Shown here piece after piece: positions 1 through 64,000 of a stretch of 64,000 nt of DNA. Below the pieces are notes generated by a model. That model saw only the letters and a list, made by a program, of their open reading frames with translations, made no database searches and had not been told where the DNA came from. The number at the start of each line of letters is the position of its first letter. The first letter of the stretch is position 1. Position numbers and translations under genes: made by a program. The stretch is taken from positions 1,922,001 through 1,986,000 of the forward strand of contig NC_017098.1 in the NCBI RefSeq assembly GCF_000242595.2, written 5' to 3'. The stretch is from Spirochaeta africana DSM 8902 (lineage in GTDB: Bacteria; Spirochaetota; Spirochaetia; DSM-27196; DSM-8902).

Positions 1-210
1 GTAGAGATGTACGATCAGCGGGTTGTCGGCGGGACGCCCCTTGGCAGCATACACCGCCTGACAGGCTGCGTGGTTCCCGGCATCGGCGCCAAGGCCGTAC
101 ACGGTCTCGGTGGGAAACACCACCAGCCCGCCATCGAGCAGGATACGGGCGGCGTTGGCCACCGAGTCGGGGGTAAAATATCTTGTCTCTCGTTGTTGTA
201 GTTCTTGCAC
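1..210 (-). CDS. L-threonylcarbamoyladenylate synthase (YrdC/Sua5/TsaC family), N-terminal part
   Basis: Makes threonylcarbamoyl-AMP, the precursor of the t6A base next to the anticodon of ANN-decoding tRNAs. Only the first 70 codons are inside the window; the gene runs off the left edge. The family motifs FPTETVYGLGADA and AKGRPADNPLIVH are clear and correctly placed. No in-frame ATG exists: an in-frame TAG lies three codons upstream of the GTG, so GTG at 208-210 is the likely start. It has no Shine-Dalgarno, but an extended -10 (TGA-TAGAAT) ends 6 bases upstream, suggesting a leaderless mRNA. It follows the suf operon on the same strand, separated by a terminator. Whether it is the short TsaC or the longer Sua5 form cannot be seen here. 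Confidence 0.88.
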   Translation of the reverse strand, partial: MQELQQRETRYFTPDSVANAARILLDGGLVVFPTETVYGLGADAGNHAACQAVYAAKGRPADNPLIVHLY

Positions 211-216
211 GCCGCC

Positions 217-225
217 ATTCTATCA
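217..225 (-). promoter_or_regulatory. Extended -10 promoter of the t6A synthase gene
   Basis: On the minus strand this reads TGA-TAGAAT, an extended -10 with 5 of 6 matches in the hexamer. It ends 6 bases before the GTG start at 210. No convincing -35 box is visible at 16-18 bp. The spacing predicts transcription starting on or next to the start codon. Confidence 0.5.
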
Positions 226-256
226 AAAAAGAACGATTGGCGAAAGGGGGCAATCG
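225..256 (-). terminator. Rho-independent terminator of the suf operon
   Basis: On the minus strand CGATTG (251-256) pairs with CAATCG (234-239) across an 11-base loop, followed at once by TTCTTTTTT. It sits between the Rieske gene and the t6A synthase gene. The 6-bp stem is short, so it may be leaky. Confidence 0.6.
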
Positions 257-279
257 ATCAGCAGCCGGATATCTGCTGT

Positions 280-582
280 TTATACCTGAACAAAGATTTC
301 CCCGTCCTCAATCCGGACCGGATAGCTTTTTACATTGCTGGTTGCCGGCAGATCCAGCACCTTGCCGGTACGCACCTCGAACCGCGATCCATGCTTGGGG
401 CAGTACACCGAACCATCCAGGACCATGCCCTCGGACAGCTCGGAATACTCATGGGAACATACATTATCCAGGGCGTACACACCATCCTCAAGCTTGAACA
501 GGGCAATATACTTGCGCTTGTGTCGGAATGCATGACTGCGCTGAAAATCATCGATATGTGCCGCACGAACCCATTTAGCCAT
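280..582 (-). CDS. Rieske [2Fe-2S] ferredoxin-like protein of the suf operon
   Basis: Small soluble Rieske-type iron-sulfur protein of 100 residues. The two cluster-binding boxes are intact: C42-S-H44 and C61-P-K-H64, 16 residues apart. The length and lack of membrane segment match the non-haem-oxygenase ferredoxin type rather than the bc1-complex subunit. It is the last gene of the suf operon, three bases after sufD, with an AGTAGG/GGAG ribosome site in front. In other bacteria Rieske genes at this position often accompany sufBCD; an electron-supply role for cluster assembly is an inference from this placement. No partner oxygenase gene is near. Confidence 0.85.
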   Translation of the reverse strand: MAKWVRAAHIDDFQRSHAFRHKRKYIALFKLEDGVYALDNVCSHEYSELSEGMVLDGSVYCPKHGSRFEVRTGKVLDLPATSNVKSYPVRIEDGEIFVQV

Positions 583-585
583 TAC

Positions 586-1962
586 CTACTCCATCTGCAG
601 TCGGTCCATGACCAGCGCACGCAGCTGTTCCTGCACAAACTCCGGTGCCTGACTGGCCACCTCGTCAAAGAACCCCTCTACCAGCAGTGCCTTGGCCTCT
701 ACCGGATCAAATCCGCGTGATTCAAGGTAAAACAGGTAGCTTGGTTCGATCTTGCCGGTAGTCGAGCCGTGCGAGCACTTGACGTCGTTGTTCTTGATCT
801 CCAGGGTCGGGATTGACTCGGCTCGCGCCCCGTCATTCAGCACCAGATTGTTATTGGTAAGATAGGCATCCGTCAGTGCAGCACCCGGCTTTACCTCGAT
901 CAGCCCCTGATATATCGAGTGCGCCTCGTCCCGGGCCGCCCCCTTGTAGAAGGTCTGACTGTTGGCGTTGCGACCGATATGGCGCTGTACGGTTCGCAGA
1001 TCAAAATGCTGCTCATCCGAAGCAAAATACACCCCGTTCAGTACTACATCGGTACCAGCTGCGTGCATGTCCGCCTCGATCCGTCCCTTGACAAAATCAC
1101 CGCCAAAATGGGCCTCGAAATGATGCATGCGGGCTTCCTGGTGGACATCCATTCGGCCGAAGCGCAGCATTACTGTTTCGCGATTCAGATCCTGTACCAT
1201 TGCATAATCAATCGCGGCAGTTTGCGCCGAGAATCCATCGATACCGTGGCTGACCACCGTCGCGTCCTCTGCGTCCGCCGAGCGAAACCGCTCTACCACT
1301 GTTGCGCGTGCACCATCTTCTGTTACGACCACGACATGCGGTGCTCTGATAACATCCTCTCCGGAAAGCAGATGATCAATCAGAAACGGTGCCTGCACCT
1401 CGGCGAATCGCGGCAGCACCACCACCGTCATGGCATCCAGCAGGGCATAATGCCAGAACTGCGGACGCGCATCGGCGGCTGCCAGCGACTCCCGCATCGA
1501 TGCGGCCACCGCACCGGCCTGCGCATCAGTCAGACAACCGCGACGAATGTCTTCGAGGGTGTACAGACAGACCCCGCGCTCGGCGAGCTCAGGATCCAGC
1601 GAGACCGTAACCGGATCGCCGTTCAGGTAGGCCACATAGCCAGACAGATCCTGCAGCGGCACGGCCGGCCCCGACATCTCGGCCAGGGCTGCTGCCGGCG
1701 CAGCTGCACCAGCCTCGGTTACCTCCGGAGGCTGCGGTGGGACCGGCGGCAGCTGATACTGCAGTCCATCCCAGTCGATAAAGCCTATATCACTGCGGCG
1801 CCACTCCTCATCTGCCGAACTGTCGGGCCACTCGGTCTTCTCGAACCCCTCCACCGCCTGCAATCGCAGCTCACTGAGCCAGACTGGCTCGTTCCGTATA
1901 GCCTGAACAAACTCACGCAGCTGCTGCGTCCCGGTATATCGTGTAACATCGGTTGTACTCAT
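586..1962 (-). CDS. sufD: Fe-S cluster assembly scaffold component SufD
   Basis: SufD pairs with SufB on the SufBC2D scaffold that builds Fe-S clusters in the cytoplasm. The 458-residue protein has a variable N-terminal half and the conserved C-terminal beta-helix core, with EIKNNDVKCSHGSTTGKI and the following YLESRGFDPVEAKALLVEGF typical of the SufB/SufD family. The histidine of KCSHGST matches the conserved residue at the SufB-SufD interface. ATG at 1960-1962 is preferred over a TTG one codon earlier; AAGGAG lies 9 bases upstream. It lies 31 bases after sufB and three bases before the Rieske gene, in one operon. Confidence 0.93.
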   Translation of the reverse strand: MSTTDVTRYTGTQQLREFVQAIRNEPVWLSELRLQAVEGFEKTEWPDSSADEEWRRSDIGFIDWDGLQYQLPPVPPQPPEVTEAGAAAPAAALAEMSGPAVPLQDLSGYVAYLNGDPVTVSLDPELAERGVCLYTLEDIRRGCLTDAQAGAVAASMRESLAAADARPQFWHYALLDAMTVVVLPRFAEVQAPFLIDHLLSGEDVIRAPHVVVVTEDGARATVVERFRSADAEDATVVSHGIDGFSAQTAAIDYAMVQDLNRETVMLRFGRMDVHQEARMHHFEAHFGGDFVKGRIEADMHAAGTDVVLNGVYFASDEQHFDLRTVQRHIGRNANSQTFYKGAARDEAHSIYQGLIEVKPGAALTDAYLTNNNLVLNDGARAESIPTLEIKNNDVKCSHGSTTGKIEPSYLFYLESRGFDPVEAKALLVEGFFDEVASQAPEFVQEQLRALVMDRLQME

Positions 1963-1993
1963 CAAAAGAAACTCCTTGCCTGGGGCGCGGTCG

Positions 1994-3397
1994 TCAGCCG
2001 ACCGACCCCTCCATCTCCAGCTCGATCAGGCGGTTCAGTTCAACCGCATACTCCATCGGCAGCTGCTTGATCAGAGGATCAAGAAAGCCGTTCACAATCA
2101 TGGTGGAGGCTTCCTCCTCGTCGAGGCCGCGACTCATGAGGTAAAACAGCTGTTCTTCGCTGATCTTGCTGACCTTGGCCTCGTGTTCAATGGAAACATC
2201 ATCTGATTTGATTTCCATGTAGGGATAGGTATTACTGATCGAGTAGTCGTCAAGAATCAGTGCATCGCACTCGACATGCGAGCGGACATTCTGGAGTCCA
2301 TCGTTCACCTTGAGCAGTCCGCGATAGCTGGCCGTTCCCCCATCCTTGCTGATGGATTTACTGGTTACCACCGAACTGGTGTTGTCGGCCGCATGCACCA
2401 TCTTGGCACCGGTATCCTGCTCCTGATGCTTGCCGGCAAAGGCAATCGACAACACCTCGCCGTGAGCTCCCTCGCCCATCAGGTATACCGCCGGGTATTT
2501 CATCGTCCGCTTGGAACCGAGGTTCCCGTCCACCCATTCCACGGTAGCATTCTTGTGAGCCACCGCGCGCTTGGTGACCAGGTTGTATACATCGGTGGAC
2601 CAGTTCTGGATGGTACTGTAGCGTACCCGGGCACCCTCCAGGGCAACAATCTCGACAACGGCGCTGTGCAGACTGTCGGTGGTGTAGATCGGGGCGGTAC
2701 ACCCCTCAATGTAATGAACGAAACTGTCCTTGTCGGCGATGATCAGAGTCCGTTCGAACTGACCGAAGCTCTCGGAATTAATACGGAAGTAGGCCTGCAG
2801 CGGAACATCAACCTTGACCCCCGGCGGGATGTAGACAAAGGATCCCCCGGACCATACCGCGCTGTTCAGGGCCGCAAACTTGTTGTCGTTGTAGGGAATA
2901 ATGGTACCAAAGTATTTCTGCACCAGCTCGGGATACTTCAGAACCGCTTCCTCCGGGGCACAAAAGATTACCCCCTTGTCCTCCAGCTCTTTCTTGATGC
3001 TGTGGTACACGATCTCGGAGTCATACTGCGCGCCGACACCGGCAAGAAACTTCTGCTCGGCCTCGGGGATACCGATCCGGTCGTAGGTCTTTTTTATGTC
3101 CTCGGGAAGATCTTCCCAGCTGCGCTTTGATTCTTCGGTGGGTTTTGCGTAGTAATAGATCTCATCGAAATCGATATCCGACAGATCCCCGCCCCAGTTC
3201 GGCATGGGCTTGTTGTTGAAGGCCTGCAGCGACTGCAGCCGAAACTGGAGCATCCAGTCCGGCTCGTTCTTGTGCTGCGAGATTGCACGCACAACCGCTT
3301 CGTTCAAGCCCTTGGCTGGCTTGAAGACCGACTGGTCGGGATACGAAAAGCCGTGCTTGTACTCGCCCAAATCTATATTCTGCGGTGCGTCGCTCAT
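1994..3397 (-). CDS. sufB: Fe-S cluster assembly scaffold SufB
   Basis: Main scaffold subunit for nascent Fe-S clusters, acting with SufC and SufD. The 467-residue length is normal. Family-typical stretches include [40 protein letters not shown] and the C-terminal [20 protein letters not shown], which carries the conserved cysteine region. The ATG overlaps the sufC stop by four bases (ATGA), giving translational coupling, and AAGGAGG stands just upstream. This is one of the surest calls in the window. Confidence 0.97.
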
Positions 3398-4158
3398 ACT
3401 TCCTCCTTGATCCCGTACTGCTGCTTGACCCAGTCATAGCCCTTTTCTTCCAGGGTAGTAACCAGATCCTCGCCGCCCGAGGTCACAATCCGGCCCTGGT
3501 ACATGATATGCACATAATCCGGACGGATGTAGTTCAGAATTCGCTGGTAATGGGTAATGATCAGGGCGCCGAAGTTGCCGTCGCGCAATTTGTTGACACC
3601 CTTGGAGACAATCTGCAGGGCGTCAATATCCAGCCCCGAGTCGGTTTCATCCAGCACCGCAAAATCCGGCTGCATCAGCATCATCTGCATGATCTCCATG
3701 CGCTTCTTCTCACCGCCGGAGAATCCCTGATTCAGATAGCGGTTGATAAACTGCTGATCGATATCCAGGAACTCCATGGCTGCCCGCAGCTCCTTGATGT
3801 ACTCCTTGGCAGTAATCTCCTGACCGATCGCTTCGCGGCGGATTTCGACCGCCCGTTTGAGAAACCGCCCGACGGTAACCCCCGGAATCTCGACCGGATA
3901 CTGGAATGCCAGAAACAGACCCAGGCGGGCACGCTCGTGCGGTTCCATATCGAGAATGTTCTGACCATCTACCAGGACTTCACCACCAGTCACTTCATAA
4001 CTGGGATTCCCGAATATGATATTGGACAGGGTGCTCTTGCCCGAACCGTTCGGCCCCATCAGGGCGTGTATCTTGCCGCTTTCCAGCTCCAGGTTAATCC
4101 CGTTCAGAATCGGGGTATCTTCAATACGTGCGGTTAAATCTCGAATTTCAATCTTCAT
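3394..4158 (-). CDS. sufC: Fe-S cluster assembly ATPase SufC
   Basis: ABC-type ATPase that drives rearrangement of the SufBC2D scaffold; cytoplasmic with no membrane segment. The 254-residue protein has Walker [10 protein letters not shown] near residue 35, the signature [12 protein letters not shown], Walker [13 protein letters not shown] and the H-loop ITHYQR. All are as expected for SufC. An AGGAG site precedes the ATG. It is the second gene of the operon, 21 bases after the MIP18 gene, and it overlaps sufB by four bases. Confidence 0.97.
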
Positions 4159-4179
4159 GTTTTTCTCCTGTGTCGTTAG

Positions 4180-4485
4180 TTAAATCGGGTATCCCAGCTC
4201 CAGGCGAGCTTCCTCGCTCAGAAACTCGATGCTCCAGGGCGGATTCCAGACCAGCTCGGCCACAATCTCTACCCCCTCGCCGGCAGCCTGCTGCAGGCTG
4301 TTGGTAATATCTGCCATGATGGTGTCGGCCAGCGGGCATCCCGGAGATGTCAAGGTAAAATCAACCTCGATACTGTTCTCCTTGGGCTCTACCCGATATA
4401 CCAGACCAACATCCACAATATTTATACCTATTTCCGGATCCACCACCTCTCGCAGTGCATCCAGACATTCCGCCTTGGAAATCAT
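4180..4485 (-). CDS. MIP18-family (DUF59, SufT-like) Fe-S assembly factor
   Basis: Small 101-residue MIP18-family protein and first gene of the suf operon. Conserved features are VVDPEIGINIVDVGLVY near the N-terminus and TLTSPGCPLADTI, whose cysteine is the key residue in SufT and PaaD-like proteins. Relatives help mature Fe-S proteins rather than build clusters de novo. A GGGAGG site precedes the ATG, and a sigma70-type promoter lies about 30 bases upstream. It could be called SufT from its operon position; its exact target is not readable from sequence. Confidence 0.88.
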   Translation of the reverse strand: MISKAECLDALREVVDPEIGINIVDVGLVYRVEPKENSIEVDFTLTSPGCPLADTIMADITNSLQQAAGEGVEIVAELVWNPPWSIEFLSEEARLELGYPI

Positions 4486-4515
4486 GCCGCCTCCCTCGCA
4501 TATGGCTTGCGCTAT

Positions 4516-4544
4516 ATATTACTAAAATGCTGTTCTTATGAAAA
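4516..4544 (-). promoter_or_regulatory. suf operon promoter
   Basis: Read on the minus strand: TTTTCA (4539-4544), 17-base spacer, TAATAT (4516-4521). It gives a leader of about 25 bases containing the GGGAGG ribosome site. It lies back to back with the promoter of the flavodoxin-fold gene. No IscR- or Fur-type box could be recognised with confidence. Confidence 0.6.
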
Positions 4545-4608
4545 GGCTCCCGCGAAAAAAACTCTCGCGGCACCGTCTTGCAGGCTGTCGCGCCGTAATC
4601 CTGAACTG

Positions 4609-4617
4609 TGCTACAAT
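4609..4617 (+). promoter_or_regulatory. Extended -10 promoter of the flavodoxin-fold gene
   Basis: TGC-TACAAT, an extended -10 ending 6 bases before the ATG at 4624. No good -35 at 17 bp (CGCGCC) and no Shine-Dalgarno, as expected of a leaderless transcript driven by an extended -10 promoter. Confidence 0.5.
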
Positions 4618-4623
4618 ATACGG

Positions 4624-5220
4624 ATGGAGTCAGTTATTGTCCAGGCACATCCGGATCCCGACAGCTTTTGTGCGGCTTGCGCTACCGCAGTTGCCCGCAG
4701 CCCCGGGCTGGGACCGACAATCAGTACCATCGATCTGTACGCCGACGATTTCTGCCCGGTATTACTGCTGGACGAACTGCGACGTCGCTATCCATGGGAA
4801 CCCCTCACCCAGGGATATATCAGGCAGCTCACATCGGCTGGTCTGATAGTTTTCGTATACCCGGAATGGTGGGGCAGTCCACCAGCCATACTCAAGGGAA
4901 TGCTGGACCGGGTACTGCGCCCGGAGATTGCCTATCGCTTCGAGGAAGGACGGAACGGTAAAACTCACCCCGTCGGGTTGTGGCAAGACAAGATACTGCT
5001 GCCGGTTATCACCACCGACAGCGAGGCCGATCAGGCGCAAATCCGGGCCGGTCTGCTCTGGCGTTCCGCAGCTGACTTCTGCGGTGCCCGTCTGGCAGAT
5101 GTAATCGTGTTTGGACCGGTATACAGCTCCAGCAACCGGCAGCGTCGTCAGTTTCTGGACAGGCTCCCGCAGCTGGTATCAGGATACTGCCAACCTCCGA
5201 AAACTAACGCTACTGAGTGA
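4624..5220 (+). CDS. NAD(P)H dehydrogenase (quinone)-like flavodoxin-fold protein
   Basis: Probably a soluble FMN/FAD quinone reductase of the KefF/MdaB/NQO1 group, 198 residues. The N-terminus VIVQAHPDPDSFCAA is the flavin-phosphate loop of this family; FVYPEWWGSPPAILKGMLDR is the classic central segment stacking on the flavin. The longer in-frame start at 4507 would add residues unlike the family, so ATG at 4624, directly followed by the first beta strand, is chosen. It is divergent from the suf operon and is followed after 18 bases by a YdcF-type gene. No KefB/KefC channel is nearby, so a KefF role has no support. Confidence 0.85.
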   Translation: MESVIVQAHPDPDSFCAACATAVARSPGLGPTISTIDLYADDFCPVLLLDELRRRYPWEPLTQGYIRQLTSAGLIVFVYPEWWGSPPAILKGMLDRVLRPEIAYRFEEGRNGKTHPVGLWQDKILLPVITTDSEADQAQIRAGLLWRSAADFCGARLADVIVFGPVYSSSNRQRRQFLDRLPQLVSGYCQPPKTNATE

Positions 5221-5238
5221 ACCGGCCGATACAATATC

Positions 5239-6099
5239 ATGCGCATCCTCCTGCAATTCGCAGCGTCATTGCTCTGGCCACCGGGCAGCCTGATTATCCT
5301 GTTAATTCTCTGCAGCCTGCTGGCATTGCGGCTGCGCAGACGATCTGTACCGGCAGTATTGCTGGGAATAGCTGCCCTGCTGATCTATCTGTTGTCGATA
5401 GAACCGACAGCCCATGGCATGCTGCGCAATCTGGAGTCCCGCTCCCCGGGGATTGATCTGACCACCAGTGAAACCGCATCTGCCATCAGCATGCGTGAAC
5501 CCGGCACCGGGGGAGCCCCGGCACCAGTTATCGTGGTTCTGGGTGCCGACATGCAGCCCGGCAGTCCGGACGGAGTGGCACTGGGGTCAACCTCACTGAC
5601 CAGATCAGCCGGGGGGCTGCTCCTGCACCGACAGACAGGAGCGCGTATCATTGCCGCCGGCGGTCCTGCCGGCATTCCATGGGGCTCCGGCAGCACTGCC
5701 ATCGGCACCAACAGCCAGAACAGGGAAAATCACTCTACCGACACACCGGCCGAGGCAATTGCCGCCTGGCTTGCTGCCGCCGGCATAGCCAGAGACAGGA
5801 TAACAACCGAGGGCAGCAGCCGGACCACTGCCGAGGCAGCCCGGAATATCATGCAGCTGCTGGCCGCGGATTCCCCGCCAGTTATGCTGGTTACCAGTGC
5901 CTACCACATGCCGCGTGCACTGTACAGCTTTCGTGAATATCAGGCCCCGATAGTGCCGGTACCGGTAGACTACCGTGCCAACCGGACACCGATCGGCCTC
6001 CAGTCATTCCTTCCTGATCTGGCGCATCTGCATAACAGCACAACGGCGCTGCGTGAGTTCGCAATTCTGGCGGCCTATGCCGTCGGGTTCTGGCTGTAG
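5239..6099 (+). CDS. YdcF/SanA/ElyC-family (DUF218) membrane protein
   Basis: Inner-membrane protein of 286 residues. Two hydrophobic segments lie at about residues 10-30 and 35-55, followed by the DUF218 domain: VIVVLGADMQPGSPDGVALG, ARIIAAGG, the EGSSRTTAEAARN segment and LVTSAYHMPRALYSF. Relatives ElyC and SanA affect envelope integrity and lipid carrier metabolism; the reaction is not established. It probably forms a transcription unit with the upstream flavodoxin-fold gene. No Shine-Dalgarno is visible before the ATG, an oddity for an internal operon gene. Its stop codon lies inside a 22-bp tandem duplication. Confidence 0.83.
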   Translation: MRILLQFAASLLWPPGSLIILLILCSLLALRLRRRSVPAVLLGIAALLIYLLSIEPTAHGMLRNLESRSPGIDLTTSETASAISMREPGTGGAPAPVIVVLGADMQPGSPDGVALGSTSLTRSAGGLLLHRQTGARIIAAGGPAGIPWGSGSTAIGTNSQNRENHSTDTPAEAIAAWLAAAGIARDRITTEGSSRTTAEAARNIMQLLAADSPPVMLVTSAYHMPRALYSFREYQAPIVPVPVDYRANRTPIGLQSFLPDLAHLHNSTTALREFAILAAYAVGFWL

Positions 6100-6138
6100 C
6101 GCAACGAGGCGCCGGTTGTAGCACAACGAGGCGCCGGC
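6095..6138. repeat. 22-bp tandem duplication at the end of the YdcF-type gene
   Basis: Two adjacent 22-base units, 6095-6116 and 6117-6138, agree at 20 of 22 positions (core CAACGAGGCGCCGG). The stop codon TAG of the upstream gene is inside the first unit. It looks like a recent local slippage duplication in the convergent intergenic gap. Confidence 0.85.
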
Positions 6139-6152
6139 CAACAGCCCGCGCA

Positions 6153-7649
6153 TCAGCTCATCTCCAGCCTCCTGAGCCTTCTGCCAAGGGCATGAATCGA
6201 GATATCCAGCATCTGCGCGGTGCGCGACTTGTTATGCTGGCAGCGTTTCAGGGCTTCTGCCAGCAGTGAACGCTCGAATTCCTCAACCATCCCGATCTCA
6301 AGCTGATCAACCTCAGCCAGCTGCCGGGGCAGTATCTCGGTCTGGAACCGCTGGGCAGACAGCCCCTCTGCCGAATTGGGTTGCACTGTCGGGTCGGTTT
6401 CCTGGCTGTCGGGTGATCGATCCAGGGGTGCCAGCGCTGAACGGAAACCCGGCCCGGAAGAACGCGCCTCGGACGGCAGCGAAAGGACATCTGCCTCCAG
6501 CAGCGGCCCATCACTGAGGATCATGGCCCGTTCGACCATGCCGCGCAGCTCGCGCACGTTACCGGGAAAGTCATAACGGCTCAGCTTCTGGAGCGCATCG
6601 GCGCTGATACCACGTATCTGCTTGCGGAAACGGGGGTTGAAATCGCTGATAAAATGGCTGATCAACTCCTGCAGATCCGCCAGGCGTTCCCTGAGCGGAG
6701 GAATGCGGATTTCCAGGGTGTTAATCCGGTAATACAGATCCCCACGGAATGCCTTGTCGCTGATCATGCGAGGCAGATCCTGATTGGTGGCAGCTATAAC
6801 CCGCAGATTCACCGGCACCTCCCGGGTGCCGCCGACACGCTTTACCCGCCGATCCTCCAGTACCCGCAGCAGTTTGGTCTGCGCAGCAAGCGGCATGTCT
6901 CCTATCTCATCCAGAAACAGGGTCCCTCCCTCAGCTGCCTCGAAATACCCTGCCCTGTCCTCGATGGCACCGGTAAAAGCCCCCTTGCGATGGCCAAAAA
7001 ATTCGCTCTCGATCAAGGTATCCGGAATGGCCGAGCAGTTTACCGGAACATAGGGGCGAGAAGCCCGCGGACTGGCATGATGCAGCACCCGTGCAACCAG
7101 TTCCTTGCCACTGCCGCTTTCGCCGGTTATCAGTACCGATGTATCAGCCGAGGCTGCAGCCTTCAGGGTAGTATCGATCACCCCCTGAATTGCCTCGCTG
7201 CTGCCAACGATATCGGCAATACTCCGCTGCAGGTCGGTACTGACCGCATCAAAACGCCGCTCCAGATGGCGCAGCTTGGTCTGCAGCGACAGAAAACGCT
7301 CGGTACGCTCAATAGCCGTCCTGATCTCAAGCAAACGGATCGGCTTGTGGAAAAAATCGAATGCGCCACGCTTCATGCACTGCAGCACGGTGTCACTGTC
7401 ACCATGACCGGTAATCATGATGACCTCGGTAGCCGGGTGCAGCTGCTTGACATCCTGCAGCACCTCGACGCCATCCTTCTCCGGGAGTTTGATATCCAGA
7501 ATCATGATATCAATCTCGTGCTGCTGTAAAAGCTCCATGGCACGCGACGGGCGATCGGCCTCGTACACGGAATAGCCCACATTCGTCAGAAATTCGTTTA
7601 CCTCGGTACGGATGATATCCTCATCGTCAAGAATAAGTACATTTAACAT
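6153..7649 (-). CDS. NtrC-family sigma54-dependent response regulator
   Basis: Transcription activator for sigma54 promoters, 498 residues. Receiver domain at 1-120 with acidic pocket D8/D9, phospho-acceptor D52 and HKP near 103. The AAA+ domain follows, with Walker A GESGSGKE, an exact GAFTGA sigma54-contact loop, Walker B GTLFLDEIGD and the arginine-finger region FRGDLYYRIN. A Fis-type helix-turn-helix ends the protein (HNKSRTAQMLDISIHALGRR). The ATG overlaps the stop of the sensor kinase gene by one base (TAATG) with GGAGG upstream, so the two are co-translated partners. Target promoters are not evident in the window. Confidence 0.96.
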   Translation of the reverse strand: MLNVLILDDEDIIRTEVNEFLTNVGYSVYEADRPSRAMELLQQHEIDIMILDIKLPEKDGVEVLQDVKQLHPATEVIMITGHGDSDTVLQCMKRGAFDFFHKPIRLLEIRTAIERTERFLSLQTKLRHLERRFDAVSTDLQRSIADIVGSSEAIQGVIDTTLKAAASADTSVLITGESGSGKELVARVLHHASPRASRPYVPVNCSAIPDTLIESEFFGHRKGAFTGAIEDRAGYFEAAEGGTLFLDEIGDMPLAAQTKLLRVLEDRRVKRVGGTREVPVNLRVIAATNQDLPRMISDKAFRGDLYYRINTLEIRIPPLRERLADLQELISHFISDFNPRFRKQIRGISADALQKLSRYDFPGNVRELRGMVERAMILSDGPLLEADVLSLPSEARSSGPGFRSALAPLDRSPDSQETDPTVQPNSAEGLSAQRFQTEILPRQLAEVDQLEIGMVEEFERSLLAEALKRCQHNKSRTAQMLDISIHALGRRLRRLEMS

Positions 7650-10486
7650 TATGCCTCCAGTCCCGGCAGAAAGATTCTGGCGGTAGTACCGCTGCCGGCG
7701 GTACTGTCAAACTCGATACGGCCGCCCATTTCGCGAACAATCCCGTACGCTACCGAAAGCCCCAGACCGGTTCCCTTGTCTACCGGCTTGGTGGTGAAAA
7801 ACGGATTGAAAACCTGAGCAAGCTGATCCTCCGGTATCCCAACCCCGTTATCACTGATGGTGATCTGCACCCATGAACCAGGTTCCGCCGACCTCGCGGC
7901 AGCACCCGCTCCCGGCACATCAGCGCTGTGCTCCCGGGCGTGAGCGGCGGCAGGGTCCTCCGGCTCGAGCGGAGGGGCTTCGAATGGTGAACCGCCGGGC
8001 ACAGCCTCGATTTGTAAGCTTATTACCGGGCGGTGCTCGGGGAACAGCCTGCAGCGCTCCTGCACCGCATCCCGGGCATTCGTGAGCAGATTCAGGACTA
8101 CCTGCTCCAGGCGGTAGAGGTTCCCGCATACCATAGGCACAGCAGAAAACCCGGTCTGCAGTTCTATCCCATGCCCGCGATACTGCGAGGTTACCAGCGA
8201 CAATGCATTGCGCACCGCCTCCTCGACCTGGAAGGGGGCGACATGTTCCTGCAGCTGTTCCCGGGAGAAGGTCCGCACATGCTCGATGATCGAGCGAATC
8301 CGGTCCACATAGTCATGAATATGCTCGGTTTTTTCCTGTACATACTCAGGCCCAAGCTGCTTTCCGGGTATCTGCCCGGAGGCCAGAAACTGAAGATTGT
8401 CAGCAGCCATTGAGATCCCGGTCAGCGGCTGATTGATTTCATGCGCCATACCGGCAGAGAGTTCGCCGAGCGCTGCCAGCTTTTCTGCCTGAATCAGCAG
8501 CTGTTCCTTCTGGTGGCTTTCATGCTCAGCCCGCTTTATCTCGGTTACATCCTGTACGATCGCCACGATAAAGTCCGGCCTTCCTTGACGTGACTCCACC
8601 TCCACACCGCCTCCGCGCAGGACTGCATAGCGTTCCTCGCCGTTGCGGCGCAGGTAGCGAATCTCGAAGGACTCCCGCCCGGACCCCCGCATCAGCTGCC
8701 GGAACTTGCGGGCGTGTGCCTGCAAATCATGCGGATGAATCATGGCATCGAAACGCAGCTGGCGCAATTCCAGGGTGCTGTAGCCAAGCAGTTCGCACAG
8801 CATCGGGTTGGCATAGATAAAGGTGCCCCGGCGAGAGAATGCCCCCACCCCGACAGGGGCGTGATCCAGCACCAGACTCAGGATGCGCTGGTTTTCGCGC
8901 AGTTCTCGCTGGATCTGCAGCTGCCGGGTCACATCGCGGAACACCACTACCCCGCCGGTTATCTCGTGAGCAGCATCGCGTATCGGCGCCCCGTTCTCGG
9001 ACACCGAGCGGCGATTACCGCGGCGGGTTACCATCTCGCGGGTTTCGGTACTGGAGTTCTGCCCGGTCTGCAGTACCATCATCAGCGAGCAGTCCACCGG
9101 CGCGCCGCTCACGGTATCCCGCAGCTGCACAACCTCGCGCAGGGGACGTCCGATGGCCTCGTGCTGACGCCACTCGGTGAGCTCTTCGGCAACCCGATTC
9201 ATCCGGGTAACACACCCTTCGTCATCGGTGGCAATAATACCGTCACCAATGCTGTAAAGGGTTCGATACAGATTCTCGCTCAGGTTCTGCAGCATCTGCT
9301 CGGTTTGGCGGATTGAGGTTATGTCATGCATCACTATCTGGAATCCGAACTCCATGTCCAGGTACTGTGGGTGGATACTTACATCGACATAGCGCATCCC
9401 GCGCTCGGTCGGGTGCGACGGCAGTTCCAGGGTAATCTCCACGGTTTCACCATCGACTGCACGCTCCAGCAGCGGGGTGATCTCCTCCTCGGGGGCACTG
9501 CGCAGCAGCACATCCCGTACATCGCTGCCAATCAGCACATCACGGCCAAGCTGCAGGAACACCTCGGTGCGTTGATTGCACTCCAGTATCTTCAGTCCGT
9601 TGGTAAGAATAATGGCATCCCGCGAGTCGGAAAACAGCCGCCGGAAGCGATCCTCGGACTCCTCCTGTCGAAAGCGGGCGGTTCGCAGACTGGTCAGCAT
9701 TCGCTGCAGCCCGTCAAAGATCATCTGGCCCTCGCGCCAGTAGGGAGACTGAGGATACACGGCTGCCAGCGACTCGTTGGGGTCCTTGGCGATACGGGTG
9801 AATACTATCGAGAGGGTGTGCGACAGGCGGGTGAGCGGGCGCAACGCACCAACCAGCACCAGAATCGCTGCAGCAACCAGCAGCGCGCCGATCAGAATCG
9901 AGCGGATAACGACCGTTACCACCGCATCAATGATATCAGTAGTAAACAGCCCGGTGCCGACGTACAGATTCAGTTCGGGGATCCCGCGAACATAGGCAAT
10001 CTTTTCGCGCTGGCCGCTATCGGAATCGACCTGATAGGTGACAAATCCGCGACCCTCAGGACTGCGGGCGATCGCTGCCATTCGTCGCAGCACATCGGGC
10101 GTATGCCCACGATAGGCCTCGACCGGCTGCATGCCTGCACCGTACACGGCTGCCGGCAGGGTTATCGGGGCGATCTCGTAGGTCCCGACAAAGAAGAAAT
10201 TGGGCACGCCGTCTTCCTGATAGCTCAGCCCGCGAATCCCCTGCAGGATCTTGTTGCGGGCCTGCATAAACCCGATATCACCGGCCTGGTACTCGGTCAG
10301 GATCGGGCGCAGGCTGGTTACCCCTACATCCACGATACGTCGCAGCTCGTTACGTCGCAGCTCCATATAGTGGTCGACATGAATAAACGCCTGCACCCCG
10401 ATTACCCCCAGCACCGAGATGGTAACAATCACTACAGCCAGGTTGAACCGGCCGCGACTGCTGAAAAGAAACGCGGGAAGCTGCAT
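7649..10486 (-). CDS. Membrane sensor histidine kinase with Cache and multiple PAS domains
   Basis: Partner kinase of the adjacent NtrC-type regulator, about 945 residues. A membrane segment at 15-36 leads into a periplasmic single-Cache domain (GVPNFFFVGTYE, LYVGTGLFTTDI), a second membrane segment near 205-225, a HAMP-like linker, three PAS domains, the dimerisation/phosphoacceptor helix (SAGMAHEINQPLTGI) and the ATPase domain with N box NLLTNARDA and G boxes DNGVGIPE and GTGLGLSV. The HEINQPL form is typical of NtrB/DctB-like kinases that work with sigma54 regulators. A longer reading to 10522 would overlap the esterase gene; ATG at 10484-10486, five bases after that gene's stop, is preferred. 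The Cache ligand is unknown. Confidence 0.93.
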   Translation of the reverse strand: MQLPAFLFSSRGRFNLAVVIVTISVLGVIGVQAFIHVDHYMELRRNELRRIVDVGVTSLRPILTEYQAGDIGFMQARNKILQGIRGLSYQEDGVPNFFFVGTYEIAPITLPAAVYGAGMQPVEAYRGHTPDVLRRMAAIARSPEGRGFVTYQVDSDSGQREKIAYVRGIPELNLYVGTGLFTTDIIDAVVTVVIRSILIGALLVAAAILVLVGALRPLTRLSHTLSIVFTRIAKDPNESLAAVYPQSPYWREGQMIFDGLQRMLTSLRTARFRQEESEDRFRRLFSDSRDAIILTNGLKILECNQRTEVFLQLGRDVLIGSDVRDVLLRSAPEEEITPLLERAVDGETVEITLELPSHPTERGMRYVDVSIHPQYLDMEFGFQIVMHDITSIRQTEQMLQNLSENLYRTLYSIGDGIIATDDEGCVTRMNRVAEELTEWRQHEAIGRPLREVVQLRDTVSGAPVDCSLMMVLQTGQNSSTETREMVTRRGNRRSVSENGAPIRDAAHEITGGVVVFRDVTRQLQIQRELRENQRILSLVLDHAPVGVGAFSRRGTFIYANPMLCELLGYSTLELRQLRFDAMIHPHDLQAHARKFRQLMRGSGRESFEIRYLRRNGEERYAVLRGGGVEVESRQGRPDFIVAIVQDVTEIKRAEHESHQKEQLLIQAEKLAALGELSAGMAHEINQPLTGISMAADNLQFLASGQIPGKQLGPEYVQEKTEHIHDYVDRIRSIIEHVRTFSREQLQEHVAPFQVEEAVRNALSLVTSQYRGHGIELQTGFSAVPMVCGNLYRLEQVVLNLLTNARDAVQERCRLFPEHRPVISLQIEAVPGGSPFEAPPLEPEDPAAAHAREHSADVPGAGAAARSAEPGSWVQITISDNGVGIPEDQLAQVFNPFFTTKPVDKGTGLGLSVAYGIVREMGGRIEFDSTAGSGTTARIFLPGLEA

Positions 10487-10490
10487 CCGG

Positions 10491-11198
10491 CTACCTGGGG
10501 TCCCCGTCAACTGACAGGTCATCCAGAAACTTCGACAGTTCTCTCAGGGTCTCCAGCGGAATAGTATGCCCGCCGGCAAAGCTGTGCAGCTGGCCATCGA
10601 ATACCGAGCTCGTAAGGACCTCGTAGGCAGCCTCTGCACCTACGATATCGAGAATCGGGTCCTGCACACCATGCGACTGAAACAGCGGCACCCGGGCGTC
10701 TTCACCCCAGCGCTGCGACAGCCCCTGTGCCAGCTTCTCCCAGCGCTCGTGAGCTACCAGGGCACCTGAAAGCTGCAGCAGGGCTGCGGGTGGCTTCGGC
10801 GCCTGCAGCGCAACCTCGGCGGCAACCATCGCCCCCTGGCTGAAACCGCCTATCACCAGCCTGTTCCAGTCCAGGCCGCTCTCTGCAATAAACTCCAGCA
10901 CCTCTCTGGCTGATTCCCGCAGACCGTCGGGATCCATGCGGGACAAGCCGACAAAATAATCACCGGTAAGAGCTCGCAGCACCTCCTGCTCGTCGCGCGG
11001 AAACCAGGCAGTGCCGTGCCTGAATCCATCCAGTACAATCTCGTATGGCGCCTGGGGAAACAGATAGTCAACCTGGACCTGTGTGCTGATTTCACTGCTC
11101 AGTCCCATCAGATCATGGGCATCGGCCCCGAACCCATGCAGCAGGATGCAGTGAATATCCGCATGGGCCCTCTCACGGGCATAGACGCGTATCGGCAT
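10491..11198 (-). CDS. Alpha/beta-hydrolase, phospholipase/carboxylesterase (YpfH-like) family
   Basis: Cytosolic serine esterase of 235 residues. The catalytic triad is visible: Ser in GGFSQGA, Asp in HGVQDPI and His in AGGHTIP. The oxyanion segment LLHGFGADAHDL is intact. ATG at 11196-11198 is chosen because GAAGGAGC stands just upstream; longer readings lack a ribosome site. It is the first gene of a three-gene operon with the sensor kinase and sigma54 regulator, so its substrate may be linked to the stimulus they sense; that is inference only. Confidence 0.9.
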   Translation of the reverse strand: MPIRVYARERAHADIHCILLHGFGADAHDLMGLSSEISTQVQVDYLFPQAPYEIVLDGFRHGTAWFPRDEQEVLRALTGDYFVGLSRMDPDGLRESAREVLEFIAESGLDWNRLVIGGFSQGAMVAAEVALQAPKPPAALLQLSGALVAHERWEKLAQGLSQRWGEDARVPLFQSHGVQDPILDIVGAEAAYEVLTSSVFDGQLHSFAGGHTIPLETLRELSKFLDDLSVDGDPR

Positions 11199-11258
11199 AG
11201 TAGCTCCTTCAGTATGTAACCTACTCACCTTTGTACCTGATTTCCAGTCTGGAAGCAA

Positions 11259-11287
11259 TTGCGTATTTGGTAATTGCCGAGTATGAT
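11259..11287 (+). promoter_or_regulatory. Promoter of the membrane pyrophosphatase gene
   Basis: TTGCGT (11259-11264), 17-base spacer, TATGAT (11282-11287). The -10 ends 7 bases before the ATG at 11295, and no Shine-Dalgarno is present. This predicts a leaderless mRNA and favours the ATG at 11295 over the one at 11283, which lies inside the -10 box. Confidence 0.6.
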
Positions 11288-11294
11288 ACACTAC

Positions 11295-13358
11295 ATGATT
11301 ACTACGACATTTCTCATTGCCGGGGTCGGCGGCGGGGTTGCCGCTCTGGTGTTTGCATTGTTCAAAACCCGCTGGATATACCGCCAGTCACCGGGAAGCG
11401 AAGATCTTCAGCGCATCAGCGGCTATGTCTCGGAGGGGGCCATGGCCTTCCTTTCCCGTGAATACCGGGTGCTGATTCCGTTCGTGATCATCGTGGCGGC
11501 ATTTCTTGCGGTAGCCAATACCGGGTCGCTGCGCCTGCAGTCGATTGCATTCCTGCTGGGCGCCCTTACCTCCGGACTGGCCGGGTTTATCGGGATGCGC
11601 GTAGCAACGGCGTCGAACTCGCGCACGACCCATGCGGCGACCAACGGCCTGAACCCGGCCCTGAAGGTAGCCTTTTCCGGCGGTACCGTAATGGGCATGA
11701 GCGTGGTAGGCCTGGTGCTGCTGGGTGCCAGCAGCATTCTTATTGCCGGCTCCTGGCTCTATGGTGATGATCCCGACACCATTCAGTACACCATCCTGCC
11801 GATACTCTCGGGTTTTTCGCTGGGTGCAAGCTCGATAGCACTGTTTTCACGGGTAGGCGGCGGGATATTCACCAAGGCTGCCGATGTCGGGGCCGACCTT
11901 GTCGGCAAGGTAGAGGCCGGGATCCCCGAGGACGATCCGCGAAACCCGGCAACCATCGCCGATAACGTCGGCGACAACGTGGGAGATGTAGCCGGGATGG
12001 GTGCAGACCTGTTCGAGAGCTTTGTCGGTTCACTGGTCGGCAGCATGATCCTGGCGCTCACGGTTGATGCCCCGGTTGATATGCGATTGCGGCTGTTTGC
12101 ATTCCCGATCATCCTCAGTGCAGTCGGGCTGCTCAGTTCCATGATCGGGGTTTTCTTTGTTCGTGCCCGTGAGGGGATATCCCCGCAGAAAGCGTTGAAC
12201 GCTGGCACCTTCGGGGCATCACTGCTGGCGGCATTGTTGACCATCCTGACCGCGTATCTGCTGGTCGGCGGCCAGAGCTTTGCGGGTGCCGGGATGTGGC
12301 ACCTGGTTGGCAGTGTACTCATCGGACTGGTGGCCGGGGTATCAATCGGTCTGCTGACCGAGATGTTCACCGGCACCGACACCTATCCGGTAAACCAGAT
12401 TGTAGAAAGTTGCCAGACCGGCGCGGCGACAACCATCATTACCGGCGTCGGCATGGGAATGCTGTCCACCGTTTTCCCGATCCTTATCATCGGGGCAACG
12501 ATCCTGATCAGTTTTATGCTGACCGGCCTGTTCGGGATTGCCATTGCCGCACTTGGCATGCTGATTACCCTGGGAATCCAACTGGCGGTCGATGCCTACG
12601 GCCCGATCGCCGATAACGCCGGCGGGCTTGCGGTAATGGCTGGCTATCCTGCCGGGGTACGGGATATCACCGACGAGCTGGACTCGGTCGGCAACACCAC
12701 CGCCGCTATCGGCAAGGGGTTTGCAATCGGCTCAGCGGCCCTGACAGCCATCATCCTGTTTACCAGCTTTCGTGAGCAGGCCGGCGCGGGGGATATCAAC
12801 CTGATGGATGTGCGGGTGCTTGTTGGCATTCTGCTGGGAGCAGTGATACCATATCTCTTCAGCGCCCTGGCAATGAATGCAATCGGCAAGGCTGCATTCC
12901 TGATGATCGAAGAGGTTCGCCGGCAGTTCAAGCAGAAGCCCGGCATTCTGACCGACACCGAAAAACCGGATTACGGCCGCTGTGTAGACATCAGCACCGC
13001 CTCGGCTTTGAAGCAGATGCTGATACCCGGTATTATTGCAGCATTGACGCCAGTCCTGGTCGGTTTTCTGGGCGGCATCGATATGCTTGTTGGTGTCCTG
13101 GTCGGGGTAACGGCATCCGGGGTTGTTCTGGCAATCTTTATGGCAAACTCCGGTGGAGCCTGGGACAATGCCAAAAAAATGATCGAGGGAGGAGCCGGCG
13201 GCGGACGCGGTTCCGAGGCGCACAAGGCATCGGTGGTCGGTGACACGGTTGGCGATCCATTCAAGGATACCGCTGGCCCGGCTCTGAACATACTTATAAA
13301 GTTGATGGCAGTGGTCAGTCTGGTGATCGCGCCAATGCTTATGGCTTATTGGGGGTAA
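11295..13358 (+). CDS. hppA: Membrane-bound ion-translocating pyrophosphatase, K+-dependent type
   Basis: Integral membrane PPase (about 687 residues, some 16 helices) that couples pyrophosphate hydrolysis to H+ or Na+ export. Signature segments are [39 protein letters not shown] and the C-terminal [20 protein letters not shown], which hold the Mg-pyrophosphate site. [18 protein letters not shown] has Ala where K+-independent enzymes have Lys, so it should be the K+-stimulated subclass. This segment resembles Na+-pumping enzymes of thermophiles, but H+ against Na+ cannot be settled by eye. The start at 11295 follows from promoter spacing; ATG at 11283 is the alternative. A gene of unknown function follows after three bases. 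Confidence 0.95.
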
Positions 13359-13361
13359 TAC

Positions 13362-14150
13362 ATGGAGTATACAAACCATCTCTATCTGATTCTCTATCCG
13401 AATCCTTCGCTGGTTGCGTCGCAGTACAATCCACAGCAGTTTGCGCGTCACTATATCTCCGGCAGCACCCGGTATTATGACGGCAAGGTGTTGTTCGCCG
13501 AGATTGACATCAACTATCGCCACCCGCACTTTGCGATCGAAGAGGGGCTGGCGCAACTGGTGCCGCATGAAGACGGGCGTCCCAAGGCGACAAAGTTCAT
13601 CTCGATTTACCGCGTGTTGGAGCACATAGATTTTGATGCCATCCAGAAGCTGTATCTTACCTCTCCGGAGGCCGCAGTGCTGGAGCTTGAGCCGGCCAAT
13701 GACGATGTAAAGACCCGGGAGCCGGGTATTCTGCGCATCTTTGCCGAGATCACCCCGCTGCGCATGCTGGTTCTGACCAAGCTCGACTTTATCGAATTCG
13801 GTCGATCGATTACCGCAGAAAACGACATGCGGAGCGTTCCCTCGCTGTTCTACACCCAGCTGGAATTCGACACCGAGAGTTTCCTGCAGGACTTCGAACA
13901 CAATCCGCTGATGCAACCGCCAATCCCCGGGCTGCACCCCAGCAAGCTCCGCGATGCTATCTTTGAACTGCAGTCATCGCGGGACAAAACCTCCAAGGGG
14001 CTTGCACTGGACAGTTCGTTCGACAAGATACCCTACCGCTTTATTCGCCACGGATTTATGTTCGCTGCGGGAAGCAGGTACCGGTTTTTCCGTATGCCGG
14101 CAAATCGTGACATCGAGGAAAGCAATTACAAATTCTGGAAGTCGATGTAG
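13362..14150 (+). CDS. Conserved-looking protein of unknown function
   Basis: I do not recognise this 262-residue protein. It has no signal peptide or membrane segment and a balanced, soluble composition with many aromatic residues. Opening segment: TNHLYLILYPNPSLVASQY. GGGGGTAAT before the ATG is a good ribosome site. It starts three bases after the pyrophosphatase stop and ends just before a strong terminator, so the two genes form one transcription unit. This pairing is the only functional hint. Codon use looks like that of its neighbours. Confidence 0.8.
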   Translation: MEYTNHLYLILYPNPSLVASQYNPQQFARHYISGSTRYYDGKVLFAEIDINYRHPHFAIEEGLAQLVPHEDGRPKATKFISIYRVLEHIDFDAIQKLYLTSPEAAVLELEPANDDVKTREPGILRIFAEITPLRMLVLTKLDFIEFGRSITAENDMRSVPSLFYTQLEFDTESFLQDFEHNPLMQPPIPGLHPSKLRDAIFELQSSRDKTSKGLALDSSFDKIPYRFIRHGFMFAAGSRYRFFRMPANRDIEESNYKFWKSM

Positions 14151-14171
14151 GCTCCCGTCGGGCCATACCCG

Positions 14172-14200
14172 AAAAGCCGGCCAGTCGGCCGGCTTTTTTT
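14172..14200 (+). terminator. Rho-independent terminator after the pyrophosphatase unit
   Basis: GCCGGCC (14176-14182) pairs with GGCCGGC (14187-14193) around the loop AGTC, flanked by AAAA and followed by seven T. A textbook intrinsic terminator, immediately upstream of the next promoter. Confidence 0.92.
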
Positions 14201-14202
14201 AT

Positions 14203-14231
14203 TTGACAGCTCGGCAGCACGTGCGTAGACT
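14203..14231 (+). promoter_or_regulatory. Promoter of the acyl-CoA synthetase gene
   Basis: Consensus TTGACA (14203-14208), 17-base spacer, TAGACT (14226-14231). It gives a leader of about 33 bases that carries GGGAGGATGA before the ATG at 14271. This gene is a conventional, leadered example to set against the leaderless ones. Confidence 0.75.
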
Positions 14232-14270
14232 GATACAGAGATCATGCATGATCGATGCAAGGGAGGATGA

Positions 14271-15950
14271 ATGTCTCACAAGAAAACTGGGACCCCATGG
14301 GGGTTTCTCGAAGAGTACCGACCGGGGTTCTTTACCGGAACCTGGCCAACGGTACCCGAAATGATCCGCATTACCGCCAACCGCTATGGCGAGCGTCGCT
14401 GTTTCACCAGCTTCGTACCCACCCCTCGCAGCTGGACCTATAACGAAACCCTTACGCGAATCGAAAGCCTGGCCGGCAAGCTGCAGCACGACGGTCTGAC
14501 GCCAGGGATGCAGGTCGGGCTTACCGGGAAAAACTCCCCGGAATGGGGAATCGCCTACCTGGCCATCCTGTTTGCCGGCGGGGTGGTGGTTCCAATCGAT
14601 CACATGCTGTCAAACAAGGATACCCTGCGACTGCTGGAGCGTGCCGAGTGCAGTATGCTGTTGACAGACAGCGACAAATTCGAGTTCTTTCAGCAGCAAA
14701 AGCTGATCAAGCATCTGTACGGGCTTGATGCCGGTTTGCCTGATTTCATACTGGAGCTGCCCGCCGAGGCTTTTGAGCCGGTGCAGCGCGACGAAACCGA
14801 TCTGGCCGCAATCCTCTTTACTTCGGGCACAACCGGGGACTCAAAAGGGGTAATGCTGTCCCATCAGAACCTGGTCGCTGACTGCTATCTGGCACAGCAG
14901 CATCTGGCTATTTTCCACACCGATATCTTCTATGCCCTGCTGCCGCTGCACCATTCGTACTCCATGCTGGCCGTCTTTCTGGAGTCTCTCTCGGTTGGCG
15001 CAGAAACCGTCTTTACCCCGCAATTGGCCGTGTCGCAGGTACTCAAGGATCTGAAGCAAGGCAATGTAACCATGTTTCTCGGGGTGCCTATGCTGTTCAA
15101 CAAGCTGCTCAAGGGCCTGATGCGCGGTGTACGGGAGAAAGGGGTCGTGGTGTACGGGATTATTCGCGGCCTGATGGGCCTCAGCGGAGTAATCAAAACC
15201 CTTACCGGGGTGAATATCGGCAAGGGCCTGTTTCGCGGCCTGCGCGGTAAACTCTCTATGGACAAGATCCGGATCTGCATCAGTGGCGGCGGTCCGCTGC
15301 CAACCAGCACCTACAAACAGTTCAATCAGCTGGGGCTGTCATTCGTACAAGGATACGGACTCACCGAGACTTCGCCGATTATCACCCTGAATCCGACCTA
15401 CTCCACCAGGATTGCCGCAGTGGGTCTGCCGGTTGCCCAGGCCGATATCAAGGTAATCGACGCGGATGAGCACGGTATCGGAGAGATCGTGGTCAAGGGC
15501 CCAATGGTAATGCAGGGATACTACCGCAACCAGGAGGCTACCGACGAGGTCTTTACCGAGGATGGCTACTTTACCACCGGAGACATGGGGTATATCGATG
15601 CCAAGGGGTACGTCTACCTTACCGGTCGCAAAAAACTGCTGATAGTAACCGAAGGCGGAAAGAATGTATATCCGGAGGAGATCGAGGATCAGTTCCAGCT
15701 GTACGACGAGATTGAGCAGATTATGGTTCGCGGGTACGAGTTGGACAAGGCCATGAAGACCGAAGGCATCGAGGCGCTTATATACCCCAACCAGGATATC
15801 GATGTCAGCGAGCAGCGGATTGCCGAGATCATCAAAGAGGTGAATCACAACCTGCTGCCATATCAGCGTATTCAACGCCACAGCGTGCTTTCCGAGCCTC
15901 TGCCCATGACCACTACCAAGAAAATCAAACGACACGAAGCCGGACAGTAA
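14271..15950 (+). CDS. AMP-dependent acyl-CoA synthetase/ligase (long-chain fatty acid type)
   Basis: Adenylates a carboxylic acid and transfers it to CoA; 559 residues, cytosolic or peripheral to the membrane. Adenylate-forming motifs are complete: LFTSGTTGDSKGVMLSH (ATP phosphate loop), VQGYGLTETSP, YFTTGDMGYID, and the hinge and catalytic Lys region GRKKLLIVTEGGKNVYPEE near the C-terminus, with a final TTTKKIKRHE. The C-terminal shape resembles FadD/FACL-type enzymes. It is a single-gene unit with its own promoter and SD, ending at a hairpin convergent with a sensor kinase gene. Chain-length preference is unknown. Confidence 0.92.
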   Translation: MSHKKTGTPWGFLEEYRPGFFTGTWPTVPEMIRITANRYGERRCFTSFVPTPRSWTYNETLTRIESLAGKLQHDGLTPGMQVGLTGKNSPEWGIAYLAILFAGGVVVPIDHMLSNKDTLRLLERAECSMLLTDSDKFEFFQQQKLIKHLYGLDAGLPDFILELPAEAFEPVQRDETDLAAILFTSGTTGDSKGVMLSHQNLVADCYLAQQHLAIFHTDIFYALLPLHHSYSMLAVFLESLSVGAETVFTPQLAVSQVLKDLKQGNVTMFLGVPMLFNKLLKGLMRGVREKGVVVYGIIRGLMGLSGVIKTLTGVNIGKGLFRGLRGKLSMDKIRICISGGGPLPTSTYKQFNQLGLSFVQGYGLTETSPIITLNPTYSTRIAAVGLPVAQADIKVIDADEHGIGEIVVKGPMVMQGYYRNQEATDEVFTEDGYFTTGDMGYIDAKGYVYLTGRKKLLIVTEGGKNVYPEEIEDQFQLYDEIEQIMVRGYELDKAMKTEGIEALIYPNQDIDVSEQRIAEIIKEVNHNLLPYQRIQRHSVLSEPLPMTTTKKIKRHEAGQ

Positions 15951-15962
15951 CTGTCTATGGTT

Positions 15963-16016
15963 CGCAGCCGGTGCAATGCCGGCTGCGGATTCACCGGTAC
16001 TGCCTGCGGATTCACC
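15963..16016. repeat. Perfect 9-bp hairpin and 13-bp direct repeat between convergent genes
   Basis: CGCAGCCGG (15963-15971) and CCGGCTGCG (15979-15987) form a perfect 9-bp stem with a 7-base loop. The 3' arm overlaps a 13-base direct repeat, CTGCGGATTCACC, at 15983-15995 and 16004-16016. No T tract follows on either strand. It may act as a transcript-end stabiliser between the converging genes. Confidence 0.6.
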
Positions 16017-16025
16017 AATACAGAA

Positions 16026-19000
16026 TCACGGGACGTGCGTATCAAGCGGTACGGTTATGGTAACCCGGGTACCCTGATCCACCCTGCTGTGGATGTGCAA
16101 CCCCCCGCCCAGCAGTTTCACCTGCTCCATGCACAACAACAGCCCCAGTCCGCTGCCCTTTTCGCCCTCGGTGCCCACCGTGCTGCCGGCCTTGTGCTGA
16201 TGAATTGCCTCTACCTGTCGCGCGGTCATCCCTATACCGTTATCGATTATATCAATACTGACCATACCCGGCACCCGTTCTCGAACGGCACCCATTATTA
16301 TTCGCCCGCGAACCGGGGTGAATTTGATCGCATTATGCAGCAGGTTCTGCACGATCCCCGAGAGAAGATGGGGGGCAGCACTTGCATACAGATCATCAGA
16401 ACTCTCTATATCCACGGATAACTGTTTGGTCTCGATAAGACCACGAAAACTGTCGACTGCTGTGCCCAGCATATCGGTTACACGCACGGTTTGGAGCTCC
16501 ACCGGCTCGCTGCTGCGCTGCAGATCGCCCCATTCCAGCAGATGCTCAAGCACCTGCTGCAAACCGACAGCGGTATCGCGCACCGTAGCCAGAGAGCCGA
16601 TCGCTTCATCAAAATCCAGTGTTGCGTCCGAATCCAGCAAGCCGGCAGTATAGCTGGCAATCCCGAAAATCGGACCGCGAAGGTCATGCGCGACAACCGA
16701 GAAAAAGCGATCCTTGACCGCGTTGGCCTCGAGCAGCTCCTCGTTGATGCGCGACAACTCCCGGGTGCGCTCCTTTACCTGCTCATCAAGGCGCTGATTC
16801 AAGGCCCTGAGCCGGGCAGTATTGTAGCGATTGATAGCCAGCGACAGTCCCAGAATAAGCAAAACCAGAACTGCCCTGAACAGTGTTGTCTGCCAGAACG
16901 GCGGGGTGATAACCACATCCACCCGTCGGACAGCGGTGTCCCATGCCCCGTAACTGTTGCCTGCCTGCACCTGGAACTGATACCGGCCAGGCGGAAGGTT
17001 GGTATACTCTACCGAACGCCGGTGCTCAATCTCTATCCAGTCCTCATCCCAGCCCTGCATACGGTAGCGAAACCGGTTGTTCTGCGGCTGGGTATAGTCG
17101 GTACTGCTGAACCAGAATGCCAGCCAGTTCTGGCGATAGCTGACCTCCAGCATTTCCAGACGGTTGGGATTGCCCTCGATAATAGACCGGTTCTGTACCT
17201 GCACATCGGTAATAAGGGTGCCTGGCGGATTCGGACTGGCGGGGGTAACGGTATCCTGAACAACTACCAGCTGACCGAACGCGCCGAACACCACACTGCC
17301 ATCGTCCCGAGACAGCACGGCCCCGGAAAACTCCCGGGCATGCATCCCGTCTGCCTCGGCAAGGGCAAAAAACTCCTGTTCGTTGGGATCGAACACACTC
17401 ATCCCGTTAGAGGTACCGATCAGCAATTCCCCGCGCAGGGACTCTGCGATTGCCATCACCGCATTTGAATTCAGCCCGTCAGCGGTTGACCAGTGCACAA
17501 AGCTGTCTGAAAGGGGATCGTACCGATTTATACCGCCTGCACGGGTGCCAACCCAGAGCTGGCCGGCAGAATCCTCAAGAAAACTGCTGACACTGTCGTT
17601 TGAAATACTGCCCTCATCCAGAGGATCATGCTGATAACGCTGCCAGCTGTCGCTCGACGGCAGATAGCGATTCAGACCACCGTTGGTGCCTGCCCAGACG
17701 GTACCCCGGGAATCGACAAATATCTGATACACCAGATTATTGCTCAGGGAATCCGGTTGACCGGGAATGGTTTCATAGCGCTGCAACCGACCGTCGGGGT
17801 GGCGGCGTACGATACCCCGGGTATAGGTGCCGATCCAGAGCGACCCCTGTCGATCCTCGGCCAGCGAATAGATGATGTTCTCGTTTACATCGCCGCTGGG
17901 ATCGGGATTGTACCCGACCGGCTCGAAACGGTCCTGATCAGGATAGTAGCGCAACAGCCCCCCGTTTGTAGCGGTAAGCACCGTACCGTCCGGACGCAGC
18001 AGGAAGTCATTCACCGTACCGTCGGGCAGTTCCTGTGCATTATCGGTGCCGCTGCGGTACCGGCGTATCACCCCCTCCCCCTCACGAAACCGGTCAATCC
18101 CGTGATTCTGAAATCCGACAAGCAGGTCGCCCTCGGGCAGCTGAACCAGGGCACGTACGCCAGACGGAGTCAGCGCCGTATCCGGATCACCCTGGCTGTG
18201 AGCCAGGGTAAACTCTGACTGATGGGTATTCAACCGGCTGATACCGTTTCCGTTGGTGCCAATCCACAGTATGCCGCTGTCGTCGAGGAACAGCGAATAG
18301 ATTACATTGTGACCGATCGAGCGCCGAACCAGCGGATCATGCAGATACTGCCTGTACTGTCCGGTCGGGATATGGTACTCCAGCATCCCGTTGCCCCAGG
18401 TGCCGGCGTACAGCATCTCCCCGGCAGCATGCAGGGAGTACACCGGGTATGTCGGCATGTCGGGGTACGAGAATACCTCCTGCTCGGGATCGAAACGGAC
18501 CACCCCTTTATCCCAGGTACCTATCCAGAGTATGCCGTCATCATCCTCTTCGATACCCATGACATAGCTGGCCGAGAAACCATCGGCAGCATCGAAGCTG
18601 CGAAATCGCGGGATACTGCCCGGGGCCGATACCAGCAGAGACAGCCCTCCATAGCTTCCCACCCATAGCCGGTCCCGGCTGTCCAGCAGGATTCCCCGAA
18701 TCGTGGAGTGCGGCAAAGACTGTGCGTCGTCGGGATCAGCAAATATCCTGGTAAAACGGCCACTCTCGGGATCATCAAGCCGGTTCAGCCCATCCAGGGT
18801 ACCCACCCAGTAGCGACCATGTGCATCCCGCTGTACAGCGGTCACAATCTCGTTGCTCAGGCTGTAAGGATCATCCTCCCGGGAAGGAAACAGCTGCAGC
18901 CGGTAGTCCGACAAGTCAAGTCGGTTCAGGCCGTTATAGGTACCGACCCAAAGGGCATCATCGGCGTAGTACAGGCTTTGTACCAGATGATGACTCAGGC

Positions 19001-19247
19001 TGTCAGGATCAAACGGGAGCGAGGAGATCACCTCCATACTGTACCCGTCGTAGCGATGCAGCCCGGCTTGTGATCCGAACCAGAAAAAGCCATCGGTATC
19101 CTGAACAATCGCGGAGATCGATGAGTTTACCAGTCCATCACGATAGTCCAGATGATCAAACGCCGCACCAACATCACCGGTTACATTGCCGCCGCCAATG
19201 CTCAACAATACGGCAGCAAGCACCGGCCGCCACAATCCTGATCCCAT
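16026..19247 (-). CDS. Orphan sensor histidine kinase with periplasmic beta-propeller (Reg_prop/Y_Y_Y)
   Basis: Large membrane kinase of 1073 residues. An N-terminal signal or anchor (about 1-25) is followed by roughly fourteen two-component-propeller repeats of the form NGLNRLD / LWVGTYNGLNRL, a Y_Y_Y domain (YTNLPPGRYQFQVQAGNSYG), one membrane helix near 780-800, a coiled region, the phosphoacceptor helix FFSVVAHDLRGPIFGI and an ATPase domain with DNGIGM and GSGLGLLL. Such propellers sense polysaccharide fragments in hybrid HTCS systems, but here receiver and HTH domains are missing and no regulator gene is adjacent. The promoter places the start codon six bases after the -10. Confidence 0.93.
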   Translation of the reverse strand: MGSGLWRPVLAAVLLSIGGGNVTGDVGAAFDHLDYRDGLVNSSISAIVQDTDGFFWFGSQAGLHRYDGYSMEVISSLPFDPDSLSHHLVQSLYYADDALWVGTYNGLNRLDLSDYRLQLFPSREDDPYSLSNEIVTAVQRDAHGRYWVGTLDGLNRLDDPESGRFTRIFADPDDAQSLPHSTIRGILLDSRDRLWVGSYGGLSLLVSAPGSIPRFRSFDAADGFSASYVMGIEEDDDGILWIGTWDKGVVRFDPEQEVFSYPDMPTYPVYSLHAAGEMLYAGTWGNGMLEYHIPTGQYRQYLHDPLVRRSIGHNVIYSLFLDDSGILWIGTNGNGISRLNTHQSEFTLAHSQGDPDTALTPSGVRALVQLPEGDLLVGFQNHGIDRFREGEGVIRRYRSGTDNAQELPDGTVNDFLLRPDGTVLTATNGGLLRYYPDQDRFEPVGYNPDPSGDVNENIIYSLAEDRQGSLWIGTYTRGIVRRHPDGRLQRYETIPGQPDSLSNNLVYQIFVDSRGTVWAGTNGGLNRYLPSSDSWQRYQHDPLDEGSISNDSVSSFLEDSAGQLWVGTRAGGINRYDPLSDSFVHWSTADGLNSNAVMAIAESLRGELLIGTSNGMSVFDPNEQEFFALAEADGMHAREFSGAVLSRDDGSVVFGAFGQLVVVQDTVTPASPNPPGTLITDVQVQNRSIIEGNPNRLEMLEVSYRQNWLAFWFSSTDYTQPQNNRFRYRMQGWDEDWIEIEHRRSVEYTNLPPGRYQFQVQAGNSYGAWDTAVRRVDVVITPPFWQTTLFRAVLVLLILGLSLAINRYNTARLRALNQRLDEQVKERTRELSRINEELLEANAVKDRFFSVVAHDLRGPIFGIASYTAGLLDSDATLDFDEAIGSLATVRDTAVGLQQVLEHLLEWGDLQRSSEPVELQTVRVTDMLGTAVDSFRGLIETKQLSVDIESSDDLYASAAPHLLSGIVQNLLHNAIKFTPVRGRIIMGAVRERVPGMVSIDIIDNGIGMTARQVEAIHQHKAGSTVGTEGEKGSGLGLLLCMEQVKLLGGGLHIHSRVDQGTRVTITVPLDTHVP

Positions 19248-19253
19248 GGAAAC

Positions 19254-19282
19254 ATTTTCGTTTTGAAAGTAAGTATTGTCAA
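19254..19282 (-). promoter_or_regulatory. Promoter of the propeller sensor kinase gene
   Basis: On the minus strand: consensus TTGACA (19277-19282), 17-base spacer, GAAAAT (19254-19259, 4 of 6), then 6 bases to the ATG. No Shine-Dalgarno. This predicts a leaderless mRNA. Confidence 0.5.
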
Positions 19283-19368
19283 GCTTTGGAGATACTTTAA
19301 TTACAAAGTTTTATAACACCGTTGTGTGTTTACGCACAGGGAGATATCCTGCCTGTCGTTTGCCCGTC

Positions 19369-19397
19369 TTGACCGATGTCGGTACAGCGAGTACCGT
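19369..19397 (+). promoter_or_regulatory. Promoter of hflKC
   Basis: TTGACC (19369-19374), 17-base spacer, TACCGT (19392-19397, weak). The leader contains AGGAGG before the ATG at 19418, which marks that ATG rather than one at 19376 as the start. Confidence 0.45.
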
Positions 19398-19417
19398 TGT
19401 ACTGCACAGGAGGTGTT

Positions 19418-20401
19418 ATGAGTGAGAAAAACGTCTCCCCCCAGAACCTGCCCTTCACCCTGAAACCGGGGATGATAATCCTCATTCTCGTGGTGTTGGC
19501 GGTTCTTGTCGGGGCGGGAACCAGTTTTTTCGTGGTCGATCAGACCGAGGAGGCGATCGTCACCCGCTTCGGTCGCTATCAGCGCCGGGTCGGCCCCGGG
19601 CTTCAGACCAAGCTGCCATTCGGGATTGAGCAGAACCACAACGTACAGACCCAGGTAGTCCAGAACATGTCGTTCGGATTCCGCACCCAGCAGGCAGGGG
19701 TCCAAACCCGCTACGACAGCCGCGACTACTCACATGAGTCAATCATGCTGACCGGCGACCTGAATATTGTCGATGTCGAGTGGATCATCCAGTACCGGAT
19801 TGCCGAACCGTACAACTGGCTGTTCAAGGTCGAGGATCGCGATCAGACCATCCGGGATATCTCGCAATCGGTGATGAACGAACTGGTCGGGGATCGGGCA
19901 ATCCTGGATGTCATCAGTTCCGAGCGCCGGAATATCGAGTTCCGCTCGGAGGAACTGCTGAACGAGATTTTCAACGAGTATGAGCTGGGTATCCGGGTTA
20001 CCAGCGTCCGTCTGCAGAATATCGTACCCCCGCGCGGACGGGTGCAGGACGCATTTGAGGATGTGAACCGGGCTATTCAGGACATGAATCGGAAGATCAA
20101 CGAGGGGCGCCGCGCCTTTAACGAGGAGATCCCGCGCGCCCGCGGTGAGGCAGATCGCATGCTGCAGACTGCCGAGGGATATGCCGCCCGCCGGGTAAAT
20201 ACCGCTCGTGGTGATGTAGCCCGCTTTAATGCAATCCTTACCGAGTACCGCCAGCAGCCCCAGGTTACCCGCGTCCGCCTTTACAACGAACTTATGGAAA
20301 GCCTGTTCGACCAGGAAGACAGCGTGAACCTGATTGATCGTCAGTTCACCAATCTGCTGCCGCTGCTGAATTTGGACACCGTACCGGGAGGTCAGCAATG
20401 A
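19418..20401 (+). CDS. hflK: HflK-like SPFH-domain membrane protein
   Basis: SPFH/band 7 protein of 327 residues that, with HflC, encloses and modulates the FtsH protease. A single membrane helix (about 19-39) is followed by the band-7 domain (QTEEAIVTRFGRYQRRVGPG) and a long charged helical region (AFEDVNRAIQDMNRKINEGR, EIPRARGEADRMLQTAEGYA) typical of HflK. AGGAGG lies seven bases before the chosen ATG. The last four bases overlap hflC (ATGA). It lacks the Gly-rich N-terminal extension found in enterobacterial HflK. Confidence 0.93.
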   Translation: MSEKNVSPQNLPFTLKPGMIILILVVLAVLVGAGTSFFVVDQTEEAIVTRFGRYQRRVGPGLQTKLPFGIEQNHNVQTQVVQNMSFGFRTQQAGVQTRYDSRDYSHESIMLTGDLNIVDVEWIIQYRIAEPYNWLFKVEDRDQTIRDISQSVMNELVGDRAILDVISSERRNIEFRSEELLNEIFNEYELGIRVTSVRLQNIVPPRGRVQDAFEDVNRAIQDMNRKINEGRRAFNEEIPRARGEADRMLQTAEGYAARRVNTARGDVARFNAILTEYRQQPQVTRVRLYNELMESLFDQEDSVNLIDRQFTNLLPLLNLDTVPGGQQ

Positions 20402-21405
20402 AAAACAATCGAGTAATCACCGCACTGGTTATAATCGCGGTAGTAATCGGGGTATTCCTGATCCTGGGACCTTTCTACATTGTAAGTGAGGGAGAACAGG
20501 CGGTTCTGATCCGCTTTGGTCAGATTGTCCAGGTTGAACGCGACGCCGGCCTCAAGCTTAAAACCCCGGTTATCGATAATGTACACCGGTTTCCCAAGAA
20601 GATCATGTCGTGGGATGGTGAGCCGCAGCGCATTCCGACCTCGGAGAACCAGTTTATATGGGTCGATACCACCGCCCGCTGGCGGATCGAGGATCCGGAG
20701 CGCTTTTACGAGCGAATCACCACCATTCCGGCCGCTTTCGGCCGACTGGACGACGTTATCGACTCGGCTGTTCGCGCAGTCATTGCCGAGAACAGCATCG
20801 CCGAGGCAGTCCGATCCAGCAACCGGATCAACGAGCAGGACGCCGAGGAGCTGATCGGTGCCGACGCTACCCAGATCGAGGGAGATATCGAGGAAGACAG
20901 CTTTCGCGAGCTGCTGGATATGATCGCCTTCGATGTGCAACACGACAGAATCAACAAAGGGAGACGCCAGCTCTCCCAGGAGATGCTGGACAACTCACGC
21001 GACGATGTAGCCGACTTCGGAATTGAGCTCATCGATGTAGTTATACGTCAGATTCGCTACTCGGATGATCTGACCGAGGCAGTGTTCAACCGGATGATCT
21101 CCGAACGTGAGCAGATCGCCGAGGCCTACCGTTCCTACGGGGATGGACGCCGCGAGGAACTGCTTGGCCAGCTCGAGCGCGAACGGGAAACCATTCTGTC
21201 AACCGCCGAGGCGCAGGCACAGGAGATCCGGGCAATCGCCGACGGCGAGGCAGCCAGGATCTACAACCAGGCCTATGGCCAGGACCAGGGCTTCTTCGAG
21301 CTGTGGCGTTCCCTGGAGTCATACCGCCGCACCATGCCCAACATGAACAAGATCCTCTCTACCGATATGGACTACTTCCGGTATCTGTACAATCCTGAGG
21401 GGTAA
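20398..21405 (+). CDS. hflC: HflC-like SPFH-domain membrane protein
   Basis: Partner of HflK, 335 residues, translationally coupled to it through ATGA. An N-terminal membrane helix (about 6-24) precedes the SPFH domain (YIVSEGEQAVLIRFGQIVQV) and the helical stalk with VIRQIRYSDDLTEAVFNRM, EREQIAEAYRSYG and AQAQEIRAIADGEAARIY, all typical of HflC. No ftsH gene is in the window, so the usual partner is encoded elsewhere. It ends at a hairpin terminator shared with the convergent methyltransferase gene. Confidence 0.94.
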   Translation: MKNNRVITALVIIAVVIGVFLILGPFYIVSEGEQAVLIRFGQIVQVERDAGLKLKTPVIDNVHRFPKKIMSWDGEPQRIPTSENQFIWVDTTARWRIEDPERFYERITTIPAAFGRLDDVIDSAVRAVIAENSIAEAVRSSNRINEQDAEELIGADATQIEGDIEEDSFRELLDMIAFDVQHDRINKGRRQLSQEMLDNSRDDVADFGIELIDVVIRQIRYSDDLTEAVFNRMISEREQIAEAYRSYGDGRREELLGQLERERETILSTAEAQAQEIRAIADGEAARIYNQAYGQDQGFFELWRSLESYRRTMPNMNKILSTDMDYFRYLYNPEG

Positions 21406-21411
21406 TCAATC

Positions 21412-21438
21412 AGCGCCCGGCATCAGCCGGGCGCTTTT
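21412..21438 (+). terminator. Terminator after hflC, possibly bidirectional
   Basis: AGCGCCCGGC (21412-21421) pairs perfectly with GCCGGGCGCT (21426-21435) around the loop ATCA, followed by only four T. The strong 10-bp stem may compensate for the short T run. It lies just 21 bases beyond the stop of the convergent methyltransferase gene. Confidence 0.75.
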
Positions 21439-21458
21439 CGTAGCGGGGAAGCACCGGT

Positions 21459-23120
21459 TTAACCGGCAAACCGCAGGGCGGCAATCTGCTGAATACCGTC
21501 CACCGCCCGGGCCAGCCTGACCAATTCTGGCCGGGCTGCCGCCAGGTCTGTCAATCGGGCTACCGCCGACTCATATTCCCGGTAATATTTACGATGGGTA
21601 AATCGTTTGAGCGCTTTCAATGCCTCACGCTCCACCGCAGTCCGCTCGGCACCACTCAGGGTTCCGGCTTCCAGGATATCCATTGCACAGGTAAACTGAA
21701 CCAGCTGATTACCGCACATCGCTGACTCAAGCCAATCGATCAGAAGCTCTGTCTGTTCAAGGGTGAGACGCTCTTCGTGTACCTGCCACTGCTTCGGCAT
21801 GAATCCACCGATGAGCTCTGCACGGAACAGGACCTCTCCTTGCTGACGGTATACCACCTCGCCGCCAAACCTGCCGTACAGCAATTCCGGGATGTAGCGT
21901 TGTGCCTGCAGGCTCTTCAGATACTGCAGTCGGCGCTGCCGCTCTATACGGGCGTGATCGTCATGTCCGCTGCGGCCGGAGGTATCCACGATCAGCAGGT
22001 ATTCGGTGGTTGCCGTACGGCGGCTCATGCTCTGCCGCCCGCCACGATACGCAGCATACTCGGTCGCGGTATAGCTGACCCTGCCTCGCTGCTGGAACAA
22101 TTCCAGTTGCTGCTCGAACGGAATAATGCCATCAGTATTGTAGCTCAGCATTATATAGCGACTGTCCAATGAATCAAGCAGCTCCGCCAGGGCCGTGGGC
22201 GCGTGTGCACGCGAGCAGTACGGTGAACGGGTAGCCACCCAGTCCGCGCGAATCCCGGCCTTGCTGTTCAGTCGGCCGTCACGTCCAAAGCTGTCATCCA
22301 CCGGCGGGCGATCCCAGCGCGCGATGGTATTCAGCATGAAGTAGTTGCTACCGTACTGGTGGGCGTTATAGGGCGGATCCAGATATACCAGGTCATAGCT
22401 CTGTCCCCGGGCGGCTGCTGCCGCATCCTGGCGGGTGACACAATGCCGCGTACCCGGTGACGAATTACAGAGGGTGGGCAGTTCAAGCTGCATCGGCGCC
22501 ATGATCCGCCCCAGGGCATCCCCGCCATGCCCGCCAAATCCCTTATGATAGGCCTTGAACACCCCGGAGGTGTTGGCATGGGTGGCGGCCTCGTACAGCA
22601 GCGATCCGAGCAGGACGTGTTTCGCCTGCAACTGCCGTGGCTCAAGCAGACCCGTCGGGTACCACGCCTCGATTGCTCCGCGTACCGCGTCGATAAACTC
22701 GGCATTTTCCCGGGTATAAAACAGCCGTTCACGCCGGTAATCAGCGGTAGCGGTGCGCCGGGGGGCGTAGTGGCGCGAGATATACGGATGCAGTGGTCGC
22801 CCGGCCTCGCCTATTCTCTGGAGGGTCAGCAAGGCTTGTCGTGCACCACCATGGTCGGAAAACAGACGATCCAGATCGTCACGGTCAACGCCAACCCAGC
22901 AGCTGTTGATCACCTGGGCGTAGTCCTCCCAGTCATTGGCATGTACCGAGTATCCCATGCTCTTGGCCAGCCGGGAGACTGCCCCCGCCCCGGAAAACGG
23001 ATCGTAGAAGCGAACCCGGGTCATGCTGGCGGTGTGGGCGGTGAATACCTGTTGCAGAAACGGCAGCAGGGTACGCTTGTTTCCGATATATGCAATCAAC
23101 TGATCCTGGAGGTAACTCAT
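21459..23120 (-). CDS. D12-class (Dam-like) N6-adenine DNA methyltransferase, orphan
   Basis: Probable site-specific adenine methyltransferase of about 553 residues. Order of motifs is alpha class: LIAYIGNKRTLLP near the N-terminus, the AdoMet loop FYDPFSGAGAVSRLAKSMG, a target-recognition stretch and the catalytic motif LVYLDPPYNAHQYGSNYF. A C-terminal region of about 200 residues after the catalytic core is unusual for Dam and unrecognised. No restriction nuclease, specificity subunit or repair gene is adjacent, so it is solitary. ATG at 23118-23120 is preferred; a GATAAC -10-like box ends six bases upstream, and a TTG six codons earlier is the alternative. Confidence 0.85.
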   Translation of the reverse strand: MSYLQDQLIAYIGNKRTLLPFLQQVFTAHTASMTRVRFYDPFSGAGAVSRLAKSMGYSVHANDWEDYAQVINSCWVGVDRDDLDRLFSDHGGARQALLTLQRIGEAGRPLHPYISRHYAPRRTATADYRRERLFYTRENAEFIDAVRGAIEAWYPTGLLEPRQLQAKHVLLGSLLYEAATHANTSGVFKAYHKGFGGHGGDALGRIMAPMQLELPTLCNSSPGTRHCVTRQDAAAAARGQSYDLVYLDPPYNAHQYGSNYFMLNTIARWDRPPVDDSFGRDGRLNSKAGIRADWVATRSPYCSRAHAPTALAELLDSLDSRYIMLSYNTDGIIPFEQQLELFQQRGRVSYTATEYAAYRGGRQSMSRRTATTEYLLIVDTSGRSGHDDHARIERQRRLQYLKSLQAQRYIPELLYGRFGGEVVYRQQGEVLFRAELIGGFMPKQWQVHEERLTLEQTELLIDWLESAMCGNQLVQFTCAMDILEAGTLSGAERTAVEREALKALKRFTHRKYYREYESAVARLTDLAAARPELVRLARAVDGIQQIAALRFAG

Positions 23121-23179
23121 ACCTCTGTTATCGGTCAAAAACCGTCAAGAACTGACCGGAAGATTGGCGGCAACTCCAG

Positions 23180-23208
23180 TGGACGAACCGGGGTGGAACC
23201 GGTAGGAT
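23180..23208 (+). promoter_or_regulatory. Promoter of murE
   Basis: TGGACG (23180-23185, 4 of 6), 17-base spacer, TAGGAT (23203-23208, 4 of 6), ending 7 bases before the ATG of murE. The TAGGAT could alternatively serve as a weak ribosome site. Predicted leaderless start. Confidence 0.4.
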
Positions 23209-23215
23209 ACCGGCT

Positions 23216-24739
23216 ATGCCAATCCTCGACACCACAGAATTCAACCCCGGAACCGCGGTGCTGGCCGTACAGGGACCAGAACGCATCGAAGTCACCAGCA
23301 TTACCCAGGACTCGCGGCGCTGCGGACCGGCTGCTTGTTTTACCGCAATCAGCGGGCTGCACTCGGACGGTCACCGGTTTATTCCAGACTGCATTGCGGC
23401 GGGTGCCAGTCTGATTGTGCATGAGCAGGAACTTGACCCGGCAATACTGAACCAGGCGACCGGGACGACCTTTCTGCGGGTTACCGATTCGCGCCGGGCT
23501 TTCTCGGCGCTTGCAGCCTGGCTGTACGATACCCCCGAAAGCCCGTTGCAGGTGATCGGGATTACCGGAACCGACGGAAAATCCACGACAGTCAGCCTGC
23601 TGCACCAGCTGCTGCAGGCCTGCGGCTGCAGGTCCGGATTTCTTTCTACCGTTGCCATGCACGATGGGCTGCAGGAGTCCAAAAACAGCTTGAGGCAGTC
23701 TACCCCGGAAGCAGACGAGATCCATCAGCGACTGGCAAGGATGCGCGACAACCACTGCCGCTACGCGGTCGTCGAGGCGACCTCGCATGGTCTTTCTCCC
23801 AAGACTGCGCGCCTTGCCGATGTCAGTTTTACCGCAGGAGTGTTTACCAACATTACCCACGAACATCTTGAGTTCCATGGAACATTCGAGCAGTATCGTC
23901 ATGACAAGGCCGAGCTCTTCCGCCGGGCGACACAGGCATCGGTACTGAACGCCGATGACCCCAACAGTCACTGGATTGCACAGGAATCCGGTGCCCCGGT
24001 ACGCTGGTATTCACTCAACCCCGCTGACCAGTCCGCAATACAGCTGGATATGTGGGCCGAGCAGATCGAGGCGACCCCGGCAGGCAGCAATTTTCTGCTG
24101 TGCACTCCCGAAGCACGCCTGCCTGCACACACCAGCCTGATTGGCGAAATCAATGTCGCCAATATCCTGGCAGCATCACTGGCGGCACACAGTACCGCTG
24201 GAATACCACTGCAGCAGATTGCCGCCGCCATCGCCGGGCTGCAAGGGCCGCGCGGACGCATGATGAGGATTGATCACGGCCAACCGTTCAGCCTGTTTGT
24301 TGACTATGCACACACCCCCGGATCCTTCGGGAAGCTGCTGCCGATGCTGAAAAACCTTGCCGCACAGCGAATGATTGTGGTGTTTGGCAGTGCCGGCAAT
24401 CGGGACACCGCCAAACGCCCGATGCAGGGGGAGATTGCCGATCGCTTTGCTGACATCATTGTACTGACAGACGAGGATCCCCGCGAGGAAGACAGCATGG
24501 CAATCCTTGAGGATATAGCCGACGGAATAACCGCCAAAACCCGGGGGGAATCGCTGTTTCTGATCCCTGATAGGCGAACCGCTATCGAGCATGCCTGTCG
24601 ACTGGCCGGACCTGGTGATCTGGTTGTCACCCTGGGCAAGGGACACGAAGGCAATATTCAGTATGCACGCGAGAGCATCGAATGGGACGAGCCCGAGGTT
24701 GCATCCCGGATTCTTTCCGGGTTAGGCTACTTCAGCTGA
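23216..24739 (+). CDS. murE: UDP-MurNAc-tripeptide synthetase MurE (diamino acid-adding)
   Basis: Adds the third residue, a diamino acid, to UDP-MurNAc-L-Ala-D-Glu in peptidoglycan synthesis; 507 residues, cytosolic. The Mur ligase ATP loop reads GITGTDGKSTTVS, with Asp and Ser in place of the usual Asn and Thr. The substrate-selecting motif, DNPR in meso-diaminopimelate enzymes, reads DEDPR here. That difference suggests L-ornithine or L-lysine rather than meso-DAP, in line with the ornithine known from spirochaete walls; this is inference. FVDYAHTPGSFGKLL and VTLGKGHEG are also family-typical. ddl follows after 28 bases in the same direction. Confidence 0.93.
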   Translation: MPILDTTEFNPGTAVLAVQGPERIEVTSITQDSRRCGPAACFTAISGLHSDGHRFIPDCIAAGASLIVHEQELDPAILNQATGTTFLRVTDSRRAFSALAAWLYDTPESPLQVIGITGTDGKSTTVSLLHQLLQACGCRSGFLSTVAMHDGLQESKNSLRQSTPEADEIHQRLARMRDNHCRYAVVEATSHGLSPKTARLADVSFTAGVFTNITHEHLEFHGTFEQYRHDKAELFRRATQASVLNADDPNSHWIAQESGAPVRWYSLNPADQSAIQLDMWAEQIEATPAGSNFLLCTPEARLPAHTSLIGEINVANILAASLAAHSTAGIPLQQIAAAIAGLQGPRGRMMRIDHGQPFSLFVDYAHTPGSFGKLLPMLKNLAAQRMIVVFGSAGNRDTAKRPMQGEIADRFADIIVLTDEDPREEDSMAILEDIADGITAKTRGESLFLIPDRRTAIEHACRLAGPGDLVVTLGKGHEGNIQYARESIEWDEPEVASRILSGLGYFS

Positions 24740-24767
24740 TATACACCAACATCGAGGGGGAATCCGG

Positions 24768-25844
24768 ATGCGAACGGCAATTATCTACGGTGGACGCAGT
24801 GGTGAACATGATGTGTCCTGTGTCTCGGCAGCCAGCGTTTTGCGGTGGATTGATCGATCCCGCTTTGAACCGGTTCCAATCGGAATAGACCGTTCCGGAT
24901 CCTGGTATCTCCAGTCCATTCCGGATGATATCCATTCAGACGGGCACCCGTTGGCGGTGGCTGTGCCGGGACAGGGGGCAATCGGGTTCCAGCCTGGCAG
25001 CGGTCTGACCTGTAATGGCCGGAGTCTGGATATTGATATCGTGTTCCCGGTGCTGCATGGGACCTTTGGCGAGGACGGCACCATCCAGGGACTGCTGGAT
25101 ATGCTGGATCTGGCCTACGTCGGTTCAGGTGTTCTCGGCAGCTCGCTCAGTATGGACAAGGTGCTCACCAAACAGATTTGGGAGCAGCATGGATTACCGG
25201 TCGTCCCCTACATCGCACTGCAGCATCACCACTATCTCGGCGACCCCGCCCGACAGCTTGACCGGATCATTCATCAGCTTGAACTGCCAGTGTTTATCAA
25301 ACCCGCCCGCGGGGGGTCATCGGTCGGGGTTCACAAGGCCCACGACCGGCAGGAGCTGGAAAACTGCCTTGCAGATGCCTTTCGCTACGATACCAAGCTG
25401 ATCCTCGAAAAGTCCGTTACCGCAACAGAGATAGAATGCTCAGTACTTGGAAATCGCGAACCGGAGGTGTTTCCGCCAGCCTCAATCACCCCGACACATG
25501 AATACTACGACTACGAAGCCAAGTATCAGGATCCCGACGGGGCACACTTCAGCCTGCCGGCTGACATACCGGCCCACGTCGCCGACAGGATCAGCCAGCT
25601 GGCACTGAAAGCCTTTGTTGCCGTCGAGGCCAGGGGACTCTCGCGGGTAGATTTTTTCTATAGCGAGCAGACCGGCGAGCTGTACCTGAACGAGATCAAC
25701 ACCATGCCGGGGTTTACCGCGATCAGCCTGTTTCCACGGATGTGTGAACATGGCGGCCTTCCCTATCAGCAGCTGATCACCCGTTTGATCGAGCTTGCCA
25801 GAGAAGAGCATACCCTGCGTGACTCGTTGCGCTATAGTCGGTAA
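24768..25844 (+). CDS. ddl: D-alanine--D-alanine ligase
   Basis: Makes the D-Ala-D-Ala dipeptide for peptidoglycan; ATP-grasp fold, 358 residues. Motifs: IIYGGRSGEHDVSCVSA at the N-terminus, ATP-grasp loop FIKPARGGSSVGVHK and metal site LYLNEINTMPGFT at the end. The length and motifs match standard Ddl, with no sign of a D-Ala-D-Lac variant, though that distinction is not firm by eye. GAGGGGGAA before the ATG is a good ribosome site. Follows murE in a cell-wall pair. Confidence 0.96.
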   Translation: MRTAIIYGGRSGEHDVSCVSAASVLRWIDRSRFEPVPIGIDRSGSWYLQSIPDDIHSDGHPLAVAVPGQGAIGFQPGSGLTCNGRSLDIDIVFPVLHGTFGEDGTIQGLLDMLDLAYVGSGVLGSSLSMDKVLTKQIWEQHGLPVVPYIALQHHHYLGDPARQLDRIIHQLELPVFIKPARGGSSVGVHKAHDRQELENCLADAFRYDTKLILEKSVTATEIECSVLGNREPEVFPPASITPTHEYYDYEAKYQDPDGAHFSLPADIPAHVADRISQLALKAFVAVEARGLSRVDFFYSEQTGELYLNEINTMPGFTAISLFPRMCEHGGLPYQQLITRLIELAREEHTLRDSLRYSR

Positions 25845-25853
25845 ACTTCTGAT

Positions 25854-28097
25854 ATGGTTTGTGCGCGTGGATTTCGCACCATACTGCTGTGCTGCCTGCT
25901 GGCAGCGGCCGGCAATGCGGTCTCCCTGGAGATCCCGGAGGATCGCCTCCCGGGATCAGCGGCCGAGCACCGGGCCGCAGAGCTTATCGCCCGGCAGCTC
26001 GCCGCGGACGGGATCGAGTTTGAACAACTCGATTATCAGGCCGTACGTTCCTTTGATCAAAGCATCCCGTTTTCCTACTCCAGCATTATCTACGTCCCGC
26101 CGGCACAGACATCAGGCAGCTACGTAACCCTGGCAGTCCCCCTGGACCAGCCGGCAGCTGGGGCCTACCCCGACCTTACCACCGGGATCCAGATGACCCT
26201 TGACTGGATCCTGACACAGCCTGAGCGAAACTACGCCGTGGTCTTTCTGGGGGGAGAGTTCTCTCCGGAACTGCAGTGGGGAAGCCGTGCCCTGGCTGCC
26301 AGCGGACGAGTATCCGGGACATCACCGGTAATCTATATTGCCATTTTTAATGCCGCTGCAGTTCCGGAGCTTGTTTCCGGATCACACGGAAGGATCACCC
26401 CTCGCGCCCTGCTTGAACAGGTGTCTGCCGCATTTGATGAATACGGTGTTGAACCCGAGTTCCCCGGCTTGCGGACAGCCAGTTACCGTCTGAACCGCAA
26501 CACATCCCTGAACCTGGTTGGCGGATTGATGTCGCAGGAGATTCCGACCATCGGGATCGAGTTTGGCACACCACGGCCGGCACGTGCGGGAGAACCGAAC
26601 ATCCCGGTGGCGATCGGTACCCGCGGCTATTATCGCGACCCCGGCAGTCCGGCCGCTCCCGCCGACAGCCTGCCGGCAAACGTGACCGCTGCATTGGAGC
26701 TGGCTGCAGCACAGCCCCTTGCGGTCTCGGTCTGGGAGGAACTCTACGGGATCATCCCCTGGTTCGGGGGAGAATCATTTATTATTCCTGAAACGACCTA
26801 TCTGCTGAGTATTCTCGCGATCCTCACCCTGGGGTTCCTGCTGGCAGCTCAGAAACGCAAGGTTTTCCGACGCTACCTGCACGCAGTGACCCGTCATTTC
26901 TGGATACTGCTGATGGTGTTCGCCCTGCTGTTTGCAGCCCTGATTATGGCCACCTGGGTGATAAGCATCGTCGTAGAGGTTCGCGGGTTTCCGGGCCTGT
27001 GGGAGCACTACCTGCTTGGATTTATTGCGGCCAAGGGGGCGGCTGCATTTCTGCTGTCACTCCTGCTGATCCGTCTGTTCAATCACATCCCGCATATTCC
27101 GCATGGTCGATTCTTTTCGGCTGCCGCAGTAGTCAGCAGTTTTGCCAGCCTGGTGGTGCTGTCCGGGATCACACTGGCATATGCATATTCGCTGCTGGTC
27201 AGTTTTGTACTGACGATCGGATTTTCGGTAGGCCGCAAGGCACGTACCAAGGGGTTCTTTCTGTTGCTGGCCCCCCTCAGTCTGCTGCTGCCGCTGGCCG
27301 GTGCGGTACAGGCACAGGACCAGCTGCTGATACAGGCAGCCCTGTTCAACACCATAAACGGCAATCTGCTGCTGGCATTGCTGTTTCTGCCGTTTTTCCT
27401 GATGGGTATCAGGATGCATATCATGCTCCATCAGCGGGAGCGCTATCGGCCGACGATACTGCTGCGGTTTTCGCTGTTGATTGCCAGCTTCGGCACCGCA
27501 TCGATTCTGATTATTCTTTTCCGGGTATGGCCCTTCAGTCAGGAAAACCCGCAAAAGATCGACATCGATATCTCGGTGGAGTATCCGTTCCAGCCAACCG
27601 ATGCCGATCTGCCGGCGGTGGTGCAGGTTCTGTCCGATGCACCGGTAACATCCCCGCTGATCTACGCATTCGGCACACGGCTGAGCCCGAACGGGGTGCA
27701 GCTCCTGGATCTGCCCTATTCACGACTGCCGGAAATCTCTGCCGAGGTAGCGTCCCGGCAGATCCTGCAGCGACAGGAGCTGATCCTGCGCCTGGATGGC
27801 GACCGCGTACGCCCGCGTTTGAGTTATCGCCTGCATTCCGATACACCCCTGTTTTTTCATCACAGTGATGTTCCGGTCCGTCTGGAGAACGGCCGTACTG
27901 TCGGGCGTTTTGAGCACATACCGGGAATCGACTTTCCGATCGAGCTGGTGCAGGTTGCCGGGGGCGTGCAGCAGCCGTTTTTCCGGATCGAGGCAGACTT
28001 TCCACTGCCGCCACAGCATCTGTACACACCCGATCCAGGGATCTATCTGCAGGGGCGAATCACCTATCGCGGGGAGACCAGGCTGAGGAATGAGTAA
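25854..28097 (+). CDS. Multi-pass membrane protein with degenerate M28-type peptidase domain
   Basis: Protein of 747 residues. A signal peptide (about 1-23) is followed by a domain to about residue 300 with the layout of M28 aminopeptidases (PGSAAEHRAAELIARQLAAD, VVFLGGEFSPELQWGSRAL). The metal ligands are mostly gone: no His-x-Asp, EF instead of the Glu-Glu pair and no final His. Eight or so membrane helices (about 315-570) and a C-terminal beta-rich domain follow. The arrangement recalls M28 plus membrane proteins such as ER metallopeptidase 1, but activity is unlikely. It starts nine bases after ddl and overlaps dinB by eight bases. Confidence 0.8.
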   Translation: MVCARGFRTILLCCLLAAAGNAVSLEIPEDRLPGSAAEHRAAELIARQLAADGIEFEQLDYQAVRSFDQSIPFSYSSIIYVPPAQTSGSYVTLAVPLDQPAAGAYPDLTTGIQMTLDWILTQPERNYAVVFLGGEFSPELQWGSRALAASGRVSGTSPVIYIAIFNAAAVPELVSGSHGRITPRALLEQVSAAFDEYGVEPEFPGLRTASYRLNRNTSLNLVGGLMSQEIPTIGIEFGTPRPARAGEPNIPVAIGTRGYYRDPGSPAAPADSLPANVTAALELAAAQPLAVSVWEELYGIIPWFGGESFIIPETTYLLSILAILTLGFLLAAQKRKVFRRYLHAVTRHFWILLMVFALLFAALIMATWVISIVVEVRGFPGLWEHYLLGFIAAKGAAAFLLSLLLIRLFNHIPHIPHGRFFSAAAVVSSFASLVVLSGITLAYAYSLLVSFVLTIGFSVGRKARTKGFFLLLAPLSLLLPLAGAVQAQDQLLIQAALFNTINGNLLLALLFLPFFLMGIRMHIMLHQRERYRPTILLRFSLLIASFGTASILIILFRVWPFSQENPQKIDIDISVEYPFQPTDADLPAVVQVLSDAPVTSPLIYAFGTRLSPNGVQLLDLPYSRLPEISAEVASRQILQRQELILRLDGDRVRPRLSYRLHSDTPLFFHHSDVPVRLENGRTVGRFEHIPGIDFPIELVQVAGGVQQPFFRIEADFPLPPQHLYTPDPGIYLQGRITYRGETRLRNE

Positions 28098-29292
28098 AAC
28101 ATTTTTTCATGTCGATCTGGATGCCTTTTTTGCCGCGGTTGAACAGCTGGATAATCCTGCACTGCAAGGCACACCGGTTATTGTCGGGGCAGACCCGGGC
28201 GGTCGCGGTGTGGTAGCAGCCTGCTCCTACGAAGCGCGGAAGCACGGTGTGCACTCTGCAATGCCCATCAGCATGGCCAGACAACGCTGTCCCCACGCGA
28301 CGTTCCTGCCGGTTCGCATGTCACGCTACCAGGAGATCTCTCAAGGGATTATGCAGTATCTGCGCGACAAAGCCCCGGTCATGCACCAGGTCTCGATTGA
28401 TGAGGCATTCCTCGATTACAGCGGCACCCGCCGACTGCTTGGCGAACCGGCAGTGGTGGCATCCCGCCTGCGCCAGGAAACAAAGGCCCGATTCGGGCTG
28501 ACCATGTCCATTGGGATCGGGGTAAACGCCTATATTGCCAAGCTTGCATCGGCAGCGGCCAAGCCGGACGGGATTCTCGAGGTTGCAGAGGCCGACGGAA
28601 TCGATTTTGTGGACAGTATTCCTCTCGGTAAGCTCTGGGGGATAGGCCCCAAGACACTCGAACAGCTGCAGCAGTTCAATATCTGTTCCACTACACAGCT
28701 GCGGCGTGCCACCATTGCCGACCTGACCGCACTGTTCGGTCCGGCCGGGGCGCAGCGGCTGCATGCCATCGTGCGCGGAATTGATCCGGGAATAATCCAG
28801 GACATCCCGCATTCGCGTTCTATCAGCACCGAGCACACCTTTGAACGGGATGAGCGCTCACCCGCCCGACTGCGCACCAAACTCTTTGAACTGTGCCACA
28901 GCGTGATGTTCAGGTCTCTGCATGAAGGGTTTGTATCGGCCACCGTCGTTGTGCGGGTACGGTCGGCACAGTTCGAAACCAGGTCATCACGCCGAACCCT
29001 GCCGCATCCGGTATATTCATCCCAGGAGCTGTATGAAACCGCCTGGAAGCTTATGCAGCCACTGGCTGCAGCCGCCGGCAGTGTACGCCTGATCGGGGTA
29101 GGTCTGGGCAATCTGTCAGACAGCAGTAACGGCTCGCAGCAGGATCTGTTTCCCGAGAAAAAAAGCAGGCAGAGCTCGGTCGAATCGGCCATCCTGCAGC
29201 TGCAGAGAAAGTATGGACGCAATGCGGTCACCAAGGCCGACCTGATTCCGGGGGAAACTGATCGGCCAGGTGATCAGCCCGGCAACGATTAG
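28090..29292 (+). CDS. dinB: DNA polymerase IV (Y-family)
   Basis: Error-prone translesion polymerase, 400 residues. Catalytic acids are in FFHVDLDAFFAAVEQ and QVSIDEAFLDYSG; thumb and little-finger regions follow in the right order (KLASAAAKPDGILEV, GIGPKTLEQLQQF, STEHTFERDERS). QQDLF near residue 352 matches the beta-clamp-binding pentapeptide but is followed by about 45 extra residues, whereas in many relatives it is terminal. The ATG lies within the end of the membrane protein gene upstream (ATGAGTAA), so translation is coupled. No LexA box is recognised. Confidence 0.95.
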   Translation: MSKTFFHVDLDAFFAAVEQLDNPALQGTPVIVGADPGGRGVVAACSYEARKHGVHSAMPISMARQRCPHATFLPVRMSRYQEISQGIMQYLRDKAPVMHQVSIDEAFLDYSGTRRLLGEPAVVASRLRQETKARFGLTMSIGIGVNAYIAKLASAAAKPDGILEVAEADGIDFVDSIPLGKLWGIGPKTLEQLQQFNICSTTQLRRATIADLTALFGPAGAQRLHAIVRGIDPGIIQDIPHSRSISTEHTFERDERSPARLRTKLFELCHSVMFRSLHEGFVSATVVVRVRSAQFETRSSRRTLPHPVYSSQELYETAWKLMQPLAAAAGSVRLIGVGLGNLSDSSNGSQQDLFPEKKSRQSSVESAILQLQRKYGRNAVTKADLIPGETDRPGDQPGND

Positions 29293-29301
29293 CCGATTAT
29301 C

Positions 29302-30186
29302 TTACAGGGACTGCAGCAGCTCGCGGGCATCCTCAAGATCGCGCAGATCATACACCCGCGGCTCCGGCATCCGCTCGATCTGACGGATCATATCCTGCAG
29401 CACCATCCGGGCTTCCTCGCTGTCAGACATTTCCGGGATTGTCACGGTTCCCTCAAAATACCAGCCACGCTCCAGCGGCGATTCTGCGGAACGATAATCA
29501 GAGACCCGTCGTGAATGCTCACGGTTGCGGCGGCGCTGACTCCAGCCGCGGGAATCCAGGGCCTCAGCCAGGGTGATGTAGAAACCGTACGAGATATGAT
29601 CACGCGTGCCGGCGGCCACCTGTTCCTCCATCAGCGAAACCGCCTTTCGGGCCAGATTTACGCCGTAATCGTTATTACCGAAGGAGATCATCCGTGGGAC
29701 TGCGACATACAGCTGAGACAGCACGTAATAGGAATCTGGATGTGAGGCGTCGATCTCGATCGCCTGAATCAGCAGGTCCCGCATATCAGAGGCCTTGAAC
29801 AGGCTGTCGAGAATTCCCTTGGTCTGGCCCCAGCGACCGATATTGCTGGCCTTCCAGAAATAGCCTTCCACATTGGCCGCATCGGCCTGGATTGCCTGAT
29901 CGGCATACTGTTCGCCCTGCTCAAAGATTGCCAGCAGCTCGTCATCACCAGCACCGGCGTCCTCTCGACTGCCGCCATAGCCCAGCTGAGCACGAGCGAG
30001 ACGCCAGAGAACCTCGGCCCTGTCAGCGCCACTGGCTGCCTGGGGAAGCAAATTCTGCAGCACATCCCTTGCCGCCGCATGTTCGTCCTGGGCATCAAAG
30101 GCATCGGCCTGCTGCAGCCCTTCGCTTATACCCCATGCCGCCACTGCACCAAAAAGCAGCACCGCAGTAATCATAATTCTGTGCAT
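29302..30186 (-). CDS. Secreted TPR-like protein of unknown function
   Basis: Exported protein of 294 residues with an N-terminal signal peptide (MHRIMITAVLLFGAVAAWG). The rest is helical with TPR-like repeats (AARDVLQNLLPQAASGADRA, EQYADQAIQADAANVEGYFW, DLLIQAIEIDASHPDSYYVL). The segment after residue 150 resembles tetratricopeptide periplasmic proteins of spirochaetes. AGGAGGAAAC before the ATG fixes the start; a longer reading has no ribosome site. It follows rpsD on the same strand but is separated by a strong terminator, so it may depend on its own promoter or on readthrough. Confidence 0.83.
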   Translation of the reverse strand: MHRIMITAVLLFGAVAAWGISEGLQQADAFDAQDEHAAARDVLQNLLPQAASGADRAEVLWRLARAQLGYGGSREDAGAGDDELLAIFEQGEQYADQAIQADAANVEGYFWKASNIGRWGQTKGILDSLFKASDMRDLLIQAIEIDASHPDSYYVLSQLYVAVPRMISFGNNDYGVNLARKAVSLMEEQVAAGTRDHISYGFYITLAEALDSRGWSQRRRNREHSRRVSDYRSAESPLERGWYFEGTVTIPEMSDSEEARMVLQDMIRQIERMPEPRVYDLRDLEDARELLQSL

Positions 30187-30268
30187 GTTTCCTCCTGCAC
30201 CAACTATGATAGCCCCCGCAGGTTTTGTCAATCTTGCTTCCACACGCCAGCAGGGCCTCTTGCGACAG

Positions 30269-30306
30269 AAAAAAAACCGCCGACAGGCTCTGCCTGGCGA
30301 CGGTTT
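30269..30306 (-). terminator. Rho-independent terminator of rpsD
   Basis: On the minus strand a long stem joins 30292-30306 to 30274-30288 with two internal mismatches and the loop AGA, followed by eight T. It lies 25 bases after the rpsD stop. Confidence 0.9.
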
Positions 30307-30330
30307 GCAGCGGTAGAATACCTGCAAGAA

Positions 30331-30945
30331 TTACTTCGCGTAGTACTCAACAACCAGCTGTTCATCGGCGATGGTAGGAATAGCATCCCGTGATGGAAGG
30401 ATATTTACCTTGGCCACCATCGAATCCTTGTCGATAGCAAGCCATGCCGGTACCGGACGACTTGCGTTCTCGGACAACAGGCCGCGGACCAGATCCTGGG
30501 TCGACTTTTTGTCTTTCACCGAGATGGTATCGCCCTCGCGGACCAGTGCGGACGGAATGGTTACCTTGCGACCGTTCTGATGGATATGACCGTGACTCAC
30601 CAGCTGTCGCGCCTGTGAACGGCTGGTTGCCATCCCCAAACGATAGACTACGTTATCCAGTCGCCGCTCGAGCAGAATCAGCATGTTGTGACCAGCAACG
30701 CCCTTCTGACGTTTGGCTTCTTCAAACAGATTGCGGAACTGACGCTCGCTCAGTCCATACGCAAACTTCAGTTTCTGCTTCTCTACCAGCTGACGCCCAT
30801 ACTCGGTCTGACGAATACGTCCACGCTTCGGGTTACCCGGTCCCTGAGGCTTGCGCTTCAGCAATCGATCATATTTCTGGTTCCCGTAGATATTGATTCC
30901 GAGTCGGCGTACAATTTTCCCTTTGGCTTTCGTATTTCGCGCCAT
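30331..30945 (-). CDS. rpsD: 30S ribosomal protein S4
   Basis: Primary 16S rRNA-binding protein of the small subunit body, 204 residues. The N-terminal RRLGINIYG region, the central S4 RNA-binding domain (ERRLDNVVYRLGMATSRSQA, LVSHGHIHQNGRKV) and the C-terminal EQLVVEYYAK are standard. The N-terminus lacks the zinc-binding cysteines, so it is the zinc-independent form. It stands alone, not in the alpha operon with rpsM/rpsK/rpoA. A consensus promoter and AAGGAG site precede it and a terminator follows. Confidence 0.98.
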   Translation of the reverse strand: MARNTKAKGKIVRRLGINIYGNQKYDRLLKRKPQGPGNPKRGRIRQTEYGRQLVEKQKLKFAYGLSERQFRNLFEEAKRQKGVAGHNMLILLERRLDNVVYRLGMATSRSQARQLVSHGHIHQNGRKVTIPSALVREGDTISVKDKKSTQDLVRGLLSENASRPVPAWLAIDKDSMVAKVNILPSRDAIPTIADEQLVVEYYAK

Positions 30946-30976
30946 GCAACTAACTCCTTATCAGCTTAGGCCTCGC

Positions 30977-31005
30977 ATACTACCGATACGGCAGTCTATT
31001 GTCAA
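30977..31005 (-). promoter_or_regulatory. rpsD promoter
   Basis: On the minus strand: consensus TTGACA (31000-31005), 17-base spacer, TAGTAT (30977-30982). Leader of about 25 bases with AAGGAG. The leader is too short for the known S4 autoregulatory pseudoknots. Confidence 0.78.
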
Positions 31006-31044
31006 GGCCGGCTGTTGTGTAGATTAATGTGTTTCCTGCCCAGA

Positions 31045-32706
31045 TTAACGTCCCAGCAGTCTGTCCAGTAATGTGCGCACGCCCTTGCGCGAGCTGCGCT
31101 TCTTCCCGACGGATGCGATCTCATCGCCGGATACCTTTTCCTTAAGAACAAAATCCTCACCGTACTTGCTTCGATAGTATGCCAGTCGTTCGGCCTCACT
31201 CGACGCAGCCGTAGGTGCAGCAGCAGCTTTGGGCGGCTCGCGCCGTTTACGCCCACGGTCACCGCGAGAATCCGGCTTGCTGCCTGCCGGCTTCTGTGCA
31301 CGGGCAGTGTCTTTGACCCGGCCCTGCTTGTCGGTGCCGACTGCTGCCGGTTTACGACTGGCACCTGCGGCTGGCTTAGCGGCTGATTGCTCACCAGCCC
31401 GGGCGCCGTTTTCTGAACGGCTTACTTCCGGCGGGCGACTGTCCCTGGCATTGCGTCCCGTACCACCGCGACGCTCGCCATGGTCACGACGCGCACGGCC
31501 GCCCCCCCGGGAATCGGATGATCGCGCGCCTCCCCGTCTGGAGTCCCGCTCCTGACCGGAATGACCGCTGTCGGCAATCAGCATATCCTCGCTGACCGGC
31601 TCGACAGGAATCTTCTGCTTGATATAGTCCTCGATTGCCGGCAGCCCCAGTACGAAACGCTCACAGGCCAGCATAAACGCCCGGCCAGATTTACCGGCTC
31701 TCGCCGTTCGGCCAATGCGGTGCACGTAGTTTTCCGGATCCTCGGGCACATCGAAATTGATAACCATCTCCAGGTCATCGACATGCAGTCCCCGCGCGGC
31801 GACATCGGTCGCTACCAGGACAGGAAGATCGCCACGCTTTACCCGCTTGATGATTGCCGAACGCTTGCTCTGGGGAAGGTCCCCCATAATAAATTCCGAG
31901 GTGTACCCCTTGCGGCTCAACCGACGGGAAACCTCTTCGGCACCTCGTTTGGTATTGGTGAAGATAATGCAGCTTTTGGGCTTTTCCCGCTCCAACAGAC
32001 CGAACAGGAAGGGGATCTTTTCCTTCTTGCTGACATGATATACCGCCTGCTTGATAGTCTCGACAGTGATCTGCTCTGCAGCGACAGTTATTTCCACCGG
32101 CTCGCGCATATACTCCCAGGCAAGGTTCATGACTTTGACACTCAGGGTTGCACTGAACAGCATAGTCTGACGCACATCGGTCCCTGGCATACGAGACACC
32201 ATCCACCGGACATCCGGATAGAATCCCATGTCAAACATCCGGTCGGCTTCATCTATAATCAGTACCCCGAACTGCTCGAACTTGATTCTTCCCGACTTTG
32301 CATGATCCATCAGGCGCCCGGGTGTACCGATAATCACCTGCGGATCATCGTTCAGTTCCTTTTCCTGCTTGTGATACCCGACGCCACCGTAGCAGACGGC
32401 AAATCTGAGCCTGGTCGAAGATCCGAGAAGCTTTGCTTCCTGGTAGATCTGATCAGCAAGCTCGCGGGTAGGAGCAATCACCAGGGTCTTGTGTTCAGGG
32501 ACAATCTGGCCGGTCACGTACCGATGGAATACCGGCAGCAGAAAGGCTGCGGTCTTGCCGGACCCGGTCTGGCTCTGTACCTTCAAATCGCGCCCCTGCA
32601 TTGCAGGCGGAATAGCGCGCTCCTGCACCTCGGTGCATTCTTCAAATCCTGCGGTCTCGATACCGCTTAACACCTCTTCATGGAGGTCAAGTTCTGTAAA
32701 CAACAT
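31045..32706 (-). CDS. DEAD-box ATP-dependent RNA helicase with basic RG-rich tail
   Basis: RNA helicase of about 553 residues. Core motifs in order: Q motif (TEVQERAIPPAMQ), SQTGSGKT, APTRELA, TPGRLMD, IDEADRMFD, FSATLS, CIIFTNTKRG, VATDVAARGLHVDD and HRIGRTARAGKSG. From about residue 390 the chain becomes low-complexity and rich in Arg, Gly, Ser and Lys, a common RNA-binding tail, ending in a conserved-looking RSSRKGVRTLLDRLLGR. ATG at 32704-32706 has GGAGC upstream; longer readings do not. Which CsdA/RhlE/DbpA subgroup it belongs to is unclear. It lies upstream of rpsD on the same strand with no terminator between them. Confidence 0.94.
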   Translation of the reverse strand: MLFTELDLHEEVLSGIETAGFEECTEVQERAIPPAMQGRDLKVQSQTGSGKTAAFLLPVFHRYVTGQIVPEHKTLVIAPTRELADQIYQEAKLLGSSTRLRFAVCYGGVGYHKQEKELNDDPQVIIGTPGRLMDHAKSGRIKFEQFGVLIIDEADRMFDMGFYPDVRWMVSRMPGTDVRQTMLFSATLSVKVMNLAWEYMREPVEITVAAEQITVETIKQAVYHVSKKEKIPFLFGLLEREKPKSCIIFTNTKRGAEEVSRRLSRKGYTSEFIMGDLPQSKRSAIIKRVKRGDLPVLVATDVAARGLHVDDLEMVINFDVPEDPENYVHRIGRTARAGKSGRAFMLACERFVLGLPAIEDYIKQKIPVEPVSEDMLIADSGHSGQERDSRRGGARSSDSRGGGRARRDHGERRGGTGRNARDSRPPEVSRSENGARAGEQSAAKPAAGASRKPAAVGTDKQGRVKDTARAQKPAGSKPDSRGDRGRKRREPPKAAAAPTAASSEAERLAYYRSKYGEDFVLKEKVSGDEIASVGKKRSSRKGVRTLLDRLLGR

Positions 32707-32802
32707 ATTCAGCTCCATAATAGCCCATATTCCAATTCGCGCCAAGCCGTACGTCTTCCGGCTATGGAGCCCGGGCAAAACCTTTCTTACGACGGGAAAA
32801 AG

Positions 32803-32811
32803 TGCTATCTT
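32803..32811 (+). promoter_or_regulatory. Extended -10 promoter of the AEC transporter gene
   Basis: TGC-TATCTT, extended -10, ending 6 bases before the ATG at 32818. Weak -35 candidate TTCTTA at 16 bp. No Shine-Dalgarno. Confidence 0.4.
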
Positions 32812-32817
32812 TCCTGC

Positions 32818-33843
32818 ATGCTGTCACTTGCGCTTCCGGTGCTGTATACCATGCTTCAGATCTTCACCTTCCTGTTCATAGGTTTTCTGCTGCGCCGTTA
32901 CGGCTGGTTTTCCCAGGAGTTCTTTACCGCGCTGGGGCGGTTCGTGGTCCGCATAGCACTGCCAAGCTTTTTCTTTGTACGAATGTCCCAGGCCGATATC
33001 GCTGCATTGCAGCGGTCACTTCGGTTTCCGCTGCTGGCAATCGCGGTGTGCGCTGTGGGGGTGCTGTCCGGGTGGATCGTCTTCAGCATCTTCCGTTTCC
33101 CGACACAGGACCGCAAGGCGGGGATTGCACTGTCAGGGTTCGGCAACGCAAGTTATCTCCCGCTCTCGGTAATTGAACTGATGCCGCTGAGCCTGCCACT
33201 GATCGCGGAGCTCTTTGACACCGACCTCTCGCTGTTCTATGTCGGGGCGTTTGTTTTTGTATTCAGCCCCCTGCTGTGGAGCTTCGGGATGGTGTTTATC
33301 AGCGGCGGCAGCGGCCGTGACCTGCTACGCGGGTTGATATCCCCGCCGATGATCGGCATCGCCGCCGGACTGCTGGCCGCCGTATCCGGGCTTGGCCCGA
33401 TACTGAGCACCCCCGGCAATCCACTGGCGGCGGTGTATCCGGCCTTTGAACGCATTGGTGCGGTTACGGTACCGATAATCCTGATTGTACTGGGTTCCAT
33501 GGCAGGCGGGCTGCATCTTCACCGGGAAAACATCGGGGTCTTACTGGGCCTGAGCACCGCAGTCTCCCTGACCCGATTCGTAATCCTGCCGACCCTGTTT
33601 CTGCTGCTGGCACCGTTATTCCAGGCCGCGGCCTGGAGCCCGACCGAGCTGTGGGTTGTGTTCCTGCAGTTCACCACCCCCCCGGCCACAAACCTCTCGG
33701 TGATGGCCTCGCATGCCGGCATCAATCAGGAGCACACCGCCTTTACCCTGTTGATCACCTACCTGATCTATCTGTTTGTGTTCCCGGTATATCTTATGCT
33801 GTTTCTGCAGCGTTTGCAGCTGCTTCCTGCAGCCGGGCTATGA
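32818..33843 (+). CDS. AEC-family (auxin efflux carrier type) transporter
   Basis: Inner-membrane secondary transporter of 341 residues with about ten helices in two five-helix halves. Family-typical stretches are LFIGFLLRRYGWFSQEFF, ALSGFGNASYLPLSVIEL and FTTPPATNLSVMA. Bacterial relatives export malonate, malate or other organic anions, or amino acids; the substrate is not readable here. It diverges from the DEAD-box helicase gene. The ATG lacks a ribosome site but sits six bases after an extended -10 box. Its last 50 bases overlap the convergent GAF gene. Confidence 0.88.
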   Translation: MLSLALPVLYTMLQIFTFLFIGFLLRRYGWFSQEFFTALGRFVVRIALPSFFFVRMSQADIAALQRSLRFPLLAIAVCAVGVLSGWIVFSIFRFPTQDRKAGIALSGFGNASYLPLSVIELMPLSLPLIAELFDTDLSLFYVGAFVFVFSPLLWSFGMVFISGGSGRDLLRGLISPPMIGIAAGLLAAVSGLGPILSTPGNPLAAVYPAFERIGAVTVPIILIVLGSMAGGLHLHRENIGVLLGLSTAVSLTRFVILPTLFLLLAPLFQAAAWSPTELWVVFLQFTTPPATNLSVMASHAGINQEHTAFTLLITYLIYLFVFPVYLMLFLQRLQLLPAAGL

Positions 33844-34288
33844 TCGGCGCAATCCTGGTTGCCAGCTTCTCCAGCCAGATGCGATCATGCTGGGTAAACG
33901 GGCTGTGCTGATGTGAGTCGATATCGATCTGACCGACAACCCGGTTGTGGTGAAAAACCGGCACCACAATCTCGGACTGTACATGCAGACTGCAGCTCAG
34001 GTAATTCTGCTCCTGCGAAACATCCTGAACCACCATTGTCTCGCCTCTCTCTGCAGTCTGTCCGCACACCCCCTGTCCGAACGGAATGCGGGTATGATTG
34101 GTAGGGGCTCCCGAATACGGGCCCAGATGCAGGGTTCTGGCAGCGGTATCGGCAACATAGATCCCTACCCAGTCGTAGTGAGCTACCTCATGTTTGAGCA
34201 GCGCACACAGCTCCTGGATCGTCTCATGCTCGGCCATACCTGCATGCAGAACATCCTCTACCTTCAGCATCAACTCATCGGAAACCAT
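33794..34288 (-). CDS. GAF-domain protein, free-methionine-sulfoxide-reductase-like (fRMsr)
   Basis: Single GAF domain of 164 residues. The segment [20 protein letters not shown] and the later SEIVVPV match fRMsr enzymes, which reduce free methionine-(R)-sulfoxide. Two of the three conserved cysteines are present (GVCG and NYLSCS). The first, just before the RIP strand, is replaced in [10 protein letters not shown]. It could therefore be a reductase with altered recycling or only a ligand-binding GAF protein. AGGG precedes the ATG. The 3' end overlaps the AEC gene tail by 50 bases on the opposite strand. Confidence 0.82.
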
Positions 34289-34323
34289 TCTTTTTCCCTG
34301 TCCCTTCCGCAGCGCTGGCCTGG

Positions 34324-34352
34324 TTGTCCTTGCCAGGCGGCTGCGTTACAAT
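34324..34352 (+). promoter_or_regulatory. dapL promoter
   Basis: TTGTCC (34324-34329), 17-base spacer, TACAAT (34347-34352, 5 of 6). The -10 ends 10 bases before the ATG, so the leader would be only about 4 bases. Confidence 0.55.
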
Positions 34353-34362
34353 AGCGGGTATT

Positions 34363-35589
34363 ATGATCAAGATAAACTCCAACTATCGCAAACTGCAGTC
34401 GTCATATCTGTTCGTCGAGATCGCCAAGCGTGTTGCTGCCTTTCAGGAAGCCAACCCCGCCACAGATATCATCAAGCTCGGCATCGGGGATGTTACCCGC
34501 GCACTGCCGCCAAGCATTGTATCAGCCTTTGAGGCCGGTGTGCAAGAAATGGGGCAGGATGAGAGCTTTCGCGGCTACGGTCCGGAACAGGGATATGCCT
34601 TTCTGCGCGAGGCCATTGCCGAAAACGACTACCAGTCGCGTAGCGCCCAGATATCCGCCGACGAGATCTTCGTAAGCGACGGGGCCAAATGTGACACCGG
34701 GAATATCCTCGAAATATTTGATCATGACATCAGAATCGCGGTTCCGGATCCGGTCTATCCGGTCTACGTCGACACCAGTGTCATGAGCGGGCGGACCGGC
34801 ACCATGCAGGATGGCCGCTATCAGGGGCTTACCTATCTGGAGGGATCACCGGAGAACGGCTACGTGCCTATGCCGACCCCCGATCTGCGTGCCGACATTA
34901 TTTTCCTGTGCTTTCCGAACAATCCGACCGGTGCAGTGGCCACCAGGGAACAGCTTGCTGCCTGGGTTGACCATGCTCACAAGACCGGCGCCATCATCCT
35001 GTTTGATGCAGCTTACGAGGCCTTTATCCGCAATCCCGACATCCCGCATTCGATCTACGAGATCCCGGGCGCACGCGATGTTGCCATCGAGTTCCGCAGC
35101 TTTTCCAAGACAGCCGGGTTTACCGGAACCCGCTGCGCCTTTACTGTAGTGCCGAGCTCACTGCAGGGGGTTGATGCGGAAGGCAATACCGTGCCGCTGT
35201 GGGAACTCTGGAACCGGCGTCAATCGACCAAATTCAACGGGGTATCATACCCGGTACAGAAAGCAGCCGCTGCGGTGTATACCGAAGCCGGTCAGCGCGA
35301 GGTTCGTGCTCAGATCGACTACTATCTGGAAAATGCGGCCATCATTCGCAGCACCCTGCAGGATGCCGGCTACAGCGTTACCGGCGGCACCGATTCTCCC
35401 TACATCTGGACTACCGTCGCCGGCGACAGCTGGGACTTTTTTGACCGTCTGCTGAACGAAGCCGGCGTGGTCTGCACACCGGGAACCGGATTTGGCAAAG
35501 CCGGCAGCGGCTGTGTGCGCATCAGCGCCTTTAACCACCGGGAAAAGGTGGAAGAGGCTATGCGCCGCATACGGCCAGTTCTGGGCTGA
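34363..35589 (+). CDS. dapL: LL-diaminopimelate aminotransferase
   Basis: PLP-dependent enzyme that converts tetrahydrodipicolinate directly to LL-diaminopimelate, bypassing the succinyl or acetyl branch of lysine synthesis; 408 residues. The chain has [20 protein letters not shown] at the start, [25 protein letters not shown] and the PLP lysine in [13 protein letters not shown], all DapL-type rather than general aspartate aminotransferase. The start is ATG at 34363; longer readings are out of family. Together with murE it bears on which diamino acid enters the wall. A strong terminator follows. Confidence 0.93.
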
Positions 35590-35655
35590 TCGATCCCGTG
35601 CCGGGCTGAACGTACGTAGCGTACACACCTGCCCCTGGTCACCCGCATATATGCG

Positions 35656-35688
35656 AAAGGCTGTCTGGCGGATGCCGGACAGCCTTTT
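35656..35688 (+). terminator. Terminator after dapL
   Basis: AGGCTGTC (35658-35665) pairs with GACAGCCT (35678-35685), with a further inner GGC/GCC pairing, followed by TTTT. A perfect 12-base palindrome, CGCATATATGCG at 35644-35655, lies directly before it. Confidence 0.8.
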
Positions 35689-35750
35689 CTGGTATGCCTA
35701 TCGTCCCGTCTGGTACACCTACCGTTCCGTCTGGCACACCTATCGTCCCG
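35688..35750. repeat. Three tandem 21-bp repeats
   Basis: Units at 35688-35708, 35709-35729 and 35730-35750, each beginning TCTGG and ending CCG, with few differences between them. In one plus-strand frame they would encode a heptad (FWYAYRP, VWYTYRS, VWHTYRP), but that frame has no credible start. They lie between the dapL terminator and the convergent cNMP-binding gene, ending 10 bases before its stop codon. Confidence 0.88.
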
Positions 35751-35760
35751 GTGAGGGCTT

Positions 35761-36261
35761 TCAGCTGCCCTGAACCTCTTCAACCAGGGCGTCGAATATG
35801 GAGAGCATATCCTCGGTAGTCTTCCGCAATCGCGCCGCGATGATTCTGGCAATCGCCCTGGTGACCGGCAGCCCGATCTCCGGGTGTGCGTTACCCAAAG
35901 CGAGGAAATCCTTTTTCTCGATTACCAGGAACTCTGCATCGCTGGTGGTAACAACCGTCGCAGAACGCCGGTCGTCATCGATCAAAGCAAGCTCCCCGAA
36001 GAATACATTATCGCCAGCGTCAAGCTGAACCACGGTATATTCATCACCCGCTCGGGTATGCTTGTGTATTTCTACCGACCCGGCATTCATGATGTACAGC
36101 GAGGTCCCGACCTCACCCTCTTTGATTACCCGTTTGCCGGCAGCGGTACGGTTGATGGAACAAATGCGTGCGATTGACTCCAGAGCAGCCGGGTTATCCT
36201 TGAGCTCTCCAAACAAGGTGATGCTTTGCAATCGCTGAATTGTCGACTCACGGGATTTCAT
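35761..36261 (-). CDS. Stand-alone cyclic-nucleotide-binding domain protein
   Basis: Cytosolic protein of 166 residues consisting of one CNBD. The phosphate-binding cassette FFGELALIDDDRRSATV keeps the Glu and Arg that contact the cyclic phosphate and ribose, so binding of cAMP or cGMP is plausible. No HTH follows, unlike in CRP; the tail is helical (PVTRAIARIIAARLRKTTED). Its ATG overlaps the stop of the K+ channel gene (ATGA), making it the last gene of a four-gene operon. A natural reading is that it acts as a separate ligand-sensing subunit for that channel; this is inference. Confidence 0.92.
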   Translation of the reverse strand: MKSRESTIQRLQSITLFGELKDNPAALESIARICSINRTAAGKRVIKEGEVGTSLYIMNAGSVEIHKHTRAGDEYTVVQLDAGDNVFFGELALIDDDRRSATVVTTSDAEFLVIEKKDFLALGNAHPEIGLPVTRAIARIIAARLRKTTEDMLSIFDALVEEVQGS

Positions 36262-37463
36262 GCACCCTCCCTGACAGGGTTTGAACGCTCCAGGACGATC
36301 GCTGCAGAATAACGAGGTACCACGGTATCATCCGCCGGCAGCAGCATCGGTTTGTTGGCCTCGAGCCCTTTGACCCCCTGAATGTTGGCCACCAGTCTTG
36401 AGATATCGGAGGTCTTCTGAGCTTCCTTGAGCGCCTCGATCTTCATGCGGGTTTGGGTACCGGTGTTCTGCAGCAGCCCCAGAATCATGATGCTCTTGTT
36501 GTCTGCAGAGGCCGCCGCAGTGATATCGGCACACAGCCGGGCATAGCTTTGACCGATCAAACGCTCCGGCACCGGGAGTGTTTTCAGGACTGCATCCGAC
36601 TGGCGTTGACTGATCAGATCATACACGATGTGACTCATCCCGTTGGTCGACGAGGTTGAGGCAATCAGTTGGCGGGAAAAATCCTGACTGAACACGATTT
36701 CATCGCACTGGGCATGACGAAGATAACTCTCGAATTTTCTGTCGAGGATTTCTGCAATTACATAGGTTTCCCGGGACATTGCCTTGCAGGTGAGAACGGT
36801 CATAACTGTTTTTGAGTCGACCTCCGACACCGCACTGCTTTCAAGTGTGTCGGCCAGTACCATCACCTTGGCAGAGCCGCCAATATTGGCCCGCTGCAGC
36901 ACCGGCTCTGCAAAATAATCGCCTTTTACGAACTTGAGCCCGTTCAGCCGGGAGGACTCCTTGAGCTGATCCACCAGCTGTGGATCAACATTGCTGACCA
37001 GTACCAGTTGATCACTGTGCAAACCGGGATTTGCTCGCAGAATTCCATTCAGAATATCCTGCATGTCATGCTTCCAACCGCATATTACCAGGTGATTGCG
37101 CAATCTTTGATAATCCAATAGCCCCCTCCTCGCGCGGGAATTCTGCTCTACCAGCCATGAGGTTATCCCTGCAGACAATAACCCGGCGCCAGCTATCCCG
37201 AAGAACACCACCAGCACTGCCAGTATTCTGCCACCCGTGGTTATTGGCACCATGTCGCCATAGCCAGTGGTAGAGAATGTAATGATCATCCACCAGAAAC
37301 CATCCACCAGATGGTAAAAATCGCTGTTATAGCGATACTCGAACAGATAGACCGCAACAGCGGCGGCACAGAAAAACGCCACCAGCAAAAGACTTACCCG
37401 GATAATTCGACTGTCCCGATAGCGATATACCATTTTCCTTAGCATCCGGCGCAATCCTTCCAT
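36258..37463 (-). CDS. Two-helix potassium channel with RCK (TrkA-N) domain
   Basis: Inner-membrane K+ channel of 401 residues. Helices at about 24-41 and 79-104 flank the pore with selectivity filter TTGYGD at residues 65-70. A cytosolic RCK domain follows from about 118 (HLVICGWKHDMQDILNGIL, VLVSNVDPQLVDQL, KVMVLADTLESSAVSEVDSK). The nucleotide loop is GWKHD rather than GxGxxG, so the ligand may differ from NAD. It starts four bases after the hybrid kinase stop with GGGGG upstream, and its stop overlaps the cNMP-binding gene. Confidence 0.94.
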   Translation of the reverse strand: MEGLRRMLRKMVYRYRDSRIIRVSLLLVAFFCAAAVAVYLFEYRYNSDFYHLVDGFWWMIITFSTTGYGDMVPITTGGRILAVLVVFFGIAGAGLLSAGITSWLVEQNSRARRGLLDYQRLRNHLVICGWKHDMQDILNGILRANPGLHSDQLVLVSNVDPQLVDQLKESSRLNGLKFVKGDYFAEPVLQRANIGGSAKVMVLADTLESSAVSEVDSKTVMTVLTCKAMSRETYVIAEILDRKFESYLRHAQCDEIVFSQDFSRQLIASTSSTNGMSHIVYDLISQRQSDAVLKTLPVPERLIGQSYARLCADITAAASADNKSIMILGLLQNTGTQTRMKIEALKEAQKTSDISRLVANIQGVKGLEANKPMLLPADDTVVPRYSAAIVLERSNPVREGA

Positions 37464-37467
37464 CCAG

Positions 37468-39846
37468 TTAATCCCCCGGACTGCCAGGCACCGCGGAGGC
37501 CTCGCGCGAGAAGCGTTCGAACTCCCGCTGCATCAGCTTGAGATGCTGCAATGCGGCACCGCGCTGCTCATCCATGCAGGCCTGCTCTACCAGTCCGGCA
37601 GCAGATGCCAGCGGTGCAGCCTCAAGGTGGGCCGCGCCGCCCTTGATGCCGTGTGCAAGTATGCGAGCAGTATCATAGTCGCCGCCACGCACAGCGTCCT
37701 CTATCTCCTGCAGCTGACGACCGCCGCGTTCCAGAAAGGACCCCAGCACTCGCTGCAGCACATCCTGTTTACCAAGAAAGGTTTCCAGCGCATCATGATA
37801 CCGGAAAGCATCGGTACTGTCCGGTGTATCATGTGCATCTCCGGGCTCACCAACTTGCCCAACCTGCCCCGCCTGTTCCGCCATATAGCGTCGCAGCAGC
37901 GGATACACATCCCGGGATTTGAACGGCTTGGGCAGGTAGTCGTTCATTCCTGCCTGACGGCATTTTTCCCGTTCACCCTGCAGGGCATTGGCGGTGACCC
38001 CGACAATCGGCACATCGGGGTCTGCGGCACGAATCCGTCGAGCCGCATTATAGCCATTCATTACCGGCATCTGCACATCCATAAACACCATTGCAAACTG
38101 CCGCGGCCTGAACATCTCCACCGCATCACGCCCGTTACTGGCGGTAACAACCTGCAGACCGCAGTGCTCGAGAATGGTGCGAAACAGCTCCTGGTTAACC
38201 TCGTGGTCCTCGGCCAGCAACACAACCCCCTGCAGTCGGGGCGGCAGGGACGGATCGACCGCTTCCAGCTCGGCGGCGGTTTCCTCGCTGGCAAGCGCTG
38301 GCAGATCGAGATCCTGCAGCAGCACCGCTTCGAGTTTGCTGTACAGGGTACGAATCCGGATCGGCTTGGTTACGTAGTCATCGAACCATCCCAGTCGCTT
38401 CATCTTGGCATCAGCCCCCAGCTGACCGTTGGGCACCATCAGAATCAAGCGGGTGGCATTGATACGGGTATCGGCGTTGATATCCCCGGCCACCTGCCAG
38501 CCATCCATCCCCGCCAGCAGCAAATCGATCAGTGCAATATCGAACGGCCGTTTTTGACCCGCAGCGGTTTGCAGCGCCTGGATTGCGCTGTGGCCATCGT
38601 CGACCCATTGTGCATCAAGTCCCCATTCCTCGAGCCGTGCAACCACGGCCCTCCCCGCCGTCCGGTCGTTGTCGACAACCAGGGCACGCTTCCCTTCCAG
38701 TTCACTGAACGGGACGCTCGCAGGTGAGTCGCCAGCAACAACCCCGGCAAACGGCACCTCGATCCAGAATACCGATCCATCACCGCTGCGACTGCGCACC
38801 CCGATGCGCCCCTTCATCATGCGGACCAGGCTTTTACTGATCGACAAACCCAGGCCGGTACCACCGAACTTCCGGGTGGTGGAGCTGTCGATCTGGCGAA
38901 ACGCCTGAAACAGATGCGGAAGCTGCTTCTCGGGTATACCGATACCGGTATCCTCGACCTCTATTCGCACCACATCCCTGCGCTCACCAGCGCCGGCCGG
39001 TCGAGCCCGCAGGACGATCATCCCCGACGAGGTGAACTTGAGCGCGTTACTCAAAAAATTTACCACGATCTGTCGCAGCCGCAGGGGATCCCCGCTAACC
39101 ACAATCGGGATACGGCTATCTATATCTATGATCAGCTCCAGTCCCTTCTTGTGTGCCTCAAGGCTGATCATATCAGCGGCATCCTCCAGTACGGTATAGA
39201 GATCGAACTCGATAATCTCCAGACTCAGTTTACCTGCCTCGATCTTGGAAAGGTCAAGAACATCATTTACCAGCGACAGCAGGACATCGGCCGAGAACTG
39301 AATCTGCCCGGCGTACTCGCGTTGCTCCACATCAAGGCTGGTATCCAGGAGCAATTCGGACATCCCCATGATGGTATGGATCGGGGTACGAATCTCGTGG
39401 CTCACATTGGCCAGGAAAGCTGACTTTGTCTTGGTTGCCCGCAGTGCGTCCTCACGTTCGCGAATAAGACGCTGCTCCCCGTGGCGCTTGGTGGTGATGT
39501 CGTCGATAACCGCAAAAACAAACGGGCTGTGATCCTCGGCAGCAATATAGCTGATATCGATCTGCCACCAGCCGTGACTGCTGCCGGTGCGGTACTCGGC
39601 CTCATACTGGAAATGGGGGGTGGCGGTACCGTTGATAACCTCCGTAAAGCGGCTGCAGAAATGCTCTCTGGTGCTTTGGCCGAGGTATTCAAAGAATACC
39701 GACTGCATAATCTCCGACTGGGGACGCTGCAGCATCGTCAAGGCGCTGCGGTTGCAGTACACAATCCGCCCCGAGGTATCCAGGATCATCATGCCGTGCG
39801 GGAGATGTTCGAAAATCAGCTGAAACTGCCGACCAAAGCTGCTCAT
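37468..39846 (-). CDS. Hybrid sensor kinase: PAS, HisKA, HATPase, two receivers, HPt
   Basis: Soluble phosphorelay kinase of about 792 residues without membrane segments. PAS domain 1-120, phosphoacceptor H150 in FLANVSHEIRTPIHTIMG, ATPase domain to about 375 (DTGIGIPE, GTGLGLSI), a first receiver around 390-515 (ALIDLLLAGMDG), a second around 545-665 (LAEDHEVNQELF, FMDVQMPVMNG) and a C-terminal HPt domain with His in LAHGIKGGAAHLE. The relay His-Asp-His can thus run within one chain. ATG at 39844-39846 is chosen, with GAGG overlapping the stop of the upstream double-receiver gene. Four bases separate it from the K+ channel gene. Confidence 0.94.
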   Translation of the reverse strand: MSSFGRQFQLIFEHLPHGMMILDTSGRIVYCNRSALTMLQRPQSEIMQSVFFEYLGQSTREHFCSRFTEVINGTATPHFQYEAEYRTGSSHGWWQIDISYIAAEDHSPFVFAVIDDITTKRHGEQRLIREREDALRATKTKSAFLANVSHEIRTPIHTIMGMSELLLDTSLDVEQREYAGQIQFSADVLLSLVNDVLDLSKIEAGKLSLEIIEFDLYTVLEDAADMISLEAHKKGLELIIDIDSRIPIVVSGDPLRLRQIVVNFLSNALKFTSSGMIVLRARPAGAGERRDVVRIEVEDTGIGIPEKQLPHLFQAFRQIDSSTTRKFGGTGLGLSISKSLVRMMKGRIGVRSRSGDGSVFWIEVPFAGVVAGDSPASVPFSELEGKRALVVDNDRTAGRAVVARLEEWGLDAQWVDDGHSAIQALQTAAGQKRPFDIALIDLLLAGMDGWQVAGDINADTRINATRLILMVPNGQLGADAKMKRLGWFDDYVTKPIRIRTLYSKLEAVLLQDLDLPALASEETAAELEAVDPSLPPRLQGVVLLAEDHEVNQELFRTILEHCGLQVVTASNGRDAVEMFRPRQFAMVFMDVQMPVMNGYNAARRIRAADPDVPIVGVTANALQGEREKCRQAGMNDYLPKPFKSRDVYPLLRRYMAEQAGQVGQVGEPGDAHDTPDSTDAFRYHDALETFLGKQDVLQRVLGSFLERGGRQLQEIEDAVRGGDYDTARILAHGIKGGAAHLEAAPLASAAGLVEQACMDEQRGAALQHLKLMQREFERFSREASAVPGSPGD

Positions 39847-39853
39847 GAAAACC

Positions 39854-41092
39854 TCATGAAAAATCGATATGCAGCACCTCGACAGCCTTGGCACGCAGCT
39901 GCTGGGGCTTCAGAGGCTTGATGAGGTAACTCTTTACCCCGTTTTGCAGGGCCGTAACCACGGCATCCTTGCGAGACACCGCCGAAAACACGATAATTGG
40001 CGGCAACTCGCTGGCCTGAAACCTGCTATGCAGGTTCTTGAGAACCCGGAACCCGTCCATCTCCGGCATCATGAGATCAAGAAATACCAGATCAAAATCG
40101 GTGACAGTGCTGTGTTCAATAAACTGGCGTCCATTGGCAAAGACATTTACCCGGGATCCGACCTCCTCAAAGGTAGTTTTGGTCAGTTCCTGGATCACCG
40201 GATCATCATCCACCACCGCGATAGAGGCATCCTTAAGAATGTCCTCGTTGATGGTCTGACCGGCCTTCTCGGTAGAGAAGCGCATATTGATGGACCCATC
40301 ACCCTTTACACCACGGCTTTTCTGCAGAAAGGATTCACCATCGGTCTGTTTGCTTTGCAATAGCGGCATGGCCTCTGCCAGGTTGCCAGCGGTTTTAATC
40401 TCCTGGAAATCGGGTTTTTCTCGCAGCATTTTGACTACAAACGGGGCCTGAGTGAGCATTACCATATTGCGAGGCTTGGCCCCTGCGGCCTCCATTACCG
40501 TCTCTATCAGGGTTCTGAGCTTGATAGAGTCGGCGGAGGTAATATCCACGCCGCTCAGCATGATCAACACCCGCGGGCTGGTGAGCCGATACAGTTCGAT
40601 CAGCTCACCGATCTTGAACTGCATCAGATCAATCTTGTCGACATTCAGCCCCAGCGCGACCTCAAGAAACAGCACCCCCTCGTTCACGTGCGCCTCGATA
40701 ACCGATGGGGTATCGTCGACCATGATTGAGAGTTTGAGAAGTCCGCCGACAGCAGTTATAAACTCATCGAGCTTGATGGGTTTAAAGAAAAACTTCTTTA
40801 CCCCGTAGCTGCCTACCTTTACCACATCATCGCGGGCAATCTTGGCGGAGACCATAATTACCGGGGTCTGCGCGGTGTTGGGATCGTCCATTTTTGCTTT
40901 CAACACCTCATCCGCACTCAATCTGCTCAGATAGAAATCCATGATGATCAGATCCGGGTGTTCTGAACGGATTTTCGAGATCGCATCCAGCCCATTGATG
41001 GCCTGAATCACCTGGATATCGAACCGCTCGAGTTTTTGGGTTACAAAGTTGCGGAATGGTTTGGATTGGTCAATCAAAAGTACTTTTTTCAT
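39854..41092 (-). CDS. Double response regulator with central STAS-like region
   Basis: Protein of 412 residues with receivers at both ends. The N-terminal one (1-120) has phospho-acceptor D52 and K104; the acidic pocket is reduced to D8 followed by Gln. The C-terminal one (288-410) is canonical, with VVDDDP, D339 in FLDLMMPEMDG and K392. Between them, 125-245 reads like an anti-sigma-antagonist (STAS) type alpha/beta domain (SPRVLIMLSGVDITSADSIK), a tentative call. There is no DNA-binding or enzymatic output. It is first in the operon with the hybrid kinase, K+ channel and cNMP-binding genes and could receive phosphate from the HPt domain. Confidence 0.88.
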   Translation of the reverse strand: MKKVLLIDQSKPFRNFVTQKLERFDIQVIQAINGLDAISKIRSEHPDLIIMDFYLSRLSADEVLKAKMDDPNTAQTPVIMVSAKIARDDVVKVGSYGVKKFFFKPIKLDEFITAVGGLLKLSIMVDDTPSVIEAHVNEGVLFLEVALGLNVDKIDLMQFKIGELIELYRLTSPRVLIMLSGVDITSADSIKLRTLIETVMEAAGAKPRNMVMLTQAPFVVKMLREKPDFQEIKTAGNLAEAMPLLQSKQTDGESFLQKSRGVKGDGSINMRFSTEKAGQTINEDILKDASIAVVDDDPVIQELTKTTFEEVGSRVNVFANGRQFIEHSTVTDFDLVFLDLMMPEMDGFRVLKNLHSRFQASELPPIIVFSAVSRKDAVVTALQNGVKSYLIKPLKPQQLRAKAVEVLHIDFS

Positions 41093-41129
41093 ATCAAGAA
41101 CGCCCTATTGGCCCCATTATTATGTGTAC

Positions 41130-41159
41130 TTGTTCGCGCTTCGGATTTCAAGCTAATAT
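41130..41159 (+). promoter_or_regulatory. Promoter of the outer-membrane barrel gene
   Basis: TTGTTC (41130-41135), 18-base spacer, TAATAT (41154-41159), ending 7 bases before the ATG at 41167. No Shine-Dalgarno. Confidence 0.55.
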
Positions 41160-41166
41160 GCAAACT

Positions 41167-42390
41167 ATGTCATATTTTTCGTGCTGGAAATATCCCGTCG
41201 TGGTGATGTGTCTGCTGCTGTTCCTCCTGTCCGGCGCGACCGGGCTGCAGGCGGCCGAAGAGCAATCTGTCGGGCAGGCAACCGGGCAGGAGGTTGAGCA
41301 GCAGGATGCCGAACAGGCGGCCAAGAACGACGACACCCCGGATCCACAGCTCCCCCCGCCTTTCGATTATACACTGGACCCCCGCACCTACGGGCTCGAT
41401 GTCGATCTGTACTTCGGGTTCCCCGCGCAGATTACCGGCAGCTGGACACAGCTGTATGCCCGTCTCGGCGCCGGCTGGCAGCGGGAGGGATACCATCGTT
41501 TTTCGGATGGCTCCCTGTTTATAACCGATGACCTCGAAACAGCGCAAACGGCCAACCATCGACGGCTTGAAACCGGGGGCAGAATCGGGATTTTCCAGGG
41601 CATTGGCTGGAACGAGCAGTACCAGGCCCCGCTGTTTTCTGCGTTTGCGCTGATCGGTACAAGCTACGATCGCCATCTGCAGCAGTCCGACTACTCCCCC
41701 TTGATTTTTGCCACCAATTACCCCGACAAAGCTGAAAGCCTGACAACCATGCTGCTGACAGGTGTGGTGTATGACACTGTTGTTCGCCAGGATCGGTCAT
41801 TGACCGGGGATTATCATGAGATATCTGTAGAGTACGGCCCGGCCTGGCTGGGCAACCGGATACTTGGCCGTGCCGAATTCCTGCGACTGCACGCCCGCTC
41901 GGTTCTGCACCGCCCGTTGCTGACCGAGGGGCTGTACCTGGTAAACGGCAGTTATCTGGATCTGCTGTGGGGCGGCTGGCAGGCGGATACAATGGTACCC
42001 ACCAATCAGCGTGCCAGCATTGGCGGTCTGCAGCAGCGCTCCGGACTCGGCGGAACAATTCGCGGGTTCGGTGCGGGCCGCTTCGATGCCGACATCAAGG
42101 CCGCCAACGCCATGGACATGCGCTACCAGTTTCCCCGGCTTTCCCCCCTGCATACCGACATCGGACTGATCGCGTACTGGGACCTGGGATACTATCGTCG
42201 GCTGCGGGATGCACCACCGGATGCAGAGCATACCGCCGGCTGGGTAAGCTCCAACGGGTTTGGCCTGTCGGCTACCCTGAACCGCTCCTGGACCTTTGTG
42301 ATATATACCCATTTCCCCTGGTTTGGCCCCACCGCCTACGAGGACCAGGGAATGGTACCGTTGGCTCTGGACTTCGGTTTTCACCAATAA
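41167..42390 (+). CDS. Predicted outer-membrane beta-barrel protein, Omp85-barrel-like
   Basis: Exported protein of 407 residues. The signal peptide (about 1-29, hydrophobic VVVMCLLLFLLSGATG) is followed by a Glu/Gln-rich linker and then alternating hydrophobic strands with many Tyr, Trp and Gly. GGTIRGFGAGRFDADIKAAN followed by MDMRYQFP resembles the [VI]RG[YF] loop and following strand of Omp85/BamA barrels. The chain ends in LALDFGFHQ, an aromatic-rich last strand. No POTRA domains fit in the short N-terminus. Start chosen from promoter spacing. Its role is unknown; assembly factor, porin or surface protein are all possible. Confidence 0.72.
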   Translation: MSYFSCWKYPVVVMCLLLFLLSGATGLQAAEEQSVGQATGQEVEQQDAEQAAKNDDTPDPQLPPPFDYTLDPRTYGLDVDLYFGFPAQITGSWTQLYARLGAGWQREGYHRFSDGSLFITDDLETAQTANHRRLETGGRIGIFQGIGWNEQYQAPLFSAFALIGTSYDRHLQQSDYSPLIFATNYPDKAESLTTMLLTGVVYDTVVRQDRSLTGDYHEISVEYGPAWLGNRILGRAEFLRLHARSVLHRPLLTEGLYLVNGSYLDLLWGGWQADTMVPTNQRASIGGLQQRSGLGGTIRGFGAGRFDADIKAANAMDMRYQFPRLSPLHTDIGLIAYWDLGYYRRLRDAPPDAEHTAGWVSSNGFGLSATLNRSWTFVIYTHFPWFGPTAYEDQGMVPLALDFGFHQ

Positions 42391-42471
42391 CGGGCACGCA
42401 TGCGGCACGCCGGGCAATCCTGACCGGCTGTCGCCGCGTATTCACGCGGGAAACGTGATTCACGGCCGGAC

Positions 42472-42500
42472 TTCCAACGGCGATGCCGGCTTGCTATACT
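42472..42500 (+). promoter_or_regulatory. Promoter of the phosphohexomutase gene
   Basis: Weak TTCCAA (42472-42477), 17-base spacer, TATACT (42495-42500, 5 of 6) preceded by TGC (extended -10). The -10 ends 6 bases before the ATG at 42507 and there is no Shine-Dalgarno. Confidence 0.58.
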
Positions 42501-42506
42501 GCGCCT

Positions 42507-44417
42507 ATGAAACAAGATGCAACCGGCTATGTAGATCCCAGAACCACCCTGTTTTTAGGATCAAGCACCTGTGAGCTGCCCCTTCCTGCACCGGACGACC
42601 TGCAGAAGCTGCTGAACACCGCAATCATCTCTTCTTCGGGATGGCGTTTTGTTGCGGCCGAATCCCCGGAGGATCAGACAGAACTGCTGACCGGCGACGC
42701 CGCCACACTGGCATGGCTGATGGCAAGCGCTGCAGCCGACTATTTTGCCGAGGCCTCACTGTCGACGATCCTGGTTGCCTGTGACTCACGGCCCACCGGT
42801 CCACAGATTGCCACAATTGCAATCCGGGCGCTCTTGGCGCGGGGGCTCCAGGTCCGCTACAGTTTTATCTGCCCTTCACCAGAGGTAATGGCCTTTGCCG
42901 CCCGGGAACCGGAGCTGGATGGTTTTGTCTACATCAGCGCCAGTCACAACCCGCCCGGCTGGAACGGGTTCAAACTCGGCGGCAGCGGCGGCGGGGTTTT
43001 TGACGGTCGGACCGCAGCAGATCTTGCCACGCGGCTGCGCGGTATTGCCGCTGATATGGATACTCTTCAGGAGCTGCATCAGCAGTGGGAGATCGTGAGC
43101 CCGCGGGAGACCGCCGCCGTACTCGAATCGGCCGGGATCTGGAAGGAAGCTGCCCTGCAGGCATATCGTGACTGGACCGATCTGATAGCCTTCACTCGCG
43201 ACAGTGAGCTGGTATCCGGATTGTGCAGCCGGATCAAGACTGAACCCCTGGGAATAGTGCAGGATCTGAACGGCAGCGCGCGGTGTGACAGCATTGACAC
43301 CGAACTTCTTGGCAGTCTGGGGTGCAGCGTACATCAGCTGAACCCCGGTCTGAGAAACTTCACGCACGCTATTGTACCCGAGGGTGATAGCCTGATGCCG
43401 TGCTGCCGGGAGCTTGAGCGGCTTCACCAACAGGATGAGCAGTATGCCCTGGGATACGTCCCTGACAATGACGGAGATCGTGGAAATCTGGTAATCTACG
43501 ACAGGCGCATCAATGCCGCCCGTCCGGTCGCGGCACAGGAGGTTTTTGCCCTGAGCACGGTTGCCGAGCTGAGTTGGCTGATCTACAGCAATCAGCTGAA
43601 CATGGGCTCGGAAGGCCGACTGCGTGAGCGTGCCGCGGTGGTCGTGAACGGGGCCACCAGCCTGCGCGTAGAGGCTATCTGCCGACTGTTTGATGTCGAG
43701 GTATATCGCGCCGAGGTTGGCGAGGCTAATGTTGTCGAACTGGCCGAAACACTGCGGTCGAAAGGCTATGTAGTACGTATACTGGGTGAAGGTTCCAATG
43801 GAGGCACAATCGTCCATCCTGCCCGGATCAGGGATCCACTGAATACCCTGCTGGCATTGATCAAGTTTCTGCGACTGCCGCCCAACAGTGCGGGACACAC
43901 ACCATGGAGCATCTGGGCCGACCGCTGCGGCAGCAGCGCAGCAGCTGCCGATCTGCCGGGAGTACTGGACAGCCTGCCAGGATTTCAGACAACCGGGGCC
44001 TACGAAGACCGGGCACTCCTGCACGGCGCCACCACGGATCACGGTGCGCTTAAGCAAGCCTACGAGCGGTTGTTTGTACAGTACTGGGAAAAGGAGCGCC
44101 AGCGCCTTCATAAGCGATACGGCTTTTTCAGCTACCGGGTATTCAATACCGAGGGCGCGCAGCAGCGGGCCGGAATGGGCAGCGAGTACCGAACCGGGGA
44201 TCAGTCAGGGGGCCTGACGGTGCTGTTCAAGGACGATTCCGGGATTGCCCGGGGATTTTTCTGGATGCGCGGCTCCAAAACCGAACCGGTGTTTCGCCTG
44301 ATGGTAGACATTGCTACAGCGAATCCGGCCGATGAACAGGAGCTGTTCCAGGACCACCGCGCCCTGGTCGAGCAAGCCAACCGGGACGTGCTTGCCGCAA
44401 CTGCAGAAAGGGATTAG
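42507..44417 (+). CDS. Phosphohexomutase (phosphoglucomutase/phosphomannomutase superfamily)
   Basis: Interconverts sugar-1- and sugar-6-phosphates; 636 residues, longer than usual PMM/PGM (450-580). The phosphoserine loop is YISASHNPPGWNGFK (Ser146), the metal loop is PDNDGDRGN in place of the common DPDADR, the sugar loop includes GEANVVE and GEGSNGG, and the phosphate-binding loop is RGSKTEPVFRL. Sugar specificity cannot be read safely. An insertion of about 80 residues lies between the phosphoserine and metal loops. The start follows from the extended -10 box six bases upstream. cysS follows after 10 bases but seems to have its own promoter. Confidence 0.88.
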   Translation: MKQDATGYVDPRTTLFLGSSTCELPLPAPDDLQKLLNTAIISSSGWRFVAAESPEDQTELLTGDAATLAWLMASAAADYFAEASLSTILVACDSRPTGPQIATIAIRALLARGLQVRYSFICPSPEVMAFAAREPELDGFVYISASHNPPGWNGFKLGGSGGGVFDGRTAADLATRLRGIAADMDTLQELHQQWEIVSPRETAAVLESAGIWKEAALQAYRDWTDLIAFTRDSELVSGLCSRIKTEPLGIVQDLNGSARCDSIDTELLGSLGCSVHQLNPGLRNFTHAIVPEGDSLMPCCRELERLHQQDEQYALGYVPDNDGDRGNLVIYDRRINAARPVAAQEVFALSTVAELSWLIYSNQLNMGSEGRLRERAAVVVNGATSLRVEAICRLFDVEVYRAEVGEANVVELAETLRSKGYVVRILGEGSNGGTIVHPARIRDPLNTLLALIKFLRLPPNSAGHTPWSIWADRCGSSAAAADLPGVLDSLPGFQTTGAYEDRALLHGATTDHGALKQAYERLFVQYWEKERQRLHKRYGFFSYRVFNTEGAQQRAGMGSEYRTGDQSGGLTVLFKDDSGIARGFFWMRGSKTEPVFRLMVDIATANPADEQELFQDHRALVEQANRDVLAATAERD

Positions 44418-44420
44418 ATT
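44392..44420 (+). promoter_or_regulatory. Internal promoter for cysS
   Basis: TTGCCG (44392-44397, 4 of 6), 17-base spacer, TAGATT (44415-44420, 4 of 6), ending 7 bases before the cysS ATG. It overlaps the end of the phosphohexomutase gene. No T-box or SD is present. Confidence 0.4.
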
Positions 44421-44427
44421 ACAGCCT

Positions 44428-46041
44428 ATGTCACTGCCAAACGATCTGCCAATCCATATTTACAACTCGAAGACACGCAGCCGGGAACACTTCACCCCCT
44501 TCTATAAGGACCACATCGGGATGTATGTATGCGGCCCTACGGTGTACGGTGATACCCATCTGGGGAATGCCCGCCCCCCGATCATATTTGATGTGGTATT
44601 CCGCTTTTTTTCCCTCTGCGGCTATCGCGTGCGCTATGTCCGCAATATTACCGATGTCGGGCACCTGGAGGATGAACAGCGGGATCAGGGCGAGGACAAG
44701 CTGGCCAGGACGGCTCGCCTGGCCAAGCTGGAACCGATGGAGGTAGCCCAGACATATACCAACCAGTACCGCACCCTGCTTGGCCGGATGGGGGTACTGC
44801 CCCCCAGCATTGAACCGACCGCTTCGGGGCACATCATTGAGCAGCAGGAGATTATTCAGCGCATTATGGACGCCGGCTACGCCTACGAAAGCAAGGGATC
44901 CATCTATTTTGACCTCAAGAAGTTTGCCGCTGACCACCCGTACGGGGGGTTATCCGGAAAAAACATGGAGGAACTGCTGTCTGGCACCCGCGGCACCGCC
45001 GGGCTCGACGACAAGCGCAGTCCGCTTGACTTCGCCCTGTGGAAATCTGCCGACCCGGCACATATCATGCGCTGGCAGTCCCCCTGGGGTGTCGGGTTTC
45101 CCGGCTGGCACCTTGAGTGCACCGCAATGAGTACCAAGTATCTCGGTGAGACCTTCGATATTCACGGCGGCGGACTGGATCTGCAGTTTCCCCATCATGA
45201 GGCAGAGATTGCCCAGAATCGGGCCGCCTACGGCAGCGATCCTGCCAGATTCTGGATGCACAACAACATGATCACCATCGACGGACAGAAAATGAGCAAG
45301 AGCCTGGGTAACTTTGTTACCCTGCACCAGTTGTTCAATGGCAGCCACCCATTGTTCAGCAAACCCTACAGCCCGCTTACGGTGCGCTTCTTTCTGCTGC
45401 AGGCCCATTATCGCAGCCCGATTGATCTCTCGGATCCGGCGCTGGCGGCGGCCGAGAAAGGGCTGCAGCGGCTGCGCGAAGGCTACTCCCGGCTGGCAGC
45501 GCTGGCCGGGGAACCCGCCATTGCCGGGCTCGAGTACGGGTGTGACCACGGCTTTCTGGCACTCGACCCCAGTGGTCGCCTGCGGTTCTCACTGGACGAT
45601 CAGATGCATCGCCCGGTTTGGGATCTGCTTGGGCAGGACGGCGGTGAAGCCGGCACCGATAGTGTCGCCGAACTGTGCGCACGCTGCTGGCAGCATCTGG
45701 CCGATGACTTTAACACCGCCAAGGCCATCGCCGACCTGTTCGAGATGACCCACTACGCAGGACGAATCGAGGCCGGCACCGCAGATAAGCCTTCCGAGGC
45801 AGAGCTCAAGCTGTTATATCAGACCTTCACCCTGTTTTATCTTGGTGTTCTGGGACTCGGCAGTGAATCGTCAGGGCCGGACAATCGCCTTGAGCAGGTG
45901 GTTCAGATGCTTATTGAATACCGGGCCGATGCCCGGGCCCGCAAGGATTACGCCGCGTCCGACCGGATTCGCGATGCACTGCAGGAGCTGGGAATCTCGT
46001 TGCTGGACGGCAAGGACGGCACCGGCTTTAAAATCCAGTAG
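44428..46041 (+). CDS. cysS: Cysteine--tRNA ligase
   Basis: Class I aminoacyl-tRNA synthetase of 537 residues that charges tRNA-Cys. Zinc and active-site features are visible: [17 protein letters not shown] (HIGH motif in the HIGN form common in CysRS), [19 protein letters not shown] and [10 protein letters not shown]. The C-terminal DALR-type helical domain ends in [22 protein letters not shown] at 44428 gives the normal N-terminus ([13 protein letters not shown]); a longer reading enters the upstream gene. No ribosome site, but a promoter-like element ends seven bases upstream. Confidence 0.96.
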
Positions 46042-46082
46042 GCTGGCTTATTCCTCACGGCACCGCAGGATCGCTACAGGCC

Positions 46083-46913
46083 TCAGCCCTTGATGCGGAT
46101 CTTCCCGTCACGCTGTTCGATAAAGCCCTCTTCCTGGAGGGCTTGTACCGCCTGGGCTACCCGCATCATCGGAAATCCCGCCTGCTCGGCAACCTCTGAC
46201 AGTGACGTCCAGGGGTTCTGTTGCACCAGACGCAATACCCGGCCGCGCAGCTGCCGCTGGGAGTTTTCAAACGGGGCCTGGCGTACATAATGACGGCTGC
46301 GCCGGTTAGGATTGGGTACCGCCGCTTTTACTGCCACCCCCAGATCCATCAGGGCATAGTACCACTCACGCGGATTTTGGCGATCCAGGGTTTCGCTGAT
46401 CAGCGGCAGCAATTTGCTATCCGGCACATCACCATCATCCGGAAAAAAATAATGCAGGTACACCCGCCTGATGTTGGTTTCGATAAACACTACCGGAGAG
46501 TCATGGACGAATGCGGCAAGGGATCCGGCAGTGTTGGGACCAACCCCCGGCAGCTGCTGAAGCTCCGCCGGATCTGTCGGCAGCTGCCCGGCAAACCGTT
46601 CCATAATTATCCGTGCTGCGTCTCGCAGATACTTGGCGCGCCGGTTATACCCCAGACCGGTCCAGAGCGACAGAACATCAGCCAGATCAGCGGCCGCCAG
46701 AGCGGAAAAGCTGCGGAACGCCTCGAGGAATGCCGTGTATTTGGGCAGTACCCGATGTGTCTGGGTCTGCTGCAGCATTATCTCACTTATAAATATCGCA
46801 AACGGATCACGGGTATCACGCCAGGGGAACTCCCGCCCTTCGGTCCGATAATATTCCCATACCATGCTGCGAAAACCGGTTATGCCGGGCTCTTCAGGGA
46901 CCGGGAGAGTCAT
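46083..46913 (-). CDS. MutY/endonuclease III-like HhH-GPD DNA glycosylase lacking the Fe-S cluster
   Basis: Base-excision repair glycosylase of 276 residues. The N-terminal part is MutY-like: [35 protein letters not shown] and the helix-hairpin-helix [18 protein letters not shown]. The catalytic region reads [10 protein letters not shown], with Glu-Thr-Asn where MutY has Asp-Gly-Asn. The chain has no cysteine at all, so the usual [4Fe-4S] loop is absent and is replaced by [18 protein letters not shown]. The last 70 residues look like a winged helix, not MutY's NUDIX-like domain. It overlaps trpS by four bases. Substrate is uncertain. Confidence 0.84.
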
Positions 46914-47956
46914 GACTGCTGTTTAGTCCGTTTCTCTGCCTTGCGCTTCATCTTGTTCCAGACACCAGTCAGACCCATAGCCTTCTTGGCCTCGATCAGC
47001 GTCTCGCGAGCCGTCTGACGCATACGCTGTGTGCCATTGTAGATAACCTCATCGACCCAGCCGTTGTCGGCTTCTATAGCCGCCCGGCGTTCACGGATCG
47101 GATCCAGTACGCTGTTAATCGCCGCAGCCAGCTTGTCCTTGACCTCGACATCACCGACCTTTCCGGTCCGGTAGCGCTGTTTCAGATCCTCAACCTCAGC
47201 CTTGTTCTGATTGAAGATATCGTGATAGATAAACACCGGATTTCCCTCTACGGTACCCGGCACATCGGCGCTGACACGATTGGGATCGGTATACATGGAA
47301 CGAACCCGTTTCTGAACCGTCCCTGCATCGTCAGACAGCATGATGGTATTGTTAAGGGATTTTGACATCTTGGCATTGCCATCGGTACCAACCAGGGTCG
47401 GAACCTCGCCAATCAGTACATCGGGAACCGGAAACACCTCGCCATACAGGTAGTTGAATCGCCGGGCAATCTCCCGTGTAAGCTCTACATGGGCTTCGTT
47501 GTCCTTGCCTACCGGTACGATGTGTGCCCGGGGCAACAGGATATCAGCTGACTGTAAAACCGGATATCCCAGCAGTCCGAACGGCATCTCGTTCAGATCC
47601 GCAGCGCGCGCCATGTCCTTGAGGCTTGGCAACCGCTGCAGCCGGGGCACGGTAACCAGCATCTCGAAGAACAGATTCAGTTCGTACACCTCCGGCACGG
47701 CCGACTGGAGGTAGATGGTGGTACTGTCAGGATCTATGCCACAAGCAAGATAGTCGGTAACCATCTGTCGGGCATTCTCGGTAATCCCTTCGATATCCTT
47801 CCGGTCCGGTTTGGTCGTCAGCATATGCAGGTCCGCCACCAGGAAGTAGGATTCGTACTCCCGCTGCAGCTTGACCCGATTCTGGATTGACCCGACATAG
47901 TGTCCAAGATGTAGCCTTCCGGTCGGTCGATCGCCGGTTAACAGACGCTTTTGCAT
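46910..47956 (-). CDS. trpS: Tryptophan--tRNA ligase
   Basis: Class I synthetase charging tRNA-Trp, 348 residues. HIGH motif as [13 protein letters not shown] and KMSKS in [11 protein letters not shown] are both exact; the central [11 protein letters not shown] segment is typical of bacterial TrpRS. GAGGAC precedes the ATG. It is the middle gene of a minus-strand unit: AI-2E-type transporter (15 bases upstream), trpS, then the glycosylase gene with a 4-base overlap. No T-box leader or trp attenuator is visible. Confidence 0.97.
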
Positions 47957-47971
47957 GATGTCCTCGCTTTA

Positions 47972-49051
47972 CTAATTGGTGTCTTGTGTATCGCCGACCG
48001 GCGACGCTTCGGCAGCAGCCTCGTAATTCCGGGCCACCGCCTTACCGGATTCCATCATAACGCTGATGGGTCGCATATCGGGAATATTCCCGCACACTAT
48101 CTTGATAACCATGGTGAGCGGCACCGCCAGAAACATGCCGACTACCCCCCACAACCAGCCCCAGAACAGCAAGGAAAAGATAATCACTACCGGGCTGAGG
48201 TTCAGCCTGTCACCCTGCAGCTTGGGATCCACTATATTACCGATAATCAGCTGAGACAGCCACATGATAGCCGAGGCAAGAATGATCGGATTCGGCTCGG
48301 GATAGAACTGCACCAGAATAAACAGGAAGCTTACCGCACTTATTATAATTGATCCGATATTCGGGATAAAGTTGAACATAAAAGTCAGGATCCCCCAGAT
48401 GATGGCAAAATCCACCCCCACCAGAGAGAAGCCTGCGGTAACAATCCCGCCGGTAAGGGCACTGGTGAGCAGCTTCAGCCCCAGATAGTGACCGACCTGT
48501 TCGTTGATGTGCATGGTAAGCCGCATGATTTTATCGGTTCGCGGACCTTCAATAGCAGCGACAACCTTGGTCTGGATGTACGGAGCCTCCACCAGGATGA
48601 ACAACAGAAACAGCATTACCATAACAAACCCGGAGATAAAACTGATAAATCCCCCGGAAAGCGCAAAGAGGTAACTGCTTACCGTGCGCATGATATTGAA
48701 CTCGGCAATCATCTCGGCCGGCACATTAAAGTTCTCTGCCAGGGCCTCGATTATCTCGATAAATCGTCGCTGATACGAGGGAAATTGTCGCAGCAGCTGC
48801 TGCCCGCTGGTGTACAGAATCAGTCCGACCAGGAAACCGGCACCCAGAATCAATACAATCACCGCTGTAATCGAGAGAATTCTTGGCACATAGAGCCGGG
48901 TCAGCAACCGGATTATCGGATACACCGCAAACGCCAGCAGCCCGGCTATTACCAGCGGCAGCACAAACGAGCCGATCATGCGCAAAACCGTGCCGACAAG
49001 CACCAGGGCAATCACCAGCAGCAGACCGGTGTTGAGTCGCGTATTCTCCAT
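47972..49051 (-). CDS. AI-2E (PerM/TqsA) family membrane transporter
   Basis: Inner-membrane protein of 359 residues with about eight helices. Characteristic segments are GGIVTAGFSLVGVDFAIIWG, FNFIPNIGSIIISA, LIIGNIVDPKLQGDRLNLSP and FWGWLWGVVGMFLAVPLT. Relatives export autoinducer-2 or act as Na+/H+ antiporters, the latter in halophiles; the substrate here is not known. It heads the trpS unit. No ribosome site: the ATG sits seven bases after an extended -10 box, so the transcript is probably leaderless. Confidence 0.9.
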   Translation of the reverse strand: MENTRLNTGLLLVIALVLVGTVLRMIGSFVLPLVIAGLLAFAVYPIIRLLTRLYVPRILSITAVIVLILGAGFLVGLILYTSGQQLLRQFPSYQRRFIEIIEALAENFNVPAEMIAEFNIMRTVSSYLFALSGGFISFISGFVMVMLFLLFILVEAPYIQTKVVAAIEGPRTDKIMRLTMHINEQVGHYLGLKLLTSALTGGIVTAGFSLVGVDFAIIWGILTFMFNFIPNIGSIIISAVSFLFILVQFYPEPNPIILASAIMWLSQLIIGNIVDPKLQGDRLNLSPVVIIFSLLFWGWLWGVVGMFLAVPLTMVIKIVCGNIPDMRPISVMMESGKAVARNYEAAAEASPVGDTQDTN

Positions 49052-49058
49052 ACCGATC

Positions 49059-49088
49059 AGAATACCACTTTCTTCCCAGCTGCGTCCA
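49059..49088 (-). promoter_or_regulatory. Promoter of the AI-2E transporter / trpS unit
   Basis: On the minus strand: TGGACG (49083-49088, 4 of 6), 18-base spacer, TATTCT (49059-49064) preceded by TGG (extended -10), then 7 bases to the ATG. Predicted leaderless. Confidence 0.5.
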
Positions 49089-49125
49089 TGCTACGGCCGG
49101 ATATACACGGCGCCGTCGCCCCTTC

Positions 49126-49161
49126 AAAAAAAAAACGGCACCGCCCTTCAGAACGATGCCG
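49126..49161 (-). terminator. Rho-independent terminator after the small membrane protein gene
   Basis: On the minus strand 49151-49161 pairs with 49136-49146 (11 bp with three G-T pairs) around the loop TGAA, followed by ten T. Strong. Confidence 0.93.
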
Positions 49162-49181
49162 CATACAAGCCTGCTGCAGTG

Positions 49182-49793
49182 CTACTCAGCGCTGCCGCCG
49201 TCAAGGGTGTAATAGATATATCCCAGGGCACTGATAAAAAAGCTTACCGATGCTGCAACCGCCAGGAAAACCACCACCATTGCCAATCCTTCACTGACAG
49301 CACCGATTACCGCCGACAGGATAAAAACCGCCACGCCGACCACGATACCCAGCACCAGGTAGGCCAGAAAGATCGTCCATTTCTTGCCATACGTGACCTC
49401 GTTACTGCGCACCAGCGCGGTGAGCGGATTTTCTCCCTGATCTACCGCTATCAGGGTACCAAGGGTCCATGCAAGTGAAAGAACAATTCCTGGTACGAAC
49501 ATGAAAATAATTCCCATGTAAATCCCGACCAGCTGCAGTCCCTGTACCAGAAAAAAGTTACCCATCTGCTTGCGATACTGCGGATTGAACACCTCGGTAT
49601 AGGAAATACCCTCGCCGCGACCTGCCTTGGCCGGCAGACCAACGGTAATCCCGATTGTGGTGCCGATGTTGATGTACGGAATCCAGATGGTTAGCGCCCA
49701 CAGGATAAAGTTGACCGCCACCGGCAGGATGTTTTTCACCCCGTCCTCCAGCGCACGACTGATAATACTGCCAACAGTAAGATCACTCTTCAT
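49182..49793 (-). CDS. Multi-pass membrane protein of unknown function
   Basis: Integral membrane protein of 203 residues with four to five helices. Helices lie at about 20-45 (NILPVAVNFILWALTIWIPY), 85-115 (LQLVGIYMGIIFMFVPGIVL), 140-165 and 175-195. The VPGIVLSLAWTLGTLIAVDQ segment followed by GENPLTALVRSNEVTYGKKW resembles the pattern of DUF975/YciC-like bacterial membrane proteins, but I would not assign a family. AGGAGGTCGTT before ATG at 49791-49793 fixes the start. It is a single-gene unit with a good promoter and a strong terminator. Confidence 0.82.
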   Translation of the reverse strand: MKSDLTVGSIISRALEDGVKNILPVAVNFILWALTIWIPYINIGTTIGITVGLPAKAGRGEGISYTEVFNPQYRKQMGNFFLVQGLQLVGIYMGIIFMFVPGIVLSLAWTLGTLIAVDQGENPLTALVRSNEVTYGKKWTIFLAYLVLGIVVGVAVFILSAVIGAVSEGLAMVVVFLAVAASVSFFISALGYIYYTLDGGSAE

Positions 49794-49830
49794 AACGACC
49801 TCCTCCATGAAATTAGTCACTCCACCTATC

Positions 49831-49859
49831 ACTATAAGACCGGCACGCCTGGATTGCAA
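49831..49859 (-). promoter_or_regulatory. Promoter of the small membrane protein gene
   Basis: On the minus strand: TTGCAA (49854-49859), 17-base spacer, TATAGT (49831-49836, 5 of 6). Leader of about 30 bases with AGGAGG. A conventional leadered gene. Confidence 0.7.
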
Positions 49860-49867
49860 ATCCTCCA

Positions 49868-49896
49868 TTGACAGAGGCTCGGCATATCGGAACCAT
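49868..49896 (+). promoter_or_regulatory. Possible promoter of the BaiN-type flavoprotein gene
   Basis: Perfect TTGACA (49868-49873), but the -10 at 17 bp is poor (AACCAT, 49891-49896). It would end 8 bases before the ATG at 49905. No ribosome site is visible. Confidence 0.35.
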
Positions 49897-49904
49897 ACAG
49901 CGAT

Positions 49905-51212
49905 ATGAAGGCACCAGACTACGATGTGATTGTAATTGGCGGCGGTCCCGCTGGCATGATGGCGGCAGCATCCGCGGCCGAGAGGGGTGCGTCGGTGCTG
50001 TTACTGGAGAAGAACCCCGAACCGGGGCGCAAGCTGCTGCTGTCCGGCGGAGGGCGCTGCAATTTCACCAACGTGGAACCGGATGTGCACCGCCTGACAG
50101 CTCGATACGGTGCAGCAGGCAAATCCCTGATCAGCCCCTTCTCCAAAATGGGTCCCCGAGAGGTCCTCGAGTTTTTTGCCAGTCGCGGCATGCCGCACAA
50201 GGTAGAGGACAACGGCCGGGCATTCCCGGCAACCAACAAGGCCGAATCGGTACTCAAGGTACTGCTGGCGGAGATGAGAACCCATGGAGTCAAAATCCGG
50301 ACCGGTGCCACGGTGGACGCCCTGCTGGTGAACGGCAGCATACCCGCCAACCGTGAGGTCCATGGTGTACGTCTGGGATCAACGCGAATAACTGCCCGCA
50401 CAGTTATTACCGCTGCCGGCGGTCTGGCCTATCCGGAAACCGGTTCGACCGGGGACGGGTTCCGCTGGATGCAGCGCTGCGGCCATAGCATTGTTCATCC
50501 GGAGCCATCACTGGTGCCGGTAATCGTACATGAACCCTGGATAGCCGAGTTGCAGGGTCTGGCCTTTCCCGAGATCAGGATCGCTGTACTGGCCGGGGGC
50601 CGGGTACTGGAACGGGTTACCGGTAAGATCCTGTTCACACACTTTGGTCTGAGCGGACCGGGAATCCTGAATCTTGCCAGCCGGATTGCCGATGCCGCCG
50701 CCAGCAACCCGGACAAACCGGTACGGATATCGCTTGACTTCTTCCCCGAAGATGACGGCGGCAGTCTGGATCGACATCTGCAGCAGCTGTTTGCCGCTGC
50801 ACCCAAACGCAAGCTCAAGAACCTGCTGGACGAACTGCTGCCGCCAAGACTGACGGCGCGTATACTGGCAGCCGCCGTGGATACAGGCACAACCAGCATA
50901 ACGGACATAGCCAGCATAACCGGCAGCAGTGTGCCGCGCCAGCTGCGAAAGCGCCTGGTACAGCTGATGCAGGACTTCCGGGTAACCTACAAAGGGCTGC
51001 AAAGCGAGGACTGGGCCATTGTGTCGCGCGGCGGCATACCCTGTAACGAGATAGACTTCCGGACCATGCAGTCAAAGCTGGTTTCCGGGCTGTACGCCGT
51101 CGGAGACATGCTGGACATCAACCGCCCGTCGGGTGGCTACAGCCTGCAGATCTGCTGGGCAACCGGGTTTGTGGCCGGCTGCGCTGCCGCCGCGCAGGCC
51201 CGGTCACGGTAA
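49905..51212 (+). CDS. NAD(P)/FAD-dependent oxidoreductase, HI0933/YhiN/BaiN family
   Basis: Flavoprotein of 435 residues. The FAD Rossmann motif VIVIGGGPAGMMAAASAAER is at the N-terminus, followed by the family hallmark GRKLLLSGGGRCNFTN. Near the C-terminus GGIPCNEIDFRTMQSK, LYAVGDMLDINRPSGGYSLQ and CWATGFVAG complete the pattern. One relative, BaiN of Clostridium, reduces bile-acid intermediates, but most members have no known substrate, so no reaction is claimed. It diverges from the membrane protein gene and converges on the ParB-like gene. Confidence 0.9.
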   Translation: MKAPDYDVIVIGGGPAGMMAAASAAERGASVLLLEKNPEPGRKLLLSGGGRCNFTNVEPDVHRLTARYGAAGKSLISPFSKMGPREVLEFFASRGMPHKVEDNGRAFPATNKAESVLKVLLAEMRTHGVKIRTGATVDALLVNGSIPANREVHGVRLGSTRITARTVITAAGGLAYPETGSTGDGFRWMQRCGHSIVHPEPSLVPVIVHEPWIAELQGLAFPEIRIAVLAGGRVLERVTGKILFTHFGLSGPGILNLASRIADAAASNPDKPVRISLDFFPEDDGGSLDRHLQQLFAAAPKRKLKNLLDELLPPRLTARILAAAVDTGTTSITDIASITGSSVPRQLRKRLVQLMQDFRVTYKGLQSEDWAIVSRGGIPCNEIDFRTMQSKLVSGLYAVGDMLDINRPSGGYSLQICWATGFVAGCAAAAQARSR

Positions 51213-51227
51213 AGCCCGCGTCAGCAG

Positions 51228-52484
51228 CTAAGAACCGTCAAGAGCCTGCTGAACCGTCACGCTTCCATGAAAAACCCGGCAGAACCAGCGCCGGCTGAAT
51301 CGCTTGTACCAGCTGACCTTAGCCCGGGCAGATGTCTGCCGACGTGCAGCCGCTGCGGCCTCCCGGTAGAAACGTTCATGCCATGCCAGAACCAGCTCCT
51401 GCATGTAGGGTGCGCGGTCAAGCTCACGTTTCAGCAGCAGGGCTGCGGTAGAAATCAACTGACGATACAGAAACATATAACAGCCGGCCTCCTGGGGAAG
51501 CGGCTCGAAATCCGGTATGAATTCGGGAACGCGACTGATCTGCAGAAACATACGGTATTCATCCTCGGAGCTCATAAAGGTGTGACCCCAGCGGCTGCGA
51601 ACCATCTGCAACCCGCTGCGCAGCAGATTGCGTCGCCGGTATCGTGAGATGAACTTCGTGTATACCTCTCCCAGCCAGATACCATCGGGATTCTCATAGC
51701 TGTTCCAGAGCTGAATCATCCGGACAAAGATATCGGTGTCATACATACCGGGAAAGAGATACGACAGGGAGTTTCTCTGGATATAGCTGATCGAATTGCG
51801 GTAAAGATTCTCGTACCAGTACTCGATCTGCTCATCAAGACTGTATGGATCCCTGCCAAAATGACGGCGAAAGTACGACAGATTGTAGTCAGTTATCTCG
51901 CGTTCCAACAATTCCCAGGTTTCCGGGCAGGCAACAGAGAACCTGCTGTCGGGCAGGACATGAAACACCCCGGTACGACGGTGAAACCGCTCCTTGGCGC
52001 ACAGGAGTGCAAGCCGATTCCGGTCCAGGCTGCAGGGCAGCTGATAATCCAGAGATAACCTGGTAACCACTGCCGGCAGAAATTCAACCCCCAGGCTGCG
52101 GGCTGCGGAAACCCGGTGATGTCCGTCGCGTACGAAGTAATAGCCGCCGATCTCCATCACCCTGATTGCTTCGTTCAATTCCTGGGCCTGCAGCAGGCGG
52201 TAGACGGTCTGCCAGCGCGTGCGCATCCAGCGTCTTCGCGGATAAAAAGAGCGCGAAAAATCGTCGCCCCGATCCTCGCTGCCGATTATACGTGCAACCG
52301 GTATTTCCCGGGGGCCGAGATAGGTTTCGCTGCCGGTCTGCACACGACTGGCGACCTGCGACAGCAGCAGCAAGCGGTTATCCTGGCGACGCAGTCGCGC
52401 CGCCAGGCCGGTATCAGAGCGCCCACGACGCACTGCCCGATCGAACGCAGCCGATGCGCGCTCGGCTGCGATAGAGTTGTCCAT
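51228..52484 (-). CDS. Uncharacterised protein with ParB/Srx-like N-terminal domain
   Basis: Protein of 418 residues. At about 105-140, IGGYYFVRDGHHRVSAARSL matches the core of the ParB/sulfiredoxin-like fold, where the Arg-Asp-Gly-His-His-Arg box binds a nucleotide. The remaining 270 residues are rich in Tyr, Arg and Trp and unrecognised (EIEYWYENLYRNSISYIQRN); the whole resembles DUF4032-type architectures. The ATG overlaps the acnA stop by one base (TGATG), so it is co-translated with aconitase. No partition, plasmid or phage genes are near, making a DNA-segregation role unlikely. Confidence 0.8.
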   Translation of the reverse strand: MDNSIAAERASAAFDRAVRRGRSDTGLAARLRRQDNRLLLLSQVASRVQTGSETYLGPREIPVARIIGSEDRGDDFSRSFYPRRRWMRTRWQTVYRLLQAQELNEAIRVMEIGGYYFVRDGHHRVSAARSLGVEFLPAVVTRLSLDYQLPCSLDRNRLALLCAKERFHRRTGVFHVLPDSRFSVACPETWELLEREITDYNLSYFRRHFGRDPYSLDEQIEYWYENLYRNSISYIQRNSLSYLFPGMYDTDIFVRMIQLWNSYENPDGIWLGEVYTKFISRYRRRNLLRSGLQMVRSRWGHTFMSSEDEYRMFLQISRVPEFIPDFEPLPQEAGCYMFLYRQLISTAALLLKRELDRAPYMQELVLAWHERFYREAAAAARRQTSARAKVSWYKRFSRRWFCRVFHGSVTVQQALDGS

Positions 52485-55201
52485 CAGGCGGGCTGCCGCC
52501 CCAGCTTGGCACGCAGCACCCGCTGCAGAATACCGCCGTGGCGGTAGTACTCGACCTCGACGGTGCTGTCGATGCGGCATACTGCCTGGAAGCCGGTGGT
52601 TTTTCCGCTGTCATGCACTGCTGTTACCTGCAGCAGCTGTCCCGGGGCAACAGTATCATCAACCGCAATCTCGAACCGTTCCGATCCGTCCAGCCCCAGC
52701 GATGCGGCGCTTTCACCGTCCTGGAACTGCAGCGGCAGAATACCCATGCCCACCAGATTGCTGCGGTGGATACGCTCAAACGACTGAGCAATTACTGCGC
52801 GAATGCCCAGCAGATATGGCCCCTTGGCTGCCCAGTCGCGACTGGAACCCATTCCATAATCCTTGCCGGCCAGCACGATCGCCGGAACCCCGTCCTGCTT
52901 GTAGCGCATCCCGGCATCGAATATCGACATCGGCTCTCCGCTGGGGAAATGGGTAGTGGCACTGCCAGTGGTACCCGGGGCGAGCAGATTCCGGAACCGG
53001 ATGTTGGCAAAGGTTCCACGGGTCATAACCCGGTCGTTGCCGCGGCGACTGCCGTAGGAATTGAAATCGCGGGGTTCTACCCCCAGTGCCTGCAGATACT
53101 GACCTGCCGGTGATGCAGGATCGATTGCCCCGGCCGGGCTGATGTGGTCAGTAGTGATGCTGTCGCCCGCCATAACAAGAACCCTGGCATTGCTGATCGG
53201 CGAGATCGTCCCGGGTTCGGCCTGCATCCCTTCGAAGAAATCCGGCTCCTGGATGTAGCTGCTGGACTGGTTCCAGGGGTACAGAGCGTCATCGGTAACC
53301 GGAATCCGGTTCCACTGTTCGTTGGAGCTTTCCAGGCCGCTGTAGCTTTTGATAAAGGCATCACGATCCAGCGCCTTGTCAACAAACTGCAGAATCTCCT
53401 GGTCGTCCGGCCAGATATCCCGCAGGTATACCGGCTTCCCATCCTGATCGGTGCCGATTGGCTCCCGTTCAAAATCGATGTTTACGGTACCCGCAATACC
53501 ATAGGCTACAACCAGCGGCGGAGAGGCCAGGTAGTTGGCCCGGGTATGGGGGTTGATCCGGCCCTCAAAGTTCCGGTTGCCGGAAAGAACCCCGGCCACC
53601 ACCAGGTCGCCCTGCTCGACTGCACCAGACACCTCGGTCGGCAGAGGTCCACTGTTGCCGATACAGGTCATACAGCCGTAGCCGACCAGATAGTAGCCGA
53701 GTTTCTCCATCTCCTGCATCAAGCCTGCCCGGATAAGGTAATCGGTAACAATCAGGGAACCCGGCGCAAAACTGGTCTTGACCCAGGGCTTGGTGGTCAA
53801 CCCGCGCTCGGCAGCCTTCTTTGCCAGTATCCCGGCACTCAACAGAACCGAGGGGTTCGAGGTATTGGTACAGCTGGTAATCGAGGCAATGGCTACATCG
53901 CCGTGCGTCAGATCCACCTCGGTACCATCTGCCAGTCTGGTGTGTACGGCAGTAGCCTGCTGCTCTACCGGCACGCCAAATCCACGTTCCTCTACCGGAG
54001 CCTCGAGGGTCTTTTTCCAGTTGCTTTTGGCATGCTGCAGCGAGATTCGATCCTGCGGGCGTTTTGGCCCGGAGATGCTGGGCTCTACCGATCCCAGGTC
54101 AAGCTCCAGGACGGTTTCGAACTCCGGATCAGGGGTGTCGTCGGTCCGGAACAGCCCCTGTGCCCTGCTGTACAGCTCGACCAGCTCGATCAGCTCCTCC
54201 GGACGGCCGGTGTTGTACATGTAGTCCAGGGTTTGCTGGTCCACCGGAAAATACCCGACCGTTGCACCATACTCCGGGGCCATGTTCGAGAGGGTCGCCC
54301 GATCCGGCACGCTCATGTTACTGAGGCCCTGCCCGAAGAACTCGACAAACTTGCCGACAACCCCGTGTTTCCGCAGCATTTCGGTAATGGTCAGTACAAT
54401 ATCGGTGGCGGTTATGCCGGGTTTTACACTGCCGGTAAGTCGCACCCCGACTACCGCTGGCGCCAGCATGTAGATCGGCTGCCCCAGCATGGCTGCCTCG
54501 GCTTCGATACCGCCAACACCCCAGCCAACAATACCAAGCCCGTTGATCATCGGGGTATGGCTGTCGGTACCGACCAGGCTGTCAGGATAGGCCATCGGCA
54601 GATCGCTGCTGTTGTCCAGCTGCACCACCTTGCCAAGATACTCCAGGTTCACCTGATGACAGATCCCGCTGGCAGGAGGGACGACATCAAAGTTGCCGAA
54701 GGCACCCTGCCCCCAGCGCAGGAACTCGTAGCGCTCGCGATTACGCTGGAACTCAAGCTCGGCATTCTGCTGCAGCGCTGTTGATGAGGCGAAAAAGTCG
54801 GTAGATACCGAGTGGTCGATAACCAGATTAACCGGAAGCTGGGGATTGATCAGCGCCGGATCACCATTCAGTTTCTGCATCGCACTGCGCATCGCAGCCA
54901 GGTCAACTACGCACGGCACACCGGTAAAGTCCTGCAGCAGAACACGGGCCGGGGTAAAAGGGATTTCAATCGATCCCGGTTTTTTGGGGTTGTAGGCGAA
55001 AAATGCTTCGGCGTGCTCACGGGTCACCTCGGCGCCATTTATCCGGCGCACAACACTTTCCATCAGTACCTTGATGGAGAATGGAAGCCGCTTGCTCGCG
55101 GTAAGCTGAGTGAGCTTCTCTAAGCTGATATACCGAACTGCCCCGCTGGAGGTCTCCAGCTGCTGTTCCAGTCCAAACACGTCTTGAAAGGTATTGTCCA
55201 T
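52484..55201 (-). CDS. acnA: Aconitate hydratase A
   Basis: [4Fe-4S] enzyme that isomerises citrate and isocitrate in the TCA cycle; 905 residues, the AcnA/IRP type. Cluster cysteines are in [11 protein letters not shown] and [41 protein letters not shown] and [13 protein letters not shown] are diagnostic. GGAGTG precedes the ATG and a sigma70-like promoter lies 25 bases upstream. No other TCA gene is adjacent. The next gene, a ParB-like protein, overlaps by one base. Relatives double as RNA-binding proteins on loss of the cluster; nothing in the sequence decides that here. Confidence 0.97.
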
Positions 55202-55224
55202 AATGATTTCACTCCTGCCCCGCT

Positions 55225-55254
55225 ATAGTACCGAAAACCCGGCGCCGCTTGCAA
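55225..55254 (-). promoter_or_regulatory. acnA promoter
   Basis: On the minus strand: TTGCAA (55249-55254), 18-base spacer, TACTAT (55225-55230). Leader of about 18 bases with GGAGTG. Confidence 0.6.
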
Positions 55255-55280
55255 GGCAGGGTGGATCCAGGATACCGGCC

Positions 55281-55826
55281 TCACTCGCGCTGGTAGAAGT
55301 GCTGTCCGAGTGTCTCGAGCACCAGCTCCTGCAGCTCCTGATTACTCTCGACCGCCATCAGAGCGGCATCAATATTTCCGCCAAACACCACCACAAAGGG
55401 GGTTTCACCGATGTGGGCCAGCCCGAAACTGCCGACCCTGCGCTGCAGCAGCTCGTTCAGCTCACTGCGCGGCAGCCCGACCAGCTCCTGGAGCTCGTCT
55501 ATCCGGATGTCTTCGCCGTGGACATACACCAGCAGCCCCGGCTCGGCAGGTGCTTCATCAAGGGCGCGACGGGGCGGAAACACCCGGGCGGTAAAACGCA
55601 GGCCGCGAGGTTGTGATATTTCGTACATGGAGTTCAGCATCAGCTCCCGGTACCGGGAATTCATGTACACGGGAACCGGGGTTTCGGGCGCGGGTTCAGG
55701 CTCGATTTCTACCGCCATCGGCTGCGGCGGTTGTTCCGGGGTGGCACAGCCAGCTGTCACCACAGCTGCTGTCAGCAGAAGCAGCATCGGTACACCGGCC
55801 GTAATAGTCTTGATCAGGTTTTTCAT
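55281..55826 (-). CDS. Predicted lipoprotein of unknown function
   Basis: Exported protein of 181 residues. The signal peptide ends in a lipobox, VVTAGC, with Cys near residue 26, followed by a Pro/Glu-rich linker. The mature part (TARVFPPRRALDEAPAEPGL, ELQELVGLPRSELNELLQRR) has no family I recognise. ATG at 55824-55826 gives the proper Lys-containing n-region; a longer reading would put ten extra residues before it. No strong ribosome site. It lies between acnA and a strong terminator on the same strand. It is probably anchored in the outer or inner membrane facing the periplasm. Confidence 0.82.
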   Translation of the reverse strand: MKNLIKTITAGVPMLLLLTAAVVTAGCATPEQPPQPMAVEIEPEPAPETPVPVYMNSRYRELMLNSMYEISQPRGLRFTARVFPPRRALDEAPAEPGLLVYVHGEDIRIDELQELVGLPRSELNELLQRRVGSFGLAHIGETPFVVVFGGNIDAALMAVESNQELQELVLETLGQHFYQRE

Positions 55827-55873
55827 ACCTACAGATTCGGCATATCGGGAGGGCAAAGCAACTGCAGCAAACC

Positions 55874-55912
55874 AAAAAAAGCCCCCGGGGAAAAGGAGGA
55901 AACCCCGGGGGC
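55874..55912 (-). terminator. GC-only hairpin terminator with UUUCCUCCUUUU loop
   Basis: On the minus strand GCCCCCGGGG (55903-55912) pairs with CCCCGGGGGC (55881-55890): ten uninterrupted G-C pairs, a 12-base loop and seven T. It ends transcripts coming from the gene at 56024-56650 and may shield the lipoprotein gene downstream. Confidence 0.93.
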
Positions 55913-55998
55913 CGCTGCTACAATTGGTACACCTGGACGGAAATAAGTCCCACTACCTTTAATCTACTGTTTTGCTGGTAGAAAAGCCAGAATAATGT
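55874..55998 (-). ncRNA. Candidate small RNA or long 3' UTR with anti-SD-mimic loop
   Basis: A stretch of about 110 bases between a gene stop and a strong terminator, with no open frame. A consensus TTGACA (56022-56027) overlaps the upstream stop codon, with a weak TATGCA 18 bases on, so it may be transcribed on its own. The RNA could form small hairpins (CUGG/CCAG, GGAC/GUCC) before the GC-only terminator. The terminator loop carries CCUCCUUUU. Equally it may be only the 3' UTR of the upstream gene. Confidence 0.3.
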
Positions 55999-56023
55999 GC
56001 ATAAAAATCAATGATGAATTGTG

Positions 56024-56650
56024 TCAATCGTCTTCGACCTCGACATGAACATTGCGTACCGTTTCCTGATCGTCATCCGCTGCCGGGTCCTCCGGTTGCG
56101 GCGGTCGTTCCTGACTGCTGCGCGGGGATCCGCCTGCCGGCGTTCTTCCCTGCAGCGCATCGTCAATCGATTTCAGACCAGCCTTGAATCCCTGCTCGGC
56201 CAGATCAAAAAAGCCTTTCAGATTCTCGCTGAACTCACCGCTGCGCATCGATTCACCGGCATCCTCGAATCCCTGTCGTACTGATTCGGCCGTATCATCC
56301 ACCCCGTCACGAACGGACTTATGTCCCGAGGCGACATCAGACCAGGTCTTGAAGTTCTTGTACAGAGTCTGAACCGGATCGCCGCCATGAACAGCCCGTA
56401 CCTGATCCCGATAGACGGCGGCCAGTCCTGGGACCTGTCGGAAGACCATCTGCAGCAGGGAGCGAAGGTAGATTCGTCGCTCACGCTCCTCCCGCTTCAA
56501 TCCATCGAGCTCTGCCACGATACGATCCGCGGCGCTGCCCAGCAGCATCTGTCGTTCGGCCGGATCCAGACTGCCTTCCTGCAGAGCAAGAATAGCTGGC
56601 AAAAAACTGCCCTGCTGCAGCAAATCCTCAATTTCTTTTCTGTCGATCAT
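56024..56650 (-). CDS. Soluble helical protein of unknown function
   Basis: Charged, mostly helical protein of 208 residues with no signal peptide or membrane segment; I do not recognise it. The N-terminus (IDRKEIEDLLQQGSFLPAI) and the region to 100 look like compact helices; 115-170 carries repeats rich in Asp, Ser and Gly (SVRDGVDDTAESVRQGFEDA); the acidic tail ends in EVEDD. AGGAG before ATG at 56648-56650 fixes the start. It diverges from the OmpA-type gene. Its long 3' region leads to the GC-only terminator. Confidence 0.75.
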   Translation of the reverse strand: MIDRKEIEDLLQQGSFLPAILALQEGSLDPAERQMLLGSAADRIVAELDGLKREERERRIYLRSLLQMVFRQVPGLAAVYRDQVRAVHGGDPVQTLYKNFKTWSDVASGHKSVRDGVDDTAESVRQGFEDAGESMRSGEFSENLKGFFDLAEQGFKAGLKSIDDALQGRTPAGGSPRSSQERPPQPEDPAADDDQETVRNVHVEVEDD

Positions 56651-56679
56651 AAAAACTCCTGTTTTCGTCCTGAATAAGG

Positions 56680-56685
56680 TATAAT
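56680..56685 (+). promoter_or_regulatory. Consensus -10 of the OmpA-type gene
   Basis: A perfect TATAAT ending 8 bases before the ATG at 56694. No recognisable -35 at 16-18 bp and no Shine-Dalgarno. Predicted leaderless. Confidence 0.55.
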
Positions 56686-56693
56686 GTGCAGAT

Positions 56694-58076
56694 ATGAAAT
56701 GCAAGCTGATCCTGCTGCTGGCGACAGCGGTATCCCTGTCGGTTCTGCCCCCCCGCCCGGCTGCTGCCGAGGGGATTCTGTTCGGGGTTGTTCCCGGAGA
56801 CCGCATGACCATGACCACCCGCAGCAATGTCCGAATACATCTGAACGGTAATTATCTCGGGTTCCGCTATGGCGAGGAACGCATCATCCTTGATGAAGGG
56901 GCGATACAACTGGACACCTCCCGGCTGGGTCCCGGCCAGACATATCGGGGAACGGCCTTCGTTCTCTCGAACACCGTCCGCGATCAGCGCCAGGCAGCCC
57001 GCTCGCTGGATGACATAGTACCGGTTGAGCTGCATATCGGTTACGACGGCACCTTCACCCTGGACGACCGCGACCCGGTTATTGCCGTCCGTTCCATCCC
57101 CAGTTTTCCCGACCGGGAGCTTGTTCCCGGTGACACCTGGGAAGCCTATGGACAGGTGGTGGTTGATCCCTTTCAGGACGGGGTGCCTACAACGGTCCCG
57201 GTACTGATTGCCTACCGCTTTGACGGCTTTGACTCCTATCTGGGAGAACCGGCTGCGGTAATCTCGGCACAGTACGCCCTGCGCTATCGACAGGGCCAGG
57301 ATCGTCGCGGCGACCCCGAACTGCAGACAATTCAGGGACGCCACATCCTCCAGATTTTTATGAGTGCTGACGGCAGTCGTCCGTTGTTTATTCGGGATAC
57401 CTTGCAGGATCAGTTCCTGTATCGCGATGGCACCCGGGTCGAGATGAGCGGATTCCGGCTGACCTTCTTCGATACCCCCCGCAGTCGTACCGCCGGTGAG
57501 CTGCGCGAACGCCTGACGGTGCGGCCGCAGATTCGCGAGCAGCTGCCGCCGCCGATTGCCGACCCGCCAGCACCCGGCCTGCCAAGCGAGCGCCCTGACA
57601 GTGAGCGCAGTGATCCCCCTGGTATTGCCGAAGCGGTCGACCCGGGCACAGCCCGTCCCGGTGACCCGGCCGATGATCCGACTGCTGCCCAGGAGCAGAT
57701 CACGATTGAACAGACCGATCTCGGGCTACGCCTGTCGCTGCCCTCCATTCGCTTCGTGGCCGACCAGGCAGTGGTACTGCCGGCAGAGCGCGATCGCCTG
57801 AGCAGTCTGGCTGAAGCCTTGCAGGAAGGGCTGACCCTGAATCCCGATGCCAGCTTTATGATAGTCGGGCACACCGCTGATATAGGGCTGGCGGAGAATC
57901 AGCAGCGACTATCGGAGGAACGTGCCAGTGCTATTGTAGCCGAGATGGTGCAGCGCGGTCTGCCGGCCGATCGCTTTCTGTATCAGGGGCGAGGCGGGCG
58001 TGAGCCGATTGCAGACAACGACACCCCGGTGGGACGGGCATTGAACCGTCGGGTAGAGGTGTATATCATCGAGTAA
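56694..58076 (+). CDS. OmpA-family protein with C-terminal peptidoglycan-binding domain
   Basis: Exported protein of 460 residues. Signal peptide about 1-25 (LILLLATAVSLSVLPP, cleaved near AAAEG). Residues 26-270 form a beta-rich domain unlike the OmpA barrel; a Pro-rich linker covers 280-340. The C-terminal OmpA domain (345-460) has FMIVGHTADIGLAENQQRLS, ASAIVAEMVQRGLPADR and GRALNRRVEVYI. The conserved Asp and Arg for diaminopimelate contact are at VGHTAD and NRRVE. It is likely periplasmic, tethering the outer membrane or a partner to the wall. Its stop overlaps the next gene's ATG by one base. Confidence 0.88.
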   Translation: MKCKLILLLATAVSLSVLPPRPAAAEGILFGVVPGDRMTMTTRSNVRIHLNGNYLGFRYGEERIILDEGAIQLDTSRLGPGQTYRGTAFVLSNTVRDQRQAARSLDDIVPVELHIGYDGTFTLDDRDPVIAVRSIPSFPDRELVPGDTWEAYGQVVVDPFQDGVPTTVPVLIAYRFDGFDSYLGEPAAVISAQYALRYRQGQDRRGDPELQTIQGRHILQIFMSADGSRPLFIRDTLQDQFLYRDGTRVEMSGFRLTFFDTPRSRTAGELRERLTVRPQIREQLPPPIADPPAPGLPSERPDSERSDPPGIAEAVDPGTARPGDPADDPTAAQEQITIEQTDLGLRLSLPSIRFVADQAVVLPAERDRLSSLAEALQEGLTLNPDASFMIVGHTADIGLAENQQRLSEERASAIVAEMVQRGLPADRFLYQGRGGREPIADNDTPVGRALNRRVEVYIIE

Positions 58077-58912
58077 TGAAGCACAAAAACCGATTGTCCA
58101 AACGCATCTGTCGCAGCCTGCCAGCAACAGTCTGGATCGTAACCGGCTCGAGCCGGGGTATCGGCCGCGTTGTTGCCGAAATGCTCCTGCACAATGGAGC
58201 CAGTGTGGTTCTGCACGGACGCAATCCCGAACGCCTGGAGCAGACCCGCCGTGAACTGAGCCAGCGATACGACGAGACACGCCTGGCGGCGCTGGCTGGA
58301 GACATCGGCAATCCCGATACCGCGGTTGAGCTGACCGTACTGGCAGCCTCCCGTTTCGGCCGCCTGGACGGCCTGGTGGCCAATGCCGGGATCAGCATGC
58401 GCGGTCGCTTCCTGGAACTCGCGCCGGAGGTTATGGATACGGTGGTCAGGACCAACCTGCTGGGCACCGCCTACACCCTGCAGGCAGCCCTGACGCTGCT
58501 GCAGGAGTATCGCGGACGCGCAGTAGTAATCTCCAGCCTGGCAGGTCTGCGAGGATTTCCGAATGTCTCGATCTACTCGGCAGCCCGCATGGCGCTGTCG
58601 GGTCTGGTGGAGGCAGTTCGGGCTGAACTGCAGCCGGAATCCCCGCGTCCGGTGCTGATTTCGCTTGGATTTACCGAGAACGACCCGGACAAGCATATCC
58701 TTGATGCCGGAGGAACGGCTGTACGGCACCAGCGTTCAGCCGATGCCACCCAGCAGGAGGCCGCCGTTGCCATCCTCACGGCCGCCTTCGGCCGCAAGGG
58801 GCATTACGTCACCACCGCCAAGGGCCGGTTGTTTGCTGCGGCCAACCGCTGGCTGCCCGGTCTGGTTGGCCGGCTGCTGCAGCGATCGTCCGGCAGGATT
58901 CATGGCGGCTGA
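58076..58912 (+). CDS. Short-chain dehydrogenase/reductase-like protein with altered active site
   Basis: Rossmann-fold protein of 278 residues. The cofactor loop WIVTGSSRGIGR, the NAG strand (VANAGISM) and the catalytic Ser (VVISSLAG) are typical SDR. The active-site YxxxK reads YSAAR, with Arg in place of the catalytic Lys, so ordinary alcohol/ketone chemistry is doubtful. The start overlaps the OmpA-type stop (TAATG), a coupled pair. The C-terminal RLFAAANRWLPGLVGRLLQR resembles membrane-associated sphinganine-reductase-like SDRs. Substrate unknown. Confidence 0.86.
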   Translation: MKHKNRLSKRICRSLPATVWIVTGSSRGIGRVVAEMLLHNGASVVLHGRNPERLEQTRRELSQRYDETRLAALAGDIGNPDTAVELTVLAASRFGRLDGLVANAGISMRGRFLELAPEVMDTVVRTNLLGTAYTLQAALTLLQEYRGRAVVISSLAGLRGFPNVSIYSAARMALSGLVEAVRAELQPESPRPVLISLGFTENDPDKHILDAGGTAVRHQRSADATQQEAAVAILTAAFGRKGHYVTTAKGRLFAAANRWLPGLVGRLLQRSSGRIHGG

Positions 58913-58924
58913 GAGGCAGTAAAA

Positions 58925-59827
58925 TTACAGCGTGTTACGCAGCTCAGGATCCCGACCCAGCGGGTGCACCGCTTTGCGGTAGGAGGAGTAGTCCTCACCG
59001 GCATGGTAGCTGGATCGTACCAGCGGGCCGGCATGAACCTGCAAAAAACCTTTGGCAAGGGCAGTCTCGCGCAAGGCAGCAAACTCGTCAGGGTGATAAT
59101 ACTTCTGTACCGCAAGCTGGGCCTTGGTGGGTTGCAGATACTGCCCGATATTCATCATCCGCACCCCGTTTTCCAGCAGATCATCCATTGCCTGATGCAG
59201 CTCGGGCTCTGTTTCCCCCAAACCGACCATAACACTCGACTTGATAATCGCCGAGGGATCCAGCTCACCGGCAATCCGAAGGAATGCCAGGCTGCGTTCG
59301 TAGGTAGACCGGGAGCGCACCATTGGCGTCAGGCGAGCAACCGTCTCGATGTTGTGACTCATGATCTCGGCCTTGGCCTCCATCAGGTTGGCAATCGAGT
59401 CGCGGTCACCCATCATATCCGAGGCCAGCACCTCGACACTGGTAGATGGCGAGAGTTGCTTGATAGCACGCACCGTATTTGCCATCATCATGGAACCGCC
59501 ATCCGGCAGCTCGTCGCGATTCACCATGGTGATAACCGCATGCTCCAGTTCCATCTCCTGTACCGCCAGCGCCACCTTGCGGGGCTCGCTCCAGTCCAGC
59601 TCACGCGGCAAGCCGGTCTTGACGCTGCAGAATCTGCAGCGCCGGGTACAGGTATCGCCCAGGATCATAAAGGTTGCGGTACGATGCTCGGCCCAGCATT
59701 CATGTATATTCGGACAGCGCGCCTCTTCACACACAGTGTGCAGATTGCCGGCACGCATGCGCCTCCGGATTCCGGTAAAATCGGTGTTGGTCTGCAGTGA
59801 GACCTTAAGCCACTCGGGTTTCTGCAT
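58925..59827 (-). CDS. lipA: Lipoyl synthase
   Basis: Radical SAM enzyme inserting two sulfurs into octanoyl groups on lipoyl domains; 300 residues. The auxiliary cluster motif CEEARCPNIHECW and the radical SAM motif CTRRCRFC are intact, as is the C-terminal VRSSYHAGE whose Ser ligates the auxiliary cluster. ATG at 59825-59827 is chosen over a TTG 12 codons earlier. No ribosome site; a -10-like box ends six bases upstream. No lipB or ligase gene adjoins. Depends on Fe-S supply such as that of the suf operon at the left of the window. Confidence 0.97.
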   Translation of the reverse strand: MQKPEWLKVSLQTNTDFTGIRRRMRAGNLHTVCEEARCPNIHECWAEHRTATFMILGDTCTRRCRFCSVKTGLPRELDWSEPRKVALAVQEMELEHAVITMVNRDELPDGGSMMMANTVRAIKQLSPSTSVEVLASDMMGDRDSIANLMEAKAEIMSHNIETVARLTPMVRSRSTYERSLAFLRIAGELDPSAIIKSSVMVGLGETEPELHQAMDDLLENGVRMMNIGQYLQPTKAQLAVQKYYHPDEFAALRETALAKGFLQVHAGPLVRSSYHAGEDYSSYRKAVHPLGRDPELRNTL

Positions 59828-59833
59828 GGTCTC

Positions 59834-59863
59834 AATGTATGCCCTTCCGGGGATGCGCGGCAA
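59834..59863 (-). promoter_or_regulatory. lipA promoter
   Basis: On the minus strand: TTGCCG (59858-59863, 4 of 6), 18-base spacer, TACATT (59834-59839, 4 of 6), then 6 bases to the ATG. Predicted leaderless. Confidence 0.42.
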
Positions 59864-59881
59864 GCCCCGCGAACCTGTGTG

Positions 59882-59910
59882 CTGACAATCCTTTTGTATT
59901 TCAGTAAGAT
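59882..59910 (+). promoter_or_regulatory. Promoter of the EVE-domain gene
   Basis: CTGACA (59882-59887, 5 of 6), 17-base spacer, TAAGAT (59905-59910). The leader is about 9 bases and the ATG has GGAGG close upstream. Confidence 0.6.
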
Positions 59911-59925
59911 ACAGCTGGAGGCGCT

Positions 59926-60396
59926 ATGTACTGGCTGGTCAAATCAGAACCCGACACCTTTTCCATACAGGACCTGGCAGGAATGCCGGATCAAACCGAA
60001 CACTGGGACGGTGTTCGTAATTATCAGGCACGAAACTTTATGCGCGACGAGATGCGTAAAGGCGACAAGGTCCTGTTCTATCACAGCAACACCAAACCCC
60101 CGGGAGTGGTCGGGGTATGCAGCGTGGTACGTGAGGGCTACCCCGATCATACCGCCTGGGATCCCGAGAGTACCTACTTTGATCCGAAATCAAGTCCGGA
60201 AAACCCCCGCTGGTTCATGGTTGATATACAGCTGCAGGAGGTCTTGCCGCAGTATGTATCGCTGGATGCAATGAAACAGAATCCCGCCCTTGAGGGCATG
60301 CGCTTGCTGCAGAAAGGCAACCGGCTGTCGGTACTGCCGGTACAGGAGCGCGAGTTTCGCGAGATCCTGCGCATGGGCGGGCTCCATATTAGTTGA
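59926..60396 (+). CDS. EVE-domain protein (thymocyte nuclear protein 1 family)
   Basis: Small PUA-like protein of 156 residues, the whole length being one EVE domain. MYWLVKSEPDTFSI, HWDGVRNYQARNFMRD and DKVLFYHSN are diagnostic. EVE domains bind modified bases in DNA or RNA through an aromatic cage. This solitary form is common in bacteria and of unclear role; no fused McrB/helicase restriction module is present. Its promoter and GGAGG are conventional. The solitary D12 adenine methyltransferase is 37 kb away, so no link can be drawn. Confidence 0.93.
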   Translation: MYWLVKSEPDTFSIQDLAGMPDQTEHWDGVRNYQARNFMRDEMRKGDKVLFYHSNTKPPGVVGVCSVVREGYPDHTAWDPESTYFDPKSSPENPRWFMVDIQLQEVLPQYVSLDAMKQNPALEGMRLLQKGNRLSVLPVQEREFREILRMGGLHIS

Positions 60397-60421
60397 CTTA
60401 TTTTATAACCATGACTACCCT
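60393..60421 (+). promoter_or_regulatory. Possible promoter of the ferredoxin reductase gene
   Basis: TTGACT (60393-60398, 5 of 6, overlapping the EVE stop), 17-base spacer, TACCCT (60416-60421, weak). Leader carries GAGGAGG. Confidence 0.45.
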
Positions 60422-60459
60422 GTCATTTCACCGTATCAGCATACCTTGAGGAGGTACCC

Positions 60460-61176
60460 GTGCCGCAATCCGCTGCTGCTGCCGGAACGGCAGTGTCTGC
60501 TTTCAGCGTACACCACGTCAGACATCTCTCGCCAACCGCGTTTGTTGTTCGTTTTGACCGCAACAGGATGCAGTTTGCCCCCGGACAGTACATTACCGTC
60601 GGGATAGCCGGAGATCTGCATGTGCGCGAGTACAGCATCTACTCAAGCCCCGACGATGATTTTCTGGAGATACTGGTCAAGTCGGTCGAGGGCGGGCTGG
60701 TATCACACAAACTGCAGCAGCTCGAACAGGGCGACAGCCTCCAGGTAGAGGGGCCTTTCGGGTATTTTGTCCTGGATGAACATTCCACGCTTACCAGGCA
60801 GTCAGAGGTCTCATCCGCGGCGCCGGCACCGGTTCTGATGATCGCCACCGGAACCGGGATTTCCCCGTTTCACAGTATGGTGAGTACCAACCCGGAGATG
60901 CCTTACACCCTGCTGCATGGGGTGCGCAGTGCCATCGAGGACTATGACTGGCAGCGGTACACCCCGGGACAGCTGGTACGCTGCATAACCCGCGACACAG
61001 ATGGAACAGCCGATTTTGCCGGGCGAGTAACCGATTACCTTCGGCAAAACCCCGTAACCGATCCCTCAACCCGCTGCATGCTCTGCGGAAACTGCGACAT
61101 GATCTACGAGGTGTTTGACATCCTGCAGGAGCAGGGTATCCCCTCTCAGCAGCTGTATGCCGAGGTCTATTTCTGA
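60460..61176 (+). CDS. Ferredoxin--NADP+ reductase-like flavoprotein
   Basis: FAD/NAD(P) oxidoreductase of 238 residues, cytosolic. The FAD site is REYSIYS in the beta-barrel domain; the NAD(P) domain starts with ATGTGISPFHSMV, and MLCGNCDMIYEVFDILQEQG near the end is the family CGNP-type motif. The N-terminal barrel starts after about 15 residues. GTG start with GAGGAGG six to seven bases upstream; no better ATG. It resembles bacterial Fpr-type reductases of the subclass that reduces ferredoxin or flavodoxin. Partner not in the window unless it is the Rieske protein, which is speculative. Confidence 0.9.
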   Translation: MPQSAAAAGTAVSAFSVHHVRHLSPTAFVVRFDRNRMQFAPGQYITVGIAGDLHVREYSIYSSPDDDFLEILVKSVEGGLVSHKLQQLEQGDSLQVEGPFGYFVLDEHSTLTRQSEVSSAAPAPVLMIATGTGISPFHSMVSTNPEMPYTLLHGVRSAIEDYDWQRYTPGQLVRCITRDTDGTADFAGRVTDYLRQNPVTDPSTRCMLCGNCDMIYEVFDILQEQGIPSQQLYAEVYF

Positions 61177-61184
61177 TCTGCGGT

Positions 61185-63287
61185 CTATTGTTGATTTTCT
61201 GTGCGGGAGACTACTGTTTGCACCCTGTCAAGCAGCTGCTGCTGGAGTACCGGTTTGCCAAGCACCTCGGCAAAGCCGACATCCAGTAACCAGTCCACAT
61301 CACCGGACTGGGTATAACCGGTAATCGCGATCGCCGGGGTGGCGGCATTCGGGCCGCTGCCGCGGCGAATCTGCTGCAACAGTCCCACCCCATCGGTACC
61401 ATTGCCAAGATTGATGTCCAGCAACAGCAGTGCAAACCGCTTTTTACCTGCCAGCTTCAGGGCTTGCTGTACCGTCGCCGCCGTCTCGACCGCATAACGG
61501 CTGCGCAGGTGACGTGCCAGCACCAGCTGATTGATCCGGTTATCCTCGGCCAGCAGCACCGCGGGCTGCTGATGTGCCGCATCGCTGGCATCTGTCCGGT
61601 CGTCGGTGGCCACCGCCGTTGATGCTGCGGGCTGCGAATATTCCACCTCCGAAACCGGCAGGGAAACCGTAATCCGGTAGCGGCATCTGCCAAGCGACTC
61701 AAGATGAAACCGCCCGTTAAATGCAGCGGTAATCCGCTGTGCCAGCGGGAGTGCCGGACCGACACCGGTGGTGGCTCGATACAAGGCCTCGCCATTGGCA
61801 TCCGGAGAGTTGACCGCATCGATAACCGAATCCGGCAGACACTCACCCTGGTACTCCATCTGCACCACGAGTCCGACCGGCAGGTTGTTCCCGGCAGGTT
61901 TGTCTTCTGCTGATTCCACCCGCAGCGTAGTTTCGTTATGCGCCTGTGAAAAGCAGAACTCCAGCAGATTACTGCATACAAATCCGATAAGCTGCCTGGA
62001 CCCGACCACCCGGTACGGGGTGAGTCGAAGTATGGGCTTGAACTGAATCCGTCGGCGTGTGGCGGTGATGGTGTGCTGGTCGCAGACCGAAGACAGGACA
62101 TCATTCAGGTTCACCCCCTCCAGCTGAGAGTTCAATGTCTCCGGATCGGAGGGAATCTCCTGCAGAAAAAACACCAGCTGCTCGAATGACGACATTAACC
62201 GCTGGGCCGAGGTAACAATGGCCTCGGCAAATTCCCGCTGTTCGGGGTCCGCGGCATCCTCTGCCAGCACCGAGGCCATACCGATCACCCCGTTCATTGG
62301 CGTCCTGATCTCGTGATTGAGATTATACAGAAACTGATCACGGAACCCGAGCAGCTGACGTATATGCTCCTGCTTGCGGCGCGACTCAAGCATCTCGCTT
62401 TTGTGCGCAATGGTCTGCTGGAACTCCCAGGCGGCGCGAGATACCAGTTCAACGATATAGGGATCGATTACCCGGGGGCGATCGAAAAAGTACACACCGA
62501 CAGACACCAGCTCCTCACCAGCGAACAGGGGGATCGCAAACCCCGCACCCAGCTGATAGCGTTCGGCCAGGGCTGCCCGCAGGAATGTCCGATCGGTACG
62601 CACATCGGTGCGCCACTGCAGCTCTCCCGACTGCCAGGCCGCTCCAGGCAGACCCTCTCCCGGTACAAAGCTGTACTGCAGACTCTCCTGGAAAAAACCC
62701 TCGAACATATGTGAAGAGCGAAACCAGATGCCGGAGTGAATCAGGGCTGTCCGGCCGGAATCCGGAATCCATGTTTCGGCATAGACTGCGTCAACCGATT
62801 CGGCCAGAATCTGCTGAGCCGACTGCAGGGCATACAGGAGGCTGTCCTCGCGCTCCACTGCCTCGGCAATACGCTGGAGCACCTGAAACAGGGCCTCTCG
62901 CCGCTGCCGCTCCAGGCGCCCCCTGTTCAGCAGGGCACATCCCATAGTGTAGCCAATGCGTACATCCTGAACCGTCGGGTCCGGCGGCAGCACTGCGGCT
63001 GGCTGCAGTGCTGCGATCGCCTGCTGCAGCCAGGAGTCGTACTCCGGGCGATCCTTTCGTCTGGCTGGCGGGCACTGGATCAGCACCAGCGCGATCGCCT
63101 GCAGGGCATCAGGCGAGGCATGTTCCAGCTGAGCGACATCTACAAACAACAGCACACGGCTGTGTGGCTGCAGCATCTCGAACAGGCTCTCGATACTGTC
63201 CACGGGGATGCAGTCTGGCAGTTCCTTTTGAATCCTGGTCAGGCACTGTGGATCGGTTGACAGCAGGTATACCGGATCCTTGGTCAT
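61185..63287 (-). CDS. Hybrid sensor kinase with GAF domain and C-terminal receiver
   Basis: Soluble kinase of 700 residues. Residues 1-110 resemble a receiver fold without an obvious acidic pocket; a GAF domain follows at about 130-290; the phosphoacceptor is in NLNHEIRTPMNGVIGMA; the ATPase domain is divergent, with a weak N box (CSNLLEFCFSQAH) and no clear G1 box; the C-terminal receiver (about 570-690) is canonical, with LLAEDNRINQ, LLLDINLG and GKP. Kinase activity is therefore uncertain. It is an orphan without adjacent regulator. The promoter is near-consensus and ends six bases before the ATG. Confidence 0.9.
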   Translation of the reverse strand: MTKDPVYLLSTDPQCLTRIQKELPDCIPVDSIESLFEMLQPHSRVLLFVDVAQLEHASPDALQAIALVLIQCPPARRKDRPEYDSWLQQAIAALQPAAVLPPDPTVQDVRIGYTMGCALLNRGRLERQRREALFQVLQRIAEAVEREDSLLYALQSAQQILAESVDAVYAETWIPDSGRTALIHSGIWFRSSHMFEGFFQESLQYSFVPGEGLPGAAWQSGELQWRTDVRTDRTFLRAALAERYQLGAGFAIPLFAGEELVSVGVYFFDRPRVIDPYIVELVSRAAWEFQQTIAHKSEMLESRRKQEHIRQLLGFRDQFLYNLNHEIRTPMNGVIGMASVLAEDAADPEQREFAEAIVTSAQRLMSSFEQLVFFLQEIPSDPETLNSQLEGVNLNDVLSSVCDQHTITATRRRIQFKPILRLTPYRVVGSRQLIGFVCSNLLEFCFSQAHNETTLRVESAEDKPAGNNLPVGLVVQMEYQGECLPDSVIDAVNSPDANGEALYRATTGVGPALPLAQRITAAFNGRFHLESLGRCRYRITVSLPVSEVEYSQPAASTAVATDDRTDASDAAHQQPAVLLAEDNRINQLVLARHLRSRYAVETAATVQQALKLAGKKRFALLLLDINLGNGTDGVGLLQQIRRGSGPNAATPAIAITGYTQSGDVDWLLDVGFAEVLGKPVLQQQLLDRVQTVVSRTENQQ

Positions 63288-63293
63288 TGCTCT

Positions 63294-63322
63294 AATATAA
63301 CGGCTCTATACCCGGATTTCAA
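63294..63322 (-). promoter_or_regulatory. Promoter of the GAF hybrid kinase gene
   Basis: On the minus strand: TTGAAA (63317-63322, 5 of 6), 17-base spacer, TATATT (63294-63299, 5 of 6), then 6 bases to the ATG at 63287. No Shine-Dalgarno. This is the clearest leaderless arrangement in the window. Confidence 0.7.
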
Positions 63323-63344
63323 ATTTTCCGTTATGGTAATTTTC

Positions 63345-63362
63345 TATACTATGAGCTATACT
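63345..63362 (+). promoter_or_regulatory. Duplicated TATACT boxes before the zinc-finger gene
   Basis: TATACT at 63345-63350 and again at 63357-63362, inside a 12-base direct repeat. The second ends 8 bases before the ATG at 63371. Either could serve as -10; no clear -35. Confidence 0.45.
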
Positions 63363-63370
63363 ATCTGCAT

Positions 63371-63736
63371 ATGCAGGATATTAACCCACAACACATCACC
63401 AACGTAATCCGCCTTCTGAATGAGCATGGCATCCAGACCGCAGCGATCTTCGAGCCAATCGGCTGCACCTTCCATCCAAGCCCGGAGGATATTATCAAGA
63501 TGATCCAGGACAGCGATGCATTCTTCGCGCGCGAATGCGGGCTGTCCAAGAAAGATTACCAGGACTGGAAGGCCTTTTTGAAAACCGGCTGCCGCTGCCC
63601 CGCGACAACCAGGGCCGGCACACAATGCGCCAAACGGGTCAAAAACTTTACCGAGCTCAGCCCGCAGCGCTATGTCGAACGTCGCAATCAGGGAACCCTG
63701 TTCTGCGCCGTCCATCAGCACACCGCACACAGCTGA
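63371..63736 (+). CDS. Small protein with C-terminal zinc-finger-like domain
   Basis: Protein of 121 residues. The N-terminal 70 residues are soluble and unrecognised (QDINPQHITNVIRLLNEHGI). The last 50 carry CRCPATTRAGTQCAKR followed by FCAVHQH, a Cys/His layout like the small zinc-binding CxxxTxxGxxC...CxxH domain seen in assorted bacterial and phage proteins. No ribosome site; a TATACT box ends eight bases upstream. The next gene, an SDR, begins 21 bases after it in the same direction. Confidence 0.75.
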   Translation: MQDINPQHITNVIRLLNEHGIQTAAIFEPIGCTFHPSPEDIIKMIQDSDAFFARECGLSKKDYQDWKAFLKTGCRCPATTRAGTQCAKRVKNFTELSPQRYVERRNQGTLFCAVHQHTAHS

Positions 63737-63757
63737 TTCGGACCGGAGTTACCCATT

Positions 63758-64000
63758 GTGAAAAAACTGTATGGCAAGACAGCCCTTGTTACCGGGGCAT
63801 CCAGTGGAATGGGACGCGAGTATGCCCTGCTGCTGGCCGCTGCCGGTGCCGACCTGATTCTGACTGCGCGCAGAGAAGAAGCCCTGCTGCAGCTGCGCAA
63901 GGAACTTCCCGACGTCCGGGTGACCATTATCCCGCATGATCTTGGTGCTGCGGGCGCAGCCGATGCCCTCTGGCAAAAGATAGTTCGTCAGCAGCTGCAG
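63758..64000 (+). CDS. Short-chain dehydrogenase/reductase, N-terminal part
   Basis: The first 81 codons of an SDR enzyme that runs off the right edge. The cofactor loop ALVTGASSGMGREYALLLA and the Arg-containing LILTARREEALLQ are typical of the NADP-using SDR group resembling YqjQ/DltE-like proteins. GTG start with GGAG ten bases upstream; no in-frame ATG precedes it. The catalytic region is outside the window, so the substrate cannot be judged. It probably shares a transcript with the zinc-finger gene. Confidence 0.87.
   Translation, partial: MKKLYGKTALVTGASSGMGREYALLLAAAGADLILTARREEALLQLRKELPDVRVTIIPHDLGAAGAADALWQKIVRQQLQ

Follow-up and report, generated by a model that had tools for sequence, protein, structure and literature searches.

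MthK, a Ca2+-gated K+ channel with a pore built from two transmembrane helices (2TM) and an RCK domain, binds Ca2+ through D184, E210 and E212, and its internal start methionine, M107, gives rise to extra free RCK subunits, a feature that 2TM-RCK channels need not all have. We know of no partner with a cyclic-nucleotide-binding domain (CNBD) for MthK, nor for the RCK proteins Slo1/BK and CASTOR. SthK, which comes from a spirochaete, and MloK1 are prokaryotic cyclic-nucleotide-gated (CNG) channels (PMC6093708, PMC4308110), in which the CNBD is fused via a C-linker to a six-helix (6TM) pore. Soluble proteins that act on RCK/KTN-regulated K+ transport are exemplified by KefF, an ancillary protein of KefC, and by PtsN, which acts on YcgO (PMC2920069, PMC11808508). 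Channels of the RCK and CNG types are already known, as are soluble proteins acting on RCK-regulated K+ transport; in the open-licence full-text literature, we found no report of a CNBD/RCK-channel pair or of a CNBD acting in trans on an RCK channel, which is weak evidence of novelty.

We analysed a stretch of 64,000 nucleotides (the window) from the genome of Spirochaeta africana, a single contig of 3,285,855 bases (3.29 Mb). Along the minus strand, four genes follow each other with spacings of 7 bases between regulator and kinase and 4 bases between kinase and channel, and with a 4-base overlap between channel and CNBD gene. Their features are as follows.

39854..41092, minus strand: first gene, REC–STAS-like–REC protein of 412 aa (two Pfam Response_reg matches; AF2 model; REC folds in a PDB comparison)
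37468..39846, minus strand: hybrid histidine kinase with PAS, HisKA, HATPase_c, two receivers and HPt, start ATG at 39846 (Pfam; junction reading)
36258..37463, minus strand: two-helix K+ channel with RCK, 401 aa, MthK-like fold (Pfam; AF2 model; structural match to MthK)
37254..37271, minus strand: selectivity filter TTGYGD (sequence and family alignment, G67 invariant)
36354..36467, minus strand: two-helix insertion in the RCK C-lobe, residues ~333–370, motif EALKEAQKTSDISRLVANIQGVK, where the CNBD is proposed to dock (model helices and comparison)
35761..36261, minus strand: predicted stand-alone cyclic-nucleotide-binding protein, 166 aa (Pfam cNMP_binding, E 5e-19)
35953..36003, minus strand: phosphate-binding cassette FFGELALIDDDRRSATV with Glu90 and Arg99 (Glu/Arg conservation in paired CNBDs)
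35773..35826, minus strand: C-terminal helix of the CNBD protein, class A tail, motif DMLSIFDALVEEV, proposed to contact the channel insertion (class matching; missing from non-adjacent CNBDs)

The Pfam matches comprised two Response_reg domains in the double-receiver protein, PAS, HisKA, HATPase_c, Response_reg and HPt in this order in the kinase, whose first receiver also gave a weak CRE1-type match, and Ion_trans_2, Slo-like_RCK and TrkA_N in the channel. The gene order, domain make-up and spacings reported in the initial annotation hold by sequence and Pfam, the STAS-like middle domain by eye only. Its claim of a free CNBD with an intact phosphate-binding cassette was borne out by Pfam and by the presence of the Glu and Arg residues, and the two relay proteins indeed carry no transcription output domain recognizable by Pfam.

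In the double-receiver protein, receivers at residues 1–121 and ~289–412 flank a middle domain (residues ~131–246), which in the AF2 model (pLDDT 80.5) is arranged as β-β-α-β-α-β-α-β-α, matching the STAS order by eye. A Pfam STAS match was not found in this protein, and in a fold comparison with the PDB the STAS assignment was not confirmed, because the receivers filled the match list.

The channel comprises two membrane helices with a GYGD K+ filter, followed by the RCK N-lobe and an RCK C-lobe (Pfam, alignment and model). The best structural match of its AF2 model (pLDDT 83.3) was MthK (Z 18.6, 290 aligned residues, rmsd 6.3, model range 18–395), with which it shares the 2TM pore, the GYGD filter and a single RCK per chain. 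In a profile search, the closest RCK sequences in solved structures were those of Slo1/BK and CASTOR, which are much longer chains, BK having two RCK domains. MthK, however, lacks the two-helix insertion in the RCK C-lobe, represented in our model by helices 337–349 and 354–365 between C-lobe strands, and the sequence match to MthK ends before this element; at the positions aligned to the E212 ligand and the internal start methionine of MthK, most members have a hydrophobic residue and Arg or Lys, respectively. The CNBD is of the same type as in the K+ channels SthK and MloK1, with an intact cassette (Gly-Glu ... Arg), but here it is a separate gene product accompanying a 2TM pore under RCK gate control. 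With KefC/KefF and YcgO/PtsN the locus would share regulation of a K+ efflux protein in trans by a separate soluble protein; those systems, however, are transporters with an oxidoreductase-like or a phosphotransferase protein as partner, whereas here a channel is accompanied by a cyclic-nucleotide-binding protein.

We traced the channel through the phylum, then through a set of species genomes from Bacteria and Archaea and finally through two further groups reached from the matches. The non-redundant set contained 133 channels (<90% identity to each other), 124 of which are followed immediately, on the same strand, by a stand-alone CNBD gene, at a median distance of 19 bases when measured to the HMM start. 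These channels come from Spirochaetota, Desulfobacterota, Bdellovibrionota and Fibrobacterota, their records being named Spirochaetes, Deltaproteobacteria, Chitinivibrionales/Fibrobacteres and Bdellovibrio. Where paired channels are less than 45% identical (the 9 others were left out of this comparison), homology extends to the CNBD in 99% of locus comparisons, but to the upstream neighbour in 18 of 5900 (0.3%) and to the downstream one in 5 of 5543 (0.1%). The pairing of the channel with a stand-alone CNBD is conserved to great depth, while the other neighbours change. No natural channel-CNBD fusion was seen among the 124 pairs, which consist of separate ORFs throughout. On sequence grounds, this pairing suggests a type of channel under cyclic-nucleotide control that has yet to be described.

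The two-helix C-lobe insertion of ~35 residues is present in 124/124 CNBD-paired channels and in 0/9 unpaired ones, in a set drawn partly from a genome-collection scan that was seeded by the insertion motif and so favours insertion-bearing channels, with no selection for the CNBD. Correspondingly, at least 59 residues follow the GLL strand of the C-lobe in all 124 paired channels and at most 42 in all nine unpaired ones; one of the short unpaired channels can be aligned with MthK over its full length. As eight of the unpaired channels form one group in the tree and the ninth represents a separate loss in a Treponema tandem, the association of insertion and pairing rests on two changes in the tree, not on 133 observations. 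This Treponema channel, besides having lost the insertion, lacks a CNBD of its own.

The channel insertions fall into two sequence classes, A (EALREAQKTPDISKLV) and B (DDILSxDxSAIDxFIKRKF), and two kinds of CNBD C-terminal helix occur, A (TLFxALVxEI) and B (KLTTALSIALS). Insertion class and tail class agreed in 121/121 pairs without a mismatch (90/90 of A-type, 31/31 of B-type), three CNBD partners that were cut off or masked being unreadable and left out, and the patterns having been loosened after the unmatched tails were read and before this final count. Since the two classes go back to about one deep split, these counts cannot be treated as independent, and the agreement supports an interface without proving it. 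CNBDs of the same order that do not adjoin a channel had neither tail in 19 of 20 control loci; the twentieth has tail B and adjoins a channel gene that is interrupted by a frameshift and had been overlooked by the protein search. At L263 (2511-3715), a class B channel gene in a single-contig genome is broken by a frameshift, with an intact CNBD gene downstream.

We propose, with a probability of roughly two in three, that the channel and CNBD genes encode one device, an RCK-gated K+ channel regulated by cAMP or cGMP via a dedicated partner in trans. The K+ channel would be a 2TM tetramer, with the separate cyclic-nucleotide-binding subunit controlling its cytoplasmic RCK ring. A class III cyclase would raise the level of cAMP or cGMP, the small CNBD protein would bind the nucleotide through its intact cassette, and its C-helix and C-terminal tail would move upon binding. 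The tail would then act on the two-helix insertion of the RCK C-lobe, and the insertion, via the gating ring, would change pore opening. From the observed pairing, cassette, insertion, tail and matching classes, we infer a physical contact and direct binding and gating, with either cAMP or cGMP as the ligand and an effect in either direction.

The cassette Glu and Arg are kept in about 121–122 of 123 readable paired CNBDs. The Arg is followed by Ser (in 105) or Thr (in 15), which leaves both cAMP and cGMP as candidates. The S. africana genome encodes 11 class III cyclase domains. In 0.98 Mb of sequence, cyclases near the pair turned up twice, as weak or single cases, so that there is neither an enrichment of class III cyclases nor a genomic link. 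A HAMP-class III cyclase gene (L011, 3813-5342) lies ~1.3 kb past the CNBD end of one channel-CNBD pair.

The competing explanation that fares best gives the CNBD a role in the structure or assembly of the gating ring, as one of its subunits; the nucleotide site would then govern stability instead of acute gating, and the channel would respond mainly to Ca2+ or another RCK ligand. The position of MthK E210 is indeed a Glu (E238) in 120/124 paired channels and the nearby D205 is kept in 121/124, and the counterpart of M107 is Arg or Lys in most members, so that the ring may need another partner. The position of MthK E212, however, is not acidic and is hydrophobic in most members, and the near-universal retention of the cassette speaks for a role of ligand binding. 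We consider this explanation unlikely.

The initial annotation had proposed that a His-Asp relay and a cyclic nucleotide are jointly coupled to the K+ channel through separate partners. While the channel with its separate, intact CNBD not only stood but proved more widespread than proposed, a general coupling to the relay did not. When each of the four genes was sought in 46 genomes of the order, the double-receiver regulator was found in 42 and the channel in 12. In the 19 readable regulator loci compared, mostly from genomes lacking the channel, the hybrid kinase directly follows the regulator, and a phosphoglucomutase-like gene usually lies on the regulator's far side. At three loci (L113, L117, L118), an aminotransferase gene follows the kinase after 27–40 bases, with no channel or CNBD gene between. 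Regulator and kinase form a conserved unit of their own, with or without the channel. Close CNBD orthologues were found in exactly the ten channel-bearing genomes among the first 41 of the order, and in one family of the order the channel/CNBD pair (L011, L012) lies apart from the regulator/kinase pair (L121, L122). Among 121 non-redundant pair loci, relay homologues, full or partial, precede the channel at only five loci and in the window. The relay genes are thus a separate unit, linked to the channel/CNBD pair only in a few relatives, and we rejected a conserved four-gene relay module as a general arrangement.

Direct control of the channel by the kinase/HPt/double-receiver relay, acting alongside the CNBD, nevertheless has points in its favour. 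The complete order, with channel and CNBD behind the kinase and tight spacing, is kept in relatives of the window, namely in five genomes of the same order (L013, L014, L015, L017, L018) and three further spirochaete records (L129, L130, L132), and the relay proteins carry no output domain of their own for transcription. The order, however, joins units that also exist apart, and since the flanks are syntenic, a shared position by descent suffices to explain it; taken with the near absence of relay genes from other channel/CNBD loci, this makes direct relay control improbable, more so than a structural role of the CNBD. In the lineage of the window, the relay genes and the channel/CNBD pair are probably co-transcribed, judging from their spacing. 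Relay input to the channel may exist here besides co-expression, outside the core mechanism; where co-transcribed, the relay unit may provide a further level of control, over expression or over activity, and elsewhere it is not required.

Least probable of all is mere co-expression without contact, the CNBD serving, for example, as a cyclic-nucleotide buffer or as a regulator of another target: the gene pairing is compatible with it and CNBD proteins are common, with several per genome, but the two genes stay paired across deeply diverged loci whose other neighbours all differ, and the CNBD tail varies in step with the channel insertion.

Extending the preferred reading, cyclic-nucleotide gating in trans, we lean slightly towards the pairs representing a widespread, apparently undescribed K+ channel family, in which the CNBD would dock on the RCK C-lobe insertion and which would span at least four phyla, including a 6TM form in Treponema. 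If so, RCK-type K+ channels of spirochaetes, deltaproteobacteria and Bdellovibrio relatives would be under cyclic-nucleotide control by an unrecognised route, cAMP or cGMP would be linked to membrane potential or K+ content, and the many class III cyclases of spirochaetes would gain a target. The system would also be small and separable, such that cyclic-nucleotide sensing could be added or removed as a protein, unlike in CNG channels with their covalently attached domain.

Several variants of the pair were observed. The 6TM, voltage-sensor-like form, which occurs in Treponema, is a 527-aa channel with an N-terminal Ion_trans region before the RCK (L204, 3491-5071; L206; L207), and a CNBD gene still follows. 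Some Treponema channels are still accompanied by the CNBD although their selectivity filter is degenerate, which weighs against the preferred reading, as do the missing natural fusions and the missing enrichment of cyclases near the pair. Tandem channel-CNBD-channel-CNBD loci were found in Treponema (L079, L186, L187, L191, L193, L201, L202), and in the four checked (L079, L186, L187, L191) the first channel has GVVRF in place of the GYGD filter; at L079, the CNBD accompanying this channel keeps its cassette. From its sequence, the filter-less first channel is perhaps a non-conducting or heteromeric subunit. A Treponema channel-channel-CNBD operon (L087) has a first channel lacking both the C-lobe insertion and the GYGD filter.

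At five class B pairs (L209, 4846-6069; L210; L218; L219; L220), the upstream gene overlaps the channel gene by 1–4 bases. At L209 and L218, this overlapping gene encodes a DUF1577-PilZ protein, a possible c-di-GMP input, and is preceded by a WD40-like gene; the DUF1577-PilZ gene, overlapping the channel gene by 4 bases, exemplifies a different signalling gene ahead of the pair in other lineages. In the window, a divergent gene (41056-42390) adjoins the double-receiver gene; its product has no Pfam match and resembles an outer-membrane protein by eye, and a homologue of this gene also lies beside the regulator at seven other loci (L017, L018, L113, L115, L117, L125, L126).
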